Assembly (NCBI GenBank): GCA_017560085.1
Contig: JAFYPA010000052.1
Span: forward strand, 1-64,000
Direction: 5' to 3'
DNA: 64,000 bases
Source: Clostridia bacterium
Lineage (GTDB): Bacteria; Bacillota; Clostridia; Oscillospirales; CAG-382
Positions 1 to 64,000 of the stretch are shown here, in pieces (position 1 is the first letter of the stretch; each line of letters starts with the position of its first letter). Under the pieces are notes generated by a model. The model was not told the DNA's origin, ran no database searches, and saw nothing but the letters and a program-made list of their open reading frames with translations. Both the position numbers and the translations under genes were made by a program.

Positions 1-92
1 GCCCTCATCAGTCACCTGACGGTGACAGCTTAAAGTTTGCAAAGCAAACTTAAAAGAATTCTCCGAATTCTTTATTCTCCCTGAAGGGAGAA
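1..92. repeat. Run of four short perfect hairpins (intergenic repeat)
   Basis: Four inverted repeats follow each other almost without spacing: GTCACC/GGTGAC at 11-26, AAGTTTGC/GCAAACTT at 33-51, AAAGAATTC/GAATTCTTT at 53-73 and TTCTCCC/GGGAGAA at 75-92. The loops are 3-4 bases. No reading frame or T-run is associated with them. The pattern resembles modular intergenic repeats seen in clostridial genomes (from memory, not searched). It may continue left of the window. Confidence 0.55.
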
Positions 93-113
93 GCCAAGGG
101 TAAGACTCCACCC

Positions 114-229
114 TCTGCGAGCCGACCGTGGGTGGGGAGGCTTGCACGGATTGAGGTTGTCATTTAGTAATCTTGGATTACCTCTCCCCTAATCTGCGAC
201 GATGCCGTGGGTTGGCATCGTTGCACGGA
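114..229. repeat. Two copies of a 37-nt hairpin element
   Basis: Copies lie at 114-150 and 193-229, separated by 42 bases. Both read TCTGCGA, five variable bases, CCGTGGGT, eight variable bases, TTGCACGGA. In the second copy CGATGCC pairs with GGCATCG around a GTGGGTT loop. In the first copy the variable parts differ but most of the stem still pairs. The loop GTG could also pair with the downstream CAC. This could be a structured RNA or the end of a mobile repeat; the strand is unknown. Confidence 0.5.
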
Positions 230-432
230 ATACCTTGCCACTTAGAACGGCAGGAAGGTACGCAACACGACACCCACAGCAACTCCTAACCCTGTCCCCG
301 GCGCAAGGAGAGAAAGACCTCCAAGACTGCAAGCAGTCTTCGCGGTCTTGACGATTGAAGCCACCTATTCAAATTTTTTGCCGAGCTTTTTTCTAAAAAA
401 GCGAGTCGCCGAAGGCCTCCCGTAAAAAAGAG
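230..432. other. Non-coding stretch, no gene seen
   Basis: No credible reading frame is present. Small hairpins are visible, for example AAGACTGC/GCAGTCTT at 323-340 and a GCTTTTTT/AAAAAGC stem near 386-403. Nothing else is recognisable. Confidence 0.5.
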
Positions 433-464
433 CAAAAAAATACGCCCATCCTTTTGGATGAGCG
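433..464 (-). terminator. Rho-independent terminator of the lysC end of the operon
   Basis: On the minus strand CGCTCATCC pairs with GGATGGGCG (one G-T pair) around an AAAA loop at 443-464, followed by TATTTTTTT. It lies just past the lysC stop codon. Confidence 0.85.
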
Positions 465-479
465 TGATTTGGTGATATC

Positions 480-1799
480 TTACTTAACGAATTCGTTGTA
501 GATTGCCTTGATGGCTTCCTCGAAGTCCTTGGTGTCGACGCCGATGATAATGTTGAGCTCGCTGGAGCCCTGGTCGATGAGGCGGATGTTGATGCCGGCC
601 TGAGCGAGGGAGTTGAATACTCTTGCGGCTGTACCCTGAGCATTTCTCATCTTTCTACCAACTACGGCAACAAGGGAGATGTTGTTTTCAATGTTGATGC
701 TGTCGGAAGCGGTTGCGGCAAAGAGGTCTGCAATAAGATCGTCTTCTATGCCGAGAAGCTTCTTTTCGTCGAGTACAAGACCCATTGTGTCAATACCCGA
801 GGGGAGATGCTCGAAGCAGAGACCGTACTTGGAAAGCACCTCGAGTACCTTCTTACCGAAGCCAACCTCTTCGTTCATCATATCCTTTTCAAGAGTTACA
901 ACGGAGAAGCCCTTCTTACCTGCGATACCTGTGATAACATTTGTCATGTCCTTGTTGGTGTCACGGCAGGAGGCAACAATTCTTGTACCCTTGTCCTCGG
1001 GAGCATTTGTGTTCTTGATTTCAATCGGAATGCCCGCAACCTTTACGGGGAAAATGGAGTCCTCGTGAAGTACTGTTGCACCCATGTAGGAAAGCTCACG
1101 GAGCTCTCTGTATGTGATGAGCTCGATGGGAGCGGGATTTTCAACTATTCTGGGGTCGCAGATAAGGAAGCCGGATACGTCTGTCCAGTTTTCGTATACA
1201 TCTGCACCTGCAGCTCTTGCTACAATCGCGCCGGAAATGTCGGAGCCGCCTCTTGAGAAGGTCTTGATTGTGTGGTTGGGCATTGAACCGTAGAATCCGG
1301 GGATTACTGCTCTTTCTGTATCGGAAAGTCTTTCTGCAAGAACACTGTTTGTCTTTTCCGCATCGAGTGTGCCGTCGTCGTTGAAGAATACTACCTCTGC
1401 CGCATCAATGAATTCGTATCCGAGATACTTGGAAAGAATCTTCGCGTTGAGATATTCGCCACGGCTTGCTGCAAAGTCTCTGCCTGCCTTGTTGAGTATG
1501 CAGGTTTCAATGTCACGAAGCTCAGCATCAAGGTCAAGCTCGATTCCGAGGTCCTTTACGATGCTGCTGTATCTTTCGCGGATTTTACCGAATACATCCT
1601 CAAACTCGGGCTTGCCCGCATTTTCAAAGCTCTTGTAAAGAAGGTCTGTTACCTTGTCGTCCTCCTTGAATCTCTTACCGGGAGCGGAGGGGACTACATA
1701 TCTTCTGTCCGCGTCTGCCTTTATAATGTCAGCAACCTTCTTGAACTGATTTGCATCAGCAAGGCTGCTTCCGCCGAATTTTACTACTTTGATTCCCAT
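480..1799 (-). CDS. lysC: Aspartate kinase
   Basis: Catalyses ATP-dependent phosphorylation of L-aspartate, the first step toward lysine, threonine, methionine and diaminopimelate. The 439-residue protein opens with the kinase motif KFGGSSLAD and has FSRGGSDISGA in the nucleotide and substrate site. The last 130 or so residues look like paired ACT domains, which bind amino-acid effectors in this family. The ATG follows AAGGAG. It is the last gene of the long minus-strand run, 70 bases after smc. The gap is too short for a lysine riboswitch, so feedback through the ACT domains is the likely control. Which amino acid inhibits it cannot be read from the sequence. Confidence 0.93.
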   Translation of the reverse strand: MGIKVVKFGGSSLADANQFKKVADIIKADADRRYVVPSAPGKRFKEDDKVTDLLYKSFENAGKPEFEDVFGKIRERYSSIVKDLGIELDLDAELRDIETCILNKAGRDFAASRGEYLNAKILSKYLGYEFIDAAEVVFFNDDGTLDAEKTNSVLAERLSDTERAVIPGFYGSMPNHTIKTFSRGGSDISGAIVARAAGADVYENWTDVSGFLICDPRIVENPAPIELITYRELRELSYMGATVLHEDSIFPVKVAGIPIEIKNTNAPEDKGTRIVASCRDTNKDMTNVITGIAGKKGFSVVTLEKDMMNEEVGFGKKVLEVLSKYGLCFEHLPSGIDTMGLVLDEKKLLGIEDDLIADLFAATASDSINIENNISLVAVVGRKMRNAQGTAARVFNSLAQAGINIRLIDQGSSELNIIIGVDTKDFEEAIKAIYNEFVK

Positions 1800-1869
1800 T
1801 GTGTTTAACTCCTTAAACAGTAATTTCTTTATATTTTATTTTATTCAAATAACGGTTTTCTGACAGTCA

Positions 1870-4800
1870 TCAATGCTCGGAAAGCTTAACACCTGTCTTC
1901 TTTTCAACATCCTCGATATTGACCTTGAGGAAGTTGGATACACCCTTTTCCTGCATGGTTACGCCGTAAAGAGTGTCAGCGGATTCCATTGTGCCTCGTC
2001 TGTGCGTAATAACAATGAACTGAGTGCTCTTGCTGTTGCGACGAAGATACTTACCGAATCTTGCAACATTAACGTCGTCAAGTGCCGCCTCGATTTCGTC
2101 GAAGATGTAGAACGGTGCGGGATTTACCTTGAGGATTGCAAAGTAAAGCGCAATAGCCGTAAATGCCTGCTCACCACCGGAGAGAAGCGAAAGGCTCTTG
2201 ACCATCTTTCCGGGCGGCTGAATATTGATTTCGATACCGCTCTCAAGAATGTTGTCCGGCTCGGTGATAACAATTTCCGCACTGCCGCCGCCGAAAAGCT
2301 CAACGAATACGTCCTTGAAGCTTTCGTTTATCTTCTCCATAGCCGCACTGAACATAACCTTCATATCCTTTTCAAGTCTGGAGATAACACTCTCAAGGCT
2401 CTTCTTGGACTCGTTAAGGTCGTTTATCTGCGCGGTCATAAAGTCGTATCTTTCCTTGGTTTCCTTGTATTCCTCAACCGCATTTACGTTGACAGAGCCC
2501 AGTGCTCTTATCTTCGCCTTTACGGAGGCAAGCTCTGTTGTGAACTCGGGTGTGGGCGAAGGAAGATTCATCGCCTTTGCCTCGGAATAGGTAAGCTCGT
2601 ATTCCTCAAAGAGCTTTGCGGTGAGAGTATCGTATGTCTCTCTGTTATTTGCAAGAATGCTTTCGCATCTTGTGAGCTCCTTGTAGAATACCTCCTTGTC
2701 GTTCATTATCTCACGCTCACGGTTGCGTATTTCCGTAAGATTGCGCTCAAGGTCGTTGCTTTCCGTGATTTTGGCTTCAAGCCTTGCACGGCAGTCCGTG
2801 ATATTCTTGCCCGCCTCGGCGATTTTTTCCTCGCCGCCCTCAACAAGGCTCATTGCGTCGGAAAGCTTCTTTTCGAGCTCTGCGTCCTGTGCCTTTGTTT
2901 CGGAAAGCTTGGCGTTTGCTTCTTCAAGTCTTACTTCCGCACCCTTTATCTTATCAAGAGCGGAGGCATAGTCCTTTTCCTTTGCAAGAGCATTAAGGCT
3001 TCTGTCGGAAAGCTCCTTTTCCGCAAGGGATACGGCATCCTCTGCGTTTTCTCTTTCCTTCTGTGCATTCTTAAGGCTTTCCTCGGCGGAATTTCTTTCT
3101 GCCTCGGCGTTTGTCTGCTCCTCGGTAAGCTTTGTGATTCTTTCCGAAAGAGCACCGTCCGAATACTCGTCAAGCTGAGCTCTTGTCTTTGCGATTCTTT
3201 CGTCGCACGCCGCTATCTTTTCCGTGTAGAGCTTTATATCGCCCTCGTTCTTGTAAAGTGCGCTGTCTGTGTTTGAAAGGTCGTTACGAAGCCCCTCGAT
3301 GAAGCTCTGTGCCTCTTCCCTTTCCTCGAGAGAATCCTTGATTTCCTTGGAAAGCTTTGCGATTTCCGCTTCGGTCTTCTTGATTCTCGCCTCGAGCTTT
3401 TCGATATCGGCACCTCTTGACATAATGCCCGCGCCCTTAGCCGCAGAGCCGCCCGTATATGAGCCGCCCGCATTTATGAGCTGACCGTCAAGAGTTACTA
3501 TTCTGAACTTATAACCGTACTTTCTCGCAATTACGGAGGCGTTGTCGATGTCATCCGTAACGAGTGTTCTTCCGAGAAGATACTGTGCTACAGACTCGAA
3601 CTTAGCATCGTACGAAACAAGGTCGCTTGCGATACCGATATATCCCTTTTCGTTTGAAAGTCCGGGCTGGGAAATAACGCTTCCCTTTATGGACGTAAGC
3701 GGAAGGAAGGTAGCACGGCCGGCATTCTGCTCCTTGAGGAAGCGGATTGCATCCTTTGCGGACTGCTCGTCCTCCGTTACGATATTGGATACAGCCGCAC
3801 CCAGTGACGTTTCGATAGCCGTCACATACTGAGGCTTTGAATTTATAAGTCTTGAAACGGGACCGCAGATGCCTCTGAGCGAGGGCTCATTTACAACTGC
3901 CTTTACGCTTCCGGGATAGCCCTCGAGAAGCTTGTCCATTCTCTCGAGCATTTCCTTTCTGTGAAGGTCGGAGGCGAGAAGAGCATTCTGCTCGTTACGC
4001 TCACGGAGCTTTGCGTCGTGTCTTGCGTTGGCGTTGTCAAATTCCTTAAGCTCTTCGGCAAGCTCTGCGCTGATTTCCGCCTTTTCCGCTTCTATTTTTA
4101 CTTTTCTGTCGGTAGCGACCTTGAGGAGAATTTCCGTCTGCTTCTTTTCTTCCTCTGCCTTTTCTATCTCGCCGTCAATAAAGCTTCTCTTATCCGACTC
4201 GGACTTTGCCGCGTTTTCCGCAGCAGCCTTGCTGATTTTGGCGTTTGTGACCTTTTCCTCGGCTGCTCTCAGAAGTGCGGATGCTTTTTCGTAATCCGCT
4301 GCTCTTTCGGAAAGTGCTTTTCGCTTTTCATCAAGCACCCTTTCGGCATTTGCCTTTTCGCCGTATGCCGCCTCCGATTCCTCCTTCGCAAGATTGCCTG
4401 CCGCTCTTGTGTCGGAAAGCTCCTTTTCAAGGCTCGGAATTACTTCCTCGGTCATCTGCTTTATCTGGATTCCGAGTGCGTTTCTTGTGGCTTCATGGTG
4501 AGCGATATCGTTCTGAGAAAGGGAACGAAGCGACTCAAGGTTTGCCTTTTCCGCTTCAAGTGCGGAAAGCTCTTCACGGATTGTCTCCGCCTCAAGCACC
4601 GCAGTCTGTCGCTTTTCCGAAAGCTCCTCGGTCTTTTTGCCGAATTCGTCAAGCTCTCTTTCCTTGATCTCGTAGTTTTCCCTTGCCTGGGCGGTTTTCA
4701 CCTCGTACTTTTCGCTCTCAAGTGCCGCCTTTGTGATTTTGTCAAACCATATTGCGACCTCAAGCTCCTTCTTTCTGTCCGCGAGAACTATGTACTTCTT

Positions 4801-5436
4801 TGCGTTCTCCGCTTCCTTCTCGAGGGTGCCTATTCTTGAGCCGATTTCCGTTGCGATATCCGTAACACGGACAAGGTTTGCGTCCGTTTCCGCAAGCTTC
4901 TTTGAGGCATCGTTCTTGCGGTATCTGAATTTTGAAATGCCCGCCGCTTCCTCAAAGATATGTCGTCTTTCATCGCTCTTTTGTGAAATAACCTCTGCAA
5001 TCTTACCCTGACCTACAACCGAGTAACCCTCTCTGCCGATACCGGTATTGAGGAAAAGCTCGTATATGTCACGGAGTCTTGAGGTCTTTTCGTTTATTCT
5101 GTATTCGCTGTCTCCCGAACGGAAATATTTTCTTGTAATCTTTACCTCATCTGTGTCAACTGCGAGCTCTCTGCCCTTGTTGTCCATAATAAGTGATACC
5201 TCACAGTAGCCCGTGGGGCTTCTCTTTGCGGTACCGCTGAAGATTACGTCCTCCATCTTGGAGCCTCGAAGGGACTTGGGTGACATTTCACCGAGTACCC
5301 ATCTTACCGCATCCGAAATATTGGATTTTCCGCTTCCGTTGGGGCCTACGACAGCCGTAATACCCTTGCCGAATTCCATTCTGGTTTTATCCGGGAAGGA
5401 TTTGAAGCCTCTCATTTCAAGGGCCTTTAAATACAA
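1870..5436 (-). CDS. smc: Chromosome segregation ATPase SMC
   Basis: A 1188-residue SMC protein, the usual full length. The N-terminal ATPase half carries GPNGSGKSN (Walker A, near residue 35). Two long Glu/Lys/Ala-rich coiled coils flank a hinge at about residues 510-670. The C-terminal half has LSGGEQAF followed by the Walker B region FYIFDEIEAALDD. SMC works with ScpA and ScpB, which are not in this window, to compact and separate chromosomes. The start appears to be TTG at 5436, preceded by GAGGTGAG. It sits 3 bases after the radical SAM gene, so the two are cotranscribed. Several long frames opposite it are shadows. Confidence 0.96.
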   Translation of the reverse strand: MYLKALEMRGFKSFPDKTRMEFGKGITAVVGPNGSGKSNISDAVRWVLGEMSPKSLRGSKMEDVIFSGTAKRSPTGYCEVSLIMDNKGRELAVDTDEVKITRKYFRSGDSEYRINEKTSRLRDIYELFLNTGIGREGYSVVGQGKIAEVISQKSDERRHIFEEAAGISKFRYRKNDASKKLAETDANLVRVTDIATEIGSRIGTLEKEAENAKKYIVLADRKKELEVAIWFDKITKAALESEKYEVKTAQARENYEIKERELDEFGKKTEELSEKRQTAVLEAETIREELSALEAEKANLESLRSLSQNDIAHHEATRNALGIQIKQMTEEVIPSLEKELSDTRAAGNLAKEESEAAYGEKANAERVLDEKRKALSERAADYEKASALLRAAEEKVTNAKISKAAAENAAKSESDKRSFIDGEIEKAEEEKKQTEILLKVATDRKVKIEAEKAEISAELAEELKEFDNANARHDAKLRERNEQNALLASDLHRKEMLERMDKLLEGYPGSVKAVVNEPSLRGICGPVSRLINSKPQYVTAIETSLGAAVSNIVTEDEQSAKDAIRFLKEQNAGRATFLPLTSIKGSVISQPGLSNEKGYIGIASDLVSYDAKFESVAQYLLGRTLVTDDIDNASVIARKYGYKFRIVTLDGQLINAGGSYTGGSAAKGAGIMSRGADIEKLEARIKKTEAEIAKLSKEIKDSLEEREEAQSFIEGLRNDLSNTDSALYKNEGDIKLYTEKIAACDERIAKTRAQLDEYSDGALSERITKLTEEQTNAEAERNSAEESLKNAQKERENAEDAVSLAEKELSDRSLNALAKEKDYASALDKIKGAEVRLEEANAKLSETKAQDAELEKKLSDAMSLVEGGEEKIAEAGKNITDCRARLEAKITESNDLERNLTEIRNREREIMNDKEVFYKELTRCESILANNRETYDTLTAKLFEEYELTYSEAKAMNLPSPTPEFTTELASVKAKIRALGSVNVNAVEEYKETKERYDFMTAQINDLNESKKSLESVISRLEKDMKVMFSAAMEKINESFKDVFVELFGGGSAEIVITEPDNILESGIEINIQPPGKMVKSLSLLSGGEQAFTAIALYFAILKVNPAPFYIFDEIEAALDDVNVARFGKYLRRNSKSTQFIVITHRRGTMESADTLYGVTMQEKGVSNFLKVNIEDVEKKTGVKLSEH

Positions 5437-5439
5437 CTG

Positions 5440-6516
5440 TCACTCACCTCGCTTCTTTATGATTTCCGCTGTGATTTCCACGCGGTTTTTCTCGATTTTT
5501 TCCTGTTCTTTTACTTTTATGCTTACTATATCAATTCCGAAACTGTCGAAAAGCTCCGTAATTTTTTCCTTGTTTACTCTTTTCTGCCCCGAGACCTTGG
5601 ATGCCTCGCCCTCGGCACAAAAAACGGTAAGCACGGCTCTGTCGCCCTTTTTGATTTCGCCGCGGTCAATCATATTCCGACAAATTCCGCACATTTCGTC
5701 AAAGTAAAACCTTGCAATCGCAAGCTCTCCGACCGCGCTGTGATTCGCACCGCCGTAGATATTTTCCGAGAGAAGCCCCTCTCCCGACTGAAGCCCTATA
5801 CGGAGAAGCTTTACGCCGTTTTTTGCAAACACTCTGTAAACAAGTGCGCATCTTTCCGCCGCCTCATCGTTGGTAAGAGGATTGTACTCGCCTCTTTTTG
5901 CCATATTGCAAAGCTCAGTTTCATAGAAAACCACGGTGGGATATATTCTTGCGCTGTCCGCACCCATACGGCAGATTTCCTCTGCGGTTGCGATTTCGCT
6001 TTCGGGCGTCGCACACGGAAGTCCGACCATCATCTGACCTGTCAGCGAAAAGCCTCTTTCGGTAATAAGCGCGCAGGATTTTCTCGTCGTCTCCGCCGTG
6101 TGACCTCTGCCCGAGGCTGTCAGCACTCTGTCGTCCATACTCTGGATTCCGAGCTCGATATGACGCACACCATATTTTTCAAGAATATCGAGGATTTCCT
6201 CATCTATGTAATCAGGTCTTGTGGAAAGACGGATGGAATGCACTCTGCCGTCCTCTATATATCTGTAAGCCGTTTTAAGAAGCCTTACCATATCCTCACG
6301 GGGAATACCCGTAAAGCTTCCGCCGAAGAAGGCAATTTCGCATTCGCACGCATCCGTGTCTATTGTCGCAAGGCAGGATTCTATTTCCTTTGTTATATCC
6401 CTCGCCGAGCCTCCGTCGCTTGTCTGCGTTATAGTGTGCTGATTGCAGAAAACACAGTTATTTGGACAGCCCTCGTGGGGAATGAATATCGGAATGTTGA
6501 TATGTCGCTTTTTCAT
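5440..6516 (-). CDS. Radical SAM protein (Elp3-like) of the rnc-smc cluster
   Basis: A 358-residue radical SAM enzyme with the cluster motif CPNNCVFC (C17, C21, C24) near the N-terminus and an AFFGGSFTG glycine-rich SAM-binding segment. It resembles the Elp3-type radical SAM proteins often found between rnc and smc in Clostridia (family knowledge). It lacks an acetyltransferase domain, so it is not full Elp3. The start overlaps the rnc stop by ATGA, which suggests translational coupling. The substrate is unknown; RNA modification is a reasonable inference from family and context. Confidence 0.85.
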   Translation of the reverse strand: MKKRHINIPIFIPHEGCPNNCVFCNQHTITQTSDGGSARDITKEIESCLATIDTDACECEIAFFGGSFTGIPREDMVRLLKTAYRYIEDGRVHSIRLSTRPDYIDEEILDILEKYGVRHIELGIQSMDDRVLTASGRGHTAETTRKSCALITERGFSLTGQMMVGLPCATPESEIATAEEICRMGADSARIYPTVVFYETELCNMAKRGEYNPLTNDEAAERCALVYRVFAKNGVKLLRIGLQSGEGLLSENIYGGANHSAVGELAIARFYFDEMCGICRNMIDRGEIKKGDRAVLTVFCAEGEASKVSGQKRVNKEKITELFDSFGIDIVSIKVKEQEKIEKNRVEITAEIIKKRGE

Positions 6517-7244
6517 TTTTTATCTTCCGAAAGCTCGCCGAAAAGAATCAGCGCTTCCCTTGCCGCCTGCTGCTCCGCCTCTCTCTTTGTGCCGCCGCTT
6601 CCCTTACCGATGGTGTTATTGTTAAGCTTTACCTCAAAGTGGAAGCATTTGTCGTGAGCGGGGCCTTCCTCTCCGACAAGAACGTATTCAAGTATGTCAC
6701 CGGGGCTCTTCTGTACAAATTGCTGAAGATGGCTCTTGTAGTCCTCCCGTCTTCCCGCCTTTATAAGCTTTTCCGTTTTGGTGATTATAAAGGGAAGAAG
6801 AAATTTTCTGACAGGCTCAATTCCGCCGTCAAGATATATCGCCGCAAGGACAGCCTCAAAGGCATCCGCAAGAATAGCCTTGTGGTTTCTGCCTCCGCTC
6901 TTTTCCTCGCCGTTTCCGAGGTATATATAGTCGCCGAGCCTTATTTCGCCCGCATACTCGAAAAGTGCGCCCTCACATACGGAATTCGCACGGATTTTGG
7001 TAAGCTCACCCTCGGGAAGGTCGGTATACTTCCCGAAGATATATTCGGATGTGACAATGGAAAGCACCGAGTCACCGAGGAATTCCATTCTTTCGTTGCA
7101 TACCGCCGTTACGTTTTTGGTTCGCATTTCGTTGGAGTAGGAGGAATGCGTAAGGGCAGTACGGACAAAATCTCTGTTTTTGAAGGTATACCCAAGCTTT
7201 TCTTCCAGCAGTGACAGCTCAAGCGGATAAATATTATCGCTCAT
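6513..7244 (-). CDS. rnc: Ribonuclease III
   Basis: A 243-residue double-strand-specific endoribonuclease that processes rRNA precursors and structured mRNAs. The RNase III signature NERMEFLGDSVL lies near residue 50, and ADAFEAVLAAIYLDGG holds the second set of acidic metal ligands. A C-terminal dsRNA-binding domain begins near DYKSHLQQFVQ and includes GSGGTKREAEQQAA. The ATG follows AAGGAGA. The gene lies 20 bases after plsX and overlaps the following radical SAM gene by 4 bases. Confidence 0.96.
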   Translation of the reverse strand: MSDNIYPLELSLLEEKLGYTFKNRDFVRTALTHSSYSNEMRTKNVTAVCNERMEFLGDSVLSIVTSEYIFGKYTDLPEGELTKIRANSVCEGALFEYAGEIRLGDYIYLGNGEEKSGGRNHKAILADAFEAVLAAIYLDGGIEPVRKFLLPFIITKTEKLIKAGRREDYKSHLQQFVQKSPGDILEYVLVGEEGPAHDKCFHFEVKLNNNTIGKGSGGTKREAEQQAAREALILFGELSEDKK

Positions 7245-7264
7245 TTATCATTGTCTCCTTTAAT

Positions 7265-8338
7265 TTATGCATTTTCGGAGGCTTCAGGCCGTGCTTCAGG
7301 CCGTGCTTCGGGCTCTGCCCCCTCAATCTGCTTCTTGTATGCCTCGGGATTTGCCGCCATTTTTGCGTATTCCTGAATGATTCCCGAAAGAGCATATTCC
7401 TTTGCCTGCGCAATACAGCACTTGATGCTGTTAGCCTTTGAAGAGCCGTGAGCCTTGATGACAGGTCTCGAAATTCCGAGGAACGGAGCTCCGCCGTATC
7501 TGTGGTAGTCCATTGTTTCCTTGAGCTTCTTTATCTGGGGAAGAACAAGGAGTGAGGACGCCATTGAAACCACATTGCTCTTGAAGATTCCGTTCATCTG
7601 TGCCTTCATAAACTGACCGAAGCCCTCGCAGAGCTTGAGCACGATGTTACCCGTAAAGCCGTCGCACACAAGAATATCGCAGGCACCCTGAGGGAAATCT
7701 CTGCCCTCTACATTGCCGACAAAGTTGAAGTCGTATTCCTTCATCATTGCGTGGGTGCTTCTGTAAAGCTCGTTGCCCTTGTGCTCCTCGGCACCGTTAT
7801 TGATAAGACCCACTCTGGGGTTTTCTATATGCATTACCTTTTCCATAAAGAGCTTGGACATAAGAGCAAACTCGCAAAGGTTTTCGGGAGTTACCTCGGT
7901 GTTCGCACCTGCGTCCGCAATCATCATGGGATTTCCCGCAAAGGGAGGAAGAATCGCACCGAGAGCCGCACGGCGGATGCCCTTGATTCTCTTTACGATA
8001 AGAGTAGAGCCCGTAAAGAGCGCACCCGTATTTCCCGCACTGATAAGGGCGTGACCCGTGCCGTCGGCAAGGAGACGAAGCGCCACTGCCATGGAGGAAT
8101 CCTTCTTTTCACGCATTACGCTTGCGGGCTCGTCCTCCATTGTGAGGGGCTCTGCATCGGTGTGGTATATTTCTATGCTTGCGTTTTCTGCGGGAAGGTC
8201 TCGCAGAACGTCCTTTATTACTATTTCGTTACCTACAAGAATAACTTCAACATTACTTTCAATTGCGCCTTCAACAGCACCCTTGATTATCTCGTTCGGG
8301 GCGTTGTCACCGCTCATACAATCTATGATTATTTTCAT
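7265..8338 (-). CDS. plsX: Phosphate acyltransferase PlsX
   Basis: Makes acyl-phosphate from acyl-ACP and phosphate. PlsY, encoded at 30409-31311, uses this product to start phospholipid synthesis. The 357-residue protein begins MKIIIDCMSGDNAP and contains GNTGALFTGS, the central signature of the family. The C-terminus has a short repeated tail, EARPEARPEA, visible as duplicated DNA near 7283-7316. The ATG follows AAAGGAAA. It lies between topA and rnc in one operon. No fapR or acpP gene is next to it. Confidence 0.95.
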   Translation of the reverse strand: MKIIIDCMSGDNAPNEIIKGAVEGAIESNVEVILVGNEIVIKDVLRDLPAENASIEIYHTDAEPLTMEDEPASVMREKKDSSMAVALRLLADGTGHALISAGNTGALFTGSTLIVKRIKGIRRAALGAILPPFAGNPMMIADAGANTEVTPENLCEFALMSKLFMEKVMHIENPRVGLINNGAEEHKGNELYRSTHAMMKEYDFNFVGNVEGRDFPQGACDILVCDGFTGNIVLKLCEGFGQFMKAQMNGIFKSNVVSMASSLLVLPQIKKLKETMDYHRYGGAPFLGISRPVIKAHGSSKANSIKCCIAQAKEYALSGIIQEYAKMAANPEAYKKQIEGAEPEARPEARPEASENA

Positions 8339-8374
8339 ATCTCGGTTTTCCTTTCGATTCGGTTGGTGACGGTA

Positions 8375-10621
8375 TTACTTCTTATAACCGCACTTTTCGT
8401 TGTGGCAGTATACGTTTTCCTTACCCTTCTTACGGAGAAGAAGTCCACCGCAGTCGGGACACTTTTCCTCAAGCGGTATATCCCATGTGGAGAACTTACA
8501 GCTCGGATAGCCCTCACAGCTGTAGAATACGGTCTTCTTTCTGCCGTGCTTTATAACAATCTTTGAGCCGCAAAGAGGACACTTTACGTTGGTATCCTTT
8601 GCGATAGCCTTTGTTGTCTTACATTCGGGGTAGTTTTCACAGGCGTAGAAGCTTCCGAATCTGCCCTTCTTTATTACCATACGCTTACCGCACTTTTCAC
8701 ACTTCATATCGTCGGGAGCGTACTTTACTTCCTCAGCCGCAGGCTTTTCCTCAACCTTCAAAAGGTTTCCGTCGGCGTCTATCGGCTTTGTGTTCTTACA
8801 TTCGGGATAGTTGGGGCAAGCGGCGAATTTGCCGAATCTGCCGTTCTTTATTACCATCTTGCTTCCGCACTTTTCGCAGATGATGTCCGTCTCCTTTGCC
8901 GCTACCTTGTAGTTGCCCTTTTCTATTTCCTTTTCCGCCTTTGCAAGGTCCTTTGCGAACTTTTCGTAGAAGGATTTGAGCACGGCGGTCATTTCCTTGT
9001 CTCCGCCCTCAACGTCGTCAAGAGCGTCCTCCATTCTTGCGGTGAAGTCGTAGTCTACGATATCGTTGAAGTTATCAAGCATAAGCTGTGTTGTTACTTC
9101 ACCGAGGGATGTGGGAACAAAGTTCTTGCCCTCTCGCTCAACATAGCCTCTTGAAATGATTGTTGTAATAATGGTTGCCCAGGTTGAAGGTCTGCCGATG
9201 CCCTTTTCCTCAAGGAGCTTTACAAGAGAAGCTTCGGTGAATCTTGCAGGGGGCTGTGTGAAGTGCTGAAGGGGTGAGAGCTCAAGAAGCTTAAGGCTGT
9301 CTCCCTCGCTCATTGCGGGAAGACCTGCTTCCTTTTCTGTCTCATCCTCATCGTCCGTCTTTTCCTCGTAAAGAGCCATAAAGCCGGGGAATCTTACGGT
9401 ATATCCGCTTGCACGGAAGATATATCCCGCACTTTCGATTTCCGCACTTACCGTATCAAGCACGGCGGATTCCATCTGGCTGGAAATGAATCTGTCCCAG
9501 ATGAGTTTATAAATTCTGTACTGATCCGCAGAAAGAGAGCCCTTGATCATATCGGGGTCGAGCTTCATATCTGTGGGACGGATTGCTTCGTGGGCGTCCT
9601 GAACATTCTTCTTTGTCTTATAGACTCTGGGAGACTTGGGGCAATATTGCTCGCCGAACTTTTCGGTGATATAAAGCTTTGCCGCATCTGCCGCTGTTTC
9701 GGAAATTCTCAATGAGTCTGTTCTCATATAGGTGATAAGACCGTGAGTACCGAGCGAGCCGAGGCTGATACCTTCGTAAAGCTCCTGAGCGATTCTCATT
9801 GTACGCTCGGAGTGGTATCCCATACGGCGGTTTGCCTCCTGCTGGAGTGTGGAGGTTGTGAAGGGCGGTGCGGGGTGCTTGAGTCTCTTGGACTTCTTGA
9901 TGCTCTTGACACTGAAGGGTGCGCCTACGGTTGCATCGCGTACAACAGCCGCATCCTTTTCACACTTGAGCTCCATTTTGCCCTTTTCCGTACCGTAGAA
10001 GCTTGCCTTGAAGGACTTCTTTTCGTCTGTTTCAAGATTTGCCTCGATTGTCCAGTATTCCTCGGGGTTGAACTTCTTTATTTCGTTTTCACGCTCTACT
10101 ATGATTCTTGTTACAACAGACTGTACTCTTCCCGCGGAAAGGCCGCTCTTGATTTTCTTCCAGAGCACGGGGCTGAGCTTGTAGCCCACGATTCTGTCGA
10201 GAATTCTTCTTGCCTGCTGTGAGTTTACAAGATTCATATCTATTTCTCTCGGGTTTCTGATACCCTCCTTGACTACGGGCTTTGTTACCGAGTTGAAGGT
10301 TACTCTCTTTGCCTTTTCCGGCGAGAGCTCGAGGGCATTCATAAGATGCCACGCAATTGCTTCTCCTTCGCGGTCAGGGTCCGTCGCGAGATATACTACA
10401 TCGGCGTTCTTCGCTTCCTTCTTAAGCTCGGTTATAAGGTTGCCCTTGCCTCTGATGTTTATATACTTCGGCTCAAAGTCGTTTTCTATATCTACACCGA
10501 GAGTGCTCTTGGGAAGGTCTCTTATGTGTCCTATTGAGGCTACTACCTTATAGCCCTTGCCGAGATAGCTCTTTATTGTTCCGCCCTTTGAGGGTGACTC
10601 AACTATTACAAGATGTGCCAT
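8375..10621 (-). CDS. topA: DNA topoisomerase I
   Basis: A type IA topoisomerase of 748 residues that relaxes negative supercoils. The N-terminal Toprim domain starts at VIVESPSK and has DPDREGEAIAWH at about 81-92. The catalytic tyrosine is Y298 in GLITYMRTDSLRIS. The C-terminal part carries four zinc-ribbon-like modules beginning CEKCGSKM, CEKCGKRM, CPLCGSK and CPDCGG, with most of the cysteines paired as expected. The ATG follows GGAGAA. It lies in the same run as dprA and plsX. Confidence 0.97.
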   Translation of the reverse strand: MAHLVIVESPSKGGTIKSYLGKGYKVVASIGHIRDLPKSTLGVDIENDFEPKYINIRGKGNLITELKKEAKNADVVYLATDPDREGEAIAWHLMNALELSPEKAKRVTFNSVTKPVVKEGIRNPREIDMNLVNSQQARRILDRIVGYKLSPVLWKKIKSGLSAGRVQSVVTRIIVERENEIKKFNPEEYWTIEANLETDEKKSFKASFYGTEKGKMELKCEKDAAVVRDATVGAPFSVKSIKKSKRLKHPAPPFTTSTLQQEANRRMGYHSERTMRIAQELYEGISLGSLGTHGLITYMRTDSLRISETAADAAKLYITEKFGEQYCPKSPRVYKTKKNVQDAHEAIRPTDMKLDPDMIKGSLSADQYRIYKLIWDRFISSQMESAVLDTVSAEIESAGYIFRASGYTVRFPGFMALYEEKTDDEDETEKEAGLPAMSEGDSLKLLELSPLQHFTQPPARFTEASLVKLLEEKGIGRPSTWATIITTIISRGYVEREGKNFVPTSLGEVTTQLMLDNFNDIVDYDFTARMEDALDDVEGGDKEMTAVLKSFYEKFAKDLAKAEKEIEKGNYKVAAKETDIICEKCGSKMVIKNGRFGKFAACPNYPECKNTKPIDADGNLLKVEEKPAAEEVKYAPDDMKCEKCGKRMVIKKGRFGSFYACENYPECKTTKAIAKDTNVKCPLCGSKIVIKHGRKKTVFYSCEGYPSCKFSTWDIPLEEKCPDCGGLLLRKKGKENVYCHNEKCGYKK

Positions 10622-10642
10622 TCATGTTCTCCATTCTTACCT

Positions 10643-10672
10643 ATTATCGTTTTTCTGATTATCGTTTTTCTG
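10643..10672. repeat. Tandem 15-bp repeat
   Basis: Two exact adjacent copies of ATTATCGTTTTTCTG lie in the 67-base gap between dprA and topA. Copy number may vary by slippage. Confidence 0.8.
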
Positions 10673-10688
10673 ATTTTGCTTTATATGG

Positions 10689-12032
10689 TTATCTGTATTT
10701 TTTCGCCTTCATAACCTTGGGTCCCTGTGTTTCCACATAGCCCATAATTTCAAGCACCGTAAGTGCCGCCGCAACCTCCGACTGTCCCTCTCCTATTGCG
10801 GAGAAGATGCTGTCGCACATTCGGAAATCGCTCTCGGAAATATATCCGAAAACCTTTCTTTCGATTTCGGAAAGCTCACCGAGCTCGGGCTGTGCCGCCG
10901 ATCTTGTTGCAGTGCCCGTTGTCATTTCTGCGGTACTGTCCGTGATGTTTACTCTTACGAACTCCACGGGGGAATCCTTTTTCGGTGCCGTCTTCCGGGG
11001 TGTCCTTTGCGTTGCTTCCGCGGGAGTATCCGCTTCGGTGACCCTTGCGGTTGTCCCTGCGGGATTTGCTCTGAATACTCTTGCTCTTTTCTCCGAGCGC
11101 TTTTCGGGTACGCTTATGCTTGCCGAGGCAAGAGTCGTGCATTTTATTCTGTGCGGATAACGGTATTCAAAGCCTTCGACTATATCTCGGGCATCGAATA
11201 CGGGAGTTGCTCCGTCCTTTATAAGCTTGTTTACGCCCGAGCTTTCGGGATTTTCTATGTTGCCGGGAATTGCGAATACCCTTCTTCCCTGCTCGTTTGC
11301 GTGGGCGGCAGTTATAAGTGCACCGCTTCCTATGCTTCCCTCACCGACAAGCACTGCGTTACATAGACCGCTTATGATTCTGTTTCGCACGGGGAAGTAT
11401 CTTCCCGTAATGTCGGTAAAGGGTGCTCTTTCGGAAATCACAAGACCTTTTTCGTACATTTCCTCGAAAAGTGTCCTGTTCTCGGAGGGGTATACCTTTT
11501 CAAGTCCCGAGCCGAGTACGCCTACCGCAAAGCCCGAGCTGTCAAGTGCCGCACGGGTTGCCGCCGTATCTATTCCGCTTGCAAGACCTGTTACCACAAC
11601 CGCTCCCGACTGTGCTATTCCCGATGCGATTTTATAAGTGGAATTCCATCCCTCGTCGCTGTAGCTTCTTGTACCGACAACGGCAATGCAGACGTTGTCG
11701 TCAAAGTCTATCATCCTGCCTCTTGCGTAAAGCACGGGCGGAGGATTCTTTATCGCCTTGAGCCTTTCGGGATAGGCGGGCGAGGTATATTCTATTATTA
11801 CGAAGCCGTTATGCTCGCAGAAGCCGAGAATCTTTTTCGCAAGGTCAAGATTTTTGTTGCAGAGCCTTGTGAAAAGCTCGCTTCCCTTCCTTATTCCCGC
11901 CTCCTTGTAGGCACTTTCGGAAAGGTGGTATATTTCCTCGTAGCATCCGTATTTATCAAGAAGATGCTTGCCGAAAATACTTCCCGCCGAAACAGCCTCG
12001 GATAGCCATAACGCATAGATTTTTTCGTCCAT
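10689..12032 (-). CDS. dprA: DNA processing protein DprA (Smf)
   Basis: Loads RecA on incoming single-stranded DNA during transformation and is widely kept in Clostridia. The start is set at the ATG giving MDEKIYALWLSEAV, preceded by GAGGAG (447 residues). The Rossmann-like core has VVGTRSYSDEGW and VTGLASGIDTAATRAAL, then the SERAP and RNRIISGL motifs. Between the core and the C-terminal winged-helix-like region (about 375-447) lies a long Thr/Ala/Arg/Lys-rich linker of roughly 90 residues that looks disordered. The gene lies between the RNA methyltransferase gene and topA. Confidence 0.92.
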   Translation of the reverse strand: MDEKIYALWLSEAVSAGSIFGKHLLDKYGCYEEIYHLSESAYKEAGIRKGSELFTRLCNKNLDLAKKILGFCEHNGFVIIEYTSPAYPERLKAIKNPPPVLYARGRMIDFDDNVCIAVVGTRSYSDEGWNSTYKIASGIAQSGAVVVTGLASGIDTAATRAALDSSGFAVGVLGSGLEKVYPSENRTLFEEMYEKGLVISERAPFTDITGRYFPVRNRIISGLCNAVLVGEGSIGSGALITAAHANEQGRRVFAIPGNIENPESSGVNKLIKDGATPVFDARDIVEGFEYRYPHRIKCTTLASASISVPEKRSEKRARVFRANPAGTTARVTEADTPAEATQRTPRKTAPKKDSPVEFVRVNITDSTAEMTTGTATRSAAQPELGELSEIERKVFGYISESDFRMCDSIFSAIGEGQSEVAAALTVLEIMGYVETQGPKVMKAKKYR

Positions 12033-12086
12033 AAAACTCCTCAGTCGTGCCGATTTCGGCACAAAATACAAGATTCCGTATTTGCT

Positions 12087-12911
12087 TTATTTACCGTCGG
12101 AATATATATTGCTTGTTTTTCTTGCTCTTTCCCATATGAGAATCGCCGCCGCAACGGAAGCATTAAGGGATTCGGAGCCGCACTGCATAGGGATAATAAC
12201 AGCCTTGTCGCAGCCCTCAAGGACGGCATCAGAAACGCCGTGTCCCTCGTTGCCTATGATTATGCTGTCGTGACGGTCGAAATCAGTGTCCGCAATGCTT
12301 TCTGCGTTGTCCGTAAGAGCCGCCGCATAAACCTTGCCGTGCTTTTTCAGAAGCTCTATACCGCTTTTTATGTCGGCACAGATGCATATATTCGCCTTGA
12401 ACACCGCACCCATTGCCGCACGGAGTGTCTTGTAGCCGAAAACATCGGCACAGTCGCTTGTCAGAAGAATATTACTGCTTCCGAGTGCCGCACAGCTTCG
12501 GAGAATCGCACCCACGTTTGACGGGTCTCTCACACTTTCAAGGACGATATACCCCTGAGAAAAATCGCATTCCGCGGAAAAAACGGGAAGGCTCATCTTT
12601 TCAGCCACGGCGAAAATTCCCTGCGATGCCTTTTCGTAAGTCAGCTTTGAGTAAACCTCTTCGCTGACAAGATAAAGCCTTGCGCCCTTTGTCTGCGCCT
12701 CGGAAAGCATCTCACCGTTTCTTGCCATTGCCTTTTCCGTAAAGTATACCTCACAGATTTTCACACCCTCCGAGAGTGCCTCGCCGAAAAGCTTTTCGCC
12801 CTCAAAGGCAAACATACCCTCTCTGTCGCGGTGCTTTTTGTCCTCGAGGGAGCAGGCTCTTATTATTTTGGGATTTTTTCTTGAGGTTATCTGCTCAAAG
12901 TCGAAATTCAT
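12087..12911 (-). CDS. TrmH/SpoU-family RNA 2'-O-methyltransferase
   Basis: A SPOUT-class methyltransferase of 274 residues, counted from MNFDFEQITSRKNPKI, whose ATG follows AAGGAGG. The N-terminal substrate-binding part contains FAFEGEKLFGEA. The C-terminal knot carries VRDPSNVGAILRSCAALG, IIGNEGHGVSD and SLNASVAAAILIWE, the three motifs of the family. It methylates a ribose in rRNA or tRNA; the exact site cannot be decided. It is the first gene of the minus-strand run ending in lysC. Confidence 0.92.
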   Translation of the reverse strand: MNFDFEQITSRKNPKIIRACSLEDKKHRDREGMFAFEGEKLFGEALSEGVKICEVYFTEKAMARNGEMLSEAQTKGARLYLVSEEVYSKLTYEKASQGIFAVAEKMSLPVFSAECDFSQGYIVLESVRDPSNVGAILRSCAALGSSNILLTSDCADVFGYKTLRAAMGAVFKANICICADIKSGIELLKKHGKVYAAALTDNAESIADTDFDRHDSIIIGNEGHGVSDAVLEGCDKAVIIPMQCGSESLNASVAAAILIWERARKTSNIYSDGK

Positions 12912-12969
12912 ACGGCTTTTCCTCCTTCGGACATTGATTTTTTCAAATCTGCAAAACATAGCATTCTAC

Positions 12970-12999
12970 ATTATAATATATACAAATACAAAAAAGCAA
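12970..12999 (-). promoter_or_regulatory. Promoter for the methyltransferase-dprA-topA operon
   Basis: On the minus strand TTGCTT, an 18-base spacer and TATAAT lie about 60 bases ahead of the methyltransferase start. Confidence 0.6.
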
Positions 13000-13074
13000 G
13001 CCTTTTTTTGATAACATTTCGGATTTTTTTGATTTTTTAGGGCTTTTTATACCGTTTTTTAAGGTAAAATTTCT

Positions 13075-13179
13075 ATTGTTAACAATTCAACCAAAATTTC
13101 GATTGGCTCTTTACGGGTAATTCAATTAACAATTCATTTACTCAATTCCGTTTTTATGATATATAAAATCTGCTACAAT
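13075..13179 (+). promoter_or_regulatory. AT-rich region ahead of ispD with palindrome and extended -10
   Basis: A 12-base palindrome, ATTGTTAACAAT, lies at 13075-13086. An extended -10, TGCTACAAT, lies at 13171-13179, but no good -35 is seen. The palindrome could be an operator; nothing links it to a regulator. Confidence 0.35.
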
Positions 13180-13225
13180 AATTACATAAGAATAAAATAA
13201 CCATAAGGAAATTCAAGAGGATATT

Positions 13226-13972
13226 ATGAAACTTTTCACCAAAAGCGTCAGCACTCCGAAAAAGGACAAAAAAGGAAGCATTACCGTAATTTTACCCGCA
13301 GCGGGAAGCGGTACAAGGCTTGGCGGTGTTTCAAAGCCGCTGATGAATATTCTGGGAAAATGCGCCATTGAATATTCCCTTGAGATTTTCGAAAGAATCG
13401 AGGATGTCACAAGAATCGTCATAAGCACAAAGGAAGAGGACATTCCGAAATACGAGGAAATCATAAAAAAGAGAGGCTTCCGTAAGATAATCGGTGTTAT
13501 TTCCGGCGGTGATACCCGTCAGAGCTCCGTTGCAAAGGCGTTCAGATTTGCCTTTGATTCGGTTATTACGGACTTTGTTGCGGTGCACGATGCCGCAAGA
13601 CCGCTTATAACGGAGGAATCGGTAAGAAGTGCCTTTGCGGATGCTAAGAAATACGGCTGTGCCGTATGTGCCTCACTGTGTCCCGACACGGTAAAGCGCG
13701 CGGGCGGTACGGGCTTTGTTACCGAGGCGGTTTCGAGAGAGGGGCTTTATATGATACAGACTCCTCAGGTATTCTCCTACGACATATATTCCGCAAGCCT
13801 TGCCATTGCCGAAAGAGACGGCTTTGAGGCTACGGACGACAGCTCCCTTGCGGAGAATGCGGGCTTCCGTATAAAGCTCTGCGATACTCCCAGGGACAAT
13901 ATGAAAATCACCTACCCGTCGGACATTCCGATAGCGGAGGCAATTCTCAGAAGCAGAAAGGAAAACGTATAA
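13226..13972 (+). CDS. ispD: 2-C-methyl-D-erythritol 4-phosphate cytidylyltransferase
   Basis: Transfers CMP from CTP to methylerythritol phosphate in the non-mevalonate isoprenoid pathway. The 248-residue protein has the nucleotide loop [12 protein letters not shown] followed by [10 protein letters not shown], and VHDAARPL in the substrate site. About 15 residues precede the usual start of the fold. The ATG follows AAGAGGA. The next gene, ispF, begins immediately after its stop, and fused ispDF genes are common, so the pair is cotranscribed. Confidence 0.95.
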
Positions 13973-13973
13973 T

Positions 13974-14450
13974 ATGTTCAGAATAGGTCACGGCTACGAC
14001 GTACACAAGCTTTGCGAGGGAAGAGACCTTTATCTCGGCGGTGTTAAAATTCCGCACGAGCTCGGGCTTCTGGGTCATTCGGATGCGGATGTGCTTCTTC
14101 ACGCTCTGTGCGATGCACTTCTGGGGGCTATGGGGCTTGGCGACATAGGCAAGCATTTTCCCGACACTGACGACAAATACAAGGGGATTTCAAGTGTTAT
14201 TCTTCTTGAAAATGTTGCCTTCACAATGGAAAACGAGGGCTATGTCCTCGGCAACTGCGATGTTACCGTGGATGCACAGAAGCCGAAGCTTGCGCCCTAT
14301 ATTCCCGAAATGAGAAAAATCATCGCAAGAACTCTTTCCTGCGACGAATCATCCGTAAACGTCAAGGCAACCACAGAGGAGCATCTCGGCTTTACGGGAA
14401 GATGCGAGGGCATTTCCGCCCACGCGGTTGCGCTTATATACAAAAAATAA
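13974..14450 (+). CDS. ispF: 2-C-methyl-D-erythritol 2,4-cyclodiphosphate synthase
   Basis: Cyclises CDP-methylerythritol 2-phosphate with loss of CMP, two steps after IspD. The 158-residue protein has the metal-binding RIGHGYDVH near the start, [13 protein letters not shown], and [11 protein letters not shown], all signature segments. Length is normal for the family, which works as a trimer. The intervening kinase gene ispE is not in this window. Confidence 0.97.
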
Positions 14451-14477
14451 GAGCGAAGGTATCCCCTCGCCCCTATT

Positions 14478-14846
14478 TCAGCCTATGAACGAGCCGACAC
14501 CCTCTCCGAGACCGAAGCTTACGGTTATGGCGTCGTTTACTCTGTTCATGACGTCGTCGTCAAGATGCCCCATTTTCTCCTTGAGGCGCTTTTTGTCTAT
14601 GGTTCTTATCTGCTCAAGCAGAATTACCGAGTCTCTTGCAAGCCCGTATTTGTCGGCAAAGACCTCTATGTGAGTGGGAAGCTTGCTTTTGTCGGTACGG
14701 CTGGTAATTGCGGCGGCAATCACCGTGGGACTGTATTTGTTTCCCACATCATTCTGTACTATAAGCACGGGACGGACTCCGCCCTGCTCCGAGCCTATAA
14801 CGGGGCTCAGGTCTGCGTAATAGATATCTCCTCTTCGTACTGTCAA
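14478..14846 (-). CDS. MazF/PemK-type mRNA interferase toxin, no visible antitoxin
   Basis: The core begins [21 protein letters not shown] and continues [13 protein letters not shown], typical of clostridial and bacillar MazF (EndoA) ribonucleases that cut mRNA at short motifs. The likely start is TTG at 14846, preceded by GGAGAG at good spacing, giving 122 residues. An upstream extension to 14924 is open but lacks similar support. The usual MazE-like ribbon-helix-helix gene is not found in the 310 bases upstream, which lead into the divergent nnr gene. An antitoxin elsewhere in the genome is possible. Confidence 0.88.
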
Positions 14847-15156
14847 TTTATTCACTCTCCGCTTTTGCATACGTCCATCGGCGTATGAAGTATGTTTTGG
14901 AATTCCCGATTCTATTTTTACCACGGATATCTGTTTTATACAGCTTTTGAAAATTTAAGACGGGGAATTTCGGATGCGTAAATATTTCTCCCCGACCTTA
15001 TAATATACACGGAAGCGGAAAATGTTCCGCAGGATGCTTTATCGGGCGGTTTGTCTTTCGGAATATTCGGGGGACAACGGAAGGGTTATCCGGATTCGGT
15101 ACGGATTTTTATGCAATTTGCATTTATATAAAAAGTTACACAAAGGATGTGACGAT

Positions 15157-16695
15157 ATGAAGCTATACACTCCGCAGAATATGAGAGATGCGGACAAATA
15201 CACAATCGAAAGCCTCGGTGTCCCGGGGATTGTCCTTATGGACAGAGCGGCGGAGGCTCTTTTTCTGTCGCTCGGTGATAAAATCGGACGAGGCAACCGC
15301 TTTGTCATCCTCTGCGGTAAGGGAAACAACGGCGGCGACGGATGGGCACTTGCTTACAAGCTTTGGGCGGTTTCGAAAAAGGTCGTATGTATTTCGCTTT
15401 TCGGGAAGCCGACAACGGGCGATGCTCTGCATTTCTACGAAAAGTGTGTAAACGAGGCAACACTCTACACGCCCGTGGAAATCATTGATGCCTCCGATGA
15501 TATAAGCAAGGCAGAGGACGCCGTAAAGAGTGCGGACATCATAGTTGACGCAATTTTCGGCACGGGCTTTGCGGGAAGCATTGACAAGGATAGCACTGCG
15601 GGAAATCTTATATCACTTTCGAACAAGGCTGATGCATTCAGGCTTTCGGCAGACATTCCCAGCGGTGCTGATGCGCAGAATGGAAGATGCTCGGACATTG
15701 TTTTCCGTGCGGATATGACGGTTACCTTTGCTAAGGGAAAGGTCGGTATGTACTCTTATCCCGCAAGGGAATTCTGCGGTGAGATTATTATAGCCGATAT
15801 AGGTATTCCCGAAAGTGTATTTGATGCCTTCAATTCAAAATACGAGCTTACAGACAACGAAACGATTATAAAATATCTTCCAAAAAGAAATGCAAGCTCC
15901 AACAAGGGCAGCTTCGGAAGGCTTCTTGTATATGCGGGAAGCGAGGATATGACGGGTGCCGCACATCTTGCTCTTTGCGGAGCGCTCAGATGCGGTGCAG
16001 GGCTTGTTGCGTTCGCCTCGGAGCCTTACGTTACCGACATTTTGAAGCACAGACTTTCCGAGCCGATATTCTTCCCCGTGAAGGGTGGCGATTCGGAAAC
16101 GGACAGGCTTATCGAATTTTCAAAAAGATGCAACGCCATACTTATCGGGTGCGGTCTAGGCACGGGCGAAGGCGTAAAAGAACGAGTGGAAAGGCTTATA
16201 AGGGAATGCGACTGTCCGATAATTCTCGATGCGGACGGAATAAATGCGGTTTCCGATAATATAAATATTATAACGGAAGCGAAAAAAGGTATTCTTCTCA
16301 CACCTCATCCGCTGGAGTTTTCCCGTATATCGGGTCTTCCCCTTTCGGATATTCTTGCGGGAAGAATCGAGAGTGCTGTGGAATTCTCCGAAAAATACGG
16401 CTGTACGCTCCTTCTCAAGGGTGCGAATACCGTTATCTGCGACAAGGGTGAAAGGGTCTGCATAAACCCAATCGCCTGCAGTGCTCTTGCCAAGGGCGGA
16501 AGCGGTGATGCTCTTGCGGGGATGATTGCATCCTTTGCGGTGCAGGGTGCGAGCCTTTATGAGAGTGCGGTTCTTGGTGCATATCTTCACGGCAGAAGCG
16601 GAGAGATGCTTGCCTCGGAATTTTCCGAATACGGCGTTTTGCCCTCGGACATTCCCATAACCGCCGCAAGAATTCTTTCGGATATTCTCAGATAA
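15157..16695 (+). CDS. nnr: Bifunctional NAD(P)H-hydrate epimerase/dehydratase
   Basis: Repairs hydrated NAD(P)H. The N-terminal YjeF domain has CGKGNNGGDGWA near residue 50 and VDAIFGTGF. The C-terminal kinase-like dehydratase has LLTPHPLEFSRISG, LLKGANTVIC and KGGSGDALAGMIASF. The ATG at 15157 follows AAAGGATG and matches the family start MKLYTPQNMRDAD, giving 512 residues; the open frame upstream is not needed. A TATAAT at 14999-15004 may be the -10. In many Firmicutes this gene is near alr and mazEF, and here mazF is its divergent neighbour. Confidence 0.95.
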   Translation: MKLYTPQNMRDADKYTIESLGVPGIVLMDRAAEALFLSLGDKIGRGNRFVILCGKGNNGGDGWALAYKLWAVSKKVVCISLFGKPTTGDALHFYEKCVNEATLYTPVEIIDASDDISKAEDAVKSADIIVDAIFGTGFAGSIDKDSTAGNLISLSNKADAFRLSADIPSGADAQNGRCSDIVFRADMTVTFAKGKVGMYSYPAREFCGEIIIADIGIPESVFDAFNSKYELTDNETIIKYLPKRNASSNKGSFGRLLVYAGSEDMTGAAHLALCGALRCGAGLVAFASEPYVTDILKHRLSEPIFFPVKGGDSETDRLIEFSKRCNAILIGCGLGTGEGVKERVERLIRECDCPIILDADGINAVSDNINIITEAKKGILLTPHPLEFSRISGLPLSDILAGRIESAVEFSEKYGCTLLLKGANTVICDKGERVCINPIACSALAKGGSGDALAGMIASFAVQGASLYESAVLGAYLHGRSGEMLASEFSEYGVLPSDIPITAARILSDILR

Positions 16696-16749
16696 GAAAG
16701 CAAAATGCCTTACGGCTTCCGTGTATATTTTATATCGGAGGAAGTCGGT

Positions 16750-17373
16750 ATGGCAAAAAAATCGGTTTATCTTTTTAAAATTTCGGCAACGGTGCTTACG
16801 GTGCTTATGCTTATTTCGTTGTTTTCCTGCACGGGCACAAGAAAAAGGCAGGCACTTGAGAGCTTTGCGGATGTGCTTCGGACAGACTACGAAAGCAGTA
16901 TAACCTACAGTATAAACGGTGGCGACACGGAAATTTCGGGCAATGCCGAAATACGGCGAGAGGGCACGGTGACATCTCTTGATATACTCGCGCCCGAGCC
17001 TTATTCGGGTATGAGCATACGATACGATGTAAAGGGGCTGCCACAGAGCGTTGCGGTGCATTTTTCGGGAATGGACACACGGCTTCCGACGGATGCGGTT
17101 TCGAGAATCAATGCGATTGCGGTTATTTTTGCCGACGATTTCGCAAGCAATCTTTCAAAGCTGTCCGCAGAGGGGCTTACGGAATACGAAATTCCCGATT
17201 CAGACGGTAAAACGGCATACAAGGCTGACGTAAAGCACGGTGAGGCGGACATTACGGTATACTTTGACAGGGACGGAATTCCGCTTTCCCTTGAGTACAG
17301 AAGTGAGGCGGTAAACGCAGATGTTACCTTTGACAGCTTTCTGCCGTATACAATCACAGAGGAGCAACAATAA
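16750..17373 (+). CDS. Predicted lipoprotein of unknown function
   Basis: A 207-residue protein whose ATG follows GGAGGA. The N-terminus MAKKSVYLFKISATVL runs into a hydrophobic stretch ending in the lipobox-like LFSC, so it should be anchored outside the membrane. The rest looks like beta-strand-rich secreted sequence with no motif I recognise. It follows nnr by about 50 bases and precedes a small membrane protein, so all three may share a transcript. Confidence 0.75.
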   Translation: MAKKSVYLFKISATVLTVLMLISLFSCTGTRKRQALESFADVLRTDYESSITYSINGGDTEISGNAEIRREGTVTSLDILAPEPYSGMSIRYDVKGLPQSVAVHFSGMDTRLPTDAVSRINAIAVIFADDFASNLSKLSAEGLTEYEIPDSDGKTAYKADVKHGEADITVYFDRDGIPLSLEYRSEAVNADVTFDSFLPYTITEEQQ

Positions 17374-17397
17374 CATAAAACAAAAAGGAAGGTAAAA

Positions 17398-17877
17398 ATG
17401 TCAGGATTCAAAGGGTACATTTCAAGAATATGGTCGGATATAAAGCAGGACATCATAAAGGGTGCGGGAAGGCTTACGGCATTTATGAAAAAGAAGGTTA
17501 AAACAGAGGACTTCACGGATGCCTACTCCCCCACGGACATAGCACAAAACAAATGGTTTGCCTTTTTATGCTACATTCCGATTGTATGTATTTTTATAAT
17601 TATATTCAAAATGAGAAGCTCAGCCTTTGTTAAATTCCATGCCAATCAGGGTTTTGCGGTCTTTTTCGTTTCGGCGGTTTCCACCTTGCTTTCGGCTGTG
17701 GTATTTTCGCTTATAAAGCTTTCGGTGCTTGGTGTACTGCTTTCGGTGATTTTATCCGTGGTTTTCGGACTTATTGACCTTGCTAACACATTCCTTGCAC
17801 TTTTCGGTATGTTCTTTTCGGCGCTTGGGCGTGCGAGGGTGCTTCCCTTTTTCGGAAGGATAAGAATTTTTAAGTAA
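17398..17877 (+). CDS. Small membrane protein, DUF4870/Tic20-like
   Basis: 159 residues, ATG after AAGGAAGG. A polar N-terminal part is followed by IAQNKWFAFLCYIPIVCIF and, after a short loop, FHANQGFAVFFVSAV. This spacing and the H-A-N-Q-G element are typical of DUF4870-like four-helix membrane proteins. Three or four hydrophobic segments fill residues 55-150. The function is unknown. Confidence 0.75.
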   Translation: MSGFKGYISRIWSDIKQDIIKGAGRLTAFMKKKVKTEDFTDAYSPTDIAQNKWFAFLCYIPIVCIFIIIFKMRSSAFVKFHANQGFAVFFVSAVSTLLSAVVFSLIKLSVLGVLLSVILSVVFGLIDLANTFLALFGMFFSALGRARVLPFFGRIRIFK

Positions 17878-17888
17878 TATACGCAAAA

Positions 17889-17916
17889 ACGGGTGACCGC
17901 AATTTCGGTCACCCGT
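17889..17916. terminator. Bidirectional terminator
   Basis: An 11-base stem ACGGGTGACCG/CGGTCACCCGT has T-rich flanks on both strands and lies between convergent genes. Confidence 0.85.
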
Positions 17917-17920
17917 GATT

Positions 17921-18808
17921 TTATTCCTTTGATTTTGCTTTTCCGAATTTCACGTTGAGAAGCACGACAGATGCCATAACCAGCACGATTCCGATATAGT
18001 TATACCACGCAAGGAACTGACCATAGGCAAAGAATCCGACGATGGATGCCATAACCAGCTCAAGCGTTGCGAGAATTGCCGCAAGGGACGGCTCGGTGTA
18101 CTTCATACCGAAGCTGTAAAGTCCGTGGGCAAGTGCCGAGCAGATTATACCGAAAAGTATTGCGTATATGAGCATATCCTTTTCTATAAGGATTTTTGCG
18201 GTTTCAATCGGGTTTGCTATAAAGTATGAGGATACCGCCGCCGAAAGATATGTATACATTACTATTGTGGTCGAGCCGTTTCTCTTTAAAAGGTCTGTTG
18301 CGAAAATGGAATAAAGAGCATATGTAAAGCCCGATGCGATGCCGCAGCCTATTCCCACAATATCCGCACTCATACGGCTGTTTGATATCGAAACAAGCGC
18401 ACAGCCGACAAAGGTTACGACAAGTGCCGTCATCTTCTGCAAAGTGATTTTTTCCTTGTATACAAGTGCCGACATAATCATAACGAAAATCGGCGAGGTA
18501 TACATAAGCACCGCCGCAACGGACATTCCGCACAGTTCTATTGCGTTGAAATAGAACATATTATTAACCGTGAGGGTTATTGTACCGCAGAGAAAAAGCT
18601 TTCCGAGGTCGGGAAGGCTTACGCGGAAGCCCTTTTTCGGGTTTGTTACAAGTATCGCAAAGGCAAGAGCCAGGGCTGCAAAGGTCATTCTTGCGGAAAG
18701 CCTCTGGGGAACGCTCATTCCCGCCTCTGACATTGTTGTAGAGAAATAGCCGATAAAGCCCCAGAAGACCGTGGCGAGCACTATCGGTATAACGGCTGCT
18801 TTTTTCAT
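17921..18808 (-). CDS. EamA-family (DMT superfamily) transporter
   Basis: 295 residues with about ten hydrophobic segments in two homologous halves, as expected for EamA (DUF6) permeases. Examples are the opening VIPIVLATVFWGFIGYFS and a second half with conserved SALAHGLYSFG. The family exports or imports small metabolites; the substrate cannot be told. The ATG follows AAAGGAAAA. It is single, with a terminator behind it. Confidence 0.88.
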   Translation of the reverse strand: MKKAAVIPIVLATVFWGFIGYFSTTMSEAGMSVPQRLSARMTFAALALAFAILVTNPKKGFRVSLPDLGKLFLCGTITLTVNNMFYFNAIELCGMSVAAVLMYTSPIFVMIMSALVYKEKITLQKMTALVVTFVGCALVSISNSRMSADIVGIGCGIASGFTYALYSIFATDLLKRNGSTTIVMYTYLSAAVSSYFIANPIETAKILIEKDMLIYAILFGIICSALAHGLYSFGMKYTEPSLAAILATLELVMASIVGFFAYGQFLAWYNYIGIVLVMASVVLLNVKFGKAKSKE

Positions 18809-18842
18809 TTGTGTTTTCCTTTCAGAAGAAGGGTTTTACCAA

Positions 18843-18868
18843 CAAAACGAGGCATATTTTCATATGCC
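18843..18868 (-). terminator. Probable terminator after prs
   Basis: A GGCATA/TATGCC stem followed on the minus strand by CGTTTTGTTGG. The T-run is imperfect. Confidence 0.5.
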
Positions 18869-18901
18869 CCGAAAATGTTTATTTTTTTGATTTTCCGTTT
18901 A

Positions 18902-20017
18902 TCAGAAATTCTTTTCCTGCATAATAGCCTTAATCTTTGCCGCAGGGCTCATAAGAAGGCTTACGGACTTGTTGATGTTCACAGCCTCAATGTAGTATGC
19001 GATGTACTTGAGGATGTTAACCTCTGTGAACCATTCGCGGCTCTTGAGGTCCTCGGGGAGATATGTGGAGTTTGTCACATAAATCTTGTCGAACATCTTG
19101 TTGTTATAGTATTCGTCGAACTTGTCAAGACCCTTGTTGAAGAGACCGAAGGTGAAGAAGCCGTAGATTCTTCTTGCGCCCTTAGCCTTGAGCATATCCA
19201 TAACGTGCATAAAGGATTCACCGGAAGCAACGATGTCGTCAACTACGATGATGTCCTTGCCGTTTACGTCGTCACCGAGGTATTCGTGTGCAACGATGGG
19301 GTTTCTGCCGTCTACAACAGTTGTATAGTCACGTCTCTTATAGAACATGGAGAGCGGTACGCCGAGTACGCTTGAGAAGTACATACCTCTTGTGAGCGCG
19401 CCCTCGTCGGGAGATACGATAACAAGCTTTGACTTGTCGATGTTTTCTTCCGTGTTGAGAAGCTTCTTGATCATCTGGTATGTAGGCATAAGGTTATCAA
19501 AGCCGTTGAGCGGAACTGCGTTTCTTACTCTGTCGTCGTGTGCGTCAAAGGTCATAATTGTGGAAACGCCCATATTCACGAGGTCTGCAAGGAATACTGC
19601 ACAGTCGAGTGACTCTCTTGCTGTCTTTCTGTGCTGACGGCTTTCGTAAAGCATAGGCATTACAAGTGTGATTCTTGCAGCCTTACCGCTGATTGCGGCG
19701 ATAACTCTCTTAACATCCTGATAGTGGTCGTCGGGGCTCATGGGAACCTTTCTTCCGTACATAACATATTCTGTTTCCTCGCTGTGATTGAAGCAATCGG
19801 CAACGATGAATACGTCCTTACCTCTTACAGATTCTCCGAGAACAACCTTACCTTCGCCCGAGCCGAAGCGGGAGAACACACTTTCAACAATGTAGTGGGG
19901 CTCTTCCTTTCTCCACTCACCAATGTAAGATGCAATCTTCTTGCACATGTTTTCTGTGCCCTTTGTACCTATAATGGCAAGCTCTCCAAAGGGTATTTCT
20001 TTTGACAAATCCGGCAT
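18902..20017 (-). CDS. prs: Ribose-phosphate pyrophosphokinase (long clostridial type)
   Basis: Makes PRPP from ribose 5-phosphate and ATP. The start is placed at the ATG giving MPDLSKEIPFG because GGAGG lies 8 bases before it (371 residues); an in-frame ATG 30 bases upstream would contain that Shine-Dalgarno sequence. Recognisable parts are ARITLVMPMLYESRQHR, FDAHDDRV and the PRPP loop DIIVVDDIVASGES. It is about 50 residues longer than the classical enzyme, with an extra N-terminal part and a long C-terminal tail. It has its own strong promoter. Confidence 0.9.
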   Translation of the reverse strand: MPDLSKEIPFGELAIIGTKGTENMCKKIASYIGEWRKEEPHYIVESVFSRFGSGEGKVVLGESVRGKDVFIVADCFNHSEETEYVMYGRKVPMSPDDHYQDVKRVIAAISGKAARITLVMPMLYESRQHRKTARESLDCAVFLADLVNMGVSTIMTFDAHDDRVRNAVPLNGFDNLMPTYQMIKKLLNTEENIDKSKLVIVSPDEGALTRGMYFSSVLGVPLSMFYKRRDYTTVVDGRNPIVAHEYLGDDVNGKDIIVVDDIVASGESFMHVMDMLKAKGARRIYGFFTFGLFNKGLDKFDEYYNNKMFDKIYVTNSTYLPEDLKSREWFTEVNILKYIAYYIEAVNINKSVSLLMSPAAKIKAIMQEKNF

Positions 20018-20061
20018 TTCAGTATCCTCCAAAATATATTTTTGCATTATATCCTTTATAG

Positions 20062-20090
20062 ATTATACCAAACCTGTCGATTGTTGTCAA
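20062..20090 (-). promoter_or_regulatory. Consensus sigma-A promoter of prs
   Basis: TTGACA, 17 bases, TATAAT on the minus strand, about 45 bases ahead of the chosen prs start. Confidence 0.85.
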
Positions 20091-20280
20091 GATGTCAAAT
20101 AACGTTTTTTCAGTCGGTTTTTAAAAAATTTTGTTTGTTTTAACGAAAAAATGCACTTCTCCTGTGTATATGATAGACAAGTAATAAGAAAAAAACGACA
20201 AAAAAGTCGAAAATTTTATGTATCATAGGTATTTTTTCATCAGAAAAGAGTCAAAAAACGGATAGATTATCAACCGAAAT
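20091..20280. other. AT-rich spacer, no gene seen
   Basis: Spacer between the divergent prs and sleB-like promoters. It has runs of A and T and no recognisable feature. Confidence 0.5.
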
Positions 20281-20309
20281 TTGACAAATGCGAAATCTTG
20301 TGTTATAAT
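20281..20309 (+). promoter_or_regulatory. Consensus sigma-A promoter of the SleB-like gene
   Basis: TTGACA, 17 bases, TATAAT. The transcript would start about 110 bases ahead of the coding start. Confidence 0.85.
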
Positions 20310-20424
20310 ATGCGGGTTGTTGCCCGAAAAGGGCACTTTAAGCAGCAAATAAGGGAGCGATTCTCCCGTAAAAAAAGAAGGGTTTTATACACCGCATTCC
20401 GAAGCGGTAAAAACGGAGGAAATT
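20310..20424 (+). promoter_or_regulatory. Structured 5' leader of the SleB-like gene
   Basis: The leader contains three hairpins: TGCCC/GGGCA, GGGAG/CTCCC and ACCGC/GCGGT. The last lies a few bases ahead of the GGAGG. I could not match it to a known riboswitch; it lacks the motifs I would expect of the c-di-AMP class that often precedes wall hydrolases. Confidence 0.45.
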
Positions 20425-21282
20425 ATGTTAAGAAAATTATTGTCGGCATTTATTATCGGCTTTGCGTGTACGGTTCTCCTGGTTTCACAGTGGTCCGCAA
20501 GCGCCGAACAGGTAAAATTTGAAGGCTATGAGATTCCCGTAGATATTATGGTTAACGGAAGCTATCTTGAGGACGGCGGCAAGGGATTCCTTGACGACAA
20601 CGGAATCATATACGTTCCCGTAAGATTTGTAAGCGAGGCGCTTGGTGCATATGTGCGCTGGGACGGTATTCTTGAAACGGCGGTAGTTTCAAGACAGCTT
20701 CGCGAATACGTATTCGAGCCCGCAACACAGGGCTGCTACGTTGACAACGTATGGAGCTACACCTCTCAGAGAATTATAAACGGTGTTCTTTATGCGGATG
20801 CAAAATTCCTTTTGGCAAAATTCGGAGCATCATACGAATACGACAGCTTAAGACACGAGATAAGTCTCAGCTTGCCCGACTACACTGTGCCCACACAGTT
20901 CCTTGAAACATATTACACCGCGGAGGACCTTTACTGGCTCGCAAAGATTGTTACCTGCGAGGCGGGAAGCGTTACCTTCAATCAGCAGGTAATGGTAGCA
21001 AACGTCATTCTCAACAGACGCGCGAGCAGCTCCTTCCCCAACACAATTTACGAGGTTATATACGACAGACGCTTCGGCATTCAGTTCTCTCCCGCATACA
21101 GCGGAAGGCTACCAAAAGCAAATCCCAACGCAAAGACCTATCTTGCCTGCAAGGCGGCACTCAACGGACTGAATCTTGCTCCCGACTGTCTCTACTTCAT
21201 TTACGCATCCAACAAGAGCGGATGGATTGCAAGAACAAGACCTCTTTACGCAATTGTCGGAAATCAGGCGTACTACAAATAA
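20425..21282 (+). CDS. Secreted cell wall hydrolase, copper-amine-oxidase-like N-domain plus SleB domain
   Basis: 285 residues. A signal peptide (LLSAFIIGFACTVLLVSQ) is followed by a module of the copper amine oxidase N-terminal type, which binds wall polymers, seen as GIIYVPVRFVSEALG. The second half is a Hydrolase_2 (SleB/CwlJ) domain beginning YTAEDLYWLAKIVTCEAG, with MVANVILNR and IQFSPAYSG. Such enzymes cut peptidoglycan glycan strands, in spore germination or in vegetative cells. No germination gene (ypeB, gpr) is nearby, so a sporulation role is only possible. The ATG follows GGAGGAA. Confidence 0.88.
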   Translation: MLRKLLSAFIIGFACTVLLVSQWSASAEQVKFEGYEIPVDIMVNGSYLEDGGKGFLDDNGIIYVPVRFVSEALGAYVRWDGILETAVVSRQLREYVFEPATQGCYVDNVWSYTSQRIINGVLYADAKFLLAKFGASYEYDSLRHEISLSLPDYTVPTQFLETYYTAEDLYWLAKIVTCEAGSVTFNQQVMVANVILNRRASSSFPNTIYEVIYDRRFGIQFSPAYSGRLPKANPNAKTYLACKAALNGLNLAPDCLYFIYASNKSGWIARTRPLYAIVGNQAYYK

Positions 21283-21296
21283 TAAAAGCAAAATTC

Positions 21297-21332
21297 AAAA
21301 GGACGAAGAAAAAATCTTCGTCCTTTATTTTT
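21297..21332. terminator. Strong bidirectional terminator
   Basis: AAAGGACGAAGA pairs with TCTTCGTCCTTT (21298-21326), with a T-run on either strand between convergent genes. Confidence 0.9.
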
Positions 21333-21336
21333 ATAC

Positions 21337-23034
21337 TTATCCCCTTCTGAAAAGGAAGCTCTTGCCGAGTGTAAGCTCACACGGGAATGTGATTTCCTCT
21401 CCTGTGTAAACATCGGTAAAGGTGTGCTTGCCGTCAAAGGAGAAGTCGAATGCTCCGTCCTCGCCCGTGTGTGTGAACACATAGCTTTCGTTGGAGTATA
21501 CGACCGCCTTTTTGTTGCAGTACATATGGACACCGCTGTCCTCGCAGAATTTATGCAGGTCCTCTGCGGTAGTTTGGTTACTTGTTATAACAAAGAGCGG
21601 GATGCCCTTCTGCTTTGCTTTTTCCATAATCTCCTCTGAAAGAGTTGTCTTCACGGACTGAACCACAATTATTGCCTTATACTTATCCGCAACGTCGTCA
21701 AAGTCATCTGCAAGGTACATATCGTAGGGTGCGCCCATATGACCGAGGGCTTCTCTTATTTCAAACATAAGTCTGAAGTTGGGATGCTTGGTATCCGTAA
21801 TAAGCGGTACGCTGTTTTCGTCAAAGAACATTGCGACCTCGCAACGACTTTCAAGGCTCTTTCCGACGGATTCGCCGTATATGTCACGCATTCTGTGCAT
21901 AAGCTCCATATACCTTTCGTCTCTGTACCATCCGCCCCACATATCAAACCACCACATACCCGTGCCGTGGCAGAGTGCCTTTGCGAAGTGCATCTTCATT
22001 ATTTCAAGGGTTATTTCCCTTGCGGGGCCTCGCCATACGGGATTCTGGTATCTGGGAAGGTCGTTGGGCGGCTCGGAAAGATGCGTTCTTGTGTCGTTTT
22101 CCGCAAGGTAAAGCTTGCCTGCCTTTTTAAGGGTGTCTATGGGAAGCATATAGGGATGGTCGATACCGGGAATTCTTACCTTGTAGTAGGAGTTGGGAGA
22201 GCAGAGAAAGTCAACGTATTCACTTTCAAGCACCTTGCGAAGAGCGTTATGACCTCTGTGTCCCTCGGGTACTTCAAAGGAGTAGCCGTAGAATGCGCCG
22301 ACCGCAAGTCTTGAATCGGTTACCTCCTTTGTGATTTTTGAAAGCTCGATTATGCAATATGCAATACGCTCGGAGAGTGCCTTACAGTATTCGCTCTCCG
22401 TCCCGTTTTCTCTGCCGAATTTTTCAAGGCAGTATTCTCTGAATTTTTCGTCGGCACGGATGCCCTTGCTTCCTCGGAAATCCATGGGAAACCACTCCTC
22501 CGTGCTTCCTGCGGAAATCTGATAGCCTATGATATTGTCACGGTAGGGCGCTGTTTCCACATATTCGACGAACATTTTGAGAAGTCTTTCCGTTTCAAGA
22601 AGCCACGCATCCGACCAGAAGGAATATCTGTGATGCTCGGTGTAGCTAAACTCACAGCAATCGTCGGGGTGAGCCTCCTCCCAGTCGTAAGGAATAGAAA
22701 CATTCACACGGGGGAAAATCATAGCATCGGGACAGTGCTCGCGAATCTGTCCCACGAGGTAATCGAAGATTGTGTAATCGGGCTCGCCGCCGCTGTAAAT
22801 CTTATCGAAAATGCCCTTCTGAAAAGGTGGAAGCTGTGAGGATTCATTGATTGTCTGCTCGGTGAAGTATACGGGCACGGAATAGAGCTTGTAGCCGTTT
22901 TCCGCAAACTCCTTGTACATATTCTTTTCGGTAAAATAAGTGATGTACGCCATAGGGTTAATGGGCTTGTCATTGACAAACAGCATCGGCACACCACCGT
23001 GATTTTTTACGCAGGATGTTACCATATCATTCAC
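21337..23034 (-). CDS. Glycoside hydrolase, beta-galactosidase-like (clan GH-A type)
   Basis: About 565 residues with no signal peptide, so probably cytoplasmic. The N-terminal two thirds look like a TIM-barrel glycosidase: IIGYQISAGSTEEWF places a glutamate where GH42-like enzymes have the acid/base, and GKLYLAENDTRTH is a plausible nucleophile strand. The region DDFDDVADKYKAIIVVQS resembles the Rossmann-like middle domain of GH42 enzymes. The frame opens with GTG at 23034, overlapping murQ by 8 bases; an ATG at 23025 behind AGGTGA is equally good. It is the last gene of the kinase-murQ-hydrolase operon, so an amino-sugar glycoside substrate is inferred. Confidence 0.75.
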   Translation of the reverse strand: MNDMVTSCVKNHGGVPMLFVNDKPINPMAYITYFTEKNMYKEFAENGYKLYSVPVYFTEQTINESSQLPPFQKGIFDKIYSGGEPDYTIFDYLVGQIREHCPDAMIFPRVNVSIPYDWEEAHPDDCCEFSYTEHHRYSFWSDAWLLETERLLKMFVEYVETAPYRDNIIGYQISAGSTEEWFPMDFRGSKGIRADEKFREYCLEKFGRENGTESEYCKALSERIAYCIIELSKITKEVTDSRLAVGAFYGYSFEVPEGHRGHNALRKVLESEYVDFLCSPNSYYKVRIPGIDHPYMLPIDTLKKAGKLYLAENDTRTHLSEPPNDLPRYQNPVWRGPAREITLEIMKMHFAKALCHGTGMWWFDMWGGWYRDERYMELMHRMRDIYGESVGKSLESRCEVAMFFDENSVPLITDTKHPNFRLMFEIREALGHMGAPYDMYLADDFDDVADKYKAIIVVQSVKTTLSEEIMEKAKQKGIPLFVITSNQTTAEDLHKFCEDSGVHMYCNKKAVVYSNESYVFTHTGEDGAFDFSFDGKHTFTDVYTGEEITFPCELTLGKSFLFRRG

Positions 23035-23827
23035 CTAATGCCTTTCTTATATTCCATTCGTTACAGTCGAGCTTCTTTTCCGCTTCCTCCGCAGAGCAAT
23101 CTGCAAGGTCTGCGACTATGTTTATCATTCTCGCACGGAGCTTGATGTTTGTGGGTCGGAGGTTTATCATTACATTTTCGTAGATTTTGCCCGTCTTTAC
23201 CATTGCACAGGTTGTGAGCATATTAAGCACCATTTTATGTGCCGAGCCTGCCTTCATTCTTGTCGAGCCCATAATCGGCTCTGCGCCCGTGTCGGTTACG
23301 ATTGTGATGTCGCTTTCCTTTGATATGGGAGTATCGTAGTTGGAGGTAAGAGCCACGGTAACAGCGCCTCTTTCCTTTGCTTCGCGGAGTGCTCCCACAA
23401 CATAAGCCGCACCGCCCGCAACGGAAATTCCCACAAGGACATCGTTTTTGCCGAGGTTGTTTTCCGCAATATCCGCTCTGCCGTTTGCTTCCTTGTCCTC
23501 TGCGTTTTCCGATGCTTCAAATACACAATTTCTACCGCCTGCGATAATTCCCACAACCTGAGATTTATCCGTACCGAAGGTGGGAGGGCATTCCGCCGCG
23601 TCAAGCACGCCGAGTCTTCCGCTTGTACCCGCACCTATGAAAAAGAGTCTGCCTCCGTTTTCGAATGCCTCGGTTATTGCATCCACCGCTTTTGCGATGT
23701 CCTCGCTTGCTTCTTCAACGGCTTTTGCGGCGTTGTAGTTTTCCTTGGCTATGGCGGACACCATTTCTGCGGTTGTCATTTTGTCTATGTGAGTTGTGTT
23801 GGGGTTTCTCTGCTCTGTTTTTAACAT
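23027..23827 (-). CDS. murQ: N-acetylmuramic acid 6-phosphate etherase
   Basis: Splits the lactyl ether of MurNAc 6-phosphate to give GlcNAc 6-phosphate, the key step in reusing muropeptide sugar. The SIS-domain protein has FIGAGTSGRLGVLDAAECPP, the glutamate-bearing VFEASENAEDKEA, and GSTRMKAGSAHKMVLNML. It has 266 residues against about 300 for known MurQ. The core is complete, but the C-terminal helical lid keeps only one of the two helix-hairpin units, ending NEWNIRKALGE. The ATG follows AAGGAG, 15 bases after the HTH-kinase gene. Confidence 0.93.
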   Translation of the reverse strand: MLKTEQRNPNTTHIDKMTTAEMVSAIAKENYNAAKAVEEASEDIAKAVDAITEAFENGGRLFFIGAGTSGRLGVLDAAECPPTFGTDKSQVVGIIAGGRNCVFEASENAEDKEANGRADIAENNLGKNDVLVGISVAGGAAYVVGALREAKERGAVTVALTSNYDTPISKESDITIVTDTGAEPIMGSTRMKAGSAHKMVLNMLTTCAMVKTGKIYENVMINLRPTNIKLRARMINIVADLADCSAEEAEKKLDCNEWNIRKALGE

Positions 23828-23842
23828 TTTTATGCTCCTTTT

Positions 23843-25018
23843 TTACTGTTCCTTATTTACAGCGATGTTGTAGCCGTCGGTTAATTTATCGGTAAAGGCT
23901 TCGCTTGCAAGAGAACCGGAGAATGTTTCAAGGCACACTCTTGCCGCTCCTATTACCTGCGGAATATCAGTGTATATTATTTTAAGGTCGCTGTCGATTT
24001 TCGCCTGAATTCTGTCACCGAAAAGCTCCTTGTCCTTTGCTATACCGCCCGAGAGAATTATACCGTTCCGGCAATTGTATGTTTTTGCGGTGAAGTTTAT
24101 AAGCGTTGCGAGTCGGTCGGTGTTTCTTTCGATAATGGCAAGTGCAGTTTCGTCGCCTTCAAGTGCCGCACGGAAAACGCAGGAGGCGAAGGATGCGATA
24201 TAGTCCCTGCCCTTGGCGTACAGAATGTGAATGCTTTCCTTGGCGTTTGTGCCGAGGGTTTCCTCGACATATTTTGTCACAAGGCTTTCGCCCATAAGTC
24301 CGTCTACATTGGCGAGTGCGGCTCTTATTGCGTCACAGCCTATATCGAATCCGCTTCCCGCTCTGTCGAAAAGGTACCCCCAGCCGCCGCATTGGTGGAG
24401 TCCCGACTCGTTTTTGGCATACACGACAGAGCCCGTACCGCAAATTACGGCTATGCTGTCACCACAAAGCGCGGGGCAGGAGCCGAAGACGTTCATTATG
24501 TCGCTTGAGATTTCGAATTTTATTGCGGGGTAATTCTTGCGAAGAAGCCTTGTGACTTCCTTTCTGTTGCCTGCATTTCCGCATCCTGCAATTCCCGCAT
24601 AAAGTCCCGATATATTTGCGGTGTACTTTAGCATTTCGTCTATGCCGTTTCTGAGAACCTCATATGTTCCTCCCACGGTGACGGAGTTGGGATTGCTTGC
24701 GGGAAGCACGGCTCTTGCCCTTACCTCGCCCGATTCGGTGAACAGAAGGAATTCCGTTTTGGTGCCTCCGCCGTCAACGGCAATATAGCAGCTTTCGTTC
24801 CTTGTGCTTTCTCCCTCACCCACGAGGCTGTCAAGGCTTACGCCCAGCACCTCGGCAAGTCTGCAGAGGTTTTCTATATCGGGGGCACAGCTTCCCTTTT
24901 CCCATTTGGATATGTTCTGCGGACTGAGAAACAGCTTTTCCGCAAGCTCCTTCTGGGTAAGTCCGAGCCTTTTTCTGTGGTATTTTATGTTATATGCAAA
25001 TCTTTCGGATACAAACAA
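23843..25018 (-). CDS. Fusion of an XRE-type DNA-binding domain and a BadF/BcrA-type amino-sugar kinase
   Basis: 391 residues. Residues 12-65 form a helix-turn-helix of the XRE/Cro type (LTQKELAEKLFLSPQNISKW). From residue 77 an ASKHA kinase starts with the phosphate motif VDGGGTKTEF, followed by VICGTGSV and the adenosine-side GGWGYLFDRAGSG. This matches the GlcNAc/MurNAc kinase branch of BadF/BadG/BcrA/BcrD proteins. Next to murQ it should phosphorylate MurNAc or GlcNAc. The attached HTH suggests a kinase that also senses sugar and controls the locus, like ROK repressors but in a different kinase family. The start is TTG behind GGAGAG. Confidence 0.88.
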   Translation of the reverse strand: MFVSERFAYNIKYHRKRLGLTQKELAEKLFLSPQNISKWEKGSCAPDIENLCRLAEVLGVSLDSLVGEGESTRNESCYIAVDGGGTKTEFLLFTESGEVRARAVLPASNPNSVTVGGTYEVLRNGIDEMLKYTANISGLYAGIAGCGNAGNRKEVTRLLRKNYPAIKFEISSDIMNVFGSCPALCGDSIAVICGTGSVVYAKNESGLHQCGGWGYLFDRAGSGFDIGCDAIRAALANVDGLMGESLVTKYVEETLGTNAKESIHILYAKGRDYIASFASCVFRAALEGDETALAIIERNTDRLATLINFTAKTYNCRNGIILSGGIAKDKELFGDRIQAKIDSDLKIIYTDIPQVIGAARVCLETFSGSLASEAFTDKLTDGYNIAVNKEQ

Positions 25019-25055
25019 TGTTGCGCTCTCCTATCGGTTTCGTTATTTTTTATTT

Positions 25056-25084
25056 ATTGTAACACACATAGGTTGAGGTGTCAA
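25056..25084 (-). promoter_or_regulatory. Promoter of the HTH-kinase/murQ/hydrolase operon
   Basis: TTGACA, 17 bases, TACAAT on the minus strand. The repeated ATAGGTT elements lie in its spacer and over its -35. Confidence 0.75.
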
Positions 25085-25126
25085 TAGGTTTTTACTATAG
25101 CAGCACAAAAAATCAACCACAGGTTG
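25068..25126. promoter_or_regulatory. Candidate operators for the HTH-kinase protein
   Basis: ATAGGTTG at 25068-25075 and ATAGGTTT at 25084-25091 repeat at 16-base spacing across the minus-strand promoter. ACAGGTTG at 25119-25126 forms half of a 13-base palindrome, CAACC-ACA-GGTTG, at 25114-25126, between the two divergent promoters. The link to the HTH protein is inferred. Confidence 0.45.
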
Positions 25127-25148
25127 TTTGCAAGTTTCCGATAATGTA

Positions 25149-25178
25149 TTGACTTTTAGAGGGTATTTGTACTATAAT
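25149..25178 (+). promoter_or_regulatory. Promoter of the SGNH hydrolase pair
   Basis: TTGACT, 18 bases, TATAAT, about 35 bases ahead of the first hydrolase's ribosome binding site. Confidence 0.7.
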
Positions 25179-25217
25179 CTAAGAAAGAAAATTCTTGAAG
25201 CAAAAAGGAGAAGCAAT

Positions 25218-26003
25218 ATGTCAATCGAAAACGTAAATCCCCTCGAAAACCTCGTCAGTGACGGTGGCTTTGTAGGTATCTTCAGAACAATAGGATGCAT
25301 AGGCGACAGCCTTTCCTCCGGTGAATTCCAGTCCACCAAGGAGGACGGAAGCCAGGGCTTCCATGATATGTACGAATATTCCTGGGGTCAGTATATGGCA
25401 AGAGAAGCGGGCTGTACGGTATACAACTTTTCAAGAGGCGGTATGAGTGCAAAGTGGTTTAACGAAAGCTTTGAACAGCAGTGCGGAATCTGGACAGAGG
25501 AAAAGAAGTGTCAGGCGTATGTTATCGCTCTCGGCGTAAATGACGTAATGAATCAGAATCAGACAATCGGTGAGGTTGGCGACTGTGAAAAGGAAGGCTA
25601 TGCAGACAACCGTACCTATTCGGGCGAATATGAAATCATCATCAAGAAGATAAAGGATTTCCAGCCCAAGGCGAGAATCTTCCTTATGACAATCCCCGAC
25701 AACGGCGAATTCGGCGATCCCTCAAGACGCGAAAAGGGTGCGAAGGTTCAGAAGCTTCTCTCGGACTTCTGCGACAAGTACGAATTTACTTACCTTATCG
25801 ACCTTTACAAGTACGCTCCGAAGTATGATGCGGAATTCCGTGACAAGTATTTCCTTGCGGGTCATATGAATCCTATGGGATATATGATTCACGCGAAGTT
25901 CGTTACTACATACATCGACTATATTATCAGAAATAATATGGAGGACTTCAAGCAGGTTGCGTTTATCGGAACACAGTGGCACAGCGACAAGGCGAAGTGG
26001 TAA
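25218..26003 (+). CDS. SGNH/GDSL-type hydrolase (copy 1)
   Basis: 261 residues from the ATG at 25218, which follows AAAAAGGAG. The block I catalytic serine lies in RTIGCIGDSLSSGEF; block III has VIALGVNDVMNQN; the histidine is in AGHMNPMGYM. No signal peptide is present. These enzymes remove acyl groups, often acetyl, from sugars. The position divergent from an amino-sugar operon suggests an acyl-sugar substrate, which is an inference. It is clearly paralogous to the next gene, which starts 20 bases later. Confidence 0.87.
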   Translation: MSIENVNPLENLVSDGGFVGIFRTIGCIGDSLSSGEFQSTKEDGSQGFHDMYEYSWGQYMAREAGCTVYNFSRGGMSAKWFNESFEQQCGIWTEEKKCQAYVIALGVNDVMNQNQTIGEVGDCEKEGYADNRTYSGEYEIIIKKIKDFQPKARIFLMTIPDNGEFGDPSRREKGAKVQKLLSDFCDKYEFTYLIDLYKYAPKYDAEFRDKYFLAGHMNPMGYMIHAKFVTTYIDYIIRNNMEDFKQVAFIGTQWHSDKAKW

Positions 26004-26023
26004 TTTGAGAAAGAGAGAATTTT

Positions 26024-26800
26024 ATGTATAATATAGATTTTGAAAACGAGAAGCCGCTTGAAAATCTTGTGGCGGATGGTGGGCTTACGGGGATATTCCG
26101 TACTATAGGATGTATCGGCGACAGCCTTGCTTCAGGTGAGGTTGAGTCCACAAAAGAGGACGGCACTACGGGATATCACGATATGTACGAGTATTCCTGG
26201 GGTCAGTTTATGGCTCGCCGTGTGGGAAATAAGGTTTATAACTTTTCCAAGGGCGGTATGACTGCTGTTGCGTTCAATGATACCTTTGAAAAGCAGTGCG
26301 AAATCTGGACGGAGGAAAAGAAGTGTCAGGCGTACATCATTGCGCTTGGTGTCAACGACCTTTACGGCAGAAAGCAGAATGTCGGCAAAATCGGAGATAT
26401 GGACAGAGCCGACTACGACAACAAGGACAATGTGACCTTCGCGGGCGAATACGAAAAGCTCATCCGCAAGATAAAGGAATTCCAGCCCAAGGCGAGAATC
26501 TTCCTTATAACAATCCCCAAATACGACGAAACCGCAGAAAAGGCGGCGGCGCTTCTCTACGATTTTGCTGAAAACTATGATTTTACATATGTAATTGACC
26601 TTAAAAAGTATGCGCCCAAGTACGATGCGGAGTTTTACTCCAAGTACTTTGTCGGCGGACATATGAATCCTATGGGATATTTGCTTACCTCAAAGTTTAT
26701 TATGTCCTACATAGACTATATTGTAAGACATAATATGGAGGACTTTAAGCAAGTCCCGTTTATCGGAACTCCCTGGCACAGCGATCAGGCTAAATGGTGA
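26024..26800 (+). CDS. SGNH/GDSL-type hydrolase (copy 2)
   Basis: 258 residues, closely similar to copy 1 along its whole length. It has RTIGCIGDSLASGEV (serine), IIALGVNDLYGRK and GGHMNPMGYLL (histidine). Shared stretches such as KIKEFQPKARIFLITIP versus KIKDFQPKARIFLMTIP show a tandem duplication with moderate divergence. It is likely cotranscribed with copy 1. The substrates may differ, but no feature shows how. Confidence 0.87.
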   Translation: MYNIDFENEKPLENLVADGGLTGIFRTIGCIGDSLASGEVESTKEDGTTGYHDMYEYSWGQFMARRVGNKVYNFSKGGMTAVAFNDTFEKQCEIWTEEKKCQAYIIALGVNDLYGRKQNVGKIGDMDRADYDNKDNVTFAGEYEKLIRKIKEFQPKARIFLITIPKYDETAEKAAALLYDFAENYDFTYVIDLKKYAPKYDAEFYSKYFVGGHMNPMGYLLTSKFIMSYIDYIVRHNMEDFKQVPFIGTPWHSDQAKW

Positions 26801-26817
26801 TTGAATTTGTGGGACCT

Positions 26818-26855
26818 GCAATGCAAAATGCAAAGTGAAAAATGCAAAATTAATT
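26818..26855 (+). repeat. ATGCAAA-rich intergenic repeat
   Basis: Repeated AATGCAAAATGCAAA units ending in AAATTAATT. A nearly identical short stretch occurs at 49654-49676, also just after a plus-strand gene. Confidence 0.5.
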
Positions 26856-26873
26856 GAAATTTTATAATAAGAT

Positions 26874-26910
26874 AAGACGACTGCTCCCCATTCGGAGCGG
26901 TCGTCTTTTG
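26874..26910. terminator. Strong bidirectional terminator
   Basis: A 14-base stem with one G-T pair (26874-26887 with 26894-26907) and a six-base loop is followed by TTTTG on the plus strand and flanked by A/T on the other. It separates convergent operons. Confidence 0.9.
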
Positions 26911-26915
26911 TGTGG

Positions 26916-27734
26916 TTATTTTGTTGTTTTACCTATAATTGTGAAGATTGCAAAAACAAAGGCGTTAGCGAGAACTATGCTTGCTCCCACGGGAGTTTCA
27001 AACAGAATTGAGAGCAATGTTCCGCCGATAAAGCACAGGACGGAAACCGTAACCGAGCTTATGATTACCGCCTTGTAGGAGCGGAAGATTCTCATTGAGG
27101 AAAGTGCGGGGAAAATTATCAGTCCCGAAATGAGGAGTGTTCCCATAATTCGCATTCCGATTACTACGGTAAGTGCTGTGAGGATTGCGATTATCATATT
27201 GTATACTTCCGTTTTCACGCCCGAAACCTTGGCGAAGCCCTCGTCGAAGGTTACGGCGAAGATTCTGTTATACAGCAGAACGAAAAGGACAATCACCGCC
27301 GTCAGCACGGGGACACACAGGTAAAGGTCGGATTTTGAGATTGCGACTATGCTTCCGAACATATAGTCGTTCACATTAGTGTTGACACCGCCCACAAGGG
27401 ATGCTGAGGCTATACCCACGGCAAGAGCTGTGGAGGACAGAAGTGCGATTGCGCTGTCACCGCCCATTTTGCTCTTTCGGCTTATATGCATCAGAAGAAA
27501 TGCACACAGCACCACCACGGGAATCGCAAAGGTAAGCGGTGCAAGACCCAGCACAAGTGCAATGGACATAGCTCCGAAGGCAACGTGTGAAAGTCCGTCA
27601 CCTATCATTGAAAATCTTTTAAGAACAAGCGTAACGCCAAGAAGAGATGTGGCAACCGCCGTGAGGATTCCGAGGAAAATGCCTCTCTGAACGACAGACG
27701 GAAGGCTTACCACAACAGAAATAAAATCACTCAT
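26916..27734 (-). CDS. znuB: Zinc/manganese ABC transporter permease
   Basis: 272 residues of the ABC-3 permease family with about eight membrane helices. Typical parts are LVLKRFSMIGDGLSHVAFGA and GMRIMGTLLISGLIIFPA. It forms the membrane channel for the ZnuC ATPase and the ZnuA binding protein. It overlaps znuC by 8 bases. Zinc rather than manganese is inferred from the His-rich ZnuA and the Fur-type regulator in the operon. Confidence 0.92.
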   Translation of the reverse strand: MSDFISVVVSLPSVVQRGIFLGILTAVATSLLGVTLVLKRFSMIGDGLSHVAFGAMSIALVLGLAPLTFAIPVVVLCAFLLMHISRKSKMGGDSAIALLSSTALAVGIASASLVGGVNTNVNDYMFGSIVAISKSDLYLCVPVLTAVIVLFVLLYNRIFAVTFDEGFAKVSGVKTEVYNMIIAILTALTVVIGMRIMGTLLISGLIIFPALSSMRIFRSYKAVIISSVTVSVLCFIGGTLLSILFETPVGASIVLANAFVFAIFTIIGKTTK

Positions 27735-28524
27735 TGCCTTCCCTCCTTCCGATAAGAAGCCCTGAGAGCTCGGTTTTCAGATAGTCCTCCTTGCTTCCGA
27801 AGAACAGCATTTCCGTATCCATATGCAGAACCTTTGTGGCGTATTCAAGTGCGCTGTCAACCTGATGGGAAACCATAATTACCGTCATTCCCTTTTCCGT
27901 GCGAAGGCTGTGGAGCGTGCTGTGGAGCTTTCTGTTTGCAATCGGATCAAGACCATTTGACGGCTCGTCAAGAACTATAAGTCCGCTTGTGTGGCAGAAG
28001 GTTTCATCGTGACAGGCACAGCATTTGTGAGTGCAGACGTCGCAGTCCGTTGCGGAAACAAGAGCTCTTGCGAGAAGCACTCTCTGCTTTTCACCGCCGG
28101 AAAGGTTACTGAAGTGCTTATGCGATATTTTTTCAAGCCCGAGATAGGAAATTATATCCGCGGCTTTTTTTCTGTCCCTTGCGGAGTAGAAGGAGAAAAT
28201 TCCCTTTTTACCCACGAAGCCCGAAAGAACGACCTCCGTAACGGTTGCGGGGAAATCCTGCGCTATGGTGCTTTGCTGTGGGAGGTATCCTATCTTTTTT
28301 GCCATTCTTCCGTCGGGAAAGGAAATTTTACCGTCATAGGGACGGACAAGACCGAGGATTCCCTTGAGAAGCGTACTCTTTCCCGAGCCGTTCCTTCCGA
28401 CAATCAGCAGAAAATCGCCGTTTTCCACCTTGAAGCTTGCGTTTCTGACAGCATCCTTTGCACTCGTATAACGGACACAGAGGTTTTCTGCAGAAAGTAT
28501 TGTTTTGTTTGCATTATTTTCCAT
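27727..28524 (-). CDS. znuC: Zinc ABC transporter ATPase with Cys/His-rich insert
   Basis: 265 residues. Walker A is GRNGSGKS at 43-50, the Q-loop is LPQQ at 81-84, the signature LSGGE is at 141-145, and Walker B LIVLDEP is at 182-188. Between the signature helix and Walker B, where most ATPases have about six residues, there are about 26. They include six cysteines and three histidines (C161, C164, H166, C168, C169, C171, H172, C177, H178). The reading frame is clean, so this is a true insert and could bind zinc near the catalytic site. The rest is a normal ZnuC. Confidence 0.93.
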   Translation of the reverse strand: MENNANKTILSAENLCVRYTSAKDAVRNASFKVENGDFLLIVGRNGSGKSTLLKGILGLVRPYDGKISFPDGRMAKKIGYLPQQSTIAQDFPATVTEVVLSGFVGKKGIFSFYSARDRKKAADIISYLGLEKISHKHFSNLSGGEKQRVLLARALVSATDCDVCTHKCCACHDETFCHTSGLIVLDEPSNGLDPIANRKLHSTLHSLRTEKGMTVIMVSHQVDSALEYATKVLHMDTEMLFFGSKEDYLKTELSGLLIGRREGNE

Positions 28525-28583
28525 TTATTTTATTCTCCGATTGTTTTCTTTATGCTTGCTTTGGGACTTTACTCCCATCGAAT

Positions 28584-29516
28584 TTATTTGTTTTCCAGTG
28601 CAAGCTTCAGATTTGCTATATTCTTATTCATAAGCGAGATGTAATCCTCACCCGCCAAAGCCTCGTCCCTTGAAAGATTGTGGCAGGAATGAAGCACCAG
28701 AAGGGTTGCGCCCGTTTCGTCCGCTATGCTTTTTGCGACCTTGCTCTCACTTATTTCCTCGGTGAAGATGTACTTTGCGCCGTCATTTTTTATCTTTTCC
28801 GTAAGCTCGGATATGGTTTTTATGCTCGGCTCGGACTCCTCGGAGCAGCCCTTGTATGCGGATTCATAGCCGAAGCCGTAGTCGGAAAACATATAAAGAA
28901 ATGCAAATCTTCCGCCGAAATAAACCGTTTTTTCACCGTGATTTTCCGACAGCTCCACAAGCTTTTTGTCAAGGTCTGCCAGGTCTTTTTTGAGGCTTTC
29001 AGCGTTTCCCATGTAGTATTCCCTGCCCTCGGGGTCGATTTCGCAAAGTGCCTCGAGGATAGCATCCGCCATAAGAATTGCGTTTTTCGGGCTTGTCCAG
29101 ATGTGGGGGTCATAGTCGTGTGTGTGGTCGGATTCCTCACCGTGATGTGTGTGGTCGGAGGTGCCGTCAAGGAGGGTAATTCCGGTTGAAAGGTCGAGTA
29201 CTCTTGTATTCTCTCCCTCGGCGTTTTCAAGAAGCGTTGCCGCCCACATTTCCATTTGCTTGCCCGTGTAGACAAACATATCTGCATTGGAAACTGCGGT
29301 CATATCCTTGATTGATGGGTCATAGGTATGGCTTTCACTACCGAAGGGAAGGAGCATTGTCACCTCTGCCCTATTCCCTGCGATTCTGCTTGTAAAGTCG
29401 TACTGGGGGAAAATTGTGGTTACTATTTTAAGCTTTCCGCTGTCCCGCTGTGCTGTGCAGGCTGTCAGGGTAAGCATTAATATTGCTGATATGAGTAGGA
29501 TGCAGATTCTTTTCAT
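28584..29516 (-). CDS. znuA: Zinc ABC transporter substrate-binding lipoprotein
   Basis: 310 residues from the ATG at 29516, which follows AAGGGAG. The N-terminus is a lipoprotein signal ending LTACTAQ. The cluster A-I fold is marked by VVTTIFPQYDFTSRIAG, the metal-site DPHIWTSP and FTEEISES. A flexible His/Asp-rich loop (DHTHHGEESDHTHD) precedes the metal site, as in zinc-specific members. It delivers Zn2+ to ZnuB/ZnuC. It starts 20 bases after the regulator gene. Confidence 0.93.
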   Translation of the reverse strand: MKRICILLISAILMLTLTACTAQRDSGKLKIVTTIFPQYDFTSRIAGNRAEVTMLLPFGSESHTYDPSIKDMTAVSNADMFVYTGKQMEMWAATLLENAEGENTRVLDLSTGITLLDGTSDHTHHGEESDHTHDYDPHIWTSPKNAILMADAILEALCEIDPEGREYYMGNAESLKKDLADLDKKLVELSENHGEKTVYFGGRFAFLYMFSDYGFGYESAYKGCSEESEPSIKTISELTEKIKNDGAKYIFTEEISESKVAKSIADETGATLLVLHSCHNLSRDEALAGEDYISLMNKNIANLKLALENK

Positions 29517-29536
29517 TGTGTTTACTCCCTTCGGTC

Positions 29537-29947
29537 TTACTGTGCATTTGACTTTTCGGCACAGCTGTGGCAGACACCGTAAAACACCGTTTTGGATGGT
29601 ATAACGGTAAATCCGTGATCGCCCTTGACATGATTGCAGAGCTGTGAAAGAAAATCGCAATCTGCGCAGAAAAGCGAGCCGCACTCGGTACATTTGAGAT
29701 GGAAATGCTCACGGCAATGCTTTTCGGTGTAAGTATATCTCGCTCTGTCCGTGACATATTTCTGCACGGTCCCCTCGGAATAAAGCTTTTCGAGGTATCT
29801 GTAGACGGTGGTGGCACCGACTCTTTCTCCGCTTGACCTCAGCATTTCGCAGATTTCGTCGGAGGAAAGGTGGGTATCCGTATTGTTTTTGAGAAGCTCA
29901 AGGATTATATCGCGCTGTCTGGTTTTGTAGCCGCCCTTTGTTCGCAT
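29537..29947 (-). CDS. Fur-family regulator, probably zinc-responsive (Zur)
   Basis: 136 residues. The N-terminal winged helix contains LSSDEICEMLRSSGERVGATTVYRYLEKL. The C-terminal part has HCREHFHLKCTECGSLFCADC and a final CHSC, giving the two CxxC pairs that hold structural zinc. It is the first gene of the znu operon, so it most likely represses the operon when zinc is plentiful. PerR or Fur roles are less likely from context. The ATG follows GGAGAAGG. Confidence 0.9.
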   Translation of the reverse strand: MRTKGGYKTRQRDIILELLKNNTDTHLSSDEICEMLRSSGERVGATTVYRYLEKLYSEGTVQKYVTDRARYTYTEKHCREHFHLKCTECGSLFCADCDFLSQLCNHVKGDHGFTVIPSKTVFYGVCHSCAEKSNAQ

Positions 29948-29975
29948 AGCCTTCTCCTTTTTATGTGTTGAATTT

Positions 29976-29988
29976 GAAATTGAATTTC
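29976..29988. promoter_or_regulatory. Candidate Zur box
   Basis: A perfect inverted repeat, GAAAT-TGA-ATTTC, lies just downstream of the -10 of the znu promoter, where a bound repressor would block transcription. Confidence 0.5.
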
Positions 29989-29996
29989 GTTTTCAT

Positions 29997-30025
29997 ATTA
30001 TAGCACAAATTGAAGGCTGTGTCAA
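29997..30025 (-). promoter_or_regulatory. Consensus promoter of the zur-znuACB operon
   Basis: TTGACA, 17 bases, TATAAT on the minus strand, about 50 bases ahead of the regulator gene. Confidence 0.85.
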
Positions 30026-30048
30026 GCGAATTCTGTCGTTTTGCGTTA

Positions 30049-30082
30049 TAAAAACAAAAAGCAGACAGCCGAAGCCGTCTGC
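30049..30082 (-). terminator. Terminator of the der-plsY operon
   Basis: On the minus strand GCAGACGGC pairs with GCTGTCTGC (one G-T pair) around a short loop, followed by TTTTTGTTTTT. Confidence 0.88.
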
Positions 30083-30089
30083 ATTTCAT

Positions 30090-30368
30090 TTATTCGGATA
30101 TAACATTCGAATAAGCCGTCTTTACACTAACGCCCTGAAGCTTACCGATTTTTCCCGCAAGTGAGGAAATATCGTCCTGCGGTGCGTCAAGTGCTATGCT
30201 TATTATGTTTATCCCCTTTTCGCGGTAGGGGATTCCCATTCTGCCGATGATGTATCTGCCGTAATCGTGGAGAAGGGAGTTGAGAGGCTCTGTGGCGTCT
30301 CTGTTTTCAACTATTATCGCCATTACCGCTACTCTGTTGGCGGTTTTCGGCATTTCCTTTGTATCCAT
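30090..30368 (-). CDS. TM1266-type ACT-like regulator (iron-only hydrogenase system family)
   Basis: 92 residues from the ATG at 30368, which follows GGAGGAAA; an in-frame TTG 15 bases upstream would swallow that site. The sequence RVAVMAIIVENRDATE, YGRYIIGRMGIPYREKG and LQGVSVKTAYS fits the small NikR-C/ACT-like family annotated as putative iron-only hydrogenase system regulators. No hydrogenase or HydEFG maturase gene is in the window. The protein lacks a DNA-binding domain, so it may be a sensor only. Confidence 0.82.
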   Translation of the reverse strand: MDTKEMPKTANRVAVMAIIVENRDATEPLNSLLHDYGRYIIGRMGIPYREKGINIISIALDAPQDDISSLAGKIGKLQGVSVKTAYSNVISE

Positions 30369-30408
30369 ATTGCTTTCCTCCAATCTGTTCTTGGGGTATA
30401 TGGTAATT

Positions 30409-31311
30409 TTACTTTTTGTCAGCCGCTTTTTTGTCTGTCTTTTTGAAGCTGAGCTTGTTTTCCTTGCCGGAGAGGAGTCTCTGGATGTTTGTTCTGTGGA
30501 GAACTATTACGAAAACACCAAGAATGAAAGCAAATACTACATCAACGCCACCCTGACCGTTATCTGTTATTGATGCAGCATATGTTACCATAGGATATAT
30601 TGCCGCAGAAAGTATTGATCCGAGAGAAATATATCTCCATATCGCAACAACAATAACAAAGAATCCAAATACTATAAGAAAAACTCTCCAGTCAAGCATA
30701 AGCATTGTTATTGCAGAAGCAACAACCCCCTTGCCACCTTTGAACTTATAATATACCGGATATACATGCCCAAGGACCGCAAAGAATCCTGCAATGTATT
30801 CACCGCAGAATAACGCGGAACCAACAAGGATATTACCTATTATTATTGCAACCACAACCTTAAGTGCATCACCGATAATGGTTGCTATTGCCGCTTTTTT
30901 ACCATATGTACGAAGCATATTGGTTGTACCCGCATTACCGCTTCCGTAATTTCGGATATCATCCTTGTAAACAAGCTTCGATATTATAATTCCGAAATTC
31001 AAGCTTCCGAGAGCATATGCAACCAATGCGCAAAGCACAAGCAATGCAATTGTTACTGCTACATTCATCGTTCCGCTTTCAACCGATACCATTCCAACAA
31101 TTCCGATGGTGTAAAGCTGTAAAAGAAACGGTTTATCGGAGAGTGTACTTCCTTCACCATCTGTTACAAGAATTGAAGTAGGTCCGTCAGCCCCGCCGAT
31201 AACTCCGAGGCTGCCGGATGCGAGAGCTGTGAATGCCGTAAGAGTGCAAAGCACAAGAATAATGCTTACTGCAGTCTTAAGAGCCTTTCCCTTGAATATA
31301 TTGAGTTTCAT
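30409..31311 (-). CDS. plsY: Acyl-phosphate:glycerol-3-phosphate acyltransferase PlsY with extra N-terminal segment
   Basis: Transfers the acyl group from acyl-phosphate (made by PlsX) to glycerol 3-phosphate in the membrane. The catalytic body runs from about residue 86 to 285, with LGSLNFGIIISK, IRNYGSGNAGTTNMLRTYG, GHVYPVYYKFKGGKG and a late HRTNIQRLLSG. The first 85 residues are not part of normal PlsY. They hold a signal-like helix (TAVSIILVLCTLTAFTA), then GVIGGADGPTSILV and another hydrophobic stretch. The Lys-rich tail is typical. The ATG follows AAAGGA, and the gene follows der by 41 bases. Confidence 0.92.
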   Translation of the reverse strand: MKLNIFKGKALKTAVSIILVLCTLTAFTALASGSLGVIGGADGPTSILVTDGEGSTLSDKPFLLQLYTIGIVGMVSVESGTMNVAVTIALLVLCALVAYALGSLNFGIIISKLVYKDDIRNYGSGNAGTTNMLRTYGKKAAIATIIGDALKVVVAIIIGNILVGSALFCGEYIAGFFAVLGHVYPVYYKFKGGKGVVASAITMLMLDWRVFLIVFGFFVIVVAIWRYISLGSILSAAIYPMVTYAASITDNGQGGVDVVFAFILGVFVIVLHRTNIQRLLSGKENKLSFKKTDKKAADKK

Positions 31312-31352
31312 ATAAAAATCCTTTCATACGGTTGTGGGGCTTCCCCCGTTTA

Positions 31353-32684
31353 TCAGAATTTGTCCTCGTCGCCCTTTTCACGGATAATAAGCTTTATGGG
31401 AGTACCCTCAAAGCCGAAGGTTTCGCGGAGCTTGTTTTCGATGTATCTCTGGTAGGAGAAGTGGAAAAGCTCTGCGTCGTTACAGAATATAACGAAGGTA
31501 GGTGCCTTTACGCCAATCTGAGTCATATAGTAAATCTTGAGGCGCTTGCCCTTATCCGACGGAGGCTGTACACGGGTGATTGCGTCGTTGAGAACATCGT
31601 TGAGCATACCCGTGGAGATTCTTGTGGATGCCTGATTGTTTACATAGTTTATAAGCTCGTAAAGTCTGTCAACTCTCTGACCTGTCTTTGCGGAGATAAA
31701 CAGCACGGGAGCATATGTCATATAGGAAAGCTTGGTGTAGACGTCTTTTCTGTAATTATCGAGAGTCTGACCGTCCTTTTCCACAAGGTCCCATTTATTG
31801 ATAACGATAATGGAAGCCTTGCCGTTTTCGTGAGCGATACCCGCAACTCTTTCGTCCTGAGCCGTGATGCCTTCGGTAGCGTCTACCATAATTACGCAGA
31901 CGTCACTTCTGTCAACCGCCATTTCCGCACGGAGCACGCTGTACTTTTCGATTCTGTCCTCGATTTTACCGCTCTTTCTGATTCCTGCGGTGTCGATGAA
32001 CACAAACTTACCGTTTTCGTTTTCAACCTTGGTATCGATTGCATCTCTTGTTGTACCTGCGATATTGGATACAATCATTCTGTCCTCACCGAGGATTTTG
32101 TTTACAAGAGAGCTCTTGCCCGCGTTGGGTCGTCCGATAACTGCAACCTTGATTGCGTCCTCGTCCTCCTCCTCGAAGTCCTCCTCGGGGATAAGCTCGC
32201 AGACTCTTTCAAGAACATCGCCGGAGCCTGAGCCGTGTACCGATGAAAGTGCAATCGGATCGCCGAGTCCAAGCTCGTAGAATTCGTAGAATTCTGCGGG
32301 AACCTGACCTACCTTATCCATCTTGTTTACCGCAAGAACAACGGGCTTTTTGCTCTTTCTGAGCATATTTGCGATTTCTCTGTCGTCTGCGGTTACGCCT
32401 GCGTGGAAGTCTGTCATAAAGATTATGGCGTCAGCACTGTCGATGGCAATCTGTGCCTGAGTCTTTATGTGGGTCATGATGAGGTCCTCGGTTGCGGGCT
32501 CGATACCGCCCGTGTCAATCATCATGAACTTTCTGTTTGTCCACTCTGTTTCAAAGTAGATTCTGTCTCTTGTTACACCGGGAGTATCTTCAACAATTGA
32601 GATTCTCTTTCCCGCAAGCTTATTGAAAAATGTACTCTTGCCGACGTTAGGTCTGCCGACAATTGCAATTATTGGCTTTGCCAT
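31353..32684 (-). CDS. der: Ribosome-associated GTPase Der (EngA)
   Basis: 443 residues with two tandem GTPase domains and a C-terminal KH-like domain, needed for 50S subunit assembly. The first G1 motif is GRPNVGKST with VNKMDK. The second is GRPNAGKSS with DTAGIRKSGK and INKWDLV. The order der-plsY is common in Firmicutes. The ATG follows GGAGG. Confidence 0.97.
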   Translation of the reverse strand: MAKPIIAIVGRPNVGKSTFFNKLAGKRISIVEDTPGVTRDRIYFETEWTNRKFMMIDTGGIEPATEDLIMTHIKTQAQIAIDSADAIIFMTDFHAGVTADDREIANMLRKSKKPVVLAVNKMDKVGQVPAEFYEFYELGLGDPIALSSVHGSGSGDVLERVCELIPEEDFEEEDEDAIKVAVIGRPNAGKSSLVNKILGEDRMIVSNIAGTTRDAIDTKVENENGKFVFIDTAGIRKSGKIEDRIEKYSVLRAEMAVDRSDVCVIMVDATEGITAQDERVAGIAHENGKASIIVINKWDLVEKDGQTLDNYRKDVYTKLSYMTYAPVLFISAKTGQRVDRLYELINYVNNQASTRISTGMLNDVLNDAITRVQPPSDKGKRLKIYYMTQIGVKAPTFVIFCNDAELFHFSYQRYIENKLRETFGFEGTPIKLIIREKGDEDKF

Positions 32685-32825
32685 TTTTTATTACCTCCTT
32701 GTTTTCGAGGTTGCGTTTTACCTTATACTATATTTTACCGCAATTCAAAGAAAAACTATACCGCTATTTTGCAAATATATTGGGAGCAAATTTTAAATTG
32801 CGTTGTTTTCGATGCTGTTTTTTGT

Positions 32826-34139
32826 TTAAATACCGAGAATCGCACGGACGAAATCTCCGCCGTTGCACTCGTTGGGCGTTACGGGAACACCGAGCTTTTC
32901 GGAAAATTCCTCTATACTCATATTATCAAGGAACAAATCCTTTTCGTGTCTGAGAGTATTTGCCGAGATAAACAGCTCCTCACCGAGCTCACAGCCCTCA
33001 AGAGCCTTCAGCATATCCGAGCCCGTAAGAAGTCCCGCAACGGTAACCGAGCCTCCGAAGAAGTTATTCTTCGCAAGGTACACATTACACCTGAGCTTGG
33101 GATAGCTCTTCATAATTTTTTCGGCAGAGCTCCTTATGAAGTCGTACGCCGCCTCACCGGTTACAACGGAAACCGTTCTTTCGGTATCCAGCGTGAAGCC
33201 GTCCTCTTCAAGGAAAGAAAGCTCCTCGTCCACCTCGTCCGACATTGAGCGAATCATACCCACGCCGTTTTCAAGCTGGGGGTAGTCCTCGTAATATTCG
33301 AAGGAGGGGATTTCCTTTTCCGCCTTGAGATACCATTCGTCCGAGGCGTAGACAAGTCTTTGTCCTATGTGGGCAAGATTCATTTCGCCCTGCTTGTTGA
33401 TTATGTCAAGCACCGCCTCGCTGTCCTCCTTTGTGAAGGGCTCGAGGGGATAAAGGCCGTCTCTGTGTGCGGTAAGTCCCGCGGGGACAACGGCTATGCT
33501 TTCAACGTACGGATAGAACGAGCACAAATCCGAAAGAGTTTTACGAAGCTCGTCGCCGTCATTGAGGCCCTTACAGAGAACAATCTGGCAATTCATCATT
33601 ATTTCGCCGTCGCGGAATTTCTGAAGATACTTAAGCGATGTGCCCGAATTGGGATTCTTCATCATTCTGCAACGAAGCTCGGGATTTGTGGTATGCACCG
33701 AGATATTCACGGGCGAAATACGCATTTTTATGATTCTGTCAACCTCCTCATCGGTAAGGTTTGTGAGGGTCACATAGTTACCGAAAAAGAAGGACAGTCT
33801 TGAATCGTCGTCCTTAAAATAGATGCTTTCGCGCATTCCGTGGGGATTCTGGTCTATAAAGCAGAACACGCACTTATTCTTGCAGGAGTGCTTTTTGTCC
33901 ATAAGGTAGGTTTCGAATTCAAGTCCGATGTCGTCGTATTCGTCCTTTTTCTTTATGGGAAGGGACAGCATCTCGCCGTTTCTGTCGATTTCCACGGTGA
34001 TTTTTTTATCCATGATGTAAAATCTGTAGTCAAGCACATCACGGATTTTATTGCCGCTTATCGACACAAGGCTGTCGCCAACCCTGATTCCCGCCTTGTC
34101 CGCGTAGGAATTCTTTTCAACTCCGCATATTTTTACCAT
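32826..34139 (-). CDS. PDZ/radical SAM/DUF512 protein
   Basis: 437 residues from the ATG at 34139. The N-terminal 60 residues look like a PDZ domain (DKAGIRVGDSLVSISGNKI). A radical SAM motif, CKNKCVFCFIDQNP, follows, and the C-terminal half is the DUF512 region with GEAAYDF and a final ECNGGDFVRAILG. These proteins are widespread in Clostridia with no settled function. In many genomes the gene lies directly before der, as here. Confidence 0.88.
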   Translation of the reverse strand: MVKICGVEKNSYADKAGIRVGDSLVSISGNKIRDVLDYRFYIMDKKITVEIDRNGEMLSLPIKKKDEYDDIGLEFETYLMDKKHSCKNKCVFCFIDQNPHGMRESIYFKDDDSRLSFFFGNYVTLTNLTDEEVDRIIKMRISPVNISVHTTNPELRCRMMKNPNSGTSLKYLQKFRDGEIMMNCQIVLCKGLNDGDELRKTLSDLCSFYPYVESIAVVPAGLTAHRDGLYPLEPFTKEDSEAVLDIINKQGEMNLAHIGQRLVYASDEWYLKAEKEIPSFEYYEDYPQLENGVGMIRSMSDEVDEELSFLEEDGFTLDTERTVSVVTGEAAYDFIRSSAEKIMKSYPKLRCNVYLAKNNFFGGSVTVAGLLTGSDMLKALEGCELGEELFISANTLRHEKDLFLDNMSIEEFSEKLGVPVTPNECNGGDFVRAILGI

Positions 34140-34171
34140 TTCAAATCCCCCAAACTGTCGCAAATCGTTTT

Positions 34172-34212
34172 TCAAAAAATAAGAGAAGGAAACAGGGGTG
34201 CTGCTCCTTCTC
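34172..34212 (-). terminator. Terminator of the rpsB-tsf-yceD-rpmF operon
   Basis: GAGAAGGA pairs with TCCTTCTC across a 14-base loop and is followed on the minus strand by TTATTTTTTG. Confidence 0.8.
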
Positions 34213-34273
34213 GTATTTCCGTATCATTTTCCAACAGGAAAACTGACTTTAGATTGAGCTTTCGCTCAGAAGC

Positions 34274-34486
34274 TTACGCTTCCTTTGCTTCTTCTGCTAC
34301 GGGAGCTGCTTCGGGCTTGGAGTAGTCCTTGCCTGCATATGTTCCGCAGTTCTTACATACTCTGTGTGTGAGAATGAACTCGCCGCACTTGGGGCACTTT
34401 GCGATGCCGGGAACTGCTATCTTCCATACGTTGTTACGTCTCTTATCTCTTCTTGCTTTGGAAACTTTCCTCTTCGGTACTGCCAT
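34274..34486 (-). CDS. rpmF: 50S ribosomal protein L32
   Basis: 70 residues beginning [17 protein letters not shown], with the zinc ribbon CPKCGEF and CKNCGTY. A short Ala/Glu/Pro tail after the ribbon makes it slightly longer than usual. It follows the YceD gene, its usual partner. Confidence 0.97.
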
Positions 34487-34536
34487 GGTAGTTACCTCCT
34501 GTATATTGTAAATAAATTATACTTGATTTTTTTGTT

Positions 34537-35073
34537 TTAATCAAATTTGAGATTTTTCAAAACCGCAAGTCTCGGATCGACTTCCTTTTTGTTGCAGTCG
34601 CATTCGCCGTCGTTGAGGTTCTTTCCGCATTCTCCGCACAGTCCCTTGCAATCCTCGTCGCAAAGAAAACGTGATGGGAAATTGAGAAGGAACAGTGATC
34701 TTGCACACTCGAGAATATCAAGCTCGCCGTGATCGGTGGAGAGATATTCCTCGCTGTCCTCGCTGACCTTGCTTTCCGTAAGACCGTAGGCCTTGTTGAA
34801 TTCTACTGTTTCGCAAACAGGCTCAAGGCATCTTGCGCACTCGGTGGAAATGTCCGCGGCGACCTCCAGATAAAGCTCTGTGTAGCCCTCGTTCTTTTCC
34901 TTACCCTGCGCCTTGCCCGTAACCCTTGCATACACCCTTACAGGTGTTTCGAAGGTCACATCGTCAAAGCCGTAATCCTCTTCGGGAAGATTGAAGCTTA
35001 CTTCAAGCTCTCTTTCCTCGCCGTTGTATATCGGCTTTACGCTGATCTTACCGTCTTTTATTTCTGCCTTCAT
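34537..35073 (-). CDS. YceD/DUF177 family protein
   Basis: 178 residues with the DUF177 core ECARCLEPVCETVEF and a Cys-rich C-terminus, CDEDCKGLCGECGKNL, ending in DPRLAVLKNLKF. The family is almost always encoded before rpmF and is linked to 23S rRNA accumulation and 50S synthesis in some bacteria and plants. Here the pair sits behind rpsB-tsf rather than near plsX. Confidence 0.88.
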   Translation of the reverse strand: MKAEIKDGKISVKPIYNGEERELEVSFNLPEEDYGFDDVTFETPVRVYARVTGKAQGKEKNEGYTELYLEVAADISTECARCLEPVCETVEFNKAYGLTESKVSEDSEEYLSTDHGELDILECARSLFLLNFPSRFLCDEDCKGLCGECGKNLNDGECDCNKKEVDPRLAVLKNLKFD

Positions 35074-35088
35074 TGTGAAGACCTTTGA

Positions 35089-36006
35089 TTACTGCTGGCC
35101 TGTGAGCTTTGCGATTTCTTCAGCGAAGTTTTCTTCTCTCTTCTGGAGGCCTTCGCCCTTCTTGTAGATTACGAAGCTCTTAACTGCACATGTAACGCCT
35201 GCTTCCTTAGCAGCTGCTGCAACGTACTTTTCAACTGTGAGTGCTTCGTCCTTAACATATTCCTGCTCAAGGAGACATACCTTGGAGTAGAACTTGCCGA
35301 TCTTACCCATAACGATGCCGTCGAGAACCTTTTCGGGCTTGCCTGCCATCTTGGGGTCGTTCTTCATCTGTTCAAGGATGATGCCCTTTTCTTCTTCAAC
35401 TACATTTGCGGGAACTTCGCCTCTTGTGAGGTATTCGGGTTCCATAGCTGCGATCTGGAGACATACATTCTTGAGGATTGCGTGTACATCGTCGTTATCT
35501 GCGCTTGCGTCGCCTGTTACGATAACACCGATTGTTCCGCCACCGTGGATGTAGGAGCTGGAGATACCGTCAACAACAACGAATCTTCTGATTGTGAGCT
35601 TTTCACCGATCTTGAAGATCTGTTCCTTGAGAACTTCATCAACAGTTCTGTCTTCGCCTGTGAACTTTGCAGCGAGAAGAGCGTCAACATCAGCAACGCC
35701 TGTTTCGATGATTGTCTTGAGAAGACCGTTTACGAATTCCTGGAATGCTGCGTTCTTTGCAACGAAGTCTGTTTCGGAGTTAACTTCGATCATAGCTGTC
35801 TTTGTGCCTTCCGCATAAACGGATACAACACCTTCAGCTGCGATTCTGGAAGCCTTCTTATCAGCAACAGCCATACCCTTTTCACGAAGAAGCTTGATAG
35901 CTTCGTCCATATCGCCGTTTGCTTCTGTGAGTGCCTTCTTGCACTCCATCATGCCTATACCTGTCTTTGCGCGGAGTTCCGCAACGTCTTTAGCTGTGAT
36001 TGCCAT
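35089..36006 (-). CDS. tsf: Translation elongation factor Ts
   Basis: 305 residues; exchanges GDP on EF-Tu. The N-terminus has VAELRAKTGIGMMECKKAL and the core has the EVNSETDFVAKN signature. Length is normal. It follows rpsB by 47 bases, the standard order. Confidence 0.97.
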   Translation of the reverse strand: MAITAKDVAELRAKTGIGMMECKKALTEANGDMDEAIKLLREKGMAVADKKASRIAAEGVVSVYAEGTKTAMIEVNSETDFVAKNAAFQEFVNGLLKTIIETGVADVDALLAAKFTGEDRTVDEVLKEQIFKIGEKLTIRRFVVVDGISSSYIHGGGTIGVIVTGDASADNDDVHAILKNVCLQIAAMEPEYLTRGEVPANVVEEEKGIILEQMKNDPKMAGKPEKVLDGIVMGKIGKFYSKVCLLEQEYVKDEALTVEKYVAAAAKEAGVTCAVKSFVIYKKGEGLQKREENFAEEIAKLTGQQ

Positions 36007-36053
36007 AATATATTATCCTCCTGTTACTTATCGAATTTTTTGTTTTTGATAAA

Positions 36054-36797
36054 TTATTCTGCGTCGAGTTCAGCTTCAGCTGCTTCCTTTTCAATGGCAG
36101 CTTCGTCTGTCTGTTCGCCCTGTCTGCCTTCGAGAACTGCGTCTGCCATAACAGAGAGGATGAGCTTGATACCACGGATAGCGTCGTCGTTACCGGGGAT
36201 TACATAGTCAACTTCATCGGGATCGCAGTTTGTATCAACGATAGCAACTACCGGGATACCGAGCTTCTTAGCTTCTGCTACTGCGTTCTTTTCCTTCTTG
36301 GGGTCAACGATGAACATAGCAGAGGGAATACCGCCCATGTTCTTGATACCGCCGAGGTTTCTTTCGAGGTCGTTGATTTCCTTAACGAGGGAGATAACTT
36401 CCTTCTTGGGGAGAAGATCGAATGTTCCGTCGTCTTCCATCTGGTGAAGCTTGTTGAGTCTTGCGATGCTCTTCTGGATTGTCTTGAAGTTTGTGAGCAT
36501 ACCGCCGAGCCATCTTACGTTAACGAAGTTTACGCCTGCTCTTTCAGCTTCTTCCTTGATTGCGTCGGAAGCCTGCTTCTTTGTACCAACGAAGAGGATG
36601 TTGCCGCCTTCTGCAGCTACTTCCTGAACGAACTTGTACGCTTCTTCGAGCTTCTTAACGGTCTTCTGAAGGTCGATGATGTAAACGCCGTTTCTTTCGG
36701 TGAAGATGTATTCAGCCATCTTAGGGTTCCATCTTCTTGTGTGGTGACCGAAATGTACTCCCGCTTCGAGGAGCTGTTTCATGGATACTACTGACAT
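36054..36797 (-). CDS. rpsB: 30S ribosomal protein S2
   Basis: 247 residues from the ATG at 36797, which follows AAGGAGG. The start [27 protein letters not shown] is typical, and [20 protein letters not shown] is the C-terminal signature. The tail after residue 225 is acidic and Ala/Glu-rich. An upstream in-frame extension lies in the leader and is not coding. Confidence 0.97.
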
Positions 36798-36933
36798 AGT
36801 TATGTCCTCCTTGGGTTTTACCCTCCACACCGCTTGGATTTTACGGAAGAAAAGCATCCGACGGACGCCACCCTTTCCGCATACGGTGTGTGTGTTATTT
36901 GTGCGAGTATGTGTTTGCACACTCAACCCTATT
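36798..36933 (-). promoter_or_regulatory. Leader of rpsB
   Basis: About 130 bases lie between the promoter and rpsB. They include GC-rich segments that may fold (around 36850-36890) and a GT/CA-rich run. Ribosomal protein operons often have autoregulatory leaders; I cannot show one here. Confidence 0.35.
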
Positions 36934-36962
36934 ATTCTACCACAATAATATATAAAAATCAA
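36934..36962 (-). promoter_or_regulatory. Promoter of the rpsB operon
   Basis: TTGATT, 17 bases, TAGAAT on the minus strand. Confidence 0.7.
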
Positions 36963-37119
36963 GTGATAATGATTTATTTTACATTTTTTTAACAAATCGC
37001 ATCGTTTAAAGCGCAAATTCAAGACGGTCTCACTCATTCGGAAAAGAAGGATTACGGTTGTCCCAGGGTCGCATAAATCAAAAATGATACAATTTTACCG
37101 AAACACTATATAATTTTAC

Positions 37120-37148
37120 TTTATTTATTAAAAATCTTATGTTATAAT
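37120..37148 (+). promoter_or_regulatory. Likely promoter of the aldo/keto reductase gene
   Basis: A clear TATAAT at 37143-37148 with a weak TTTATT -35 at 17-base spacing. The rest of the gap back to 36963 is AT-rich with nothing recognisable. Confidence 0.45.
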
Positions 37149-37191
37149 ACTCTCAACAACAAAATTCAAAACCACGAAAGGAACTACAGAT

Positions 37192-38055
37192 ATGACAAAC
37201 GCAAAAGATATGTTCACCCTTGCGAACGGTGTAAAAATCCCCTGCCTCGGCTTCGGTACATGGCAGACTCCCGACGGTGAGGTTGCTAAGAATTCCGTAA
37301 AGTGCGCAATCGAAAGCGGATACCGTCACATTGATACTGCGGCGGCTTACGATAACGAAGGAAGCGTCGGCGAAGGTATTATCGCTTCGGGTATAAAGAG
37401 AGATGAGCTTTTTGTTACAACAAAGCACTGGGTAAGCGAAAGAGGCTACGAAAAGACAATCGCCGCTTGTGAGGCTTCCCTCAAGGCTCTGAAGCTTGAC
37501 TATCTCGACCTTTATCTTATTCACTGGCCCTGCGTTGAAAAGGTTACTCCCGAATGGAAGGAAATCAACGCTTCCACATGGAAGGGCTTTGAAAAGCTTT
37601 ACCGCGACGGCAAAATCAAGGCTATCGGTGTGAGCAACTTCCTCCCCCATCACCTTGAGGTTCTGAATGATTTCGCAGAAATCAAGCCTATGGTAAACCA
37701 GATTGAATTCCACCCGGGTTATAACCAGATGGAAACAGTTAAATACTGTCAGGACAACGGCATTCTCGTTGAAGGCTGGAGCCCTCTCGGATGCGGTGCA
37801 GTTCTCGGAGACCCCACGGTTAACGAAATCGCGGCGGCTCACGGAAAGACAGCGGCTCACGTTTGCATAAGATATGCACTTCAGCACAACGTTCTTCCTC
37901 TTCCCAAGTCCGTAACTCCCTCGAGAATTGCAGACAATCTCAACGTATTTGATTTCGCTCTTACGGATGCGGAAATGGCAAAGCTCGATGCTATGGAAAA
38001 CATCGGCTGCAGCGGATTCTTCCCGGATGATGCTCCCGCGGAGAATTACAAATAA
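37192..38055 (+). CDS. Aldo/keto reductase
   Basis: 287 residues of the AKR superfamily, NADPH-dependent carbonyl reductases. It shows GYRHIDTAAAYDNEGSVGEG (catalytic Asp and Tyr), LDLYLIHWPC, AIGVSNFLPHHLE and the cofactor segment LPLPKSVTPSRIADN. This is the 2,5-diketo-gluconate reductase/AKR5-like subgroup. The substrate is unknown. It is a single gene with its own terminator. Confidence 0.93.
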   Translation: MTNAKDMFTLANGVKIPCLGFGTWQTPDGEVAKNSVKCAIESGYRHIDTAAAYDNEGSVGEGIIASGIKRDELFVTTKHWVSERGYEKTIAACEASLKALKLDYLDLYLIHWPCVEKVTPEWKEINASTWKGFEKLYRDGKIKAIGVSNFLPHHLEVLNDFAEIKPMVNQIEFHPGYNQMETVKYCQDNGILVEGWSPLGCGAVLGDPTVNEIAAAHGKTAAHVCIRYALQHNVLPLPKSVTPSRIADNLNVFDFALTDAEMAKLDAMENIGCSGFFPDDAPAENYK

Positions 38056-38073
38056 TAAATATAGATAAAATTT

Positions 38074-38110
38074 CCGCAAGGATGGTTTCCCCCACCCTTG
38101 CGGTTTCCTT
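38074..38110 (+). terminator. Terminator of the aldo/keto reductase gene
   Basis: CCGCAAGG pairs with CCTTGCGG, followed by TTTCCTTTT. Confidence 0.8.
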
Positions 38111-38229
38111 TTGCTCTAGTCCTTACCGCCGCAGCGGTATACAACAAATAAAAATTTTTCTTTTGAAAAATTTTCACCTAAATTCCGAATTCCGAATTTT
38201 GACCCCTGAACCCTACACATCCCCGTAAT

Positions 38230-39378
38230 TTATTTATCCTCTACCTTCTTTGTAGGCTCTGTTTCGCCCGCCATAATGTACTCGTTCTTGCGGATGCCCG
38301 GGTACTTTTCGTCGAGGTATGCTTCTCTGTAGGGGTTGACTCCCGTGGAGATTGCCTCGGGCTTGTTGGAAAGCTTCCAGCTCGGCTTTTTGTAGAAGGG
38401 ATTGTGGAAGGTGTTTTCTATTCTGCCGCTCTTTTCAAGTGCATTCATGCAGGCTCTGATACAGCCCTTTGCACCGCAGATTGCAAAGTATCCGCCGTGT
38501 CCCATTATGTAGTCGTAATATCCAATAACGGCGTTGCTTCCGGGCTTTCTGCCCCATTTTGCACTTGCCATGGAGTATGTCAGGATGTATGCCTCCTCCT
38601 CGGTCATATCGGAATTTCTTACGTCAAACGCCATATTGGGGAATTCCTTCTTATGGAAGGGTGAGCATTCGTTGTTGAAGCCGTGATGTGTAAGGGTACA
38701 TCTGCCCATCTGTACATCGCCGTACCAGATTTTCTTTTCGCCGAAGTCAACGGTAAGTCTCTTGTCCACATCCTTTACGGAAGGAACGGCATTACCGGGG
38801 CATTCTCTCTGACAAGCACCGCAATGGATACAGATATCACCCGTATCGAGAATGGGGTCAGGCTCAAGCTCGCAGTCGGTGAAGATAAGTCCGAGTCTTA
38901 CTCTCGGTCCGAACTTCTTTGTAAGGAAAACTTTTGAGAAGCCGACTTCACCGAGTCCGCATCCCGCCGCAATAAGTCTTACACTGCAGACAACATCCGG
39001 CGGTACTTTACCCGGAGCAACGGGATCCTTGCCCGTGCCGTTTCCCTCGGGTACTGCGGGATAGTGGGCAACAGCCTCCCAGCCGTGATCCTCGATAAAG
39101 CAACACAGCTCGTAGGACTTTTTGGGTCTGAAGAGTGAATTGAGTCTGTTGTATGAATAGAAGGTATAATTATGCCAGTGTGTGCCCTCCTCAATACCTC
39201 TGTATGTACCTCTCGGTATGCGCATTGCAACAGCGATAACCGATTTTGCATTGGGGAAGTATGTAAGCGGAGACATAAGCACGGGAGCATTTTTGAATCT
39301 TTCGATATTGCCTATCGCAATACAGTCAAGACCAATCTCACGGGCTTTCTCCTTTATCATTTCGGAAGTAAGCTTCAT
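38230..39378 (-). CDS. QueG-like/reductive-dehalogenase-like Fe-S protein (copy 1)
   Basis: 382 residues. The first 150 residues resemble the epoxyqueuosine-reductase-like fold (KSVIAVAMRIPRGTYRGIEEGTHWHNYTF, given here in parts). A ferredoxin-like motif, CIHCGACQRECPGNAV, sits near residue 190. A second set of cysteines (CAxxGCxxxC-like, ICGAKGCIRACMNAL) lies near residue 310. It shares its layout with the next gene, and the two overlap by 4 bases. It lacks the HEAT-repeat tail of QueG and any Tat signal, so tRNA or dehalogenation roles are not implied. The function is unknown. Confidence 0.72.
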   Translation of the reverse strand: MKLTSEMIKEKAREIGLDCIAIGNIERFKNAPVLMSPLTYFPNAKSVIAVAMRIPRGTYRGIEEGTHWHNYTFYSYNRLNSLFRPKKSYELCCFIEDHGWEAVAHYPAVPEGNGTGKDPVAPGKVPPDVVCSVRLIAAGCGLGEVGFSKVFLTKKFGPRVRLGLIFTDCELEPDPILDTGDICIHCGACQRECPGNAVPSVKDVDKRLTVDFGEKKIWYGDVQMGRCTLTHHGFNNECSPFHKKEFPNMAFDVRNSDMTEEEAYILTYSMASAKWGRKPGSNAVIGYYDYIMGHGGYFAICGAKGCIRACMNALEKSGRIENTFHNPFYKKPSWKLSNKPEAISTGVNPYREAYLDEKYPGIRKNEYIMAGETEPTKKVEDK

Positions 39379-40274
39379 CTTGCACCGTCCTTTGAGAATG
39401 CACCGCCGAGAACATTTGCGGATTCGGTGTCTCTTTCAGCAAATTTTCCGAAGGAATCAAGTGCCCACGCATCATTTACTCTGAAGGGATTTTCAAACTT
39501 ATTTTCCGTTTCGAGGACATTTACGCAGGTTCTGTTGCAGAGAGCCGCAATTCTGTCAGGTCTTGCCGCGGGAGAGAGTCTTGAAGGACAAGCACCGTTC
39601 TTGCAGACCTTACACTTGTCGTAGTCTATCCTTGCGACGGTCATCTTCTTGCCGCAGATTTCGATTTCCTCTGTTTCCGTTTCACTGATAGCACCTAAGG
39701 GGCAGGACTTTGCACACTTCTTGCATCTTGTGCATACACTTCCCTCCATAATGGGGGTGGGCTCAATTTCGGCGTCTGTTATAATCATATGGAATCTCTG
39801 GCGTGTGCCGTATTTCTTAGACATGGGAAGTCTGTTGTAGGAAATTTCACAAAGACCGCAGGCAACAGCCGCATAGTCAAAGTCGGGGAACACATTGGGA
39901 GCGGGTGCGCCCTCTCTTACGGGAACGCCCATGGGAGCAACCTCCGAAGGATTGGGGAACAAGGGACAAGCCTCCCATCCGCAGTCCTCTATTGCGTTTA
40001 CAAGTCCGTAGGTGGCAATGGCGAGGAATTCGTCCTCAAGCCAGTTCTTGCCGAAAAGGGCGTAGTCACCGAAGTTTGTGCCTTCCTCAACGCCTCTGAG
40101 TGCTCCGCGGCAGATTCTCTTGCCGACCATAATTACCGTCTTTCCCTCGGGAAAAATGGAAAAGGGATTTACATTTGCGGGTACGTTTTCAAATCTTGAT
40201 TTGGGTGCGAAGCCGATGAGGTCGATGCCTTCTCTTTTTACGGCTTCAGCTATTTTGTTCATAAGCTCGTTCAT
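39375..40274 (-). CDS. QueG-like Fe-S protein (copy 2)
   Basis: 299 residues with the same order of parts as copy 1: KTVIMVGKRICRGALRGVEE, YAAVACGLCEISYNRLP, then CTRCKKCAKSCPLGAIS and CKVCKNGACPSRLSP, and near the end NRTCVNVLETENKFENPF. It is the first gene of the pair and is expressed from its own promoter, divergent from an AraC-type regulator that may control it. Likely a cytoplasmic redox protein; the substrate is unknown. Confidence 0.72.
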   Translation of the reverse strand: MNELMNKIAEAVKREGIDLIGFAPKSRFENVPANVNPFSIFPEGKTVIMVGKRICRGALRGVEEGTNFGDYALFGKNWLEDEFLAIATYGLVNAIEDCGWEACPLFPNPSEVAPMGVPVREGAPAPNVFPDFDYAAVACGLCEISYNRLPMSKKYGTRQRFHMIITDAEIEPTPIMEGSVCTRCKKCAKSCPLGAISETETEEIEICGKKMTVARIDYDKCKVCKNGACPSRLSPAARPDRIAALCNRTCVNVLETENKFENPFRVNDAWALDSFGKFAERDTESANVLGGAFSKDGAR

Positions 40275-40315
40275 TGTTTTGTTCCTTTCGGTATAATTTT
40301 TTATTTTACAACCAC

Positions 40316-40344
40316 ATTATAACCGCAAGGAAGCAATTTTGCAA
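40316..40344 (-). promoter_or_regulatory. Promoter of the Fe-S protein pair
   Basis: TTGCAA, 17 bases, TATAAT on the minus strand. Confidence 0.7.
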
Positions 40345-40441
40345 TAACAAATCACTATAAATTTTAACATTCCGAAACTTGATTTTCCTTTTTATCCGTA
40401 ATAAAATAAAGCCGTACACAACCGAAAAAGGCGGTGATTAC

Positions 40442-41233
40442 TTGCTGTTTCCCGATGATTTCGATATTACCCATATAGAAGCAAACGATTTTGAATTTAA
40501 AAAATCCGAAACCGTGCACGTCACGGGACGAAGCTACCACGGGCTGACATTCCGACTTTCGGGCAAAATCAGCCTGACTCCCGACGGAAGCGACAAAAAG
40601 CTTTACTCGGACAAAAGCTGTATAACCTTTGTTCCCAAGGGGTGCTCATACAGCACGGACATAATTGAGGACGGCAGAATGCTTATTATACATTTCGGCA
40701 CAAGGGATGAGCACGAGGAGCTGACTCCGTTTGTATTCAAGCCCTCCTGCCCCATTGCCTTTGAAAATATGTACCGCTCGCTTGTGGAAAGATACAGAAG
40801 CGTCGGCGGAAGGCGTGACTACGTTTGTCTTTCCATGGTATACGAAATATTTGCCAACCTCATTCACGAGTTAAACGAGGGTCACGGGCATCCCATCCCG
40901 AAGCGTATGCGCAAGGTCAAGAGCTTTATAGACGAAAGCTACGGAAGCAGGGACATTACCATAGCCTCACTTTCCGAATCCTGCGGTGTAAGTGAGGTGT
41001 ATTTCAGGCGTGAATTCCGCAATTGCTTCGGATGCTCACCCATAGAATATATAAAGAAGGTACGCATAGAAAACGCAAAGGCTTTACTCAGTACCGGTAT
41101 GTACCCGGTAAGCGAGGTTGCCACTCGGTGCGGCTTTGACAGTATAAGCTATTTCTCCTACGAGTTCAAGCGCAAATGCGGTGAAAGTCCGCTGGAGTTT
41201 GCAAAGCGTTACGAATACGGTACGGTTAAATGA
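40442..41233 (+). CDS. AraC-family transcriptional regulator
   Basis: About 263 residues. The start is uncertain: TTG at 40442 lies behind GGCGGTGA and gives LLFPDDFDITHIEAND; a second TTG at 40379 has no good ribosome site. The N-terminal part is a cupin-like effector domain and the last 100 residues are the two-helix-turn-helix AraC domain (ITIASLSESCGVSEVYFRREF, then EVATRCGFDSISYFSYEFKR, quoted in part). It is divergent from the two Fe-S genes, which are its probable targets. Confidence 0.88.
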   Translation: MLFPDDFDITHIEANDFEFKKSETVHVTGRSYHGLTFRLSGKISLTPDGSDKKLYSDKSCITFVPKGCSYSTDIIEDGRMLIIHFGTRDEHEELTPFVFKPSCPIAFENMYRSLVERYRSVGGRRDYVCLSMVYEIFANLIHELNEGHGHPIPKRMRKVKSFIDESYGSRDITIASLSESCGVSEVYFRREFRNCFGCSPIEYIKKVRIENAKALLSTGMYPVSEVATRCGFDSISYFSYEFKRKCGESPLEFAKRYEYGTVK

Positions 41234-41240
41234 CACAAAA

Positions 41241-41269
41241 AAGGGACGAGCCAAAACGGTTCGTCCCTT
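41241..41269. terminator. Bidirectional terminator
   Basis: A 12-base stem, AAGGGACGAGCC/GGTTCGTCCCTT (one G-T pair). The T-run is stronger on the minus strand (TTTTTTG). Confidence 0.8.
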
Positions 41270-41283
41270 GTGCTTTATGTAGA

Positions 41284-41616
41284 TTATTTTGCGGGCTTCA
41301 GTACGCCGTGCTTGTCCTCTACAATTTCAAAATCCTTGGCGTCCCTCGGGAAAACGAGGTCGTCGTCGTTGTTTCTTACGGCAATGCCTACGAATCCGTC
41401 CTGCTGCTCGACACCATAGGCGAGATAAAATTCGCCGTAGTAAAATTCCGCCTTATGAGCGGCACCGTGGTGAATGCAGGCGTCTCTCGGCACCTCGTCG
41501 CACATTGTACAGTTGCCACAGCCTGCCTTTTCCTCGTCGTAGATTGAATAGTCGTGCTCGTCGCCGATGAATTTTACAAGGGCGGCGGTGTCATCATTAA
41601 GTTTTGTTATATCCAT
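41284..41616 (-). CDS. Small Cys-containing protein, unknown
   Basis: 110 acidic residues, ATG after AAAGGAT. The middle has CGNCTMCDEVPRDACIHHG, which could hold a metal ion. The rest is predicted mixed alpha/beta without membrane segments. I do not recognise the family. It ends at a good terminator. Confidence 0.65.
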   Translation of the reverse strand: MDITKLNDDTAALVKFIGDEHDYSIYDEEKAGCGNCTMCDEVPRDACIHHGAAHKAEFYYGEFYLAYGVEQQDGFVGIAVRNNDDDLVFPRDAKDFEIVEDKHGVLKPAK

Positions 41617-41670
41617 TTTGTTATCCTTTCCTTTACGAATTTCCGTATGCTCCTAAATCTCCCCTGCCGC

Positions 41671-41931
41671 TTACATCAGAAAGCAGGCAATCGGCACAGC
41701 CGCACCGATACCGCTTGCGAATCCGACAAGCCACAGCAGAACAAGTCTTGCCCTTCCGCAGGCTCTGCCCGCTGAGGTTGTCCGCTGAGAGATTATTCTG
41801 CTTGCCTCCGCAAGAAGGTCGCTCTGCCTTCTTTCGGATTTCTTCGGGTTTACTATGAAATAGGCTTCCTCAAAAAGCTCGCTTTCGGGGTGCTTGATTA
41901 CTATTACTCTTCTTGAACATCCTTTTATCAA
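41671..41931 (-). CDS. Small protein with C-terminal membrane segment, unknown
   Basis: 86 residues starting at TTG behind a strong GGAGG. The N-terminus (IKGCSRRVIVIKHPESELFEEAYFIV, here in part) resembles small clostridial proteins of unknown function that I have seen with RRVIVIK and FEEAYF elements. A hydrophobic helix lies near the C-terminus (LVLLWLVGFASGIGAAVPI). It lies between an unknown gene and the palindrome array. Confidence 0.62.
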   Translation of the reverse strand: MIKGCSRRVIVIKHPESELFEEAYFIVNPKKSERRQSDLLAEASRIISQRTTSAGRACGRARLVLLWLVGFASGIGAAVPIACFLM

Positions 41932-42025
41932 TTGCCGTTCCTCCGTGGTTAGATGGTTGTGGAGGGTATTTTTGGCAGAAAGTGTGGGGATTATTCATTT
42001 TGAGTAAAATTTTAACGGCGGAGAT

Positions 42026-42212
42026 GTGAAAAGTGAAATATTCGGCTGTGCCGAATGTGAAATAATTCACTTCGTGAATTGTGAAATGTTGCGTCCGTTG
42101 TCCGCAACGTGAAATGAAATAAATCCCCTCACGCACGAAGTGCATTTCACACGCCGAAGGTGTATTTCACGCACGAAGTGCATTTCACAAATCCCGCAAG
42201 GGATTTATTTCG
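42026..42212. repeat. Array of small palindromes joined by GTGAAAT/ATTTCAC
   Basis: Hairpins include ATTCGGC/GCCGAAT, AATTCAC/GTGAATT, GTTGCG/CGCAAC, two copies of GCAC-GAA-GTGC, and AAATCCC/GGGATTT. In the left half the linkers read GTGAAAT and in the right half ATTTCAC, so the whole array has dyad symmetry. It looks like a clostridial intergenic repeat (MITE-like). No frame runs through it. Confidence 0.7.
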
Positions 42213-42214
42213 TT

Positions 42215-42246
42215 GAAAAAAGCACTTCTGAGGAAGTGCTTTTTTC
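42215..42246 (-). terminator. Terminator of the tRNA transcript
   Basis: AGCACTTC pairs with GAAGTGCT around TGAG, flanked by A and T runs. It lies immediately after the tRNA 3' end. Confidence 0.9.
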
Positions 42247-42323
42247 TGGCCTACCATGGGGGATTTGAACCCTCGACCAACGGAATCGGAATCCGGTACT
42301 CTATCCAGCTGAGCTAATGGTAG
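42247..42323 (-). tRNA. tRNA-Arg (anticodon CCG)
   Basis: The acceptor stem CTACCAT/ATGGTAG is perfect, with an encoded CCA. The D arm is GCTC/GAGT, the anticodon loop is TTCCGAT with CCG at 34-36, and the T loop is TTCAAAT. One mismatch each is seen in the anticodon stem end and the T stem. The minus strand encodes it. Confidence 0.92.
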
Positions 42324-42406
42324 ATATCTCGGCGGAGGCTTCTCCGCCGAATTATTATAACCTCTTACCTGAGGTTTGTCAAGTGTTTTTTGCTTTGGAA
42401 AAGAAT

Positions 42407-45115
42407 TTATCCGATAGCAGACTCGGTAGTTGTCGTCTCCGTGGGAGGTGTGACTTCTGCGGGAGGTGTTACTTCTGCAGGAGGTGTGGCCTCTGCGGGA
42501 GGTGTTACCGTGGGAGTGTCTATTATGTCAAATATGTCCTCCTGCTTGTGTCCGTCGTCGGGTGTGGTTGCTCCCGCATCGGGCTGTACAGGGGTTACGG
42601 TGGGGTCACCCTCTGTCGGGAGTCCCTCGGGATTTTCGGGAATCTCGGGAATTTCGGGCTCGATGGGGGCGTTTGCGTGTACCGTACAATAGCTGTTTGC
42701 GGGAATTTCAGCACTCGGGGTATATCCGTAGAATTTTCCTCCGAGGGCATTTTTAAACAGTGCCGTTGTATTCTCTGCGGGATAATCGAATCCGTCAACG
42801 GGCATTATCGTGTACTGTGCGTCGGTGATTTTCAGTGAATGGCTGAAAATTCTTTCCTCGCCTACAAGGACAAGCGACTTCTGTACAACGCTTTCCGCAG
42901 GACATCTTTCGCAGGCTACGGAGCCCGTGGAGGTATCCCAGTTTACGGGGTAATGAACATCGCAGGTCTTCTTGGGCGGTGTTACAAAGTACCCGGTTTC
43001 AACACGGTCACCTCTTACGTCAAGCGAGCAATAGGGTCCCGGTGCAAGTCCCGAATCCGCACAGTAGCTTGCCTTTACAAGACCGCTGTAATCGAACTTC
43101 TTAAGCTTCAGGTTTTCCGCCTTATTCTTCTCGAAAACTCTTTCGTGAATCTTATTCATAACCTTATCCCACGCCGCAAGCGCCTGGCTGTCGCCGAACT
43201 TTGCAAGGGATCTGGGAATATCGTATCCGAACCAGGTTGCACCAAGATAGTAGGGTGTATAGCCTACGAGGTAAACGTCCTTGTTGTCGTTGGTGGTACC
43301 TGTCTTTGCGGCAACCTCCACCTTATTCTTGAGGGTTATCTTCTTTGCGGTACCGCTTGCTACTACGTTTGTAAGAAGCTTTGTCATCATCTTTGATGTG
43401 CCTTCGCGGATTACGGCGTCACGCTTCTGTGTTCTGCTTGTGTCAAGAAGCACATTGCCCTTACTGTCGAGCACCTTTGTATAGAATATAGGCTCGGAGA
43501 ATACGCCCGTCTGGCTTGCGAGCATTGTATAACAGCCCGCTGTTTCAAGTGTGGTCAGACCGTAGGTAAGACCGCCGAGTGCGAGAGGTGCTATTGCTAT
43601 ATCCGACTTTTCAAGGCTTTCGACACAGAGCTCCTTTGTCAGAAAATCATATACGTACTGAGGTGTCATTTCCTGAACGAGTCTTGCGGCTACGGTGTTT
43701 TTGGACACCATAAGAGCACGCTCCATTGTGGTTTTGCCGTCGTAGGTGGCGGGAGCGTTCTTCGGCCAGTATCTGTTGTTCATCCACTGAAGGGGTGTAT
43801 CGTCTCTTACAGAGCCGTAGTCTATAAGTCCCATATCCATAGCGGGTGCGTATGCTGAGACGGGCTTTATTGCGGAGCCTATCTGTCTGCGGCTCATTGT
43901 GGCACGGTTGAGCACCATATTGCCTGTCTTTTCGCCTCTGCCGCCCACAATACCGAGAACCTGTCCGGTGTACTGATCCATTACCACCATTGCAGATTCG
44001 GGCTGTACGCCGTTATCAACCTTCTTGAAGGTAGAGGGATCGTTATAGGCCTCCTCGAGGATATTCTGTATATAGGGGTCTACGGTTGCGTATATTTCAA
44101 GACCGCCCGAGAGAACCATCTGCTGTGCGAGCTCCTTGGTGTAGCCGTATTCCTCCATAAGGTCCTCCTGAATTTCACGCCTTAATTCGTCCGTGAAGTA
44201 GGAGTAAACTATGTCGACCGTTTCTTCTCTGTTGATATTGAGAACAAGCTCTGCGTGCCATGCTTCAAGGTATTCGTCCTCGTCTATGAGTCCCTGGTCG
44301 CGCATTGCGGTAAGAACCACGCGGCGTCTTTCCCTGTTTTCGTCGGGATTAAGCTCGGGAGAATACTTTGTGGGAGATTTCGGAATGGAGGCAAGTGCCG
44401 CACATTCAACAAGCGTAAGCTCGGAAACATCCTTATCGAAGAAGTAGTTCGCCGCCGCGGAAACACCGTAGTTACCGTGTGAGAGCGGAATGGTATTGAG
44501 GTACATCTCCAGAACCTCGTCCTTGGTCTTCTTTTCCGTAAGGCTCATGGCTCTGAAGATTTCCGTTACCTTTCGCTGTATGGTGGTATCGCGCTCGCCC
44601 GTGATATTCTTTATGAGCTGCTGAGTGATTGTGGAGCCGCCGTAGCTCTTGTTGCCCTTGGCAAGCTCAAGCACAGCACCCGCGGTACGCTTGAAGTCAA
44701 ATCCGCCGTGCTCATAGAAGCGCTTGTCCTCTATGGCGATAAAGGCGTTCTGAAGGTTCTTGGGCATATTCTGGATGGGTGCCCAGTAGCGGTTTTCCGA
44801 GCCGTGGAGTCTCTGGTCCTCCATCTCGACATATTCCACAAGCTGTGTGCGCTCTATATCCGAATATACGGGATAGTAGATTTTACTTGTCATATCAAGG
44901 TTATATTTCAGGTCTACTATGTCGTAATCCTCGTCAATAAGGTAGTCACGGCAATAAATCGCAAATGCGCCCGCAACAATACCGCCCGTGATGATTCCCA
45001 CGAGGAGCAGCGTCAGAATTATACTGAACAGCGTGCTGAAGATTCCGCCAACAATACGGAGTGCCTTTATTTCGTCGGCACGGGAGGCGGAACGCTTTTT
45101 GGTTTTCTTTGCCAT
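42407..45115 (-). CDS. Class A penicillin-binding protein (PBP1A type)
   Basis: 902 residues; builds and cross-links peptidoglycan. After a short basic cytoplasmic part and a membrane helix (about 22-55), the glycosyltransferase 51 domain shows AIEDKRFYEHGGFD and GGSTITQQLIKN. The transpeptidase domain has the SxxK serine in GSAIKPV, SKNT and KTGTTNDN. The last 90 residues are a Pro/Thr/Glu tail with repeated TPPAEV units, probably threading through the wall. A terminator before the start of the tRNA was not seen. The ATG begins at 45115, behind AAAGGAC. Confidence 0.95.
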   Translation of the reverse strand: MAKKTKKRSASRADEIKALRIVGGIFSTLFSIILTLLLVGIITGGIVAGAFAIYCRDYLIDEDYDIVDLKYNLDMTSKIYYPVYSDIERTQLVEYVEMEDQRLHGSENRYWAPIQNMPKNLQNAFIAIEDKRFYEHGGFDFKRTAGAVLELAKGNKSYGGSTITQQLIKNITGERDTTIQRKVTEIFRAMSLTEKKTKDEVLEMYLNTIPLSHGNYGVSAAANYFFDKDVSELTLVECAALASIPKSPTKYSPELNPDENRERRRVVLTAMRDQGLIDEDEYLEAWHAELVLNINREETVDIVYSYFTDELRREIQEDLMEEYGYTKELAQQMVLSGGLEIYATVDPYIQNILEEAYNDPSTFKKVDNGVQPESAMVVMDQYTGQVLGIVGGRGEKTGNMVLNRATMSRRQIGSAIKPVSAYAPAMDMGLIDYGSVRDDTPLQWMNNRYWPKNAPATYDGKTTMERALMVSKNTVAARLVQEMTPQYVYDFLTKELCVESLEKSDIAIAPLALGGLTYGLTTLETAGCYTMLASQTGVFSEPIFYTKVLDSKGNVLLDTSRTQKRDAVIREGTSKMMTKLLTNVVASGTAKKITLKNKVEVAAKTGTTNDNKDVYLVGYTPYYLGATWFGYDIPRSLAKFGDSQALAAWDKVMNKIHERVFEKNKAENLKLKKFDYSGLVKASYCADSGLAPGPYCSLDVRGDRVETGYFVTPPKKTCDVHYPVNWDTSTGSVACERCPAESVVQKSLVLVGEERIFSHSLKITDAQYTIMPVDGFDYPAENTTALFKNALGGKFYGYTPSAEIPANSYCTVHANAPIEPEIPEIPENPEGLPTEGDPTVTPVQPDAGATTPDDGHKQEDIFDIIDTPTVTPPAEATPPAEVTPPAEVTPPTETTTTESAIG

Positions 45116-45241
45116 ATTATCAGTCCTTTCTTTTGCCGTTTTCGGTGCGAAGCCTTACGCACGGACAAATCCGTGAATAAAATCCGCAATTATGTAAAAA
45201 ATGATATATACAATATTTGTAAGGGCAGGTGTCATATCCGA

Positions 45242-45619
45242 ATGAATAAAAACGAATACGAGGCAAGGCTTGCGGAAAATCTCGCTTACCTTGCAAAAAG
45301 GCTTGCGGTGCTTTCCGCTCTTATTCTTATTTTTGCACTTCTTTCAAAGTATATTCCGAGGAGTGCAACCTATGAATACAAAATCGGCAAGGAGAGTGTT
45401 CAAAGCAGTGAAATCACCCTTTTGCCTCAGAGCGCCTCTCTGTGTACGCTCAGGCTCTGCGGAAACACGCTCGGAATTTACAGTCATTCGGGCATGCTTG
45501 AATACACCGCAGAAATAGATGCGGACATTCTGACCGACTACGACAGAAGACTTCTTTCCGAGGGCATCTGCGCAAGCTACGATGAGCTTTCCGTGCTTAT
45601 AGACGAGCTTCTGTCATAA
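45242..45619 (+). CDS. Small single-pass membrane protein, unknown
   Basis: 125 residues from the ATG at 45242; the ribosome site is weak. One helix (LAVLSALILIFALLSKYIP) follows a charged N-terminus. The outer part, including CTLRLCGNTLGIYS, is about 75 residues. It is divergent from the penicillin-binding protein gene and convergent with an AraC gene. The topology recalls small forespore or envelope proteins, but I do not recognise the family. Confidence 0.62.
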   Translation: MNKNEYEARLAENLAYLAKRLAVLSALILIFALLSKYIPRSATYEYKIGKESVQSSEITLLPQSASLCTLRLCGNTLGIYSHSGMLEYTAEIDADILTDYDRRLLSEGICASYDELSVLIDELLS

Positions 45620-45622
45620 GGC

Positions 45623-46435
45623 TCAGACCTTGCTGAACATCTTCGCGTACTTTGACGGAGTCATTCCCGTTTTTTCCTTGAAGGTACGGATGAAATGACT
45701 TTCGTTGAAGAAGCCGCACTCGACGCTTGTTTCAAGGACGGATTTGCCGGAAATCAGCATCCGCTTTGCATTTATCAGTCTTACGGTTACTATATATTTA
45801 TGCAGAGTTACCGAGGTCATTCCCTTGAAATCGGCGTTGAGCTTTGCGGAGCTTACGTAGAATTTGTCCGCAAGCACGCCCGCGGTAAGCGGCTCGCCGT
45901 AATTCTCGGCTATGTACTGAATTACGTTTTCTATGTAGGAAATGTTCTCGTTGCCCTCAAGTGTTCTTGCCGTGCCGACGTAATCGGAGAGCTTGTTTAC
46001 AAGAGAGGCAAGAAGCAGATACTGTCTGTTTACGTTTTCCTCTGATTCGAAGATGAGCCTTGTGTATATCATAAGCTCCTCAAGGTCCTCGCTCTCAAGC
46101 TCGGTTACACTGAAGTTTGTGTAGAAAAGCTTTCTGATTCCGAGAAGCTCTGCGGGGAATTTGCTCACGAACTCATCGTCGAAGTACATATTGTATCTTT
46201 TGTACAGCGTTCCCTTTTCCGCTATTACCGCGTGGAAGGTATTCGGGCTGTGAAGAATAACACAGGGCTTATCCGTCTTTACGGTTTCACCCGTATTAAT
46301 TATCGTGAGGCTTCCGCACAAAACGATAGACACCTCGTAGTGACTGTGAAAATGGAACTGCTCCATTTTTGTACCGTCGACGCTTCTGTAATCGAAGCGG
46401 ACGTTACCGGGAAAATCCTGATATATGTTCTGCAT
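45623..46435 (-). CDS. AraC-family transcriptional regulator with cupin domain
   Basis: 270 residues. The N-terminal cupin contains FHFHSHYEVSIVLCG, as in sugar-sensing AraC proteins. The C-terminal 100 residues are the DNA-binding domain (LADKFYVSSAKLNADFKGM and ECGFFNESHFIRTFKEKTG, then MTPSKYAK). No obvious target operon adjoins it, since both neighbours point elsewhere. It has its own promoter. Confidence 0.9.
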   Translation of the reverse strand: MQNIYQDFPGNVRFDYRSVDGTKMEQFHFHSHYEVSIVLCGSLTIINTGETVKTDKPCVILHSPNTFHAVIAEKGTLYKRYNMYFDDEFVSKFPAELLGIRKLFYTNFSVTELESEDLEELMIYTRLIFESEENVNRQYLLLASLVNKLSDYVGTARTLEGNENISYIENVIQYIAENYGEPLTAGVLADKFYVSSAKLNADFKGMTSVTLHKYIVTVRLINAKRMLISGKSVLETSVECGFFNESHFIRTFKEKTGMTPSKYAKMFSKV

Positions 46436-46487
46436 AAAGCTCCATCCGTTCTCGGGTCAAACCGTACCCGATATTTTTCCGACTACT

Positions 46488-46516
46488 ATTATACACTAAA
46501 ATATTAAAAAATGCAA
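46488..46516 (-). promoter_or_regulatory. Promoter of the AraC gene
   Basis: TTGCAT, 17 bases, TATAAT on the minus strand. Confidence 0.7.
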
Positions 46517-46669
46517 TTATTTTTGTGATTTTTCCGAAAAATAATAAAATTTTACGATTGATTAAAATTCGGGAGCATATTTTCACACAAGACGAAAGCT
46601 TGAGGTTGGCATTTTGCTATGTTTTTTCTCTGTGATTTATGCACTTTATATAAAAATTCAAATCGGGTA
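46517..46669. other. AT-rich spacer, no gene seen
   Basis: Spacer between divergent promoters. A small ATTTTTC/GAAAAAT inverted repeat lies near 46530; nothing else is seen. Confidence 0.4.
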
Positions 46670-46698
46670 TTGAAATGTACTCTTTTTTGTGGTATAAT
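46670..46698 (+). promoter_or_regulatory. Promoter of trkA-trkH
   Basis: TTGAAA, 17 bases, TATAAT, about 75 bases ahead of trkA. Confidence 0.75.
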
Positions 46699-46775
46699 AT
46701 TTAATTACAAAGACAGCAAGTATTAACATTTTCCCTGTCGCCTTGTGCGGCGGAAAGGATTTAAGGTCTATTCGG

Positions 46776-48143
46776 ATGAAAATTATTATTGTCGGCTGCG
46801 GAAAAATCGGTCTTTCCGTGCTTCGCAGGCTTATAAACGAGGGACACGACGTCGTGGCAATTGACAAAAGTCCCGAAATCATTGAAGAAATCTCCACTGC
46901 ATACGATGCAATGTGCGTTGTCGGCAACGGTGCGGACAGCGACATTCTCGAGGAGGCGGGCGCGGGAGACGCAGAGCTTGTGGTAGCCGTTACGGGCGTT
47001 GACGAGCTCAATATGCTTTCCTGCTTCCTTGCAAAAAAGATGGGTGCTAAGCACACAATTTCAAGAATCAGAACTCCCGAATACAACGACAAGAGCCTTG
47101 TCTTTCTGAAGGAGCAGCTTGAAATTTCGATGGCGCTCAATCCCGACTCTCTTGCGGCGGATGAGCTTTACAAGATGCTCAAGCTTCCCGGTGCGCTCAG
47201 CATTGACACCTTCTCAAGACGAAGCTTCGAGATGATAGAAATAAGACTTCACGACGATTCGCCCTTCGACGGAATGACTCTTATGGAAATCCGCAAGAAG
47301 TTCGATGCGAAGTTTCTTGTGTGCACTGTACAGAGAGAGGACGAGGTATTCATTCCCGACGGTAACTTTGTTCTTCGCAGCGGCGACAAAATCAACTTTA
47401 CCGCTCAGCAGACGGAGGTACTCAAGCTCTTCGGTATGCTCGGACTTAATCAGAAGCAGGCAAAGAGCGTTATGATAATAGGTGCAAGCAGAATTGCATT
47501 TTATCTTGCAAAGCAGCTTATCGCCTCGGGAAGCACGGTAAAGATTGTAGAGCAAAACAGAGAGGTCTGCGAAAAATTCGCCTCGCTCCTTCCCCAGGCT
47601 ATTGTAATCCACGGAGACGGTGCGAAGCACGACCTTCTTCTTGAGGAGGGGCTTCTTGATACAGATGCCTTCATTACTCTTACGGGTATGGACGAGGAGA
47701 ACATACTTCTTGCGTTCTATGCGGCTTCTCACAATGTTCCGCAGGTTATTTCGAAGGTAAATAAGCCCGAGCTTGTGACTCTTGCCACCACGCTCGGAAT
47801 CGACAGCATTGTTTCCCCCATCAAGATTGTTTCGGATATCCATTCAAGATACGCACGAGCTCTTGACAACTCCCTCGGAAGCAGTGTGGAGACTCTTTAC
47901 AAGCTTTGCGACGGCAAGGCGGAGGCTCTTGAATTCAATGTTACCTCCGAATTCGAGTACTGCGACATTCCCCTTAAGAGCCTTGCAATGAAAAAGAACA
48001 CTCTTATCTGCGGTATTATAAGAGGCAGAAAAAACATCATCCCCAACGGCGACGACGTAATTCTCCCGGGGGACAGCGTTGTTGTTATTGCAGAGGGTGC
48101 GATGCTCTCAAGCCTTGCGGAGGCTATTGAGGGCAAGAGATAA
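46776..48143 (+). CDS. trkA: Trk potassium uptake regulatory protein TrkA
   Basis: 455 residues from the ATG at 46776, starting MKIIIVGCGKIGLSVLRRL. Two RCK-N Rossmann domains (the second beginning SVMIIGASRIAFYLAKQL) each have a trailing RCK-C module, for example INFTAQQTEVLKLFG and VVVIAEGAMLSSLAEAI. It binds nucleotides and gates the TrkH channel from the inside. It is followed by trkH 48 bases later. Confidence 0.95.
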   Translation: MKIIIVGCGKIGLSVLRRLINEGHDVVAIDKSPEIIEEISTAYDAMCVVGNGADSDILEEAGAGDAELVVAVTGVDELNMLSCFLAKKMGAKHTISRIRTPEYNDKSLVFLKEQLEISMALNPDSLAADELYKMLKLPGALSIDTFSRRSFEMIEIRLHDDSPFDGMTLMEIRKKFDAKFLVCTVQREDEVFIPDGNFVLRSGDKINFTAQQTEVLKLFGMLGLNQKQAKSVMIIGASRIAFYLAKQLIASGSTVKIVEQNREVCEKFASLLPQAIVIHGDGAKHDLLLEEGLLDTDAFITLTGMDEENILLAFYAASHNVPQVISKVNKPELVTLATTLGIDSIVSPIKIVSDIHSRYARALDNSLGSSVETLYKLCDGKAEALEFNVTSEFEYCDIPLKSLAMKKNTLICGIIRGRKNIIPNGDDVILPGDSVVVIAEGAMLSSLAEAIEGKR

Positions 48144-48191
48144 GTCACTTCTCAACGTCTGCGGGAAAATCCGAAAGGAATTATTTATTAT

Positions 48192-49643
48192 ATGAACCGA
48201 AAATTAGTTTTCAATTATCTCGGAAAAATATCGGTCGCCTCGGGTGCGTTTATGCTTGTGCCCATTATCTGCGCCCTTGTTTTCCGTGAATATAACAGTC
48301 TTTTTGCCTTTCTTGTAACGGCGGTGATTTCCGTTGCGGCAGGTCTTGCCGTGTGTAAGTTCAGTAAGCCTAAGAGCAATCTTATGTATACAAAGGAAGG
48401 CTTTGCGATAGTTGCGCTCGCCTGGGTGGTAATGTCCTTCTTCGGGGCAATCCCCTTTATTATAACCGGAGACCTTACGAGTCTTGCGGATGCGTTTTTC
48501 GAAACGGTCAGCGGTTACACAACCACGGGTGCTACCATACTTGCGGATATAGAGGCTCTTCCGAAATCAATGCTTCTGTGGAGAAGCTTTACACACTGGG
48601 TTGGCGGTATGGGAGTTATTGTATTCGTAATGGCGATACTTCCCAACATTTCCGACAGGTCCGTACATATTATGCGCGCGGAAATGCCCGGCCCTATGTT
48701 CGGTAAGCTTGTTCCGAAATCAAGAGACACGGCGAAGATTCTTTACCTTATTTATATTGTAATGACCTTCACTCTGGCAATCTTCCTGCTTGCGGGCGGT
48801 ATGCCGCTTTACGAAAGCCTTGTTCACGCCTTTTCTACGGCGGGCACGGGCGGATTCAGCTGTAATGCGGACAGCATTCTCGGATATTCCGCTTACATTC
48901 AGTGGGTTATCATTGTATTTATGATACTGTTCGGCGTGAACTTCAATCTTTATTATTACTTCCTTGTCAAGCGCTCCTTTGCGGCCTTCAAGAGCACGGA
49001 GCTTGCGGTGTATCTTGGCATTATCGTTGCCGCATCCGCCGCAATATGTCTTAATATATCCAATCTTTTCGGCACACTTTCCGAGGCAATAAGGCACTCC
49101 GCCTTTGCGGTATCCGCCATCATCTCCACCACGGGCTATGCCACGGTTGACTTCGAGCTCTGGCCCGAATTCTCCAAGGCTATTCTGTTTATGCTGATGT
49201 TTATCGGAGGCTGTGCGGGCTCAACGGGCGGCGGTCTTAAGGTTTCCAGAATCATACTCCTTGTGAAGCTTATTTTCTCGGAGATACGCTATATGCTTCA
49301 TCCCAGAGCGGTAACCGCTGTAAGACTCGAGGGAAAGACCGTGGAAAAAAGCACTCTCAACAGTGTTTCCACGTATTTTGCGTTTTTCTTTGTTTGCTAT
49401 ATCGTTATATTTATAGCTCTGAGTATTTTCCAGCCGTCCTTCGGATTTAAGGAAAACTTCACGGCTGTTGCAACCTGTATGAATAATGTGGGTCCGGGCT
49501 TCGGAAAAATCGGTCCGGCCTCAAGCTTTGCGGAGTATTCCACAGCCTCCAAGGTGCTTCTCTCCTTTACGATGCTTCTCGGCAGACTTGAAATATTCCC
49601 GCTGATTCTCACCTGCCTCCCCCACACCTGGACAAAGGACTGA
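48192..49643 (+). CDS. trkH: Trk potassium uptake membrane protein TrkH
   Basis: 483 residues with about ten membrane segments in four pore-loop repeats. Selectivity-filter-like segments include SGYTTTGATIL, STAGTGGFSCN, STTGYATVD and NVGPGFG near the end. HWVGGMGVIVFVMAILP is highly typical. It transports K+ with TrkA. The ATG follows AAAGGAATT. Confidence 0.95.
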   Translation: MNRKLVFNYLGKISVASGAFMLVPIICALVFREYNSLFAFLVTAVISVAAGLAVCKFSKPKSNLMYTKEGFAIVALAWVVMSFFGAIPFIITGDLTSLADAFFETVSGYTTTGATILADIEALPKSMLLWRSFTHWVGGMGVIVFVMAILPNISDRSVHIMRAEMPGPMFGKLVPKSRDTAKILYLIYIVMTFTLAIFLLAGGMPLYESLVHAFSTAGTGGFSCNADSILGYSAYIQWVIIVFMILFGVNFNLYYYFLVKRSFAAFKSTELAVYLGIIVAASAAICLNISNLFGTLSEAIRHSAFAVSAIISTTGYATVDFELWPEFSKAILFMLMFIGGCAGSTGGGLKVSRIILLVKLIFSEIRYMLHPRAVTAVRLEGKTVEKSTLNSVSTYFAFFFVCYIVIFIALSIFQPSFGFKENFTAVATCMNNVGPGFGKIGPASSFAEYSTASKVLLSFTMLLGRLEIFPLILTCLPHTWTKD

Positions 49644-49653
49644 GTCGCTTTGC

Positions 49654-49676
49654 GAAATGCAAAATGCAAAATTAAT
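49654..49676 (+). repeat. ATGCAAA-rich intergenic repeat (second copy)
   Basis: Nearly the same sequence as part of 26818-26855, ending AAATTAAT. It lies right behind trkH. Confidence 0.5.
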
Positions 49677-49720
49677 GGTCGGGCAAATTGTAAACAAAAT
49701 GTCAATTATTGCAAAAACGC

Positions 49721-49749
49721 TTGCAATTCAAAGAATAGTGTGGTATAAT
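49721..49749 (+). promoter_or_regulatory. Promoter of rplS
   Basis: TTGCAA, 17 bases, TATAAT. Confidence 0.75.
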
Positions 49750-49849
49750 CAATCTGTTATGTATGGGCATTTTTGTGCTCACATAAACTAATATCACGGC
49801 ATTCCTCTGCATAGCTCCGCAAGAATGTCAGTTACAGGAGGTAAGTTTC
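49750..49849 (+). promoter_or_regulatory. Leader of rplS
   Basis: A 100-base untranslated leader ending in a strong AGGAGG. It may hold an L19 autoregulatory fold, as in other Firmicutes; I could not draw a convincing structure by eye. Confidence 0.35.
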
Positions 49850-50191
49850 ATGAATATCCTTGAAGCTTTTGCAAGCGAGCAGATTAAGAGCGAGGTTCCT
49901 GCGTTCAACATTGGTGACACCGTTAGAGTTCACAACAGAATCAAGGAAGGCTCCAGAGAAAGAATCCAGCTTTTCGAAGGCACCGTAATCGCTAAGAAGA
50001 ACGGCGGCATCGCTGAATCTTTCACAGTTAGACGTGTAGCATACGGCTGCGGCGTTGAAAAGACTTTCCCTCTCCACTCTCCCAACGTTGTTAAGGTAGA
50101 GCTCGTAAGAGAAGGTAAGGTTAGAAGAGCTAAGCTTTACTATGTTAGAGACAGAGTTGGTAAGGCTGCTAAGGTTAAGGAAAAGATCTAA
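49850..50191 (+). CDS. rplS: 50S ribosomal protein L19
   Basis: 113 residues. [41 protein letters not shown] and [18 protein letters not shown] are signature parts (the longest quoted in pieces). Its usual partners trmD and rimM are not adjacent. It has its own promoter and terminator. Confidence 0.97.
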
Positions 50192-50213
50192 GGATTTTTC
50201 AACCAAAGAAATT

Positions 50214-50242
50214 AAGGAAGGCGATTTGCCTTCCTTTTTCTT
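50214..50242 (+). terminator. Terminator of rplS
   Basis: AAGGAAGGC pairs with GCCTTCCTT around GATTT and is followed by a T-run. Confidence 0.9.
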
Positions 50243-50378
50243 TTTATTTTTCCGATTTCTCCCTCAAAAATCACATAAAATTCACACATCCCCCACTGTG
50301 ACTTCAAAAGGGTGTTGTACAATAAGCGTGTAAAAATCCATCAATGGTATAAAAATCCCAATCAAAGGAGGATTCATT

Positions 50379-51422
50379 ATGAAAAAGAGAAACAAGGTAA
50401 TTGCGGTAGCTATGGCACTTCTTCTCGCGGGAGGCGCAACAGCGGGAGCTATGGGCTTCGGCGGTATGATGAACGGCATGGGCTTTAAGAACCGTAACCG
50501 CACACAGACCGAAACGGAAACCGTTGATATGACAGCAAAGCGCAAGGAAATGCTTGACGTTATGCTTGAATCCGGAAAAATCACCGAGGAACAGTATAAC
50601 GAATACATTGCAGACCTTGAAAACGGCACAGGCTTCGGCGGTATGCACGGAAAAGGAATGCATATGGGCGGAAACAAGGGTATGCACGGTATGCCTTTTA
50701 TGGGCTTCGACCGTGAAAACATGCAGATGCCCGAGGGATTTGAGCTTCCCGAGAACTTTGAGCTTCCCGAAGGCTTTGAAAAGCCCGAGATGCCCGAAAT
50801 GACAGAAGAGAAGAAGGCTGAAATGCTTGAGAAGGCAAAGGAACAGCTCGCTTCTATGCTTGAAAAGGGTAAGATTACTCAGGAGCAGTATGATGAATAC
50901 ATTGCACAGCTTGAAAGCGGTGAGATGACACGCCCCTTCTTCGGAAATATAGGCAACGGCAAGGGCTTTGGCTTCGGTAATTTCGGTAAGGATTTTGAAA
51001 ACAAGGAATTCAAGGCTCCCGAAATGCCCGAAATGACGGAAGAAAAGAAGGCTGAGATGCTTGAGAAGGCAAAGGAACAGCTTGCTTCCATGCTTGAAAA
51101 TGGCAAGATTACTCAGGAGCAGTATGACGAGCAGCTCGCAAAGCTTGAAAGCGGCGAAATGACATTCCACTGCTTCGGCAATTTCCACGGCAAGAATATG
51201 CAGGGTGCAAAGAACAGACCCGAAAAGGCTGAAAAGCCCGCAAAGCTTGAAAAGCCCGAAAAGCTTGAAAAGCCCGAAAAGGCTGAGGCTGATACGGAAG
51301 CAACAGAGGAAGCAGACGAAACCGTAAAGACCGAAAAGGGTAAGAAGATGCCCGCAGGCGGTCGCGGTGCAAACAAGGGTAACGGCTTCGGTGCAATGGG
51401 TATGGGCGCAAAGAGACGCTGA
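50379..51422 (+). CDS. Secreted Met/Gly/Glu-rich protein with three helix-hairpin repeats
   Basis: 347 residues, ATG after AAAGGAGG. The N-terminus is a signal peptide (KVIAVAMALLLAGGATAGA). Three copies of a hairpin of the SHOCT/DUF2680 kind follow: MLDVMLESGKITEEQYNEYI, then two nearly identical ones with LASMLEKGKITQEQYDEYI and LASMLENGKITQEQYDEQL. Met/Gly/Phe-rich linkers (GGMHGKGMHMGGNKGMHG) separate them. The end is Lys/Glu/Pro low-complexity and then Gly-rich. The last two repeats are a 146-base direct DNA repeat (50784-50929 and 51018-51163). The function is unknown; metal or surface interaction is conceivable. Confidence 0.75.
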   Translation: MKKRNKVIAVAMALLLAGGATAGAMGFGGMMNGMGFKNRNRTQTETETVDMTAKRKEMLDVMLESGKITEEQYNEYIADLENGTGFGGMHGKGMHMGGNKGMHGMPFMGFDRENMQMPEGFELPENFELPEGFEKPEMPEMTEEKKAEMLEKAKEQLASMLEKGKITQEQYDEYIAQLESGEMTRPFFGNIGNGKGFGFGNFGKDFENKEFKAPEMPEMTEEKKAEMLEKAKEQLASMLENGKITQEQYDEQLAKLESGEMTFHCFGNFHGKNMQGAKNRPEKAEKPAKLEKPEKLEKPEKAEADTEATEEADETVKTEKGKKMPAGGRGANKGNGFGAMGMGAKRR

Positions 51423-51448
51423 TACTCAACGGAACAGAATACACAAAA

Positions 51449-51485
51449 ATCCCGGAGAATTTTACATCCTCCGGGATATCTTTTT
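51449..51485. terminator. Bidirectional terminator
   Basis: ATCCCGGAG pairs with CTCCGGGAT, with T-runs on both strands, between convergent genes. Confidence 0.88.
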
Positions 51486-51496
51486 GCTTATTTAAA

Positions 51497-53002
51497 TTAT
51501 GCGTTCACCGCATCAACAAACTTAAGGAATGCGTTCTTGCCCGCATCGTCTCTCTTGTATACGCCTGCGTGCTCAAGCACCTTTGCGAACACGATACCAA
51601 CCTCGTCCTCGAGAATCTTTGTAACGTTGTCCTTTGTGATTTCGGCGTACTTGCCCTTGAAGGACTGTACCCAGTCGTAGTGCTTGCCGAGGGTTTCGTC
51701 GTTTCTGTAGTCCTTGCCCTCAACTATTGCATCCGCAAGGAGTGCAAGCTCGTTCTTGAGTCTCGCGGGAAGAACGGCAAGGCCCATAACCTCGATAAGT
51801 CCGATATTTTCCTTCTTGATGTTGTGGAGCTCTGCGTGGGGATGATATACGCCCATGGGATGCTCCTCTGTTGTGATATTGTTACGAAGAACAAGGTCGA
51901 GCTCGTACTTGTCGCCGTTTCTTCTTGCGATGGGAGTGATTGTGTTGTGCTTTTCACCGTCTGTTTCCGCAAAGATGAATGCGTCCTCGTCGGTGTAGCC
52001 TCTCCAGGCGGCAAGAATCTTGCTTGCAAGTGTGCAGAGCTTTTCCGTGCTTTCGGATGCGATTCTGATAACGGACATAGGCCACTTCACGATGCCTGCT
52101 TCAACGTCCTCAAAGCCCTTGAAGGTAACCTTTGTTTCCACGGGAGCCTTTGCCATTGCAAATGTATAATGACCGCCCTGGAAATGGTCGTGTGTAAGAA
52201 TTGAGCCGCCTACGATGGGAAGGTCTGCGTTGGAGCCTACGAAGTAGTGCGGGAAAAGCTTTACAAAGTCAAGGAGCTTTCTGAAGGTTGCGGGATTGAT
52301 TGCCATGGGAGAATGCTCGGAGTTGAACACGATGCAGTGCTCGTTGTAGTAAACATAGGGAGAATACTGGAAGCACCAGGGTGTATCGTTTATTGTAAGA
52401 GGAATAATTCTGTGATTCTGACGCGCGGGATGGTTTACTCTGCCCGCATAGCCCTCGTTTTCACGGCAGAGCATACACTTGGGATATCCTGCCTGAGGTG
52501 CGTTCTTCGCTGCGGCGATGGCCTTGGGGTCCTTTTCGGGCTTGGAAAGGTTGATTGTGATATCAAGGTCGCCGTACTCTGTGGGTGTTACCCACTTCAT
52601 ATCCTTTGCGATACGGTAGCGTCTTATGTAGTCGCTGTCGCAGGAGAGCTTATAGAAATAATCTGTCGCATCAAGGGCGGACTTTTCGTAAAGAGCATAG
52701 AATTTGTCGGTAACCTCGGAGGGTCTGGGAATCATAAGTCCCATAAGCTTTGTATCAAAGAGGTCACGATATGTGATGCTGTCCTCGATAATGCCCTTTT
52801 CTGCAGCATAGTCAAGAATCTCGGCAAGAGTTTCCTCAAGGTTTACCTCGCCCTCGGGATTGGCGGATTCCTCTGTGATAGAATCCATTCCGAGCTCTGA
52901 CATAATGAGGTTTGTCATATAGATTTCGTCTCTCTTTTCAAAAAAGCCCTTGTCAAGTCCGTACTTTACAAGCTTTCTTACGCTTACGTTGATGTCTGCC
53001 AT
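51497..53002 (-). CDS. galT: UDP-glucose--hexose-1-phosphate uridylyltransferase, class II
   Basis: 501 residues. Exchanges UMP between UDP-glucose and galactose 1-phosphate in the Leloir pathway. This is the longer Firmicutes class (GalT2), with GRVNHPARQNHRIIPL, YVYYNEHCIVFNSEHSPM and the active-site region GGSILTHDHFQGGHYTF. The ATG follows GAGGAA. galK lies about 7 kb away at 60077-61387 and no galE is visible, so the pathway genes are scattered. Confidence 0.95.
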   Translation of the reverse strand: MADINVSVRKLVKYGLDKGFFEKRDEIYMTNLIMSELGMDSITEESANPEGEVNLEETLAEILDYAAEKGIIEDSITYRDLFDTKLMGLMIPRPSEVTDKFYALYEKSALDATDYFYKLSCDSDYIRRYRIAKDMKWVTPTEYGDLDITINLSKPEKDPKAIAAAKNAPQAGYPKCMLCRENEGYAGRVNHPARQNHRIIPLTINDTPWCFQYSPYVYYNEHCIVFNSEHSPMAINPATFRKLLDFVKLFPHYFVGSNADLPIVGGSILTHDHFQGGHYTFAMAKAPVETKVTFKGFEDVEAGIVKWPMSVIRIASESTEKLCTLASKILAAWRGYTDEDAFIFAETDGEKHNTITPIARRNGDKYELDLVLRNNITTEEHPMGVYHPHAELHNIKKENIGLIEVMGLAVLPARLKNELALLADAIVEGKDYRNDETLGKHYDWVQSFKGKYAEITKDNVTKILEDEVGIVFAKVLEHAGVYKRDDAGKNAFLKFVDAVNA

Positions 53003-53117
53003 TGTTGTTCCTCGTCTTTCTTTTGTTTATCCTTAATATTATATAACTAAATGACAGATTTGTCAAGAGGGGCGGAAAACGAAATTTGCATTTTGCGTTC
53101 CGTACTGTCCTTGCAAA

Positions 53118-53149
53118 AAGCAAAAGGGTGCATCCCGAGGACACACCCT
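53118..53149 (-). terminator. Terminator of the hydrolase operon
   Basis: AGGGTG pairs with CACCCT and is followed on the minus strand by TTTTGCTTTTTG. Confidence 0.7.
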
Positions 53150-53155
53150 GAAGAA

Positions 53156-54613
53156 TTATTCGAATCTCACCGCATAAATATCCGCATCCAGCATACGCAT
53201 TTCAAGAACGACCTCTTTACCGCAAAGTCTTGCGATATCACCGTCCTCAAAGCCGATTTTCTTATCGGTCGAATCGCCGAACATTTCACAGCTCTCTATT
53301 TTCTCTCCGTCTGCGCTTTTGAGGGTGAAGTAAATATACCCTCTCGCACTTGTGGACATATTCGCAAACATATCCGAGCCGTCATAGACAAAGGGCTTTG
53401 TCACAAGCATCTTTTCCACCGCTCCCGCGTGGCGGGAAACAAAGCCGTCGAGTCGGAGTGTGTAGCGGTAAACGTGGGTTGCATATCCCTCTCCCATCCA
53501 GTGGTTATCAAAGCAGAAGATTGACATTTCGCGGTCTGCACCGCAGATGTCCGAGGGAGTTTCCACTATTCCTCTTGCGGGGTAGCAGCTTCCGTATACC
53601 CAGTTTTCATAGAATTCCGCACCGGGTCTTATGAATGCTTCGTCGTGCTTTTTGAAGTTATAGCCGTCACGGGACACTATGAAAACACAGTCTGTGGTTG
53701 TAAGTCCAAAGCGGGGCTCTGCCTTCATTCTGGAAAGGCGCTTGTCCTTGCCGCAGAGCTCGTCGAAGGATTTTGTCCACGATGGTCTTTCTATATATCT
53801 TGTGGGCATACCTATTACAATCTGCGGTGCACGGTAGTAATTCTGGCACACATTTGTGTAAAGGGGGATGTCCTCACTGCTTCCGAAATCGAGGATTCTC
53901 GGCTTTGACCATTCCTTGAAGTCCTTGGATTCGGAATATCTTATATCACGCACATCGGTTTGCCAGTCATAAGGTGAACTGATTTCGGGGTTCTTGCTTC
54001 CCTTGGTGTGGAAGCCTCTGAAATAGCATCTGTATTTCTGTGCTTCCTTGTCCCAGAATGCGACATTCAACGAGTCAAAAGCACCGCAATCGGTAATTTC
54101 GTAGCCGTCGGTGAAGCTTATACCGTCCGAGCTGAACATACACTTGAGGTAGTGCTTGTTTGCGCCGTCAACGGATTTTGTCGCCTGAAGAACGCATTTG
54201 TATTCCTCACCCTTGCGACATTCGGGATTTTCGTCCTTAAACACCATAAAGTTGTCAACGCTGTAGTCCTTGAGGATATTGTTGTCCCTTGAGCCTTCAA
54301 ATTCCACAAGACCGAGATTCGGCTTTTCCCAATGAAGTCCGTCGGTGCTTTCGGCGTAGCAGGGGTAAATCTTGCCTACAATGTTGCCCACATCGTTGGT
54401 TTTCCAGCCGAGGTAGTACATTCTGTATTTGCCGTATTCCTTATCATAGAAAAAGTTATGGTAGTCGCATCCGCAGCCCTCCCAGGGAGCATCGTGGACA
54501 AGCACCATTTCACGGCGGACGGGATTATGGATTTCGCTTTCCGCTGTTGTGCGCATTGTGTCTATGAGATAGTCGTCGAAAAAGCATTCTCTCTGTTTAC
54601 CGATGTTGATCAT
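53156..54613 (-). CDS. Beta-propeller glycosidase-like protein (copy A)
   Basis: 485 residues, ATG after GGAGG, no signal peptide. The repeated pattern (FFYDKEYGKYRMYYLGW, CYAESTDGLHWEKP, VAFWDKEAQKYRCYFRG) is that of five-bladed propeller enzymes and resembles GH32/GH43-type folds, though I cannot name the family. The N-terminal CFFDDYLID is shared with uncharacterised propeller proteins. It is paralogous over the full length to 55744-57213. It lies 23 bases behind a serine esterase in the same operon. A role in plant or host glycan breakdown is inferred. Confidence 0.72.
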   Translation of the reverse strand: MINIGKQRECFFDDYLIDTMRTTAESEIHNPVRREMVLVHDAPWEGCGCDYHNFFYDKEYGKYRMYYLGWKTNDVGNIVGKIYPCYAESTDGLHWEKPNLGLVEFEGSRDNNILKDYSVDNFMVFKDENPECRKGEEYKCVLQATKSVDGANKHYLKCMFSSDGISFTDGYEITDCGAFDSLNVAFWDKEAQKYRCYFRGFHTKGSKNPEISSPYDWQTDVRDIRYSESKDFKEWSKPRILDFGSSEDIPLYTNVCQNYYRAPQIVIGMPTRYIERPSWTKSFDELCGKDKRLSRMKAEPRFGLTTTDCVFIVSRDGYNFKKHDEAFIRPGAEFYENWVYGSCYPARGIVETPSDICGADREMSIFCFDNHWMGEGYATHVYRYTLRLDGFVSRHAGAVEKMLVTKPFVYDGSDMFANMSTSARGYIYFTLKSADGEKIESCEMFGDSTDKKIGFEDGDIARLCGKEVVLEMRMLDADIYAVRFE

Positions 54614-54636
54614 TTTCTTTACCTCCGTTTGAAAAA

Positions 54637-55707
54637 TCAGTTCCTGATCCCGAGGTCCTTTGCAATCGCTCTGTGTACCTCGGTTCTCATTTCGTGTACC
54701 CTTTCGCTGTCACATACGCCGTAGTTACGGTTTACACATCTCATGGAATCGGTGAGAAGTATTGTATAAAGTCCCTTTTCTCTGTAAAGGTATAAGGACT
54801 GCCCCGTCCAACCCGTGTGACCTATGCTTCCCTTCGGGAAAAGCTCTCTTGCCTGTACGCAGTTTTCGTCTACATATACAAAGCCGAGCGCACGGTTTTC
54901 CACAGCACGGCATTTTTCGCTTTCAAGAACACAAAGATTCTCCGTGTGGTTTCTTTCGGAAAGGTCAAACATTTCTCTGCCGTAAAGGCGATTGTCTCTT
55001 TTTATCAGAGCCTCTGCATACACCTTAAGATCCCTTGCGGTAACAAAATCCTCGCCTGCTCCCGAGGGGATCCCGTCCATTTTACATACGTTATTGTCGT
55101 AAAGCCTGCAATCGTTTACGGTGGGGTCGTAGTGACACACAACGGAATTCGGCTCGTCAAGTGCTACGTTGTATTTGGTTCTTGTAAGACCAAGCACCTT
55201 ACAGATATGCTCATCCAGGCACTTATCCAGAGGCATTCCGTAAACCTTTTCAATAATAAAGCCAAGCAGCACCATGCCGCTGCAACTGTATGCTATATTT
55301 GTATCCGGCGCAAACGCCACCGGATGAGAAAAGATAAACTCCGCTATGCTTTCCCTGCCTCTGTCGGCAACTCCATCCGTATATTCCTTGCGGATTATTC
55401 CCGAGGTATGGGTAAGAAGCTGTTTTACGGTGATATTCTTTTTGTCGTCGGGGACATTATCAAAGAATTTTTCGAGGGTATCGTCAAGGGACAGAAGTCC
55501 TCTGTCGATTGCCATAAGAGCCAGCGGCGTTGTGGGCAGGATCTTTCCGAGGCTTGCGGCATCAAAATAGGTGTCCGCATTAACATCGGGACTGTTTATC
55601 TGCCACTCGTTACCCTCATAGCCGACAAGCAGAATGTAGGATTTTATAAATCCCCGCCCGAAAAGATCCCGAAGTGTTTTTTCGGTATTTTCAAGCTTCT
55701 TTATCAT
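54637..55707 (-). CDS. Beta-lactamase-fold serine hydrolase (class C-like esterase)
   Basis: 356 residues without a signal peptide. The nucleophile motif is S-L-G-K in DAASLGKILPTTPLAL; the tyrosine motif is AYSCSGMVLLGF; and IGHTGWTGQSL is the third element. This is the family of class C beta-lactamases, DD-peptidases and EstB-type esterases. The cytoplasmic location and placement between two sugar-hydrolase paralogs make a sugar esterase more likely than an antibiotic resistance function. The ATG follows GGAGAT. Confidence 0.85.
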   Translation of the reverse strand: MIKKLENTEKTLRDLFGRGFIKSYILLVGYEGNEWQINSPDVNADTYFDAASLGKILPTTPLALMAIDRGLLSLDDTLEKFFDNVPDDKKNITVKQLLTHTSGIIRKEYTDGVADRGRESIAEFIFSHPVAFAPDTNIAYSCSGMVLLGFIIEKVYGMPLDKCLDEHICKVLGLTRTKYNVALDEPNSVVCHYDPTVNDCRLYDNNVCKMDGIPSGAGEDFVTARDLKVYAEALIKRDNRLYGREMFDLSERNHTENLCVLESEKCRAVENRALGFVYVDENCVQARELFPKGSIGHTGWTGQSLYLYREKGLYTILLTDSMRCVNRNYGVCDSERVHEMRTEVHRAIAKDLGIRN

Positions 55708-55743
55708 ATATCCGTATCTCCATCAAAATGATATTGCAATATT

Positions 55744-57213
55744 TTATTGAAATCTTATCGCATAAATATCCGCATCAAGCATACGCATTTCAAGAACAAC
55801 CTCTTTACCGCAAAGCCTTGCGATATCGCCGTCCTCAAAGCCGATTTTCTTGTCGGCAGAATCGCCGAACATTTCACAGCTTTCTACCACATCACCGTCT
55901 GCTGATTTTATCGTGAAGTAGATATATCCTCTTGCACTTGTGGAAAGGTTTGCGTACATATCCGAGCCGTCATAGATGAAGGGCTTTGTTACAACCGTCT
56001 TTTCCACAGCTCCCGCGTGTCGTGAAACGAAGCCGTCAAGACGGAAGGTGTATCTGTACATATCCTTGCCGTAGTCAAGTCCCATCCAGTGGTTGTCACC
56101 GGAGAAGATTGAGATTTCGTTGTCGGCACCGGGGATATCCGAGGGAGTTTCAATCATACCTCTTGCGGGATAGCAGTCACCGTATACCCAGTTCTGACCG
56201 AATTCAGCGCCGGGAGTCATTATTGCCTCGTCGTACTTTGTGAAGGTACTGCCGTTTCGGGAGACCATAAACATACAGTCGGTTACGGAAAGACCGTATC
56301 TGTCCTCGCCGCCCTCCATTCTCTTGAGTCTCTTCTCTTTACCGCAAAGCTCGTCGTAGCATTTAGACCAGCACTTTCTTGCGACATATCTTGTGGGGAA
56401 GCCGATTATGCATTGCGGTGCTCTGTAGTAATTCTGACATACGTTTGTATAAAGGGGATAGTCTCCGCCGTCCTCGAAGTCAATGATTACGGGCTTTGTC
56501 CAGTTTTCGAAATCTTCCGATTCCATATAGCGGACGTCTCTTACCTCAAGTCCCATTCTGGCATCAACCGTTCTGTCGCCCTCCTTGTGGTTACCACGGA
56601 AATAACAGCGGTACTTCTTTACGCTTTCGTCCCAGAAGGCAACGTTAAGGCTGTCATATGCACCGTGCTCGTGGATGTTGCACTTATCGGTAAAATGTAC
56701 TCCGTCGGGGCTGACCATACAGCGAAGAGCGAAATCACAAAGGATTTCCTTGGGGTCTCCCGAGAGCACCTTTCTCATTATTGCCTTGTATTTTTCCTCC
56801 TGCGGACAATCGGGATTTGTATCCTTGAACACCATAAAGTTATCAAGGCGGGGGGACATCTGCGAGGTGAGGATTATGTTGTTGTCCTTCGAGCCGTTGT
56901 ACTCAACAAGACCGAGGCTTGGTCTTTCCCAACGGATTCCGTCGGTGCTCTCCATATAGCAGACACGGATACCGTCCGAGCCCTTTGAGTATTCGTCCAT
57001 TTTCCAGCCGAGGTAGTACATTCTGTATTTGCCGTATTCCTCATCGTAGAAGAAATTGTGGAAGTCGCTTCCGCATCCCTCCCAGGGGGCGTCGTTTTTA
57101 AAGACAAGCTCACGTCTTTGCGGTCTGTGAATGCGTGCTTCGGCGGTTGTTCTCATTGTATCTATAAGGTAATTGTCAAAGAAGCATTCTCTGCTTTTGC
57201 CTATATTTATCAT
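55744..57213 (-). CDS. Beta-propeller glycosidase-like protein (copy B)
   Basis: 489 residues from the ATG at 57213, which follows AAAGGAG; the open frame upstream is not needed. It has the same layout as copy A, with CFFDNYLIDTMRTTAEA, FFYDEEYGKYRMYYLGW and CYMESTDGIRWERP. The last 70 residues and their DNA are strikingly close to copy A, while the middle has diverged more. It is the first gene of the operon B-esterase-A. The catalytic acids of the propeller cannot be assigned by eye. Confidence 0.72.
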   Translation of the reverse strand: MINIGKSRECFFDNYLIDTMRTTAEARIHRPQRRELVFKNDAPWEGCGSDFHNFFYDEEYGKYRMYYLGWKMDEYSKGSDGIRVCYMESTDGIRWERPSLGLVEYNGSKDNNIILTSQMSPRLDNFMVFKDTNPDCPQEEKYKAIMRKVLSGDPKEILCDFALRCMVSPDGVHFTDKCNIHEHGAYDSLNVAFWDESVKKYRCYFRGNHKEGDRTVDARMGLEVRDVRYMESEDFENWTKPVIIDFEDGGDYPLYTNVCQNYYRAPQCIIGFPTRYVARKCWSKCYDELCGKEKRLKRMEGGEDRYGLSVTDCMFMVSRNGSTFTKYDEAIMTPGAEFGQNWVYGDCYPARGMIETPSDIPGADNEISIFSGDNHWMGLDYGKDMYRYTFRLDGFVSRHAGAVEKTVVTKPFIYDGSDMYANLSTSARGYIYFTIKSADGDVVESCEMFGDSADKKIGFEDGDIARLCGKEVVLEMRMLDADIYAIRFQ

Positions 57214-57269
57214 TGCTTTTTCTCCTTTTGGCTTGACGCAGGGACTCATCCCCTGCCCTTTACAGTCAC

Positions 57270-57298
57270 ATTATAGCACACATATATGCACTTGTAAA
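57270..57298 (-). promoter_or_regulatory. Promoter of the propeller-hydrolase operon
   Basis: TTTACA, 17 bases, TATAAT on the minus strand. The leader then holds a GCAGGG/CCCTGC hairpin at 57239-57256. Confidence 0.75.
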
Positions 57299-57435
57299 TC
57301 TCTTTTTGGGACATTGTGGGAATTTTTTGGCTGAAAAGTGTACTCCGAGGGTGCTTTTTCGACACCTCCGATGGTTTTCGGCATATCCTTTACGAAAAAT
57401 TAAAATGCCGTCTCCGTGCGTGCCCAAACAGTGTA

Positions 57436-57464
57436 TTGACTTTGGGGAAAATATGTGGTATCAT
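57436..57464 (+). promoter_or_regulatory. Promoter of the lipoprotein gene
   Basis: TTGACT, 17 bases, TATCAT. Confidence 0.6.
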
Positions 57465-57500
57465 ATAGGTACGGCTTGTAATCAATATTACTGAAAGGGA

Positions 57501-58274
57501 ATGATGATATTGAAAAAAATACTGCTTACCGCACTCGTCCTTCTCGTATCGGTGTCGCTGTTTGCGTGCCATACGAAAAAGGGAAGCAACGATATGTCCG
57601 AGCTTTTTGACGAAAAGCCCACAAACGGACAGGTAACCGAAGCACCGAATAATAACGGCAAAGCCGAGGAATCCCCCTCGACATCAGACATCAGCTCCGA
57701 GGCCGACAAGGAAAGCACGGAAGCCGACAAAGCCGAGGACAAGACCGAGGAAGAAGAAAACAGCGAAGCCGAGTCCGAGGAGAAAAAGGAGGAAGCTGAG
57801 AATCCCCCCACCCCCTTCACTCTCAGCGACAGCGAGCTTCAGACTATAAAGAGCAGATACATCGAGGCGGAGGATTTTTACTATACAATGCTGTACCAGC
57901 ATCTTGAGCTTGACAGCTACGATGTTATAGTAAGAAAAAATTCCGACGGCTACGATACGGAGTATCACAGACTTCTCTACTATAATGTAAATTCCCTTGC
58001 GGACCTTAAGAGATACTACGGAGAATACTTCACGCAGGGCTTTGTAAACGGTCTTGACTTCAGTCTTTATGCTGAGGAAAACGGCAAGCTTTACTGTGCC
58101 GAAACGGAAAATGCTCCCGCGGCAAGCGGTGTGAAGTACATTTACTCGGTTGAGGGCATCGATGCGGAAAACGCATATATAGTAAAATCCCGCACGGACG
58201 GAAGCTCTCCGCAGAAAATAAAGTGCGTAAAGCTCGGCGGAGTATGGTACTTCAGCGGTGTGGCTATAAGCTGA
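57501..58274 (+). CDS. Predicted lipoprotein with acidic linker, unknown
   Basis: 257 residues. A signal region (KKILLTALVLLVSVSLFAC) ends in a lipobox. Then follow about 75 residues rich in Glu, Ser and Ala, probably a flexible spacer through the wall. The C-terminal 140 residues form a globular domain with YIEAEDFYYTMLY and a final KIKCVKLGGVWYFSG that recalls small secreted domains. I do not recognise it. Two adjacent ATG codons and a TTG could each be the start. Confidence 0.75.
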   Translation: MMILKKILLTALVLLVSVSLFACHTKKGSNDMSELFDEKPTNGQVTEAPNNNGKAEESPSTSDISSEADKESTEADKAEDKTEEEENSEAESEEKKEEAENPPTPFTLSDSELQTIKSRYIEAEDFYYTMLYQHLELDSYDVIVRKNSDGYDTEYHRLLYYNVNSLADLKRYYGEYFTQGFVNGLDFSLYAEENGKLYCAETENAPAASGVKYIYSVEGIDAENAYIVKSRTDGSSPQKIKCVKLGGVWYFSGVAIS

Positions 58275-58287
58275 CAAGTAAAAAAAT

Positions 58288-58324
58288 ACACGGACTTCCC
58301 ATTTTTCGGGTTGTCCGTGTTTTG
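58288..58324. terminator. Bidirectional terminator
   Basis: ACACGGAC pairs with GTCCGTGT, with an inner CCC/GGG pairing, and T-runs on both strands. Confidence 0.85.
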
Positions 58325-59611
58325 TTATTTTTGAGCGGTAAGTATTTTGCTTTCCATTTTTTCTATGTCGACGCTTGCGTTATGGGGTATCGGCTTCCAT
58401 GTGACTCTTGTGAAAAGTGCTATCCATGTTGAGATATCCCCCACTATTCCGAAAAGCGGGAACATTACGGAATAGAATATCGCCTTATACCACTTGATTT
58501 TTTCAAGTCTTGCGTACTCAAGGACAAAAAGGAAAAGTGCCATAGGTATCATTCCGAGATGTTCGAAAATCATAATTTCGAGAAAATCGGGAATTATCCG
58601 AAGTGCCTCAAGTCCGACCGCACCCGCAAGCAGAATTGCCGAGGATGCTATGTATTTCAGGATTTTCAGCGGTATAAACGCAACGCAGTAGGGCATCATT
58701 GTGACCAGCATATCGTAGCAGTTGAATTTTCTTACAAAGCCCTTCTGCGTGAAAATTCCCTTTATGAGCACGGCGTAATACTGTGCAAACGCCTGAAGAT
58801 GTCCCTTTGCCCAGCGGATTCGCTGACGCATTACTATCTTCATATTTGTGGGCTGCTCGTCGTAAAACTGCGCCTCGTGCTGATAGCATATACTGTAGCC
58901 TCTTGACACAGCATCGACGGAAAAGGCTCTGTCCTCCGTAAGAGATGTGAAATTCCAGCCGTCCTTTACGAATTCGCTTGCGAACATAAATCCGCAGCCC
59001 TGTACCCAAGTGGTAACGCCAAGGAACGAGCGTGCACGGCTTGTGAATCTGCTTGTTCTTATCCAGTGGAAGCCATAGCCTGCGGATATAAAATTGGCAT
59101 CGAGATTCTTTGTATTACGGTAGGATGTGATTACCCTTTCTCCACTGTCAAAGGCATCGTTCATACGGCTTACAAAGTCACGCTTCAAGAGGTTATCCGC
59201 ATCGAAAACCATATATGCCTCGAAGCTGTCCGTACCATAGTCACGATCTATGCATTTGAAAAGATACTGCAGGGCGTAGCCCTTTGTACAGTGCTCGCTG
59301 TCCTGCCTTTCGTAGCAGACGGCACCGTATTCTCTTGCGATTTGTGCCGTTTTGTCAGTGCAGTTGTCCGCAACCACAAAGACGGTTATTTTGTCGCTCG
59401 GGTAGTCCTGCTTGTTGATGCTGTCAATGAGGTTGCCGATTACCGACTCCTCGTTTCTTGCGGAAATTACAACGGCGTACTTATGGAAGGTCTTTGCCCT
59501 TGCGAATTTTTTCGTAAAGAGCAGACCGAGGATGATATAAATCACCTGATAGGCGTAAAGTGCCCCGAGAACCGTCATTGCAATATCGCAGATTTTAAGA
59601 AGGAGCTCCAT
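58325..59611 (-). CDS. Membrane glycosyltransferase, family 2 (processive type)
   Basis: 428 residues. One N-terminal membrane helix, then a GT-A domain with AVVISARNEESVIGNLIDS, FVVADNC, MVFDADN, LTEDRAFS and QRIRWAKGH: the full D, DxD, ED, QxxRW set of synthases such as cellulose and hyaluronan synthase. Several membrane helices follow residue 310. It probably makes or extends a surface polysaccharide. It is the last gene of the galK operon, so galactose may feed it. The ATG follows GAGGAG. Confidence 0.88.
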   Translation of the reverse strand: MELLLKICDIAMTVLGALYAYQVIYIILGLLFTKKFARAKTFHKYAVVISARNEESVIGNLIDSINKQDYPSDKITVFVVADNCTDKTAQIAREYGAVCYERQDSEHCTKGYALQYLFKCIDRDYGTDSFEAYMVFDADNLLKRDFVSRMNDAFDSGERVITSYRNTKNLDANFISAGYGFHWIRTSRFTSRARSFLGVTTWVQGCGFMFASEFVKDGWNFTSLTEDRAFSVDAVSRGYSICYQHEAQFYDEQPTNMKIVMRQRIRWAKGHLQAFAQYYAVLIKGIFTQKGFVRKFNCYDMLVTMMPYCVAFIPLKILKYIASSAILLAGAVGLEALRIIPDFLEIMIFEHLGMIPMALFLFVLEYARLEKIKWYKAIFYSVMFPLFGIVGDISTWIALFTRVTWKPIPHNASVDIEKMESKILTAQK

Positions 59612-59681
59612 TTTTATCTCCTCTCGTATTTCGGTACATTAAGTAATCGGGTACAAAACAATGCTCTGCACCCGATTTTAC

Positions 59682-60065
59682 TTACATAAACATTTTGATG
59701 GTTGTGGAAAGGAAGTCGTATATGATTATAAAGACCGTCGGAATCATTATAATAAGCAGAATTTTACTTATATCCGCGAGCCTTGTACACTCATCCGAAT
59801 CCGCTTTTCCGTCACGGACATATTTTGCCATACGAAGGTCAATGACACAGTATGCCGCAAATGCCACCGTGAGAACAAAAACGAAAAACCACAGAGAATA
59901 TATAAACGCAACTTTTGCAAGTGCAAAATATATTCCCAGAGCAATTGTACTCCACGAAAGAAGCAGAAAGACACGCAGCTTTTTATCAAGTCCGCTTTTT
60001 ATGACATTGCGCTTTTCCTCTTCCTTTTGGGCTTTGCGCTTTACCTTATATTTGCTTTGCTTCAT
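59682..60065 (-). CDS. Small membrane protein, unknown
   Basis: 127 residues with a Lys/Arg-rich N-terminus and three hydrophobic segments (VFLLLSWSTIALGIYFALA, FIYSLWFFVFVLTVAFAAY and ILLIIMIPTVFIIIYDFL). It lies 11 bases after galK and 70 bases ahead of the glycosyltransferase gene. It may assist that enzyme; no motif supports a role. Confidence 0.7.
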   Translation of the reverse strand: MKQSKYKVKRKAQKEEEKRNVIKSGLDKKLRVFLLLSWSTIALGIYFALAKVAFIYSLWFFVFVLTVAFAAYCVIDLRMAKYVRDGKADSDECTRLADISKILLIIMIPTVFIIIYDFLSTTIKMFM

Positions 60066-60076
60066 TTTGCAAAGGC

Positions 60077-61387
60077 TTATGCGAGAGCTTCAAGCTTAAC
60101 CGCACCGTAGGGACGAACCTTGAGTACATATGCGGAATCCTCACCGAACACGCTCTTCATAACTGTGTTGAACTCGTCAAGGTATTCGTTGGGAACAAAC
60201 GCCTGCATTGTACCTGCAAAGCCGCCGCCGTGAACTCTGTATGCTGTGCCGGGCTTGGAATCGAGAACCTGACCTGCAACCGCAAGTGCAAGGGAGATGC
60301 CCTGCTCTGTTACGTTCTTTACGGTATATGTATTCTGAAGCATTGTGGAGGAGGAAAGACCTGAAGCCTTAACGCCCTTGAGGAAGCCTTCGATATCGTC
60401 CTCCTTGAGAGCTGCGGTAATCTTGCCTACTCTTACGTTTTCGTTGCAGAAGTGGAGAGCACGCATAATTGCTCTGTCGCCTACTGTTTCACGAAGAACG
60501 GGGATGTTTGCGATGATTTCGTTCTTGTCAACGTTTCTGAGAACTTCCTTGCCGAAGTACTTTGCAACAGCCTTCATTTCTGCGGGAACGGAAGCATAGT
60601 CCTCGTTGAGGTCTGCGTGGTTTCCGCCTGTGTTTACGATGCAGAGGGAATAGCCGTGAGCTGTAAGGTCAAAGGGAAGCTTTTCAACTATGGGCTTCTT
60701 GGGGTCTTCAAAGTCAATTGCAACGAAGGAGCCTACAGCGCAGGCTGTCTGGTCCATAAGTCCGCAGGGCTTACCGAAGTGAACATTTTCGGAATACTGT
60801 GCAATCTTTGCAATTTCAACAGCGTCGATTGTGCCGTCGTTATAGAAGTGGTTAAGGATGTTACCTACCATTACCTCAAATGCGGCAGAGGAGGAAAGTC
60901 CCGAGCCCTTGAGAACGCTGGAGGTTGTATAAGCGTAGTAACCGCCGATCTTGTAGCCGTTCTTGTTGTAGCCGTCGCACATACCTCTGATAATTGCGGA
61001 GGCTCTGTACTTCTCGCCGTCAACAACGGTTTCGCAGGTGGAGATGTCGCAGATATCTTCGTCAAAGCCCTCGGACTTGATTCTGATTTCGTTGCCGTCA
61101 ACCTTTGCCGCAACTGCGATGATATCGAGAGAGATACCTGCCGCTACAACCTTACCGTGGTTGTGGTCTGTGTGGTTACCCGCGATTTCGCTTCTGCCGG
61201 GAACGGAGAAGAGGTTTACCTCGGATGTGGCTGTGAGCTTGTCGCCGTAGATTTCTACGAAGCTGTCAACCGCCTTTGTGTATCTTTCGTATACTGCGTT
61301 CTTGTCGAAATCCGCACCGTAGAGGGATGCGAACGCCTTGTCGTATGTACCGCCTGTGATGGCTGTTTTGAGTTCTGTTATTTTCAT
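60077..61387 (-). CDS. galK: Galactokinase
   Basis: 436 residues from the ATG at 61387, which follows GGAGG. GHMP kinase motifs are present: PGRSEIAGNHTDHNHG near residue 45, GSGLSSSAAFEVMVG in the ATP loop, and RVHGGGFAGTMQAFV near the end. It phosphorylates galactose for GalT. It is somewhat longer than common galactokinases (about 390). It has its own promoter. Confidence 0.95.
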   Translation of the reverse strand: MKITELKTAITGGTYDKAFASLYGADFDKNAVYERYTKAVDSFVEIYGDKLTATSEVNLFSVPGRSEIAGNHTDHNHGKVVAAGISLDIIAVAAKVDGNEIRIKSEGFDEDICDISTCETVVDGEKYRASAIIRGMCDGYNKNGYKIGGYYAYTTSSVLKGSGLSSSAAFEVMVGNILNHFYNDGTIDAVEIAKIAQYSENVHFGKPCGLMDQTACAVGSFVAIDFEDPKKPIVEKLPFDLTAHGYSLCIVNTGGNHADLNEDYASVPAEMKAVAKYFGKEVLRNVDKNEIIANIPVLRETVGDRAIMRALHFCNENVRVGKITAALKEDDIEGFLKGVKASGLSSSTMLQNTYTVKNVTEQGISLALAVAGQVLDSKPGTAYRVHGGGFAGTMQAFVPNEYLDEFNTVMKSVFGEDSAYVLKVRPYGAVKLEALA

Positions 61388-61440
61388 AATCTGCCTCCGA
61401 TAATTTGTTATATGTTTGGGGTTATAAATATACAAAATGT

Positions 61441-61469
61441 ATTATATCACATATTTTAGAGAAAATCAA
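61441..61469 (-). promoter_or_regulatory. Promoter of the galK operon
   Basis: TTGATT, 17 bases, TATAAT on the minus strand. Confidence 0.75.
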
Positions 61470-61504
61470 GTACAAAGTGTTACTCTTTTTGGCTTATTGA
61501 GTTG

Positions 61505-61533
61505 TTGACAGGGTAAAAATGTTATGCTATAAT
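61505..61533 (+). promoter_or_regulatory. Consensus promoter of the surface protein gene
   Basis: TTGACA, 17 bases, TATAAT, about 36 bases ahead of the start. Confidence 0.85.
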
Positions 61534-61569
61534 GGAATAAAATCACATATTGGGAGGTTTAAGGCGCTG

Positions 61570-64000
61570 ATGTACAGAAGATTTCTTTTTATTATAGTCT
61601 GCATATTTATGCTTGCGACTGTCGTTTCGGCACAGGAAACCGTTCCAGAATCTCTTACAAGCACGCCAAGACCCTCGGAGGCAATGCTTTTTGCACAGCA
61701 CAGCGACAGAGACAAGGAGCTTGCTGCCGAAATATACCAAAATTTTTTAAAGGCAGACCCTGAGATTTTTCTTCTCACGGAAGAAGGTCAGAAGAACATC
61801 CAATGGGTAGAATGGGAAATCCCCGCAACGGATGAGGAATACGCCTTTGTAAAATCAAAGGCAGAGGAAATAACCGCAGGTCTTGAAACGGATGCCGAAA
61901 AAATCCGTGCCGTCGCCGAATACACCGCTCTTAACGTCTGCTACGATTACGATTACTACGAGCACGGCACAAAGCTATATTCCGAGCTTGCTCTGACGCC
62001 CTACAAGATACTTACGGAAAAGAACACGGTATGCGAGGGATATTCAAGACTCTGCGAGGCACTTCTTCAGGCAATTGATATTCCCTGTATATACGTTTTT
62101 TCACCCGACCACTCGTGGAATATGGCGTGGGACGGCACACGGTGGATTCTTTTTGATTCGACCTGGATGTCAAACTGTACGCTTGAATACGGGAAGTACA
62201 AATACAGCACGAAGCTTAACAAGGAATGGTACGATTTCACCTTTGAGGAAGCACTTGACGAGTACAATCATCTTATCCTTGAGCTTCCGTATACTGTTAA
62301 GGATGGTGTGCTTACAAAATATCCGATTATGTCATCCGATGAGGCAATACGCATTTATGAGGGTGTGACGGAGATAAAGGAAAATCTGTTTATCAATGCA
62401 CCGCAGAGAATATTGTATTTGCCGAAAAGTCTGACAAGGCTGAATGATGATGTCTTCTACTACAGTGGATATTACAATTATATAGAAAAGGTATATATTG
62501 ATGATATTCGTGCCTGGTTAAAAATCAATTTTGAAAGCTCTTGGGCAAATCCGTTGCACTGCGGTGTCGATGCGGAGCTTTTTGTTGACGGCAAAAAGCT
62601 TACCAATCTTGTTATTCCGGGCGACATTACCGATTTCGGCTATGCACTTGTCGGTTGTGCAAGCCTTGAAACTGTGACCCTGCACGAGGGTATGACGGAA
62701 ATCCGATATCTCAGCTTTTACGGATGCACGAATCTTCGCAGTATAAATATTCCCGAAGGAGTAACCGCTATCGGCGATCAGGCATTCGGCTATTGTGAAA
62801 GTCTTACGGATATAGATATTCCCGACACGGTAAAAAGCATCGGCAGAAATGCATTTTACGGCTGTGAAAGTCTTATAAGCATAAATATCCCCGACGGAAT
62901 AACATATATTGACTGGCAAACCTTTGACTGCTGTACCGGGCTTGAGGAAATACGGCTTCCGGGCAGTATTACGTCGATTGGAGGATACGCCTTCGGTGAA
63001 TGCTCTGCTCTTTCAAGGGTATATATTGACAATATAGGCGACTGGTTGAATATTGATTTTTACAACACCTCGGCAAATCCGCTATGCAATGGTGCGGAGC
63101 TTTACGTTGGCGGTGAAAAGCTTACGGAGCTTGTTATCCCGGGCGACATTACGGATTTCGGTATTGCGCTGGCAGGCTGTGAAGGCCTTGAGAGTGTGAC
63201 TCTGCACGGCGGTATAACCGAAATCGGAGAATATTGCTTTTCCGGATGCACCGATCTTCGCAATATAAATATTCACGAGGGTATAACCTCTGTCGGCGAA
63301 TCGGCATTCAGCTACTGCGAAAGCCTTACCAAGATAGACATCCCCGATACGGTACGGAGTATCGGCGAGAAAGCGTTTTACGGATGCACGAATCTTGCCG
63401 AAATAACACTTCCCGAAGGCTTTAAAGATATCGCAAACGGAATGCTTGCGAAATGCACATCTCTTAAAAGCATAGCTCTTCCCGAAAAGCTTATCTCAAT
63501 AGGAGACGGGGCGTTTTCGGGGTGTACGGCACTTGCAGAAATTTCAATTCCCGATACGGTTACAAGCATAGGTACGCAGGCGTTTTATAATTGTACCTCA
63601 CTTGCGAAAATATCTCTTCCGTCGGGAGTGACAGCTGTTCCCGAAGCGATTTTCCGAGGATGCACGGCTCTTTCGGATGTTGTACTTCATAACGGCATCA
63701 CAAGTATCGGAAAAGACGCATTCTACGGTTGCTCATCTCTTGACGGTATAATTCTGCCGAATACTCTTGAGACCATCGGCAGCTACGCCTTTTACAAATG
63801 CACCTCACTTACGGAAATAACCGTCCCGGAAGGTCTTATATCCATAGGAAGCTCGGCTCTTTCAAGGGCGGCGATAAAAACCGTAAATTACGCCTCGGAT
63901 GAGGAAGCGTGGAGGGCTATTGACAACTCATCGTCTCTGAAAAATATACAGCTTAACTGCAATGTTATTGCGGTAAATTCCGCTACGGCAAAAACAAAAG
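61570..64000 (+). CDS. Secreted transglutaminase-like/BspA leucine-rich-repeat protein (partial)
   Basis: At least 810 residues, running off the right edge without a stop. The ATG at 61570 follows GGGAGG at long spacing. A signal peptide (FLFIIVCIFMLATVVSAQ) leads into a transglutaminase-like domain with a full catalytic triad: C155 in NTVCEGYSRL, H181 in PDHSWNMAW and D196 in LFDSTW. From about residue 270, BspA-type leucine-rich repeats of about 23 residues follow (for example LTDIDIPDTVKSIGRNAFYG). They are interrupted twice by a longer block with VYIDDIRAWLKINF and LVIPGDITDFG. Likely a surface adhesin or protein-binding enzyme. The anchor is not in view. Confidence 0.88.
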   Translation, partial: MYRRFLFIIVCIFMLATVVSAQETVPESLTSTPRPSEAMLFAQHSDRDKELAAEIYQNFLKADPEIFLLTEEGQKNIQWVEWEIPATDEEYAFVKSKAEEITAGLETDAEKIRAVAEYTALNVCYDYDYYEHGTKLYSELALTPYKILTEKNTVCEGYSRLCEALLQAIDIPCIYVFSPDHSWNMAWDGTRWILFDSTWMSNCTLEYGKYKYSTKLNKEWYDFTFEEALDEYNHLILELPYTVKDGVLTKYPIMSSDEAIRIYEGVTEIKENLFINAPQRILYLPKSLTRLNDDVFYYSGYYNYIEKVYIDDIRAWLKINFESSWANPLHCGVDAELFVDGKKLTNLVIPGDITDFGYALVGCASLETVTLHEGMTEIRYLSFYGCTNLRSINIPEGVTAIGDQAFGYCESLTDIDIPDTVKSIGRNAFYGCESLISINIPDGITYIDWQTFDCCTGLEEIRLPGSITSIGGYAFGECSALSRVYIDNIGDWLNIDFYNTSANPLCNGAELYVGGEKLTELVIPGDITDFGIALAGCEGLESVTLHGGITEIGEYCFSGCTDLRNINIHEGITSVGESAFSYCESLTKIDIPDTVRSIGEKAFYGCTNLAEITLPEGFKDIANGMLAKCTSLKSIALPEKLISIGDGAFSGCTALAEISIPDTVTSIGTQAFYNCTSLAKISLPSGVTAVPEAIFRGCTALSDVVLHNGITSIGKDAFYGCSSLDGIILPNTLETIGSYAFYKCTSLTEITVPEGLISIGSSALSRAAIKTVNYASDEEAWRAIDNSSSLKNIQLNCNVIAVNSATAKTK

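Follow-up and report, generated by a model that had tools for sequence, protein, structure and literature searches.

Kinase domains in regulatory proteins

Repressors of the ROK family (NagC, Mlc, XylR, Lmo0178) carry a winged helix-turn-helix (HTH) and a ROK domain, and MurR, of the RpiR family, controls a murQ operon. The protein analysed here, encoded in a 64,000-nucleotide stretch of clostridial DNA (the window), resembles the ROK repressors, which control sugar genes through an HTH and an actin-fold sugar-kinase domain, but its HTH is of the XRE type and its kinase of the BadF/BcrA type. MurR has a SIS sensor domain and stands apart from any kinase, whereas the fusion holds kinase and HTH in one protein.

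On the enzymatic side, the closest described systems are the MurK kinases of C. acetobutylicum (8zo3) and T. forsythia (8ow9), with which the fusion shares the fold, the catalytic Asp, the phosphate motifs, small residues near the lactyl pocket and the murQ pathway; the solved MurK enzymes, unlike the fusion, have no DNA-binding domain (PMC10465942). NadR of E. coli and Salmonella fuses an HTH to an active metabolic kinase, and this single protein both represses and phosphorylates (PMC12421817). Its domain order is comparable to that of the fusion, but it belongs to another kinase family, has an additional NMN adenylyltransferase domain and acts in NAD salvage, and the trifunctional form is restricted to Enterobacterales. 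BzdR/BoxR, like the fusion, combine an XRE HTH, a linker and a shikimate-kinase-like domain that descends from a small-molecule kinase. BzdR is no longer active as a kinase and responds to benzoyl-CoA (PMC3602430), whereas the fusion retains intact kinase residues. A synthetic chimera of an XRE domain and an active shikimate kinase (BzdR Q1) repressed in vivo and was not inducible, apparently by consuming its inducer (PMC3602430).

Because kinase family, HTH type or an intact active site differs, the fusion is a member of none of the NadR, ROK or BzdR types; all four follow a common logic with different parts. A literature search on the protein type and its closest analogues returned no description of the fusion, which is not proof of absence elsewhere.

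The fusion gene, its locus and its relatives

The genes of the locus and the ribosome-binding site of the fusion gene are as follows.

23843–25018, minus strand: XRE HTH–kinase fusion gene, 391 aa, TTG start (Pfam domains, fold match, AlphaFold model)
25026–25032, minus strand: ribosome-binding site AGGAGAG of the fusion gene (sequence)
23027–23827, minus strand: murQ, MurNAc-6-phosphate etherase (TIGR00274, 316.4 bits, cut-off 302)
21337–23034, minus strand: GH42-like glycoside hydrolase of clan GH-A, 565 aa (fold matches to GH42 enzymes)
25218–26003, plus strand: SGNH hydrolase 1, ATG start at 25218 (corrected from TTG at 25128)
26024–26800, plus strand: SGNH hydrolase 2 (domain search)

An earlier note, made from the sequence alone, had described a TTG-started protein joining an XRE HTH to a BadF/BcrA-type kinase with intact DGGGTKT, and domain searches bore this out. 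Both parts lie in a single open frame, with the HTH at residues 11–64 (Pfam HTH_3, E 1.3e-15, 57.6 bits, cut-off 23), a linker at residues 69–72 and a MurK-type BadF/BcrA kinase at residues 77–390 (Pfam BcrAD_BadFG at residues 81–358, E 4.3e-27, 95.8 bits, cut-off 31.5); the DGGGTKT motif occupies residues 82–88. The AlphaFold model is confident (pLDDT 91.4) and shows a hinge at the linker residues. The TTG start is credible because AGGAGAG stands 7 nt ahead of it and an ATG occupies the aligned position in a sister species.

Downstream of the fusion and in the same direction lie murQ and then the GH42-like gene, while the two SGNH genes face it, so the operon and the opposing pair proposed earlier both stood, the start of the first SGNH gene being moved. 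The genome has a single murQ, the copy at this locus, and several nagA genes, which gives the kinase product an onward route. Two invariant glutamates of the GH42-like protein, E180 and E312, are by inference its candidate catalytic pair, and no signal peptide was evident by eye. In the sister species (genome G032, locus L036) the same gene order is kept at 71% identity, with a GH20-type gene (L036:716-2224) inserted between the two SGNH genes; this gene is missing from the window, and no close copy was found elsewhere in the window's genome. Its presence in the sister locus strengthens the amino-sugar reading.

Several further genes border the locus. A SleB-like cell-wall hydrolase with a copper-amine-oxidase-N-type domain is encoded at 20425–21282 on the opposite strand, and a long ribose-phosphate pyrophosphokinase-like protein (381 aa) at 18902–20047; both are kept beside the locus in the sister. 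Judged by eye, 26916–29947 is probably an ABC uptake operon of the zinc type, headed by a gene for a Fur-family regulator.

Our domain-pair search with tabulation of neighbours, as the earlier note had suggested, yielded after removal of duplicates a final set of 50 fusions and 59 stand-alone kinases from Clostridia. Within the window's GTDB family the fusion is confined to the window's genus, the other genera having stand-alone kinases or none. Full-length fusions occur in 18 of 394 genomes of the order and further ones came from a class draw (n = 391 genomes), while a phylum-wide draw of 398 genomes added none at the threshold used. A GTDB contig scan found fusions in named MAGs assigned to Clostridia and Oscillospiraceae, most of them from the guts of ruminants or other animals; judged by their titles, all named fusions come from uncultured genomes.

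Linkage to murQ is nearly universal: it lies within two genes on the same strand in 48/50 fusions, usually directly downstream of the fusion, the exceptions being L089 and L186 (broken gene near contig end). That relatives might all lack the fusion, as an artefact would imply, did not hold, and the shared gene order in the sister together with fusion–murQ pairs in dozens of other species argues against an assembly artefact. With neighbours called by a simple ORF caller, 13 of the 39 fused loci examined have a gene for the GH42-like protein in third place, versus none of 53 stand-alone loci, and 9 of the 39 have one for a DUF4838 protein. DUF4838 (L074:9154-10899) and DUF6259 (L086:4915-7008) proteins recur beside the fusion–murQ pair and are likely glycosidases of amino-sugar glycans; an assignment of DUF4838 as GH163 found no confirmation in the literature search. 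A suspected RpiR regulator cluster beside stand-alone kinases turned out to be an ABC permease.

Structural comparison revealed matches of the fusion model to Sulfolobus hexokinase, C. acetobutylicum MurK and human NagK, with the C. acetobutylicum enzyme (8zo3) among the closest solved structures (TM 0.86 on target). The fusion scored 87.3 bits against the NCBIfam equivalog NagK_SO3507, below its 370-bit cut-off. ROK is a weak second match (E 5e-9 versus 4e-27 for BcrAD_BadFG) and the ROK cysteine motif CxCGxxGCxE is absent from the translation, which rules out a ROK repressor. D82, K87, T88, N109, D173, G194, T195 and G214 are invariant in 50/50 fusions, and the window protein has D82, G84, G85, K87, T88, the catalytic D173 and GTG at 194–196. 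A small residue (S/T) precedes the catalytic Asp in 45/50 fusions, as does T94 in T. forsythia MurK, whereas C. acetobutylicum MurK has N there (PMC10465942); as a sign of MurNAc/GlcNAc phosphorylation this is suggestive only. By comparison with other kinases (PMC10465942), a glycine-rich GGWG segment occupies the position at which they carry a bulky residue that keeps the lactyl group out, making MurNAc and/or GlcNAc, with no decision between the two, the likely substrate.

A predicted operator at a fixed distance from the promoter

Comparison of the window with the sister locus first revealed that the region of the divergent promoters holds a conserved palindrome; the elements predicted there are as follows.

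25113–25127, no strand assigned, read on the minus strand: O1, main predicted operator, ACAACCTGTGGTTGA (palindrome conserved in sister; comparative motif)
25062–25076, minus strand: O2, second, weaker predicted operator, TCAACCTATGTGTGT, with TCAACCTATGTGTG identical in sister (comparison)
25079–25084, minus strand: -35 box TTGACA of the fusion promoter, 17-bp spacer (sequence)
25056–25061, minus strand: -10 box TACAAT of the fusion promoter (sequence)
25149–25178, plus strand: SGNH operon promoter TTGACT-N18-TATAAT (sequence; both boxes largely conserved in sister)

The centre of O1 lies 36 bp upstream of the fusion -35 box and 29 bp upstream of the corresponding box of the SGNH operon; O2 sits inside the fusion -35/-10 spacer, 51 bp from O1. 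Both fall in the stretch 25050–25140 previously suggested for binding assays.

Across 35 fusion promoters compared with dinucleotide shuffles, three palindromes of one common geometry were enriched: CTAC-N5-GTAG (7 seen, 0.04 expected), CAAC-N5-GTTG (6 seen, 0.13 expected) and TCAA-N7-TTGA (8 seen, 0.4 expected). The strict 15-bp palindrome precedes the fusion or the operon head in 29/50 fusions versus 0/59 stand-alone kinases. Since 39 of the 50 had served to define the motif, only the 11 fusions found after the pattern was fixed form an independent test, and 8 of these carry it. It is missing in about 40% of fusions, several of which have diverged palindromes in the same place. About twelve stand-alone kinases beside murQ, nested in fusion clades, lack the strict operator.

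A sequence-agnostic scan for palindromy in promoters aligned on the -35 box gave one sharp peak 37 bp upstream of it, with at least five of six arm positions paired in 17/47 fusions versus 0/33 stand-alone kinases; diverged palindromes such as TCTCCCGAAAGGAGA were thereby exposed in loci failing the strict motif. Among 30 promoters with a recognised O1, 28 place its centre 35–40 bp from the -35 box (mode 37). O2-type sites between -35 and -10, 51–53 bp downstream of O1, occur in 8 loci (about 0.8 expected) that represent about five lineages and include the window and its sister. Candidates for a second site at +32/33 relative to O1 were discarded, most of them being simply the TTG that belongs to the -35 box.

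The recognition helix covaries with the site: Gln (Q34 in the window) accompanies CAA..TTG sites in 20/20 cases and Lys accompanies CTA..TAG sites in 9/9. This pairing follows one split in the tree and thus counts as one event rather than 29, so a Fisher test overstated it; it is compatible with a recognition helix that reads the site directly. The comparative evidence for a palindromic operator that the XRE domain would bind close to the protein's own promoter is strong, and the protein is strongly implied to be both DNA binder and kinase.

The predicted regulon appears small. WCAACN5GTTGW occurs once in the 3.1-Mb genome, at O1 (reversed control: 2), which suggests a local regulator of its own operon and possibly of the divergent SGNH operon. 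The looser CAACCN3GGTTG has three further genomic places: one lies inside a gene, one precedes by about 210 bp an FAD-oxidase gene that lacks an evident promoter, and one stands ahead of another XRE gene. The earlier remark that the locus has no transporter proved accurate: no sugar transporter was seen adjoining it, and with the strict operator confined to O1 and no looser place at a transporter, a co-regulated one was rejected genome-wide as well.

Outside the window (L169:7667-9333, contig C53), an XRE protein with a Q-type recognition helix is apparently fused to an ADP-ribosylglycohydrolase-like domain, and an identical 13-mer, CAACCACAGGTTG, lies about 75 bp before its start. This second enzyme–XRE fusion may share or cross-read the operator.

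Mode of control and implications

We propose that the fusion is probably a bifunctional MurNAc/GlcNAc kinase and local autoregulator, a 'trigger enzyme' whose repression is relieved by its substrate. A dimer would bind O1 through its XRE domains at a fixed helical position, with the centre of the site about 37 bp ahead of the -35 box; in the window's lineage it would also bind the weaker O2, 51 bp away in the core promoter. At rest it would most likely repress its own near-consensus promoter (kinase–murQ–GH) and probably the divergent SGNH operon too. MurNAc (or GlcNAc) and ATP in the kinase cleft would close the domains and weaken DNA binding; the kinase would form MurNAc-6P, MurQ would convert it to GlcNAc-6P, and a NagA encoded elsewhere would carry on. 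Repression is favoured because the promoters are strong (several match the consensus at 12/12 positions) and O2 overlaps the core promoter. Phage phi29 p4, an upstream-bound repressor at a strong promoter, was rejected as a parallel, as its sites overlap -35 and the geometry is too different.

The main rival, which we regard as rather unlikely, is that the same bifunctional protein activates from O1, which lies about 73 bp ahead of the start site: sugar-bound, the protein would contact RNA polymerase (alpha C-terminal domain) and switch the operon on. The fixed phase of O1 near -73, a classic activator position, the constant O1-to--35 distance despite differing upstream genes and the absence of O2 from most promoters all suit activation, but near-consensus promoters should need no activator, and in window and sister O2 overlaps the core promoter. 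The earlier note's idea of one protein that senses, phosphorylates and derepresses therefore stands in part: a DNA-binding kinase with an intact site, a tie to murQ and a predicted operator agree with it, while derepression is not singled out, the position of O1 fitting activation too.

It is quite improbable that the HTH is functional and the kinase domain only a sensor with little or no catalysis. BzdR is the precedent, its authors judging loss of activity essential (PMC3602430), but the fusions keep the catalytic Asp and the main phosphate-binding residues without exception, like stand-alone enzymes, and no other kinase that could supply MurQ's substrate lies nearby, nor was a second homologous kinase found in the window's genome. 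Still more improbable is a reading in which the HTH is a passive remnant and the palindromes serve as terminators for the gene upstream or as some other shared element: A and T runs flank some palindromes of the Lys-helix group (L076, L092), but the distance to -35 is fixed with unrelated upstream genes, stand-alone kinase loci have no such palindromes, the site shifts to the operon head where a glycosidase or murQ gene comes first (L065, L085, L086, L175), and O1 in the window lies between divergent promoters with no gene end there.

Within the bifunctional reading, retention of active sites in natural fusions means that they must sense product or nucleotide, use turnover as the signal, or need MurQ to drain the product. 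As a tentative extension, which we hold possible and somewhat doubtful, kinase turnover might set DNA occupancy, so that MurNAc flux rather than concentration is sensed, acting from about 73 bp upstream through contact with RNA polymerase or O1–O2 bridging. If true, flux sensing would be a natural answer to the non-inducibility of the synthetic XRE–kinase chimera in vivo.

Collectively, these features make the fusion a candidate regulator of MurNAc salvage in gut Clostridia, at the locus that holds the genome's only murQ; the operator predicted for it, the fixed geometry of the promoters and the pairing of helix and operator are now on hand. It would also be a natural counter-example to the view, argued for BzdR, that kinases recruited as regulators must lose their activity.
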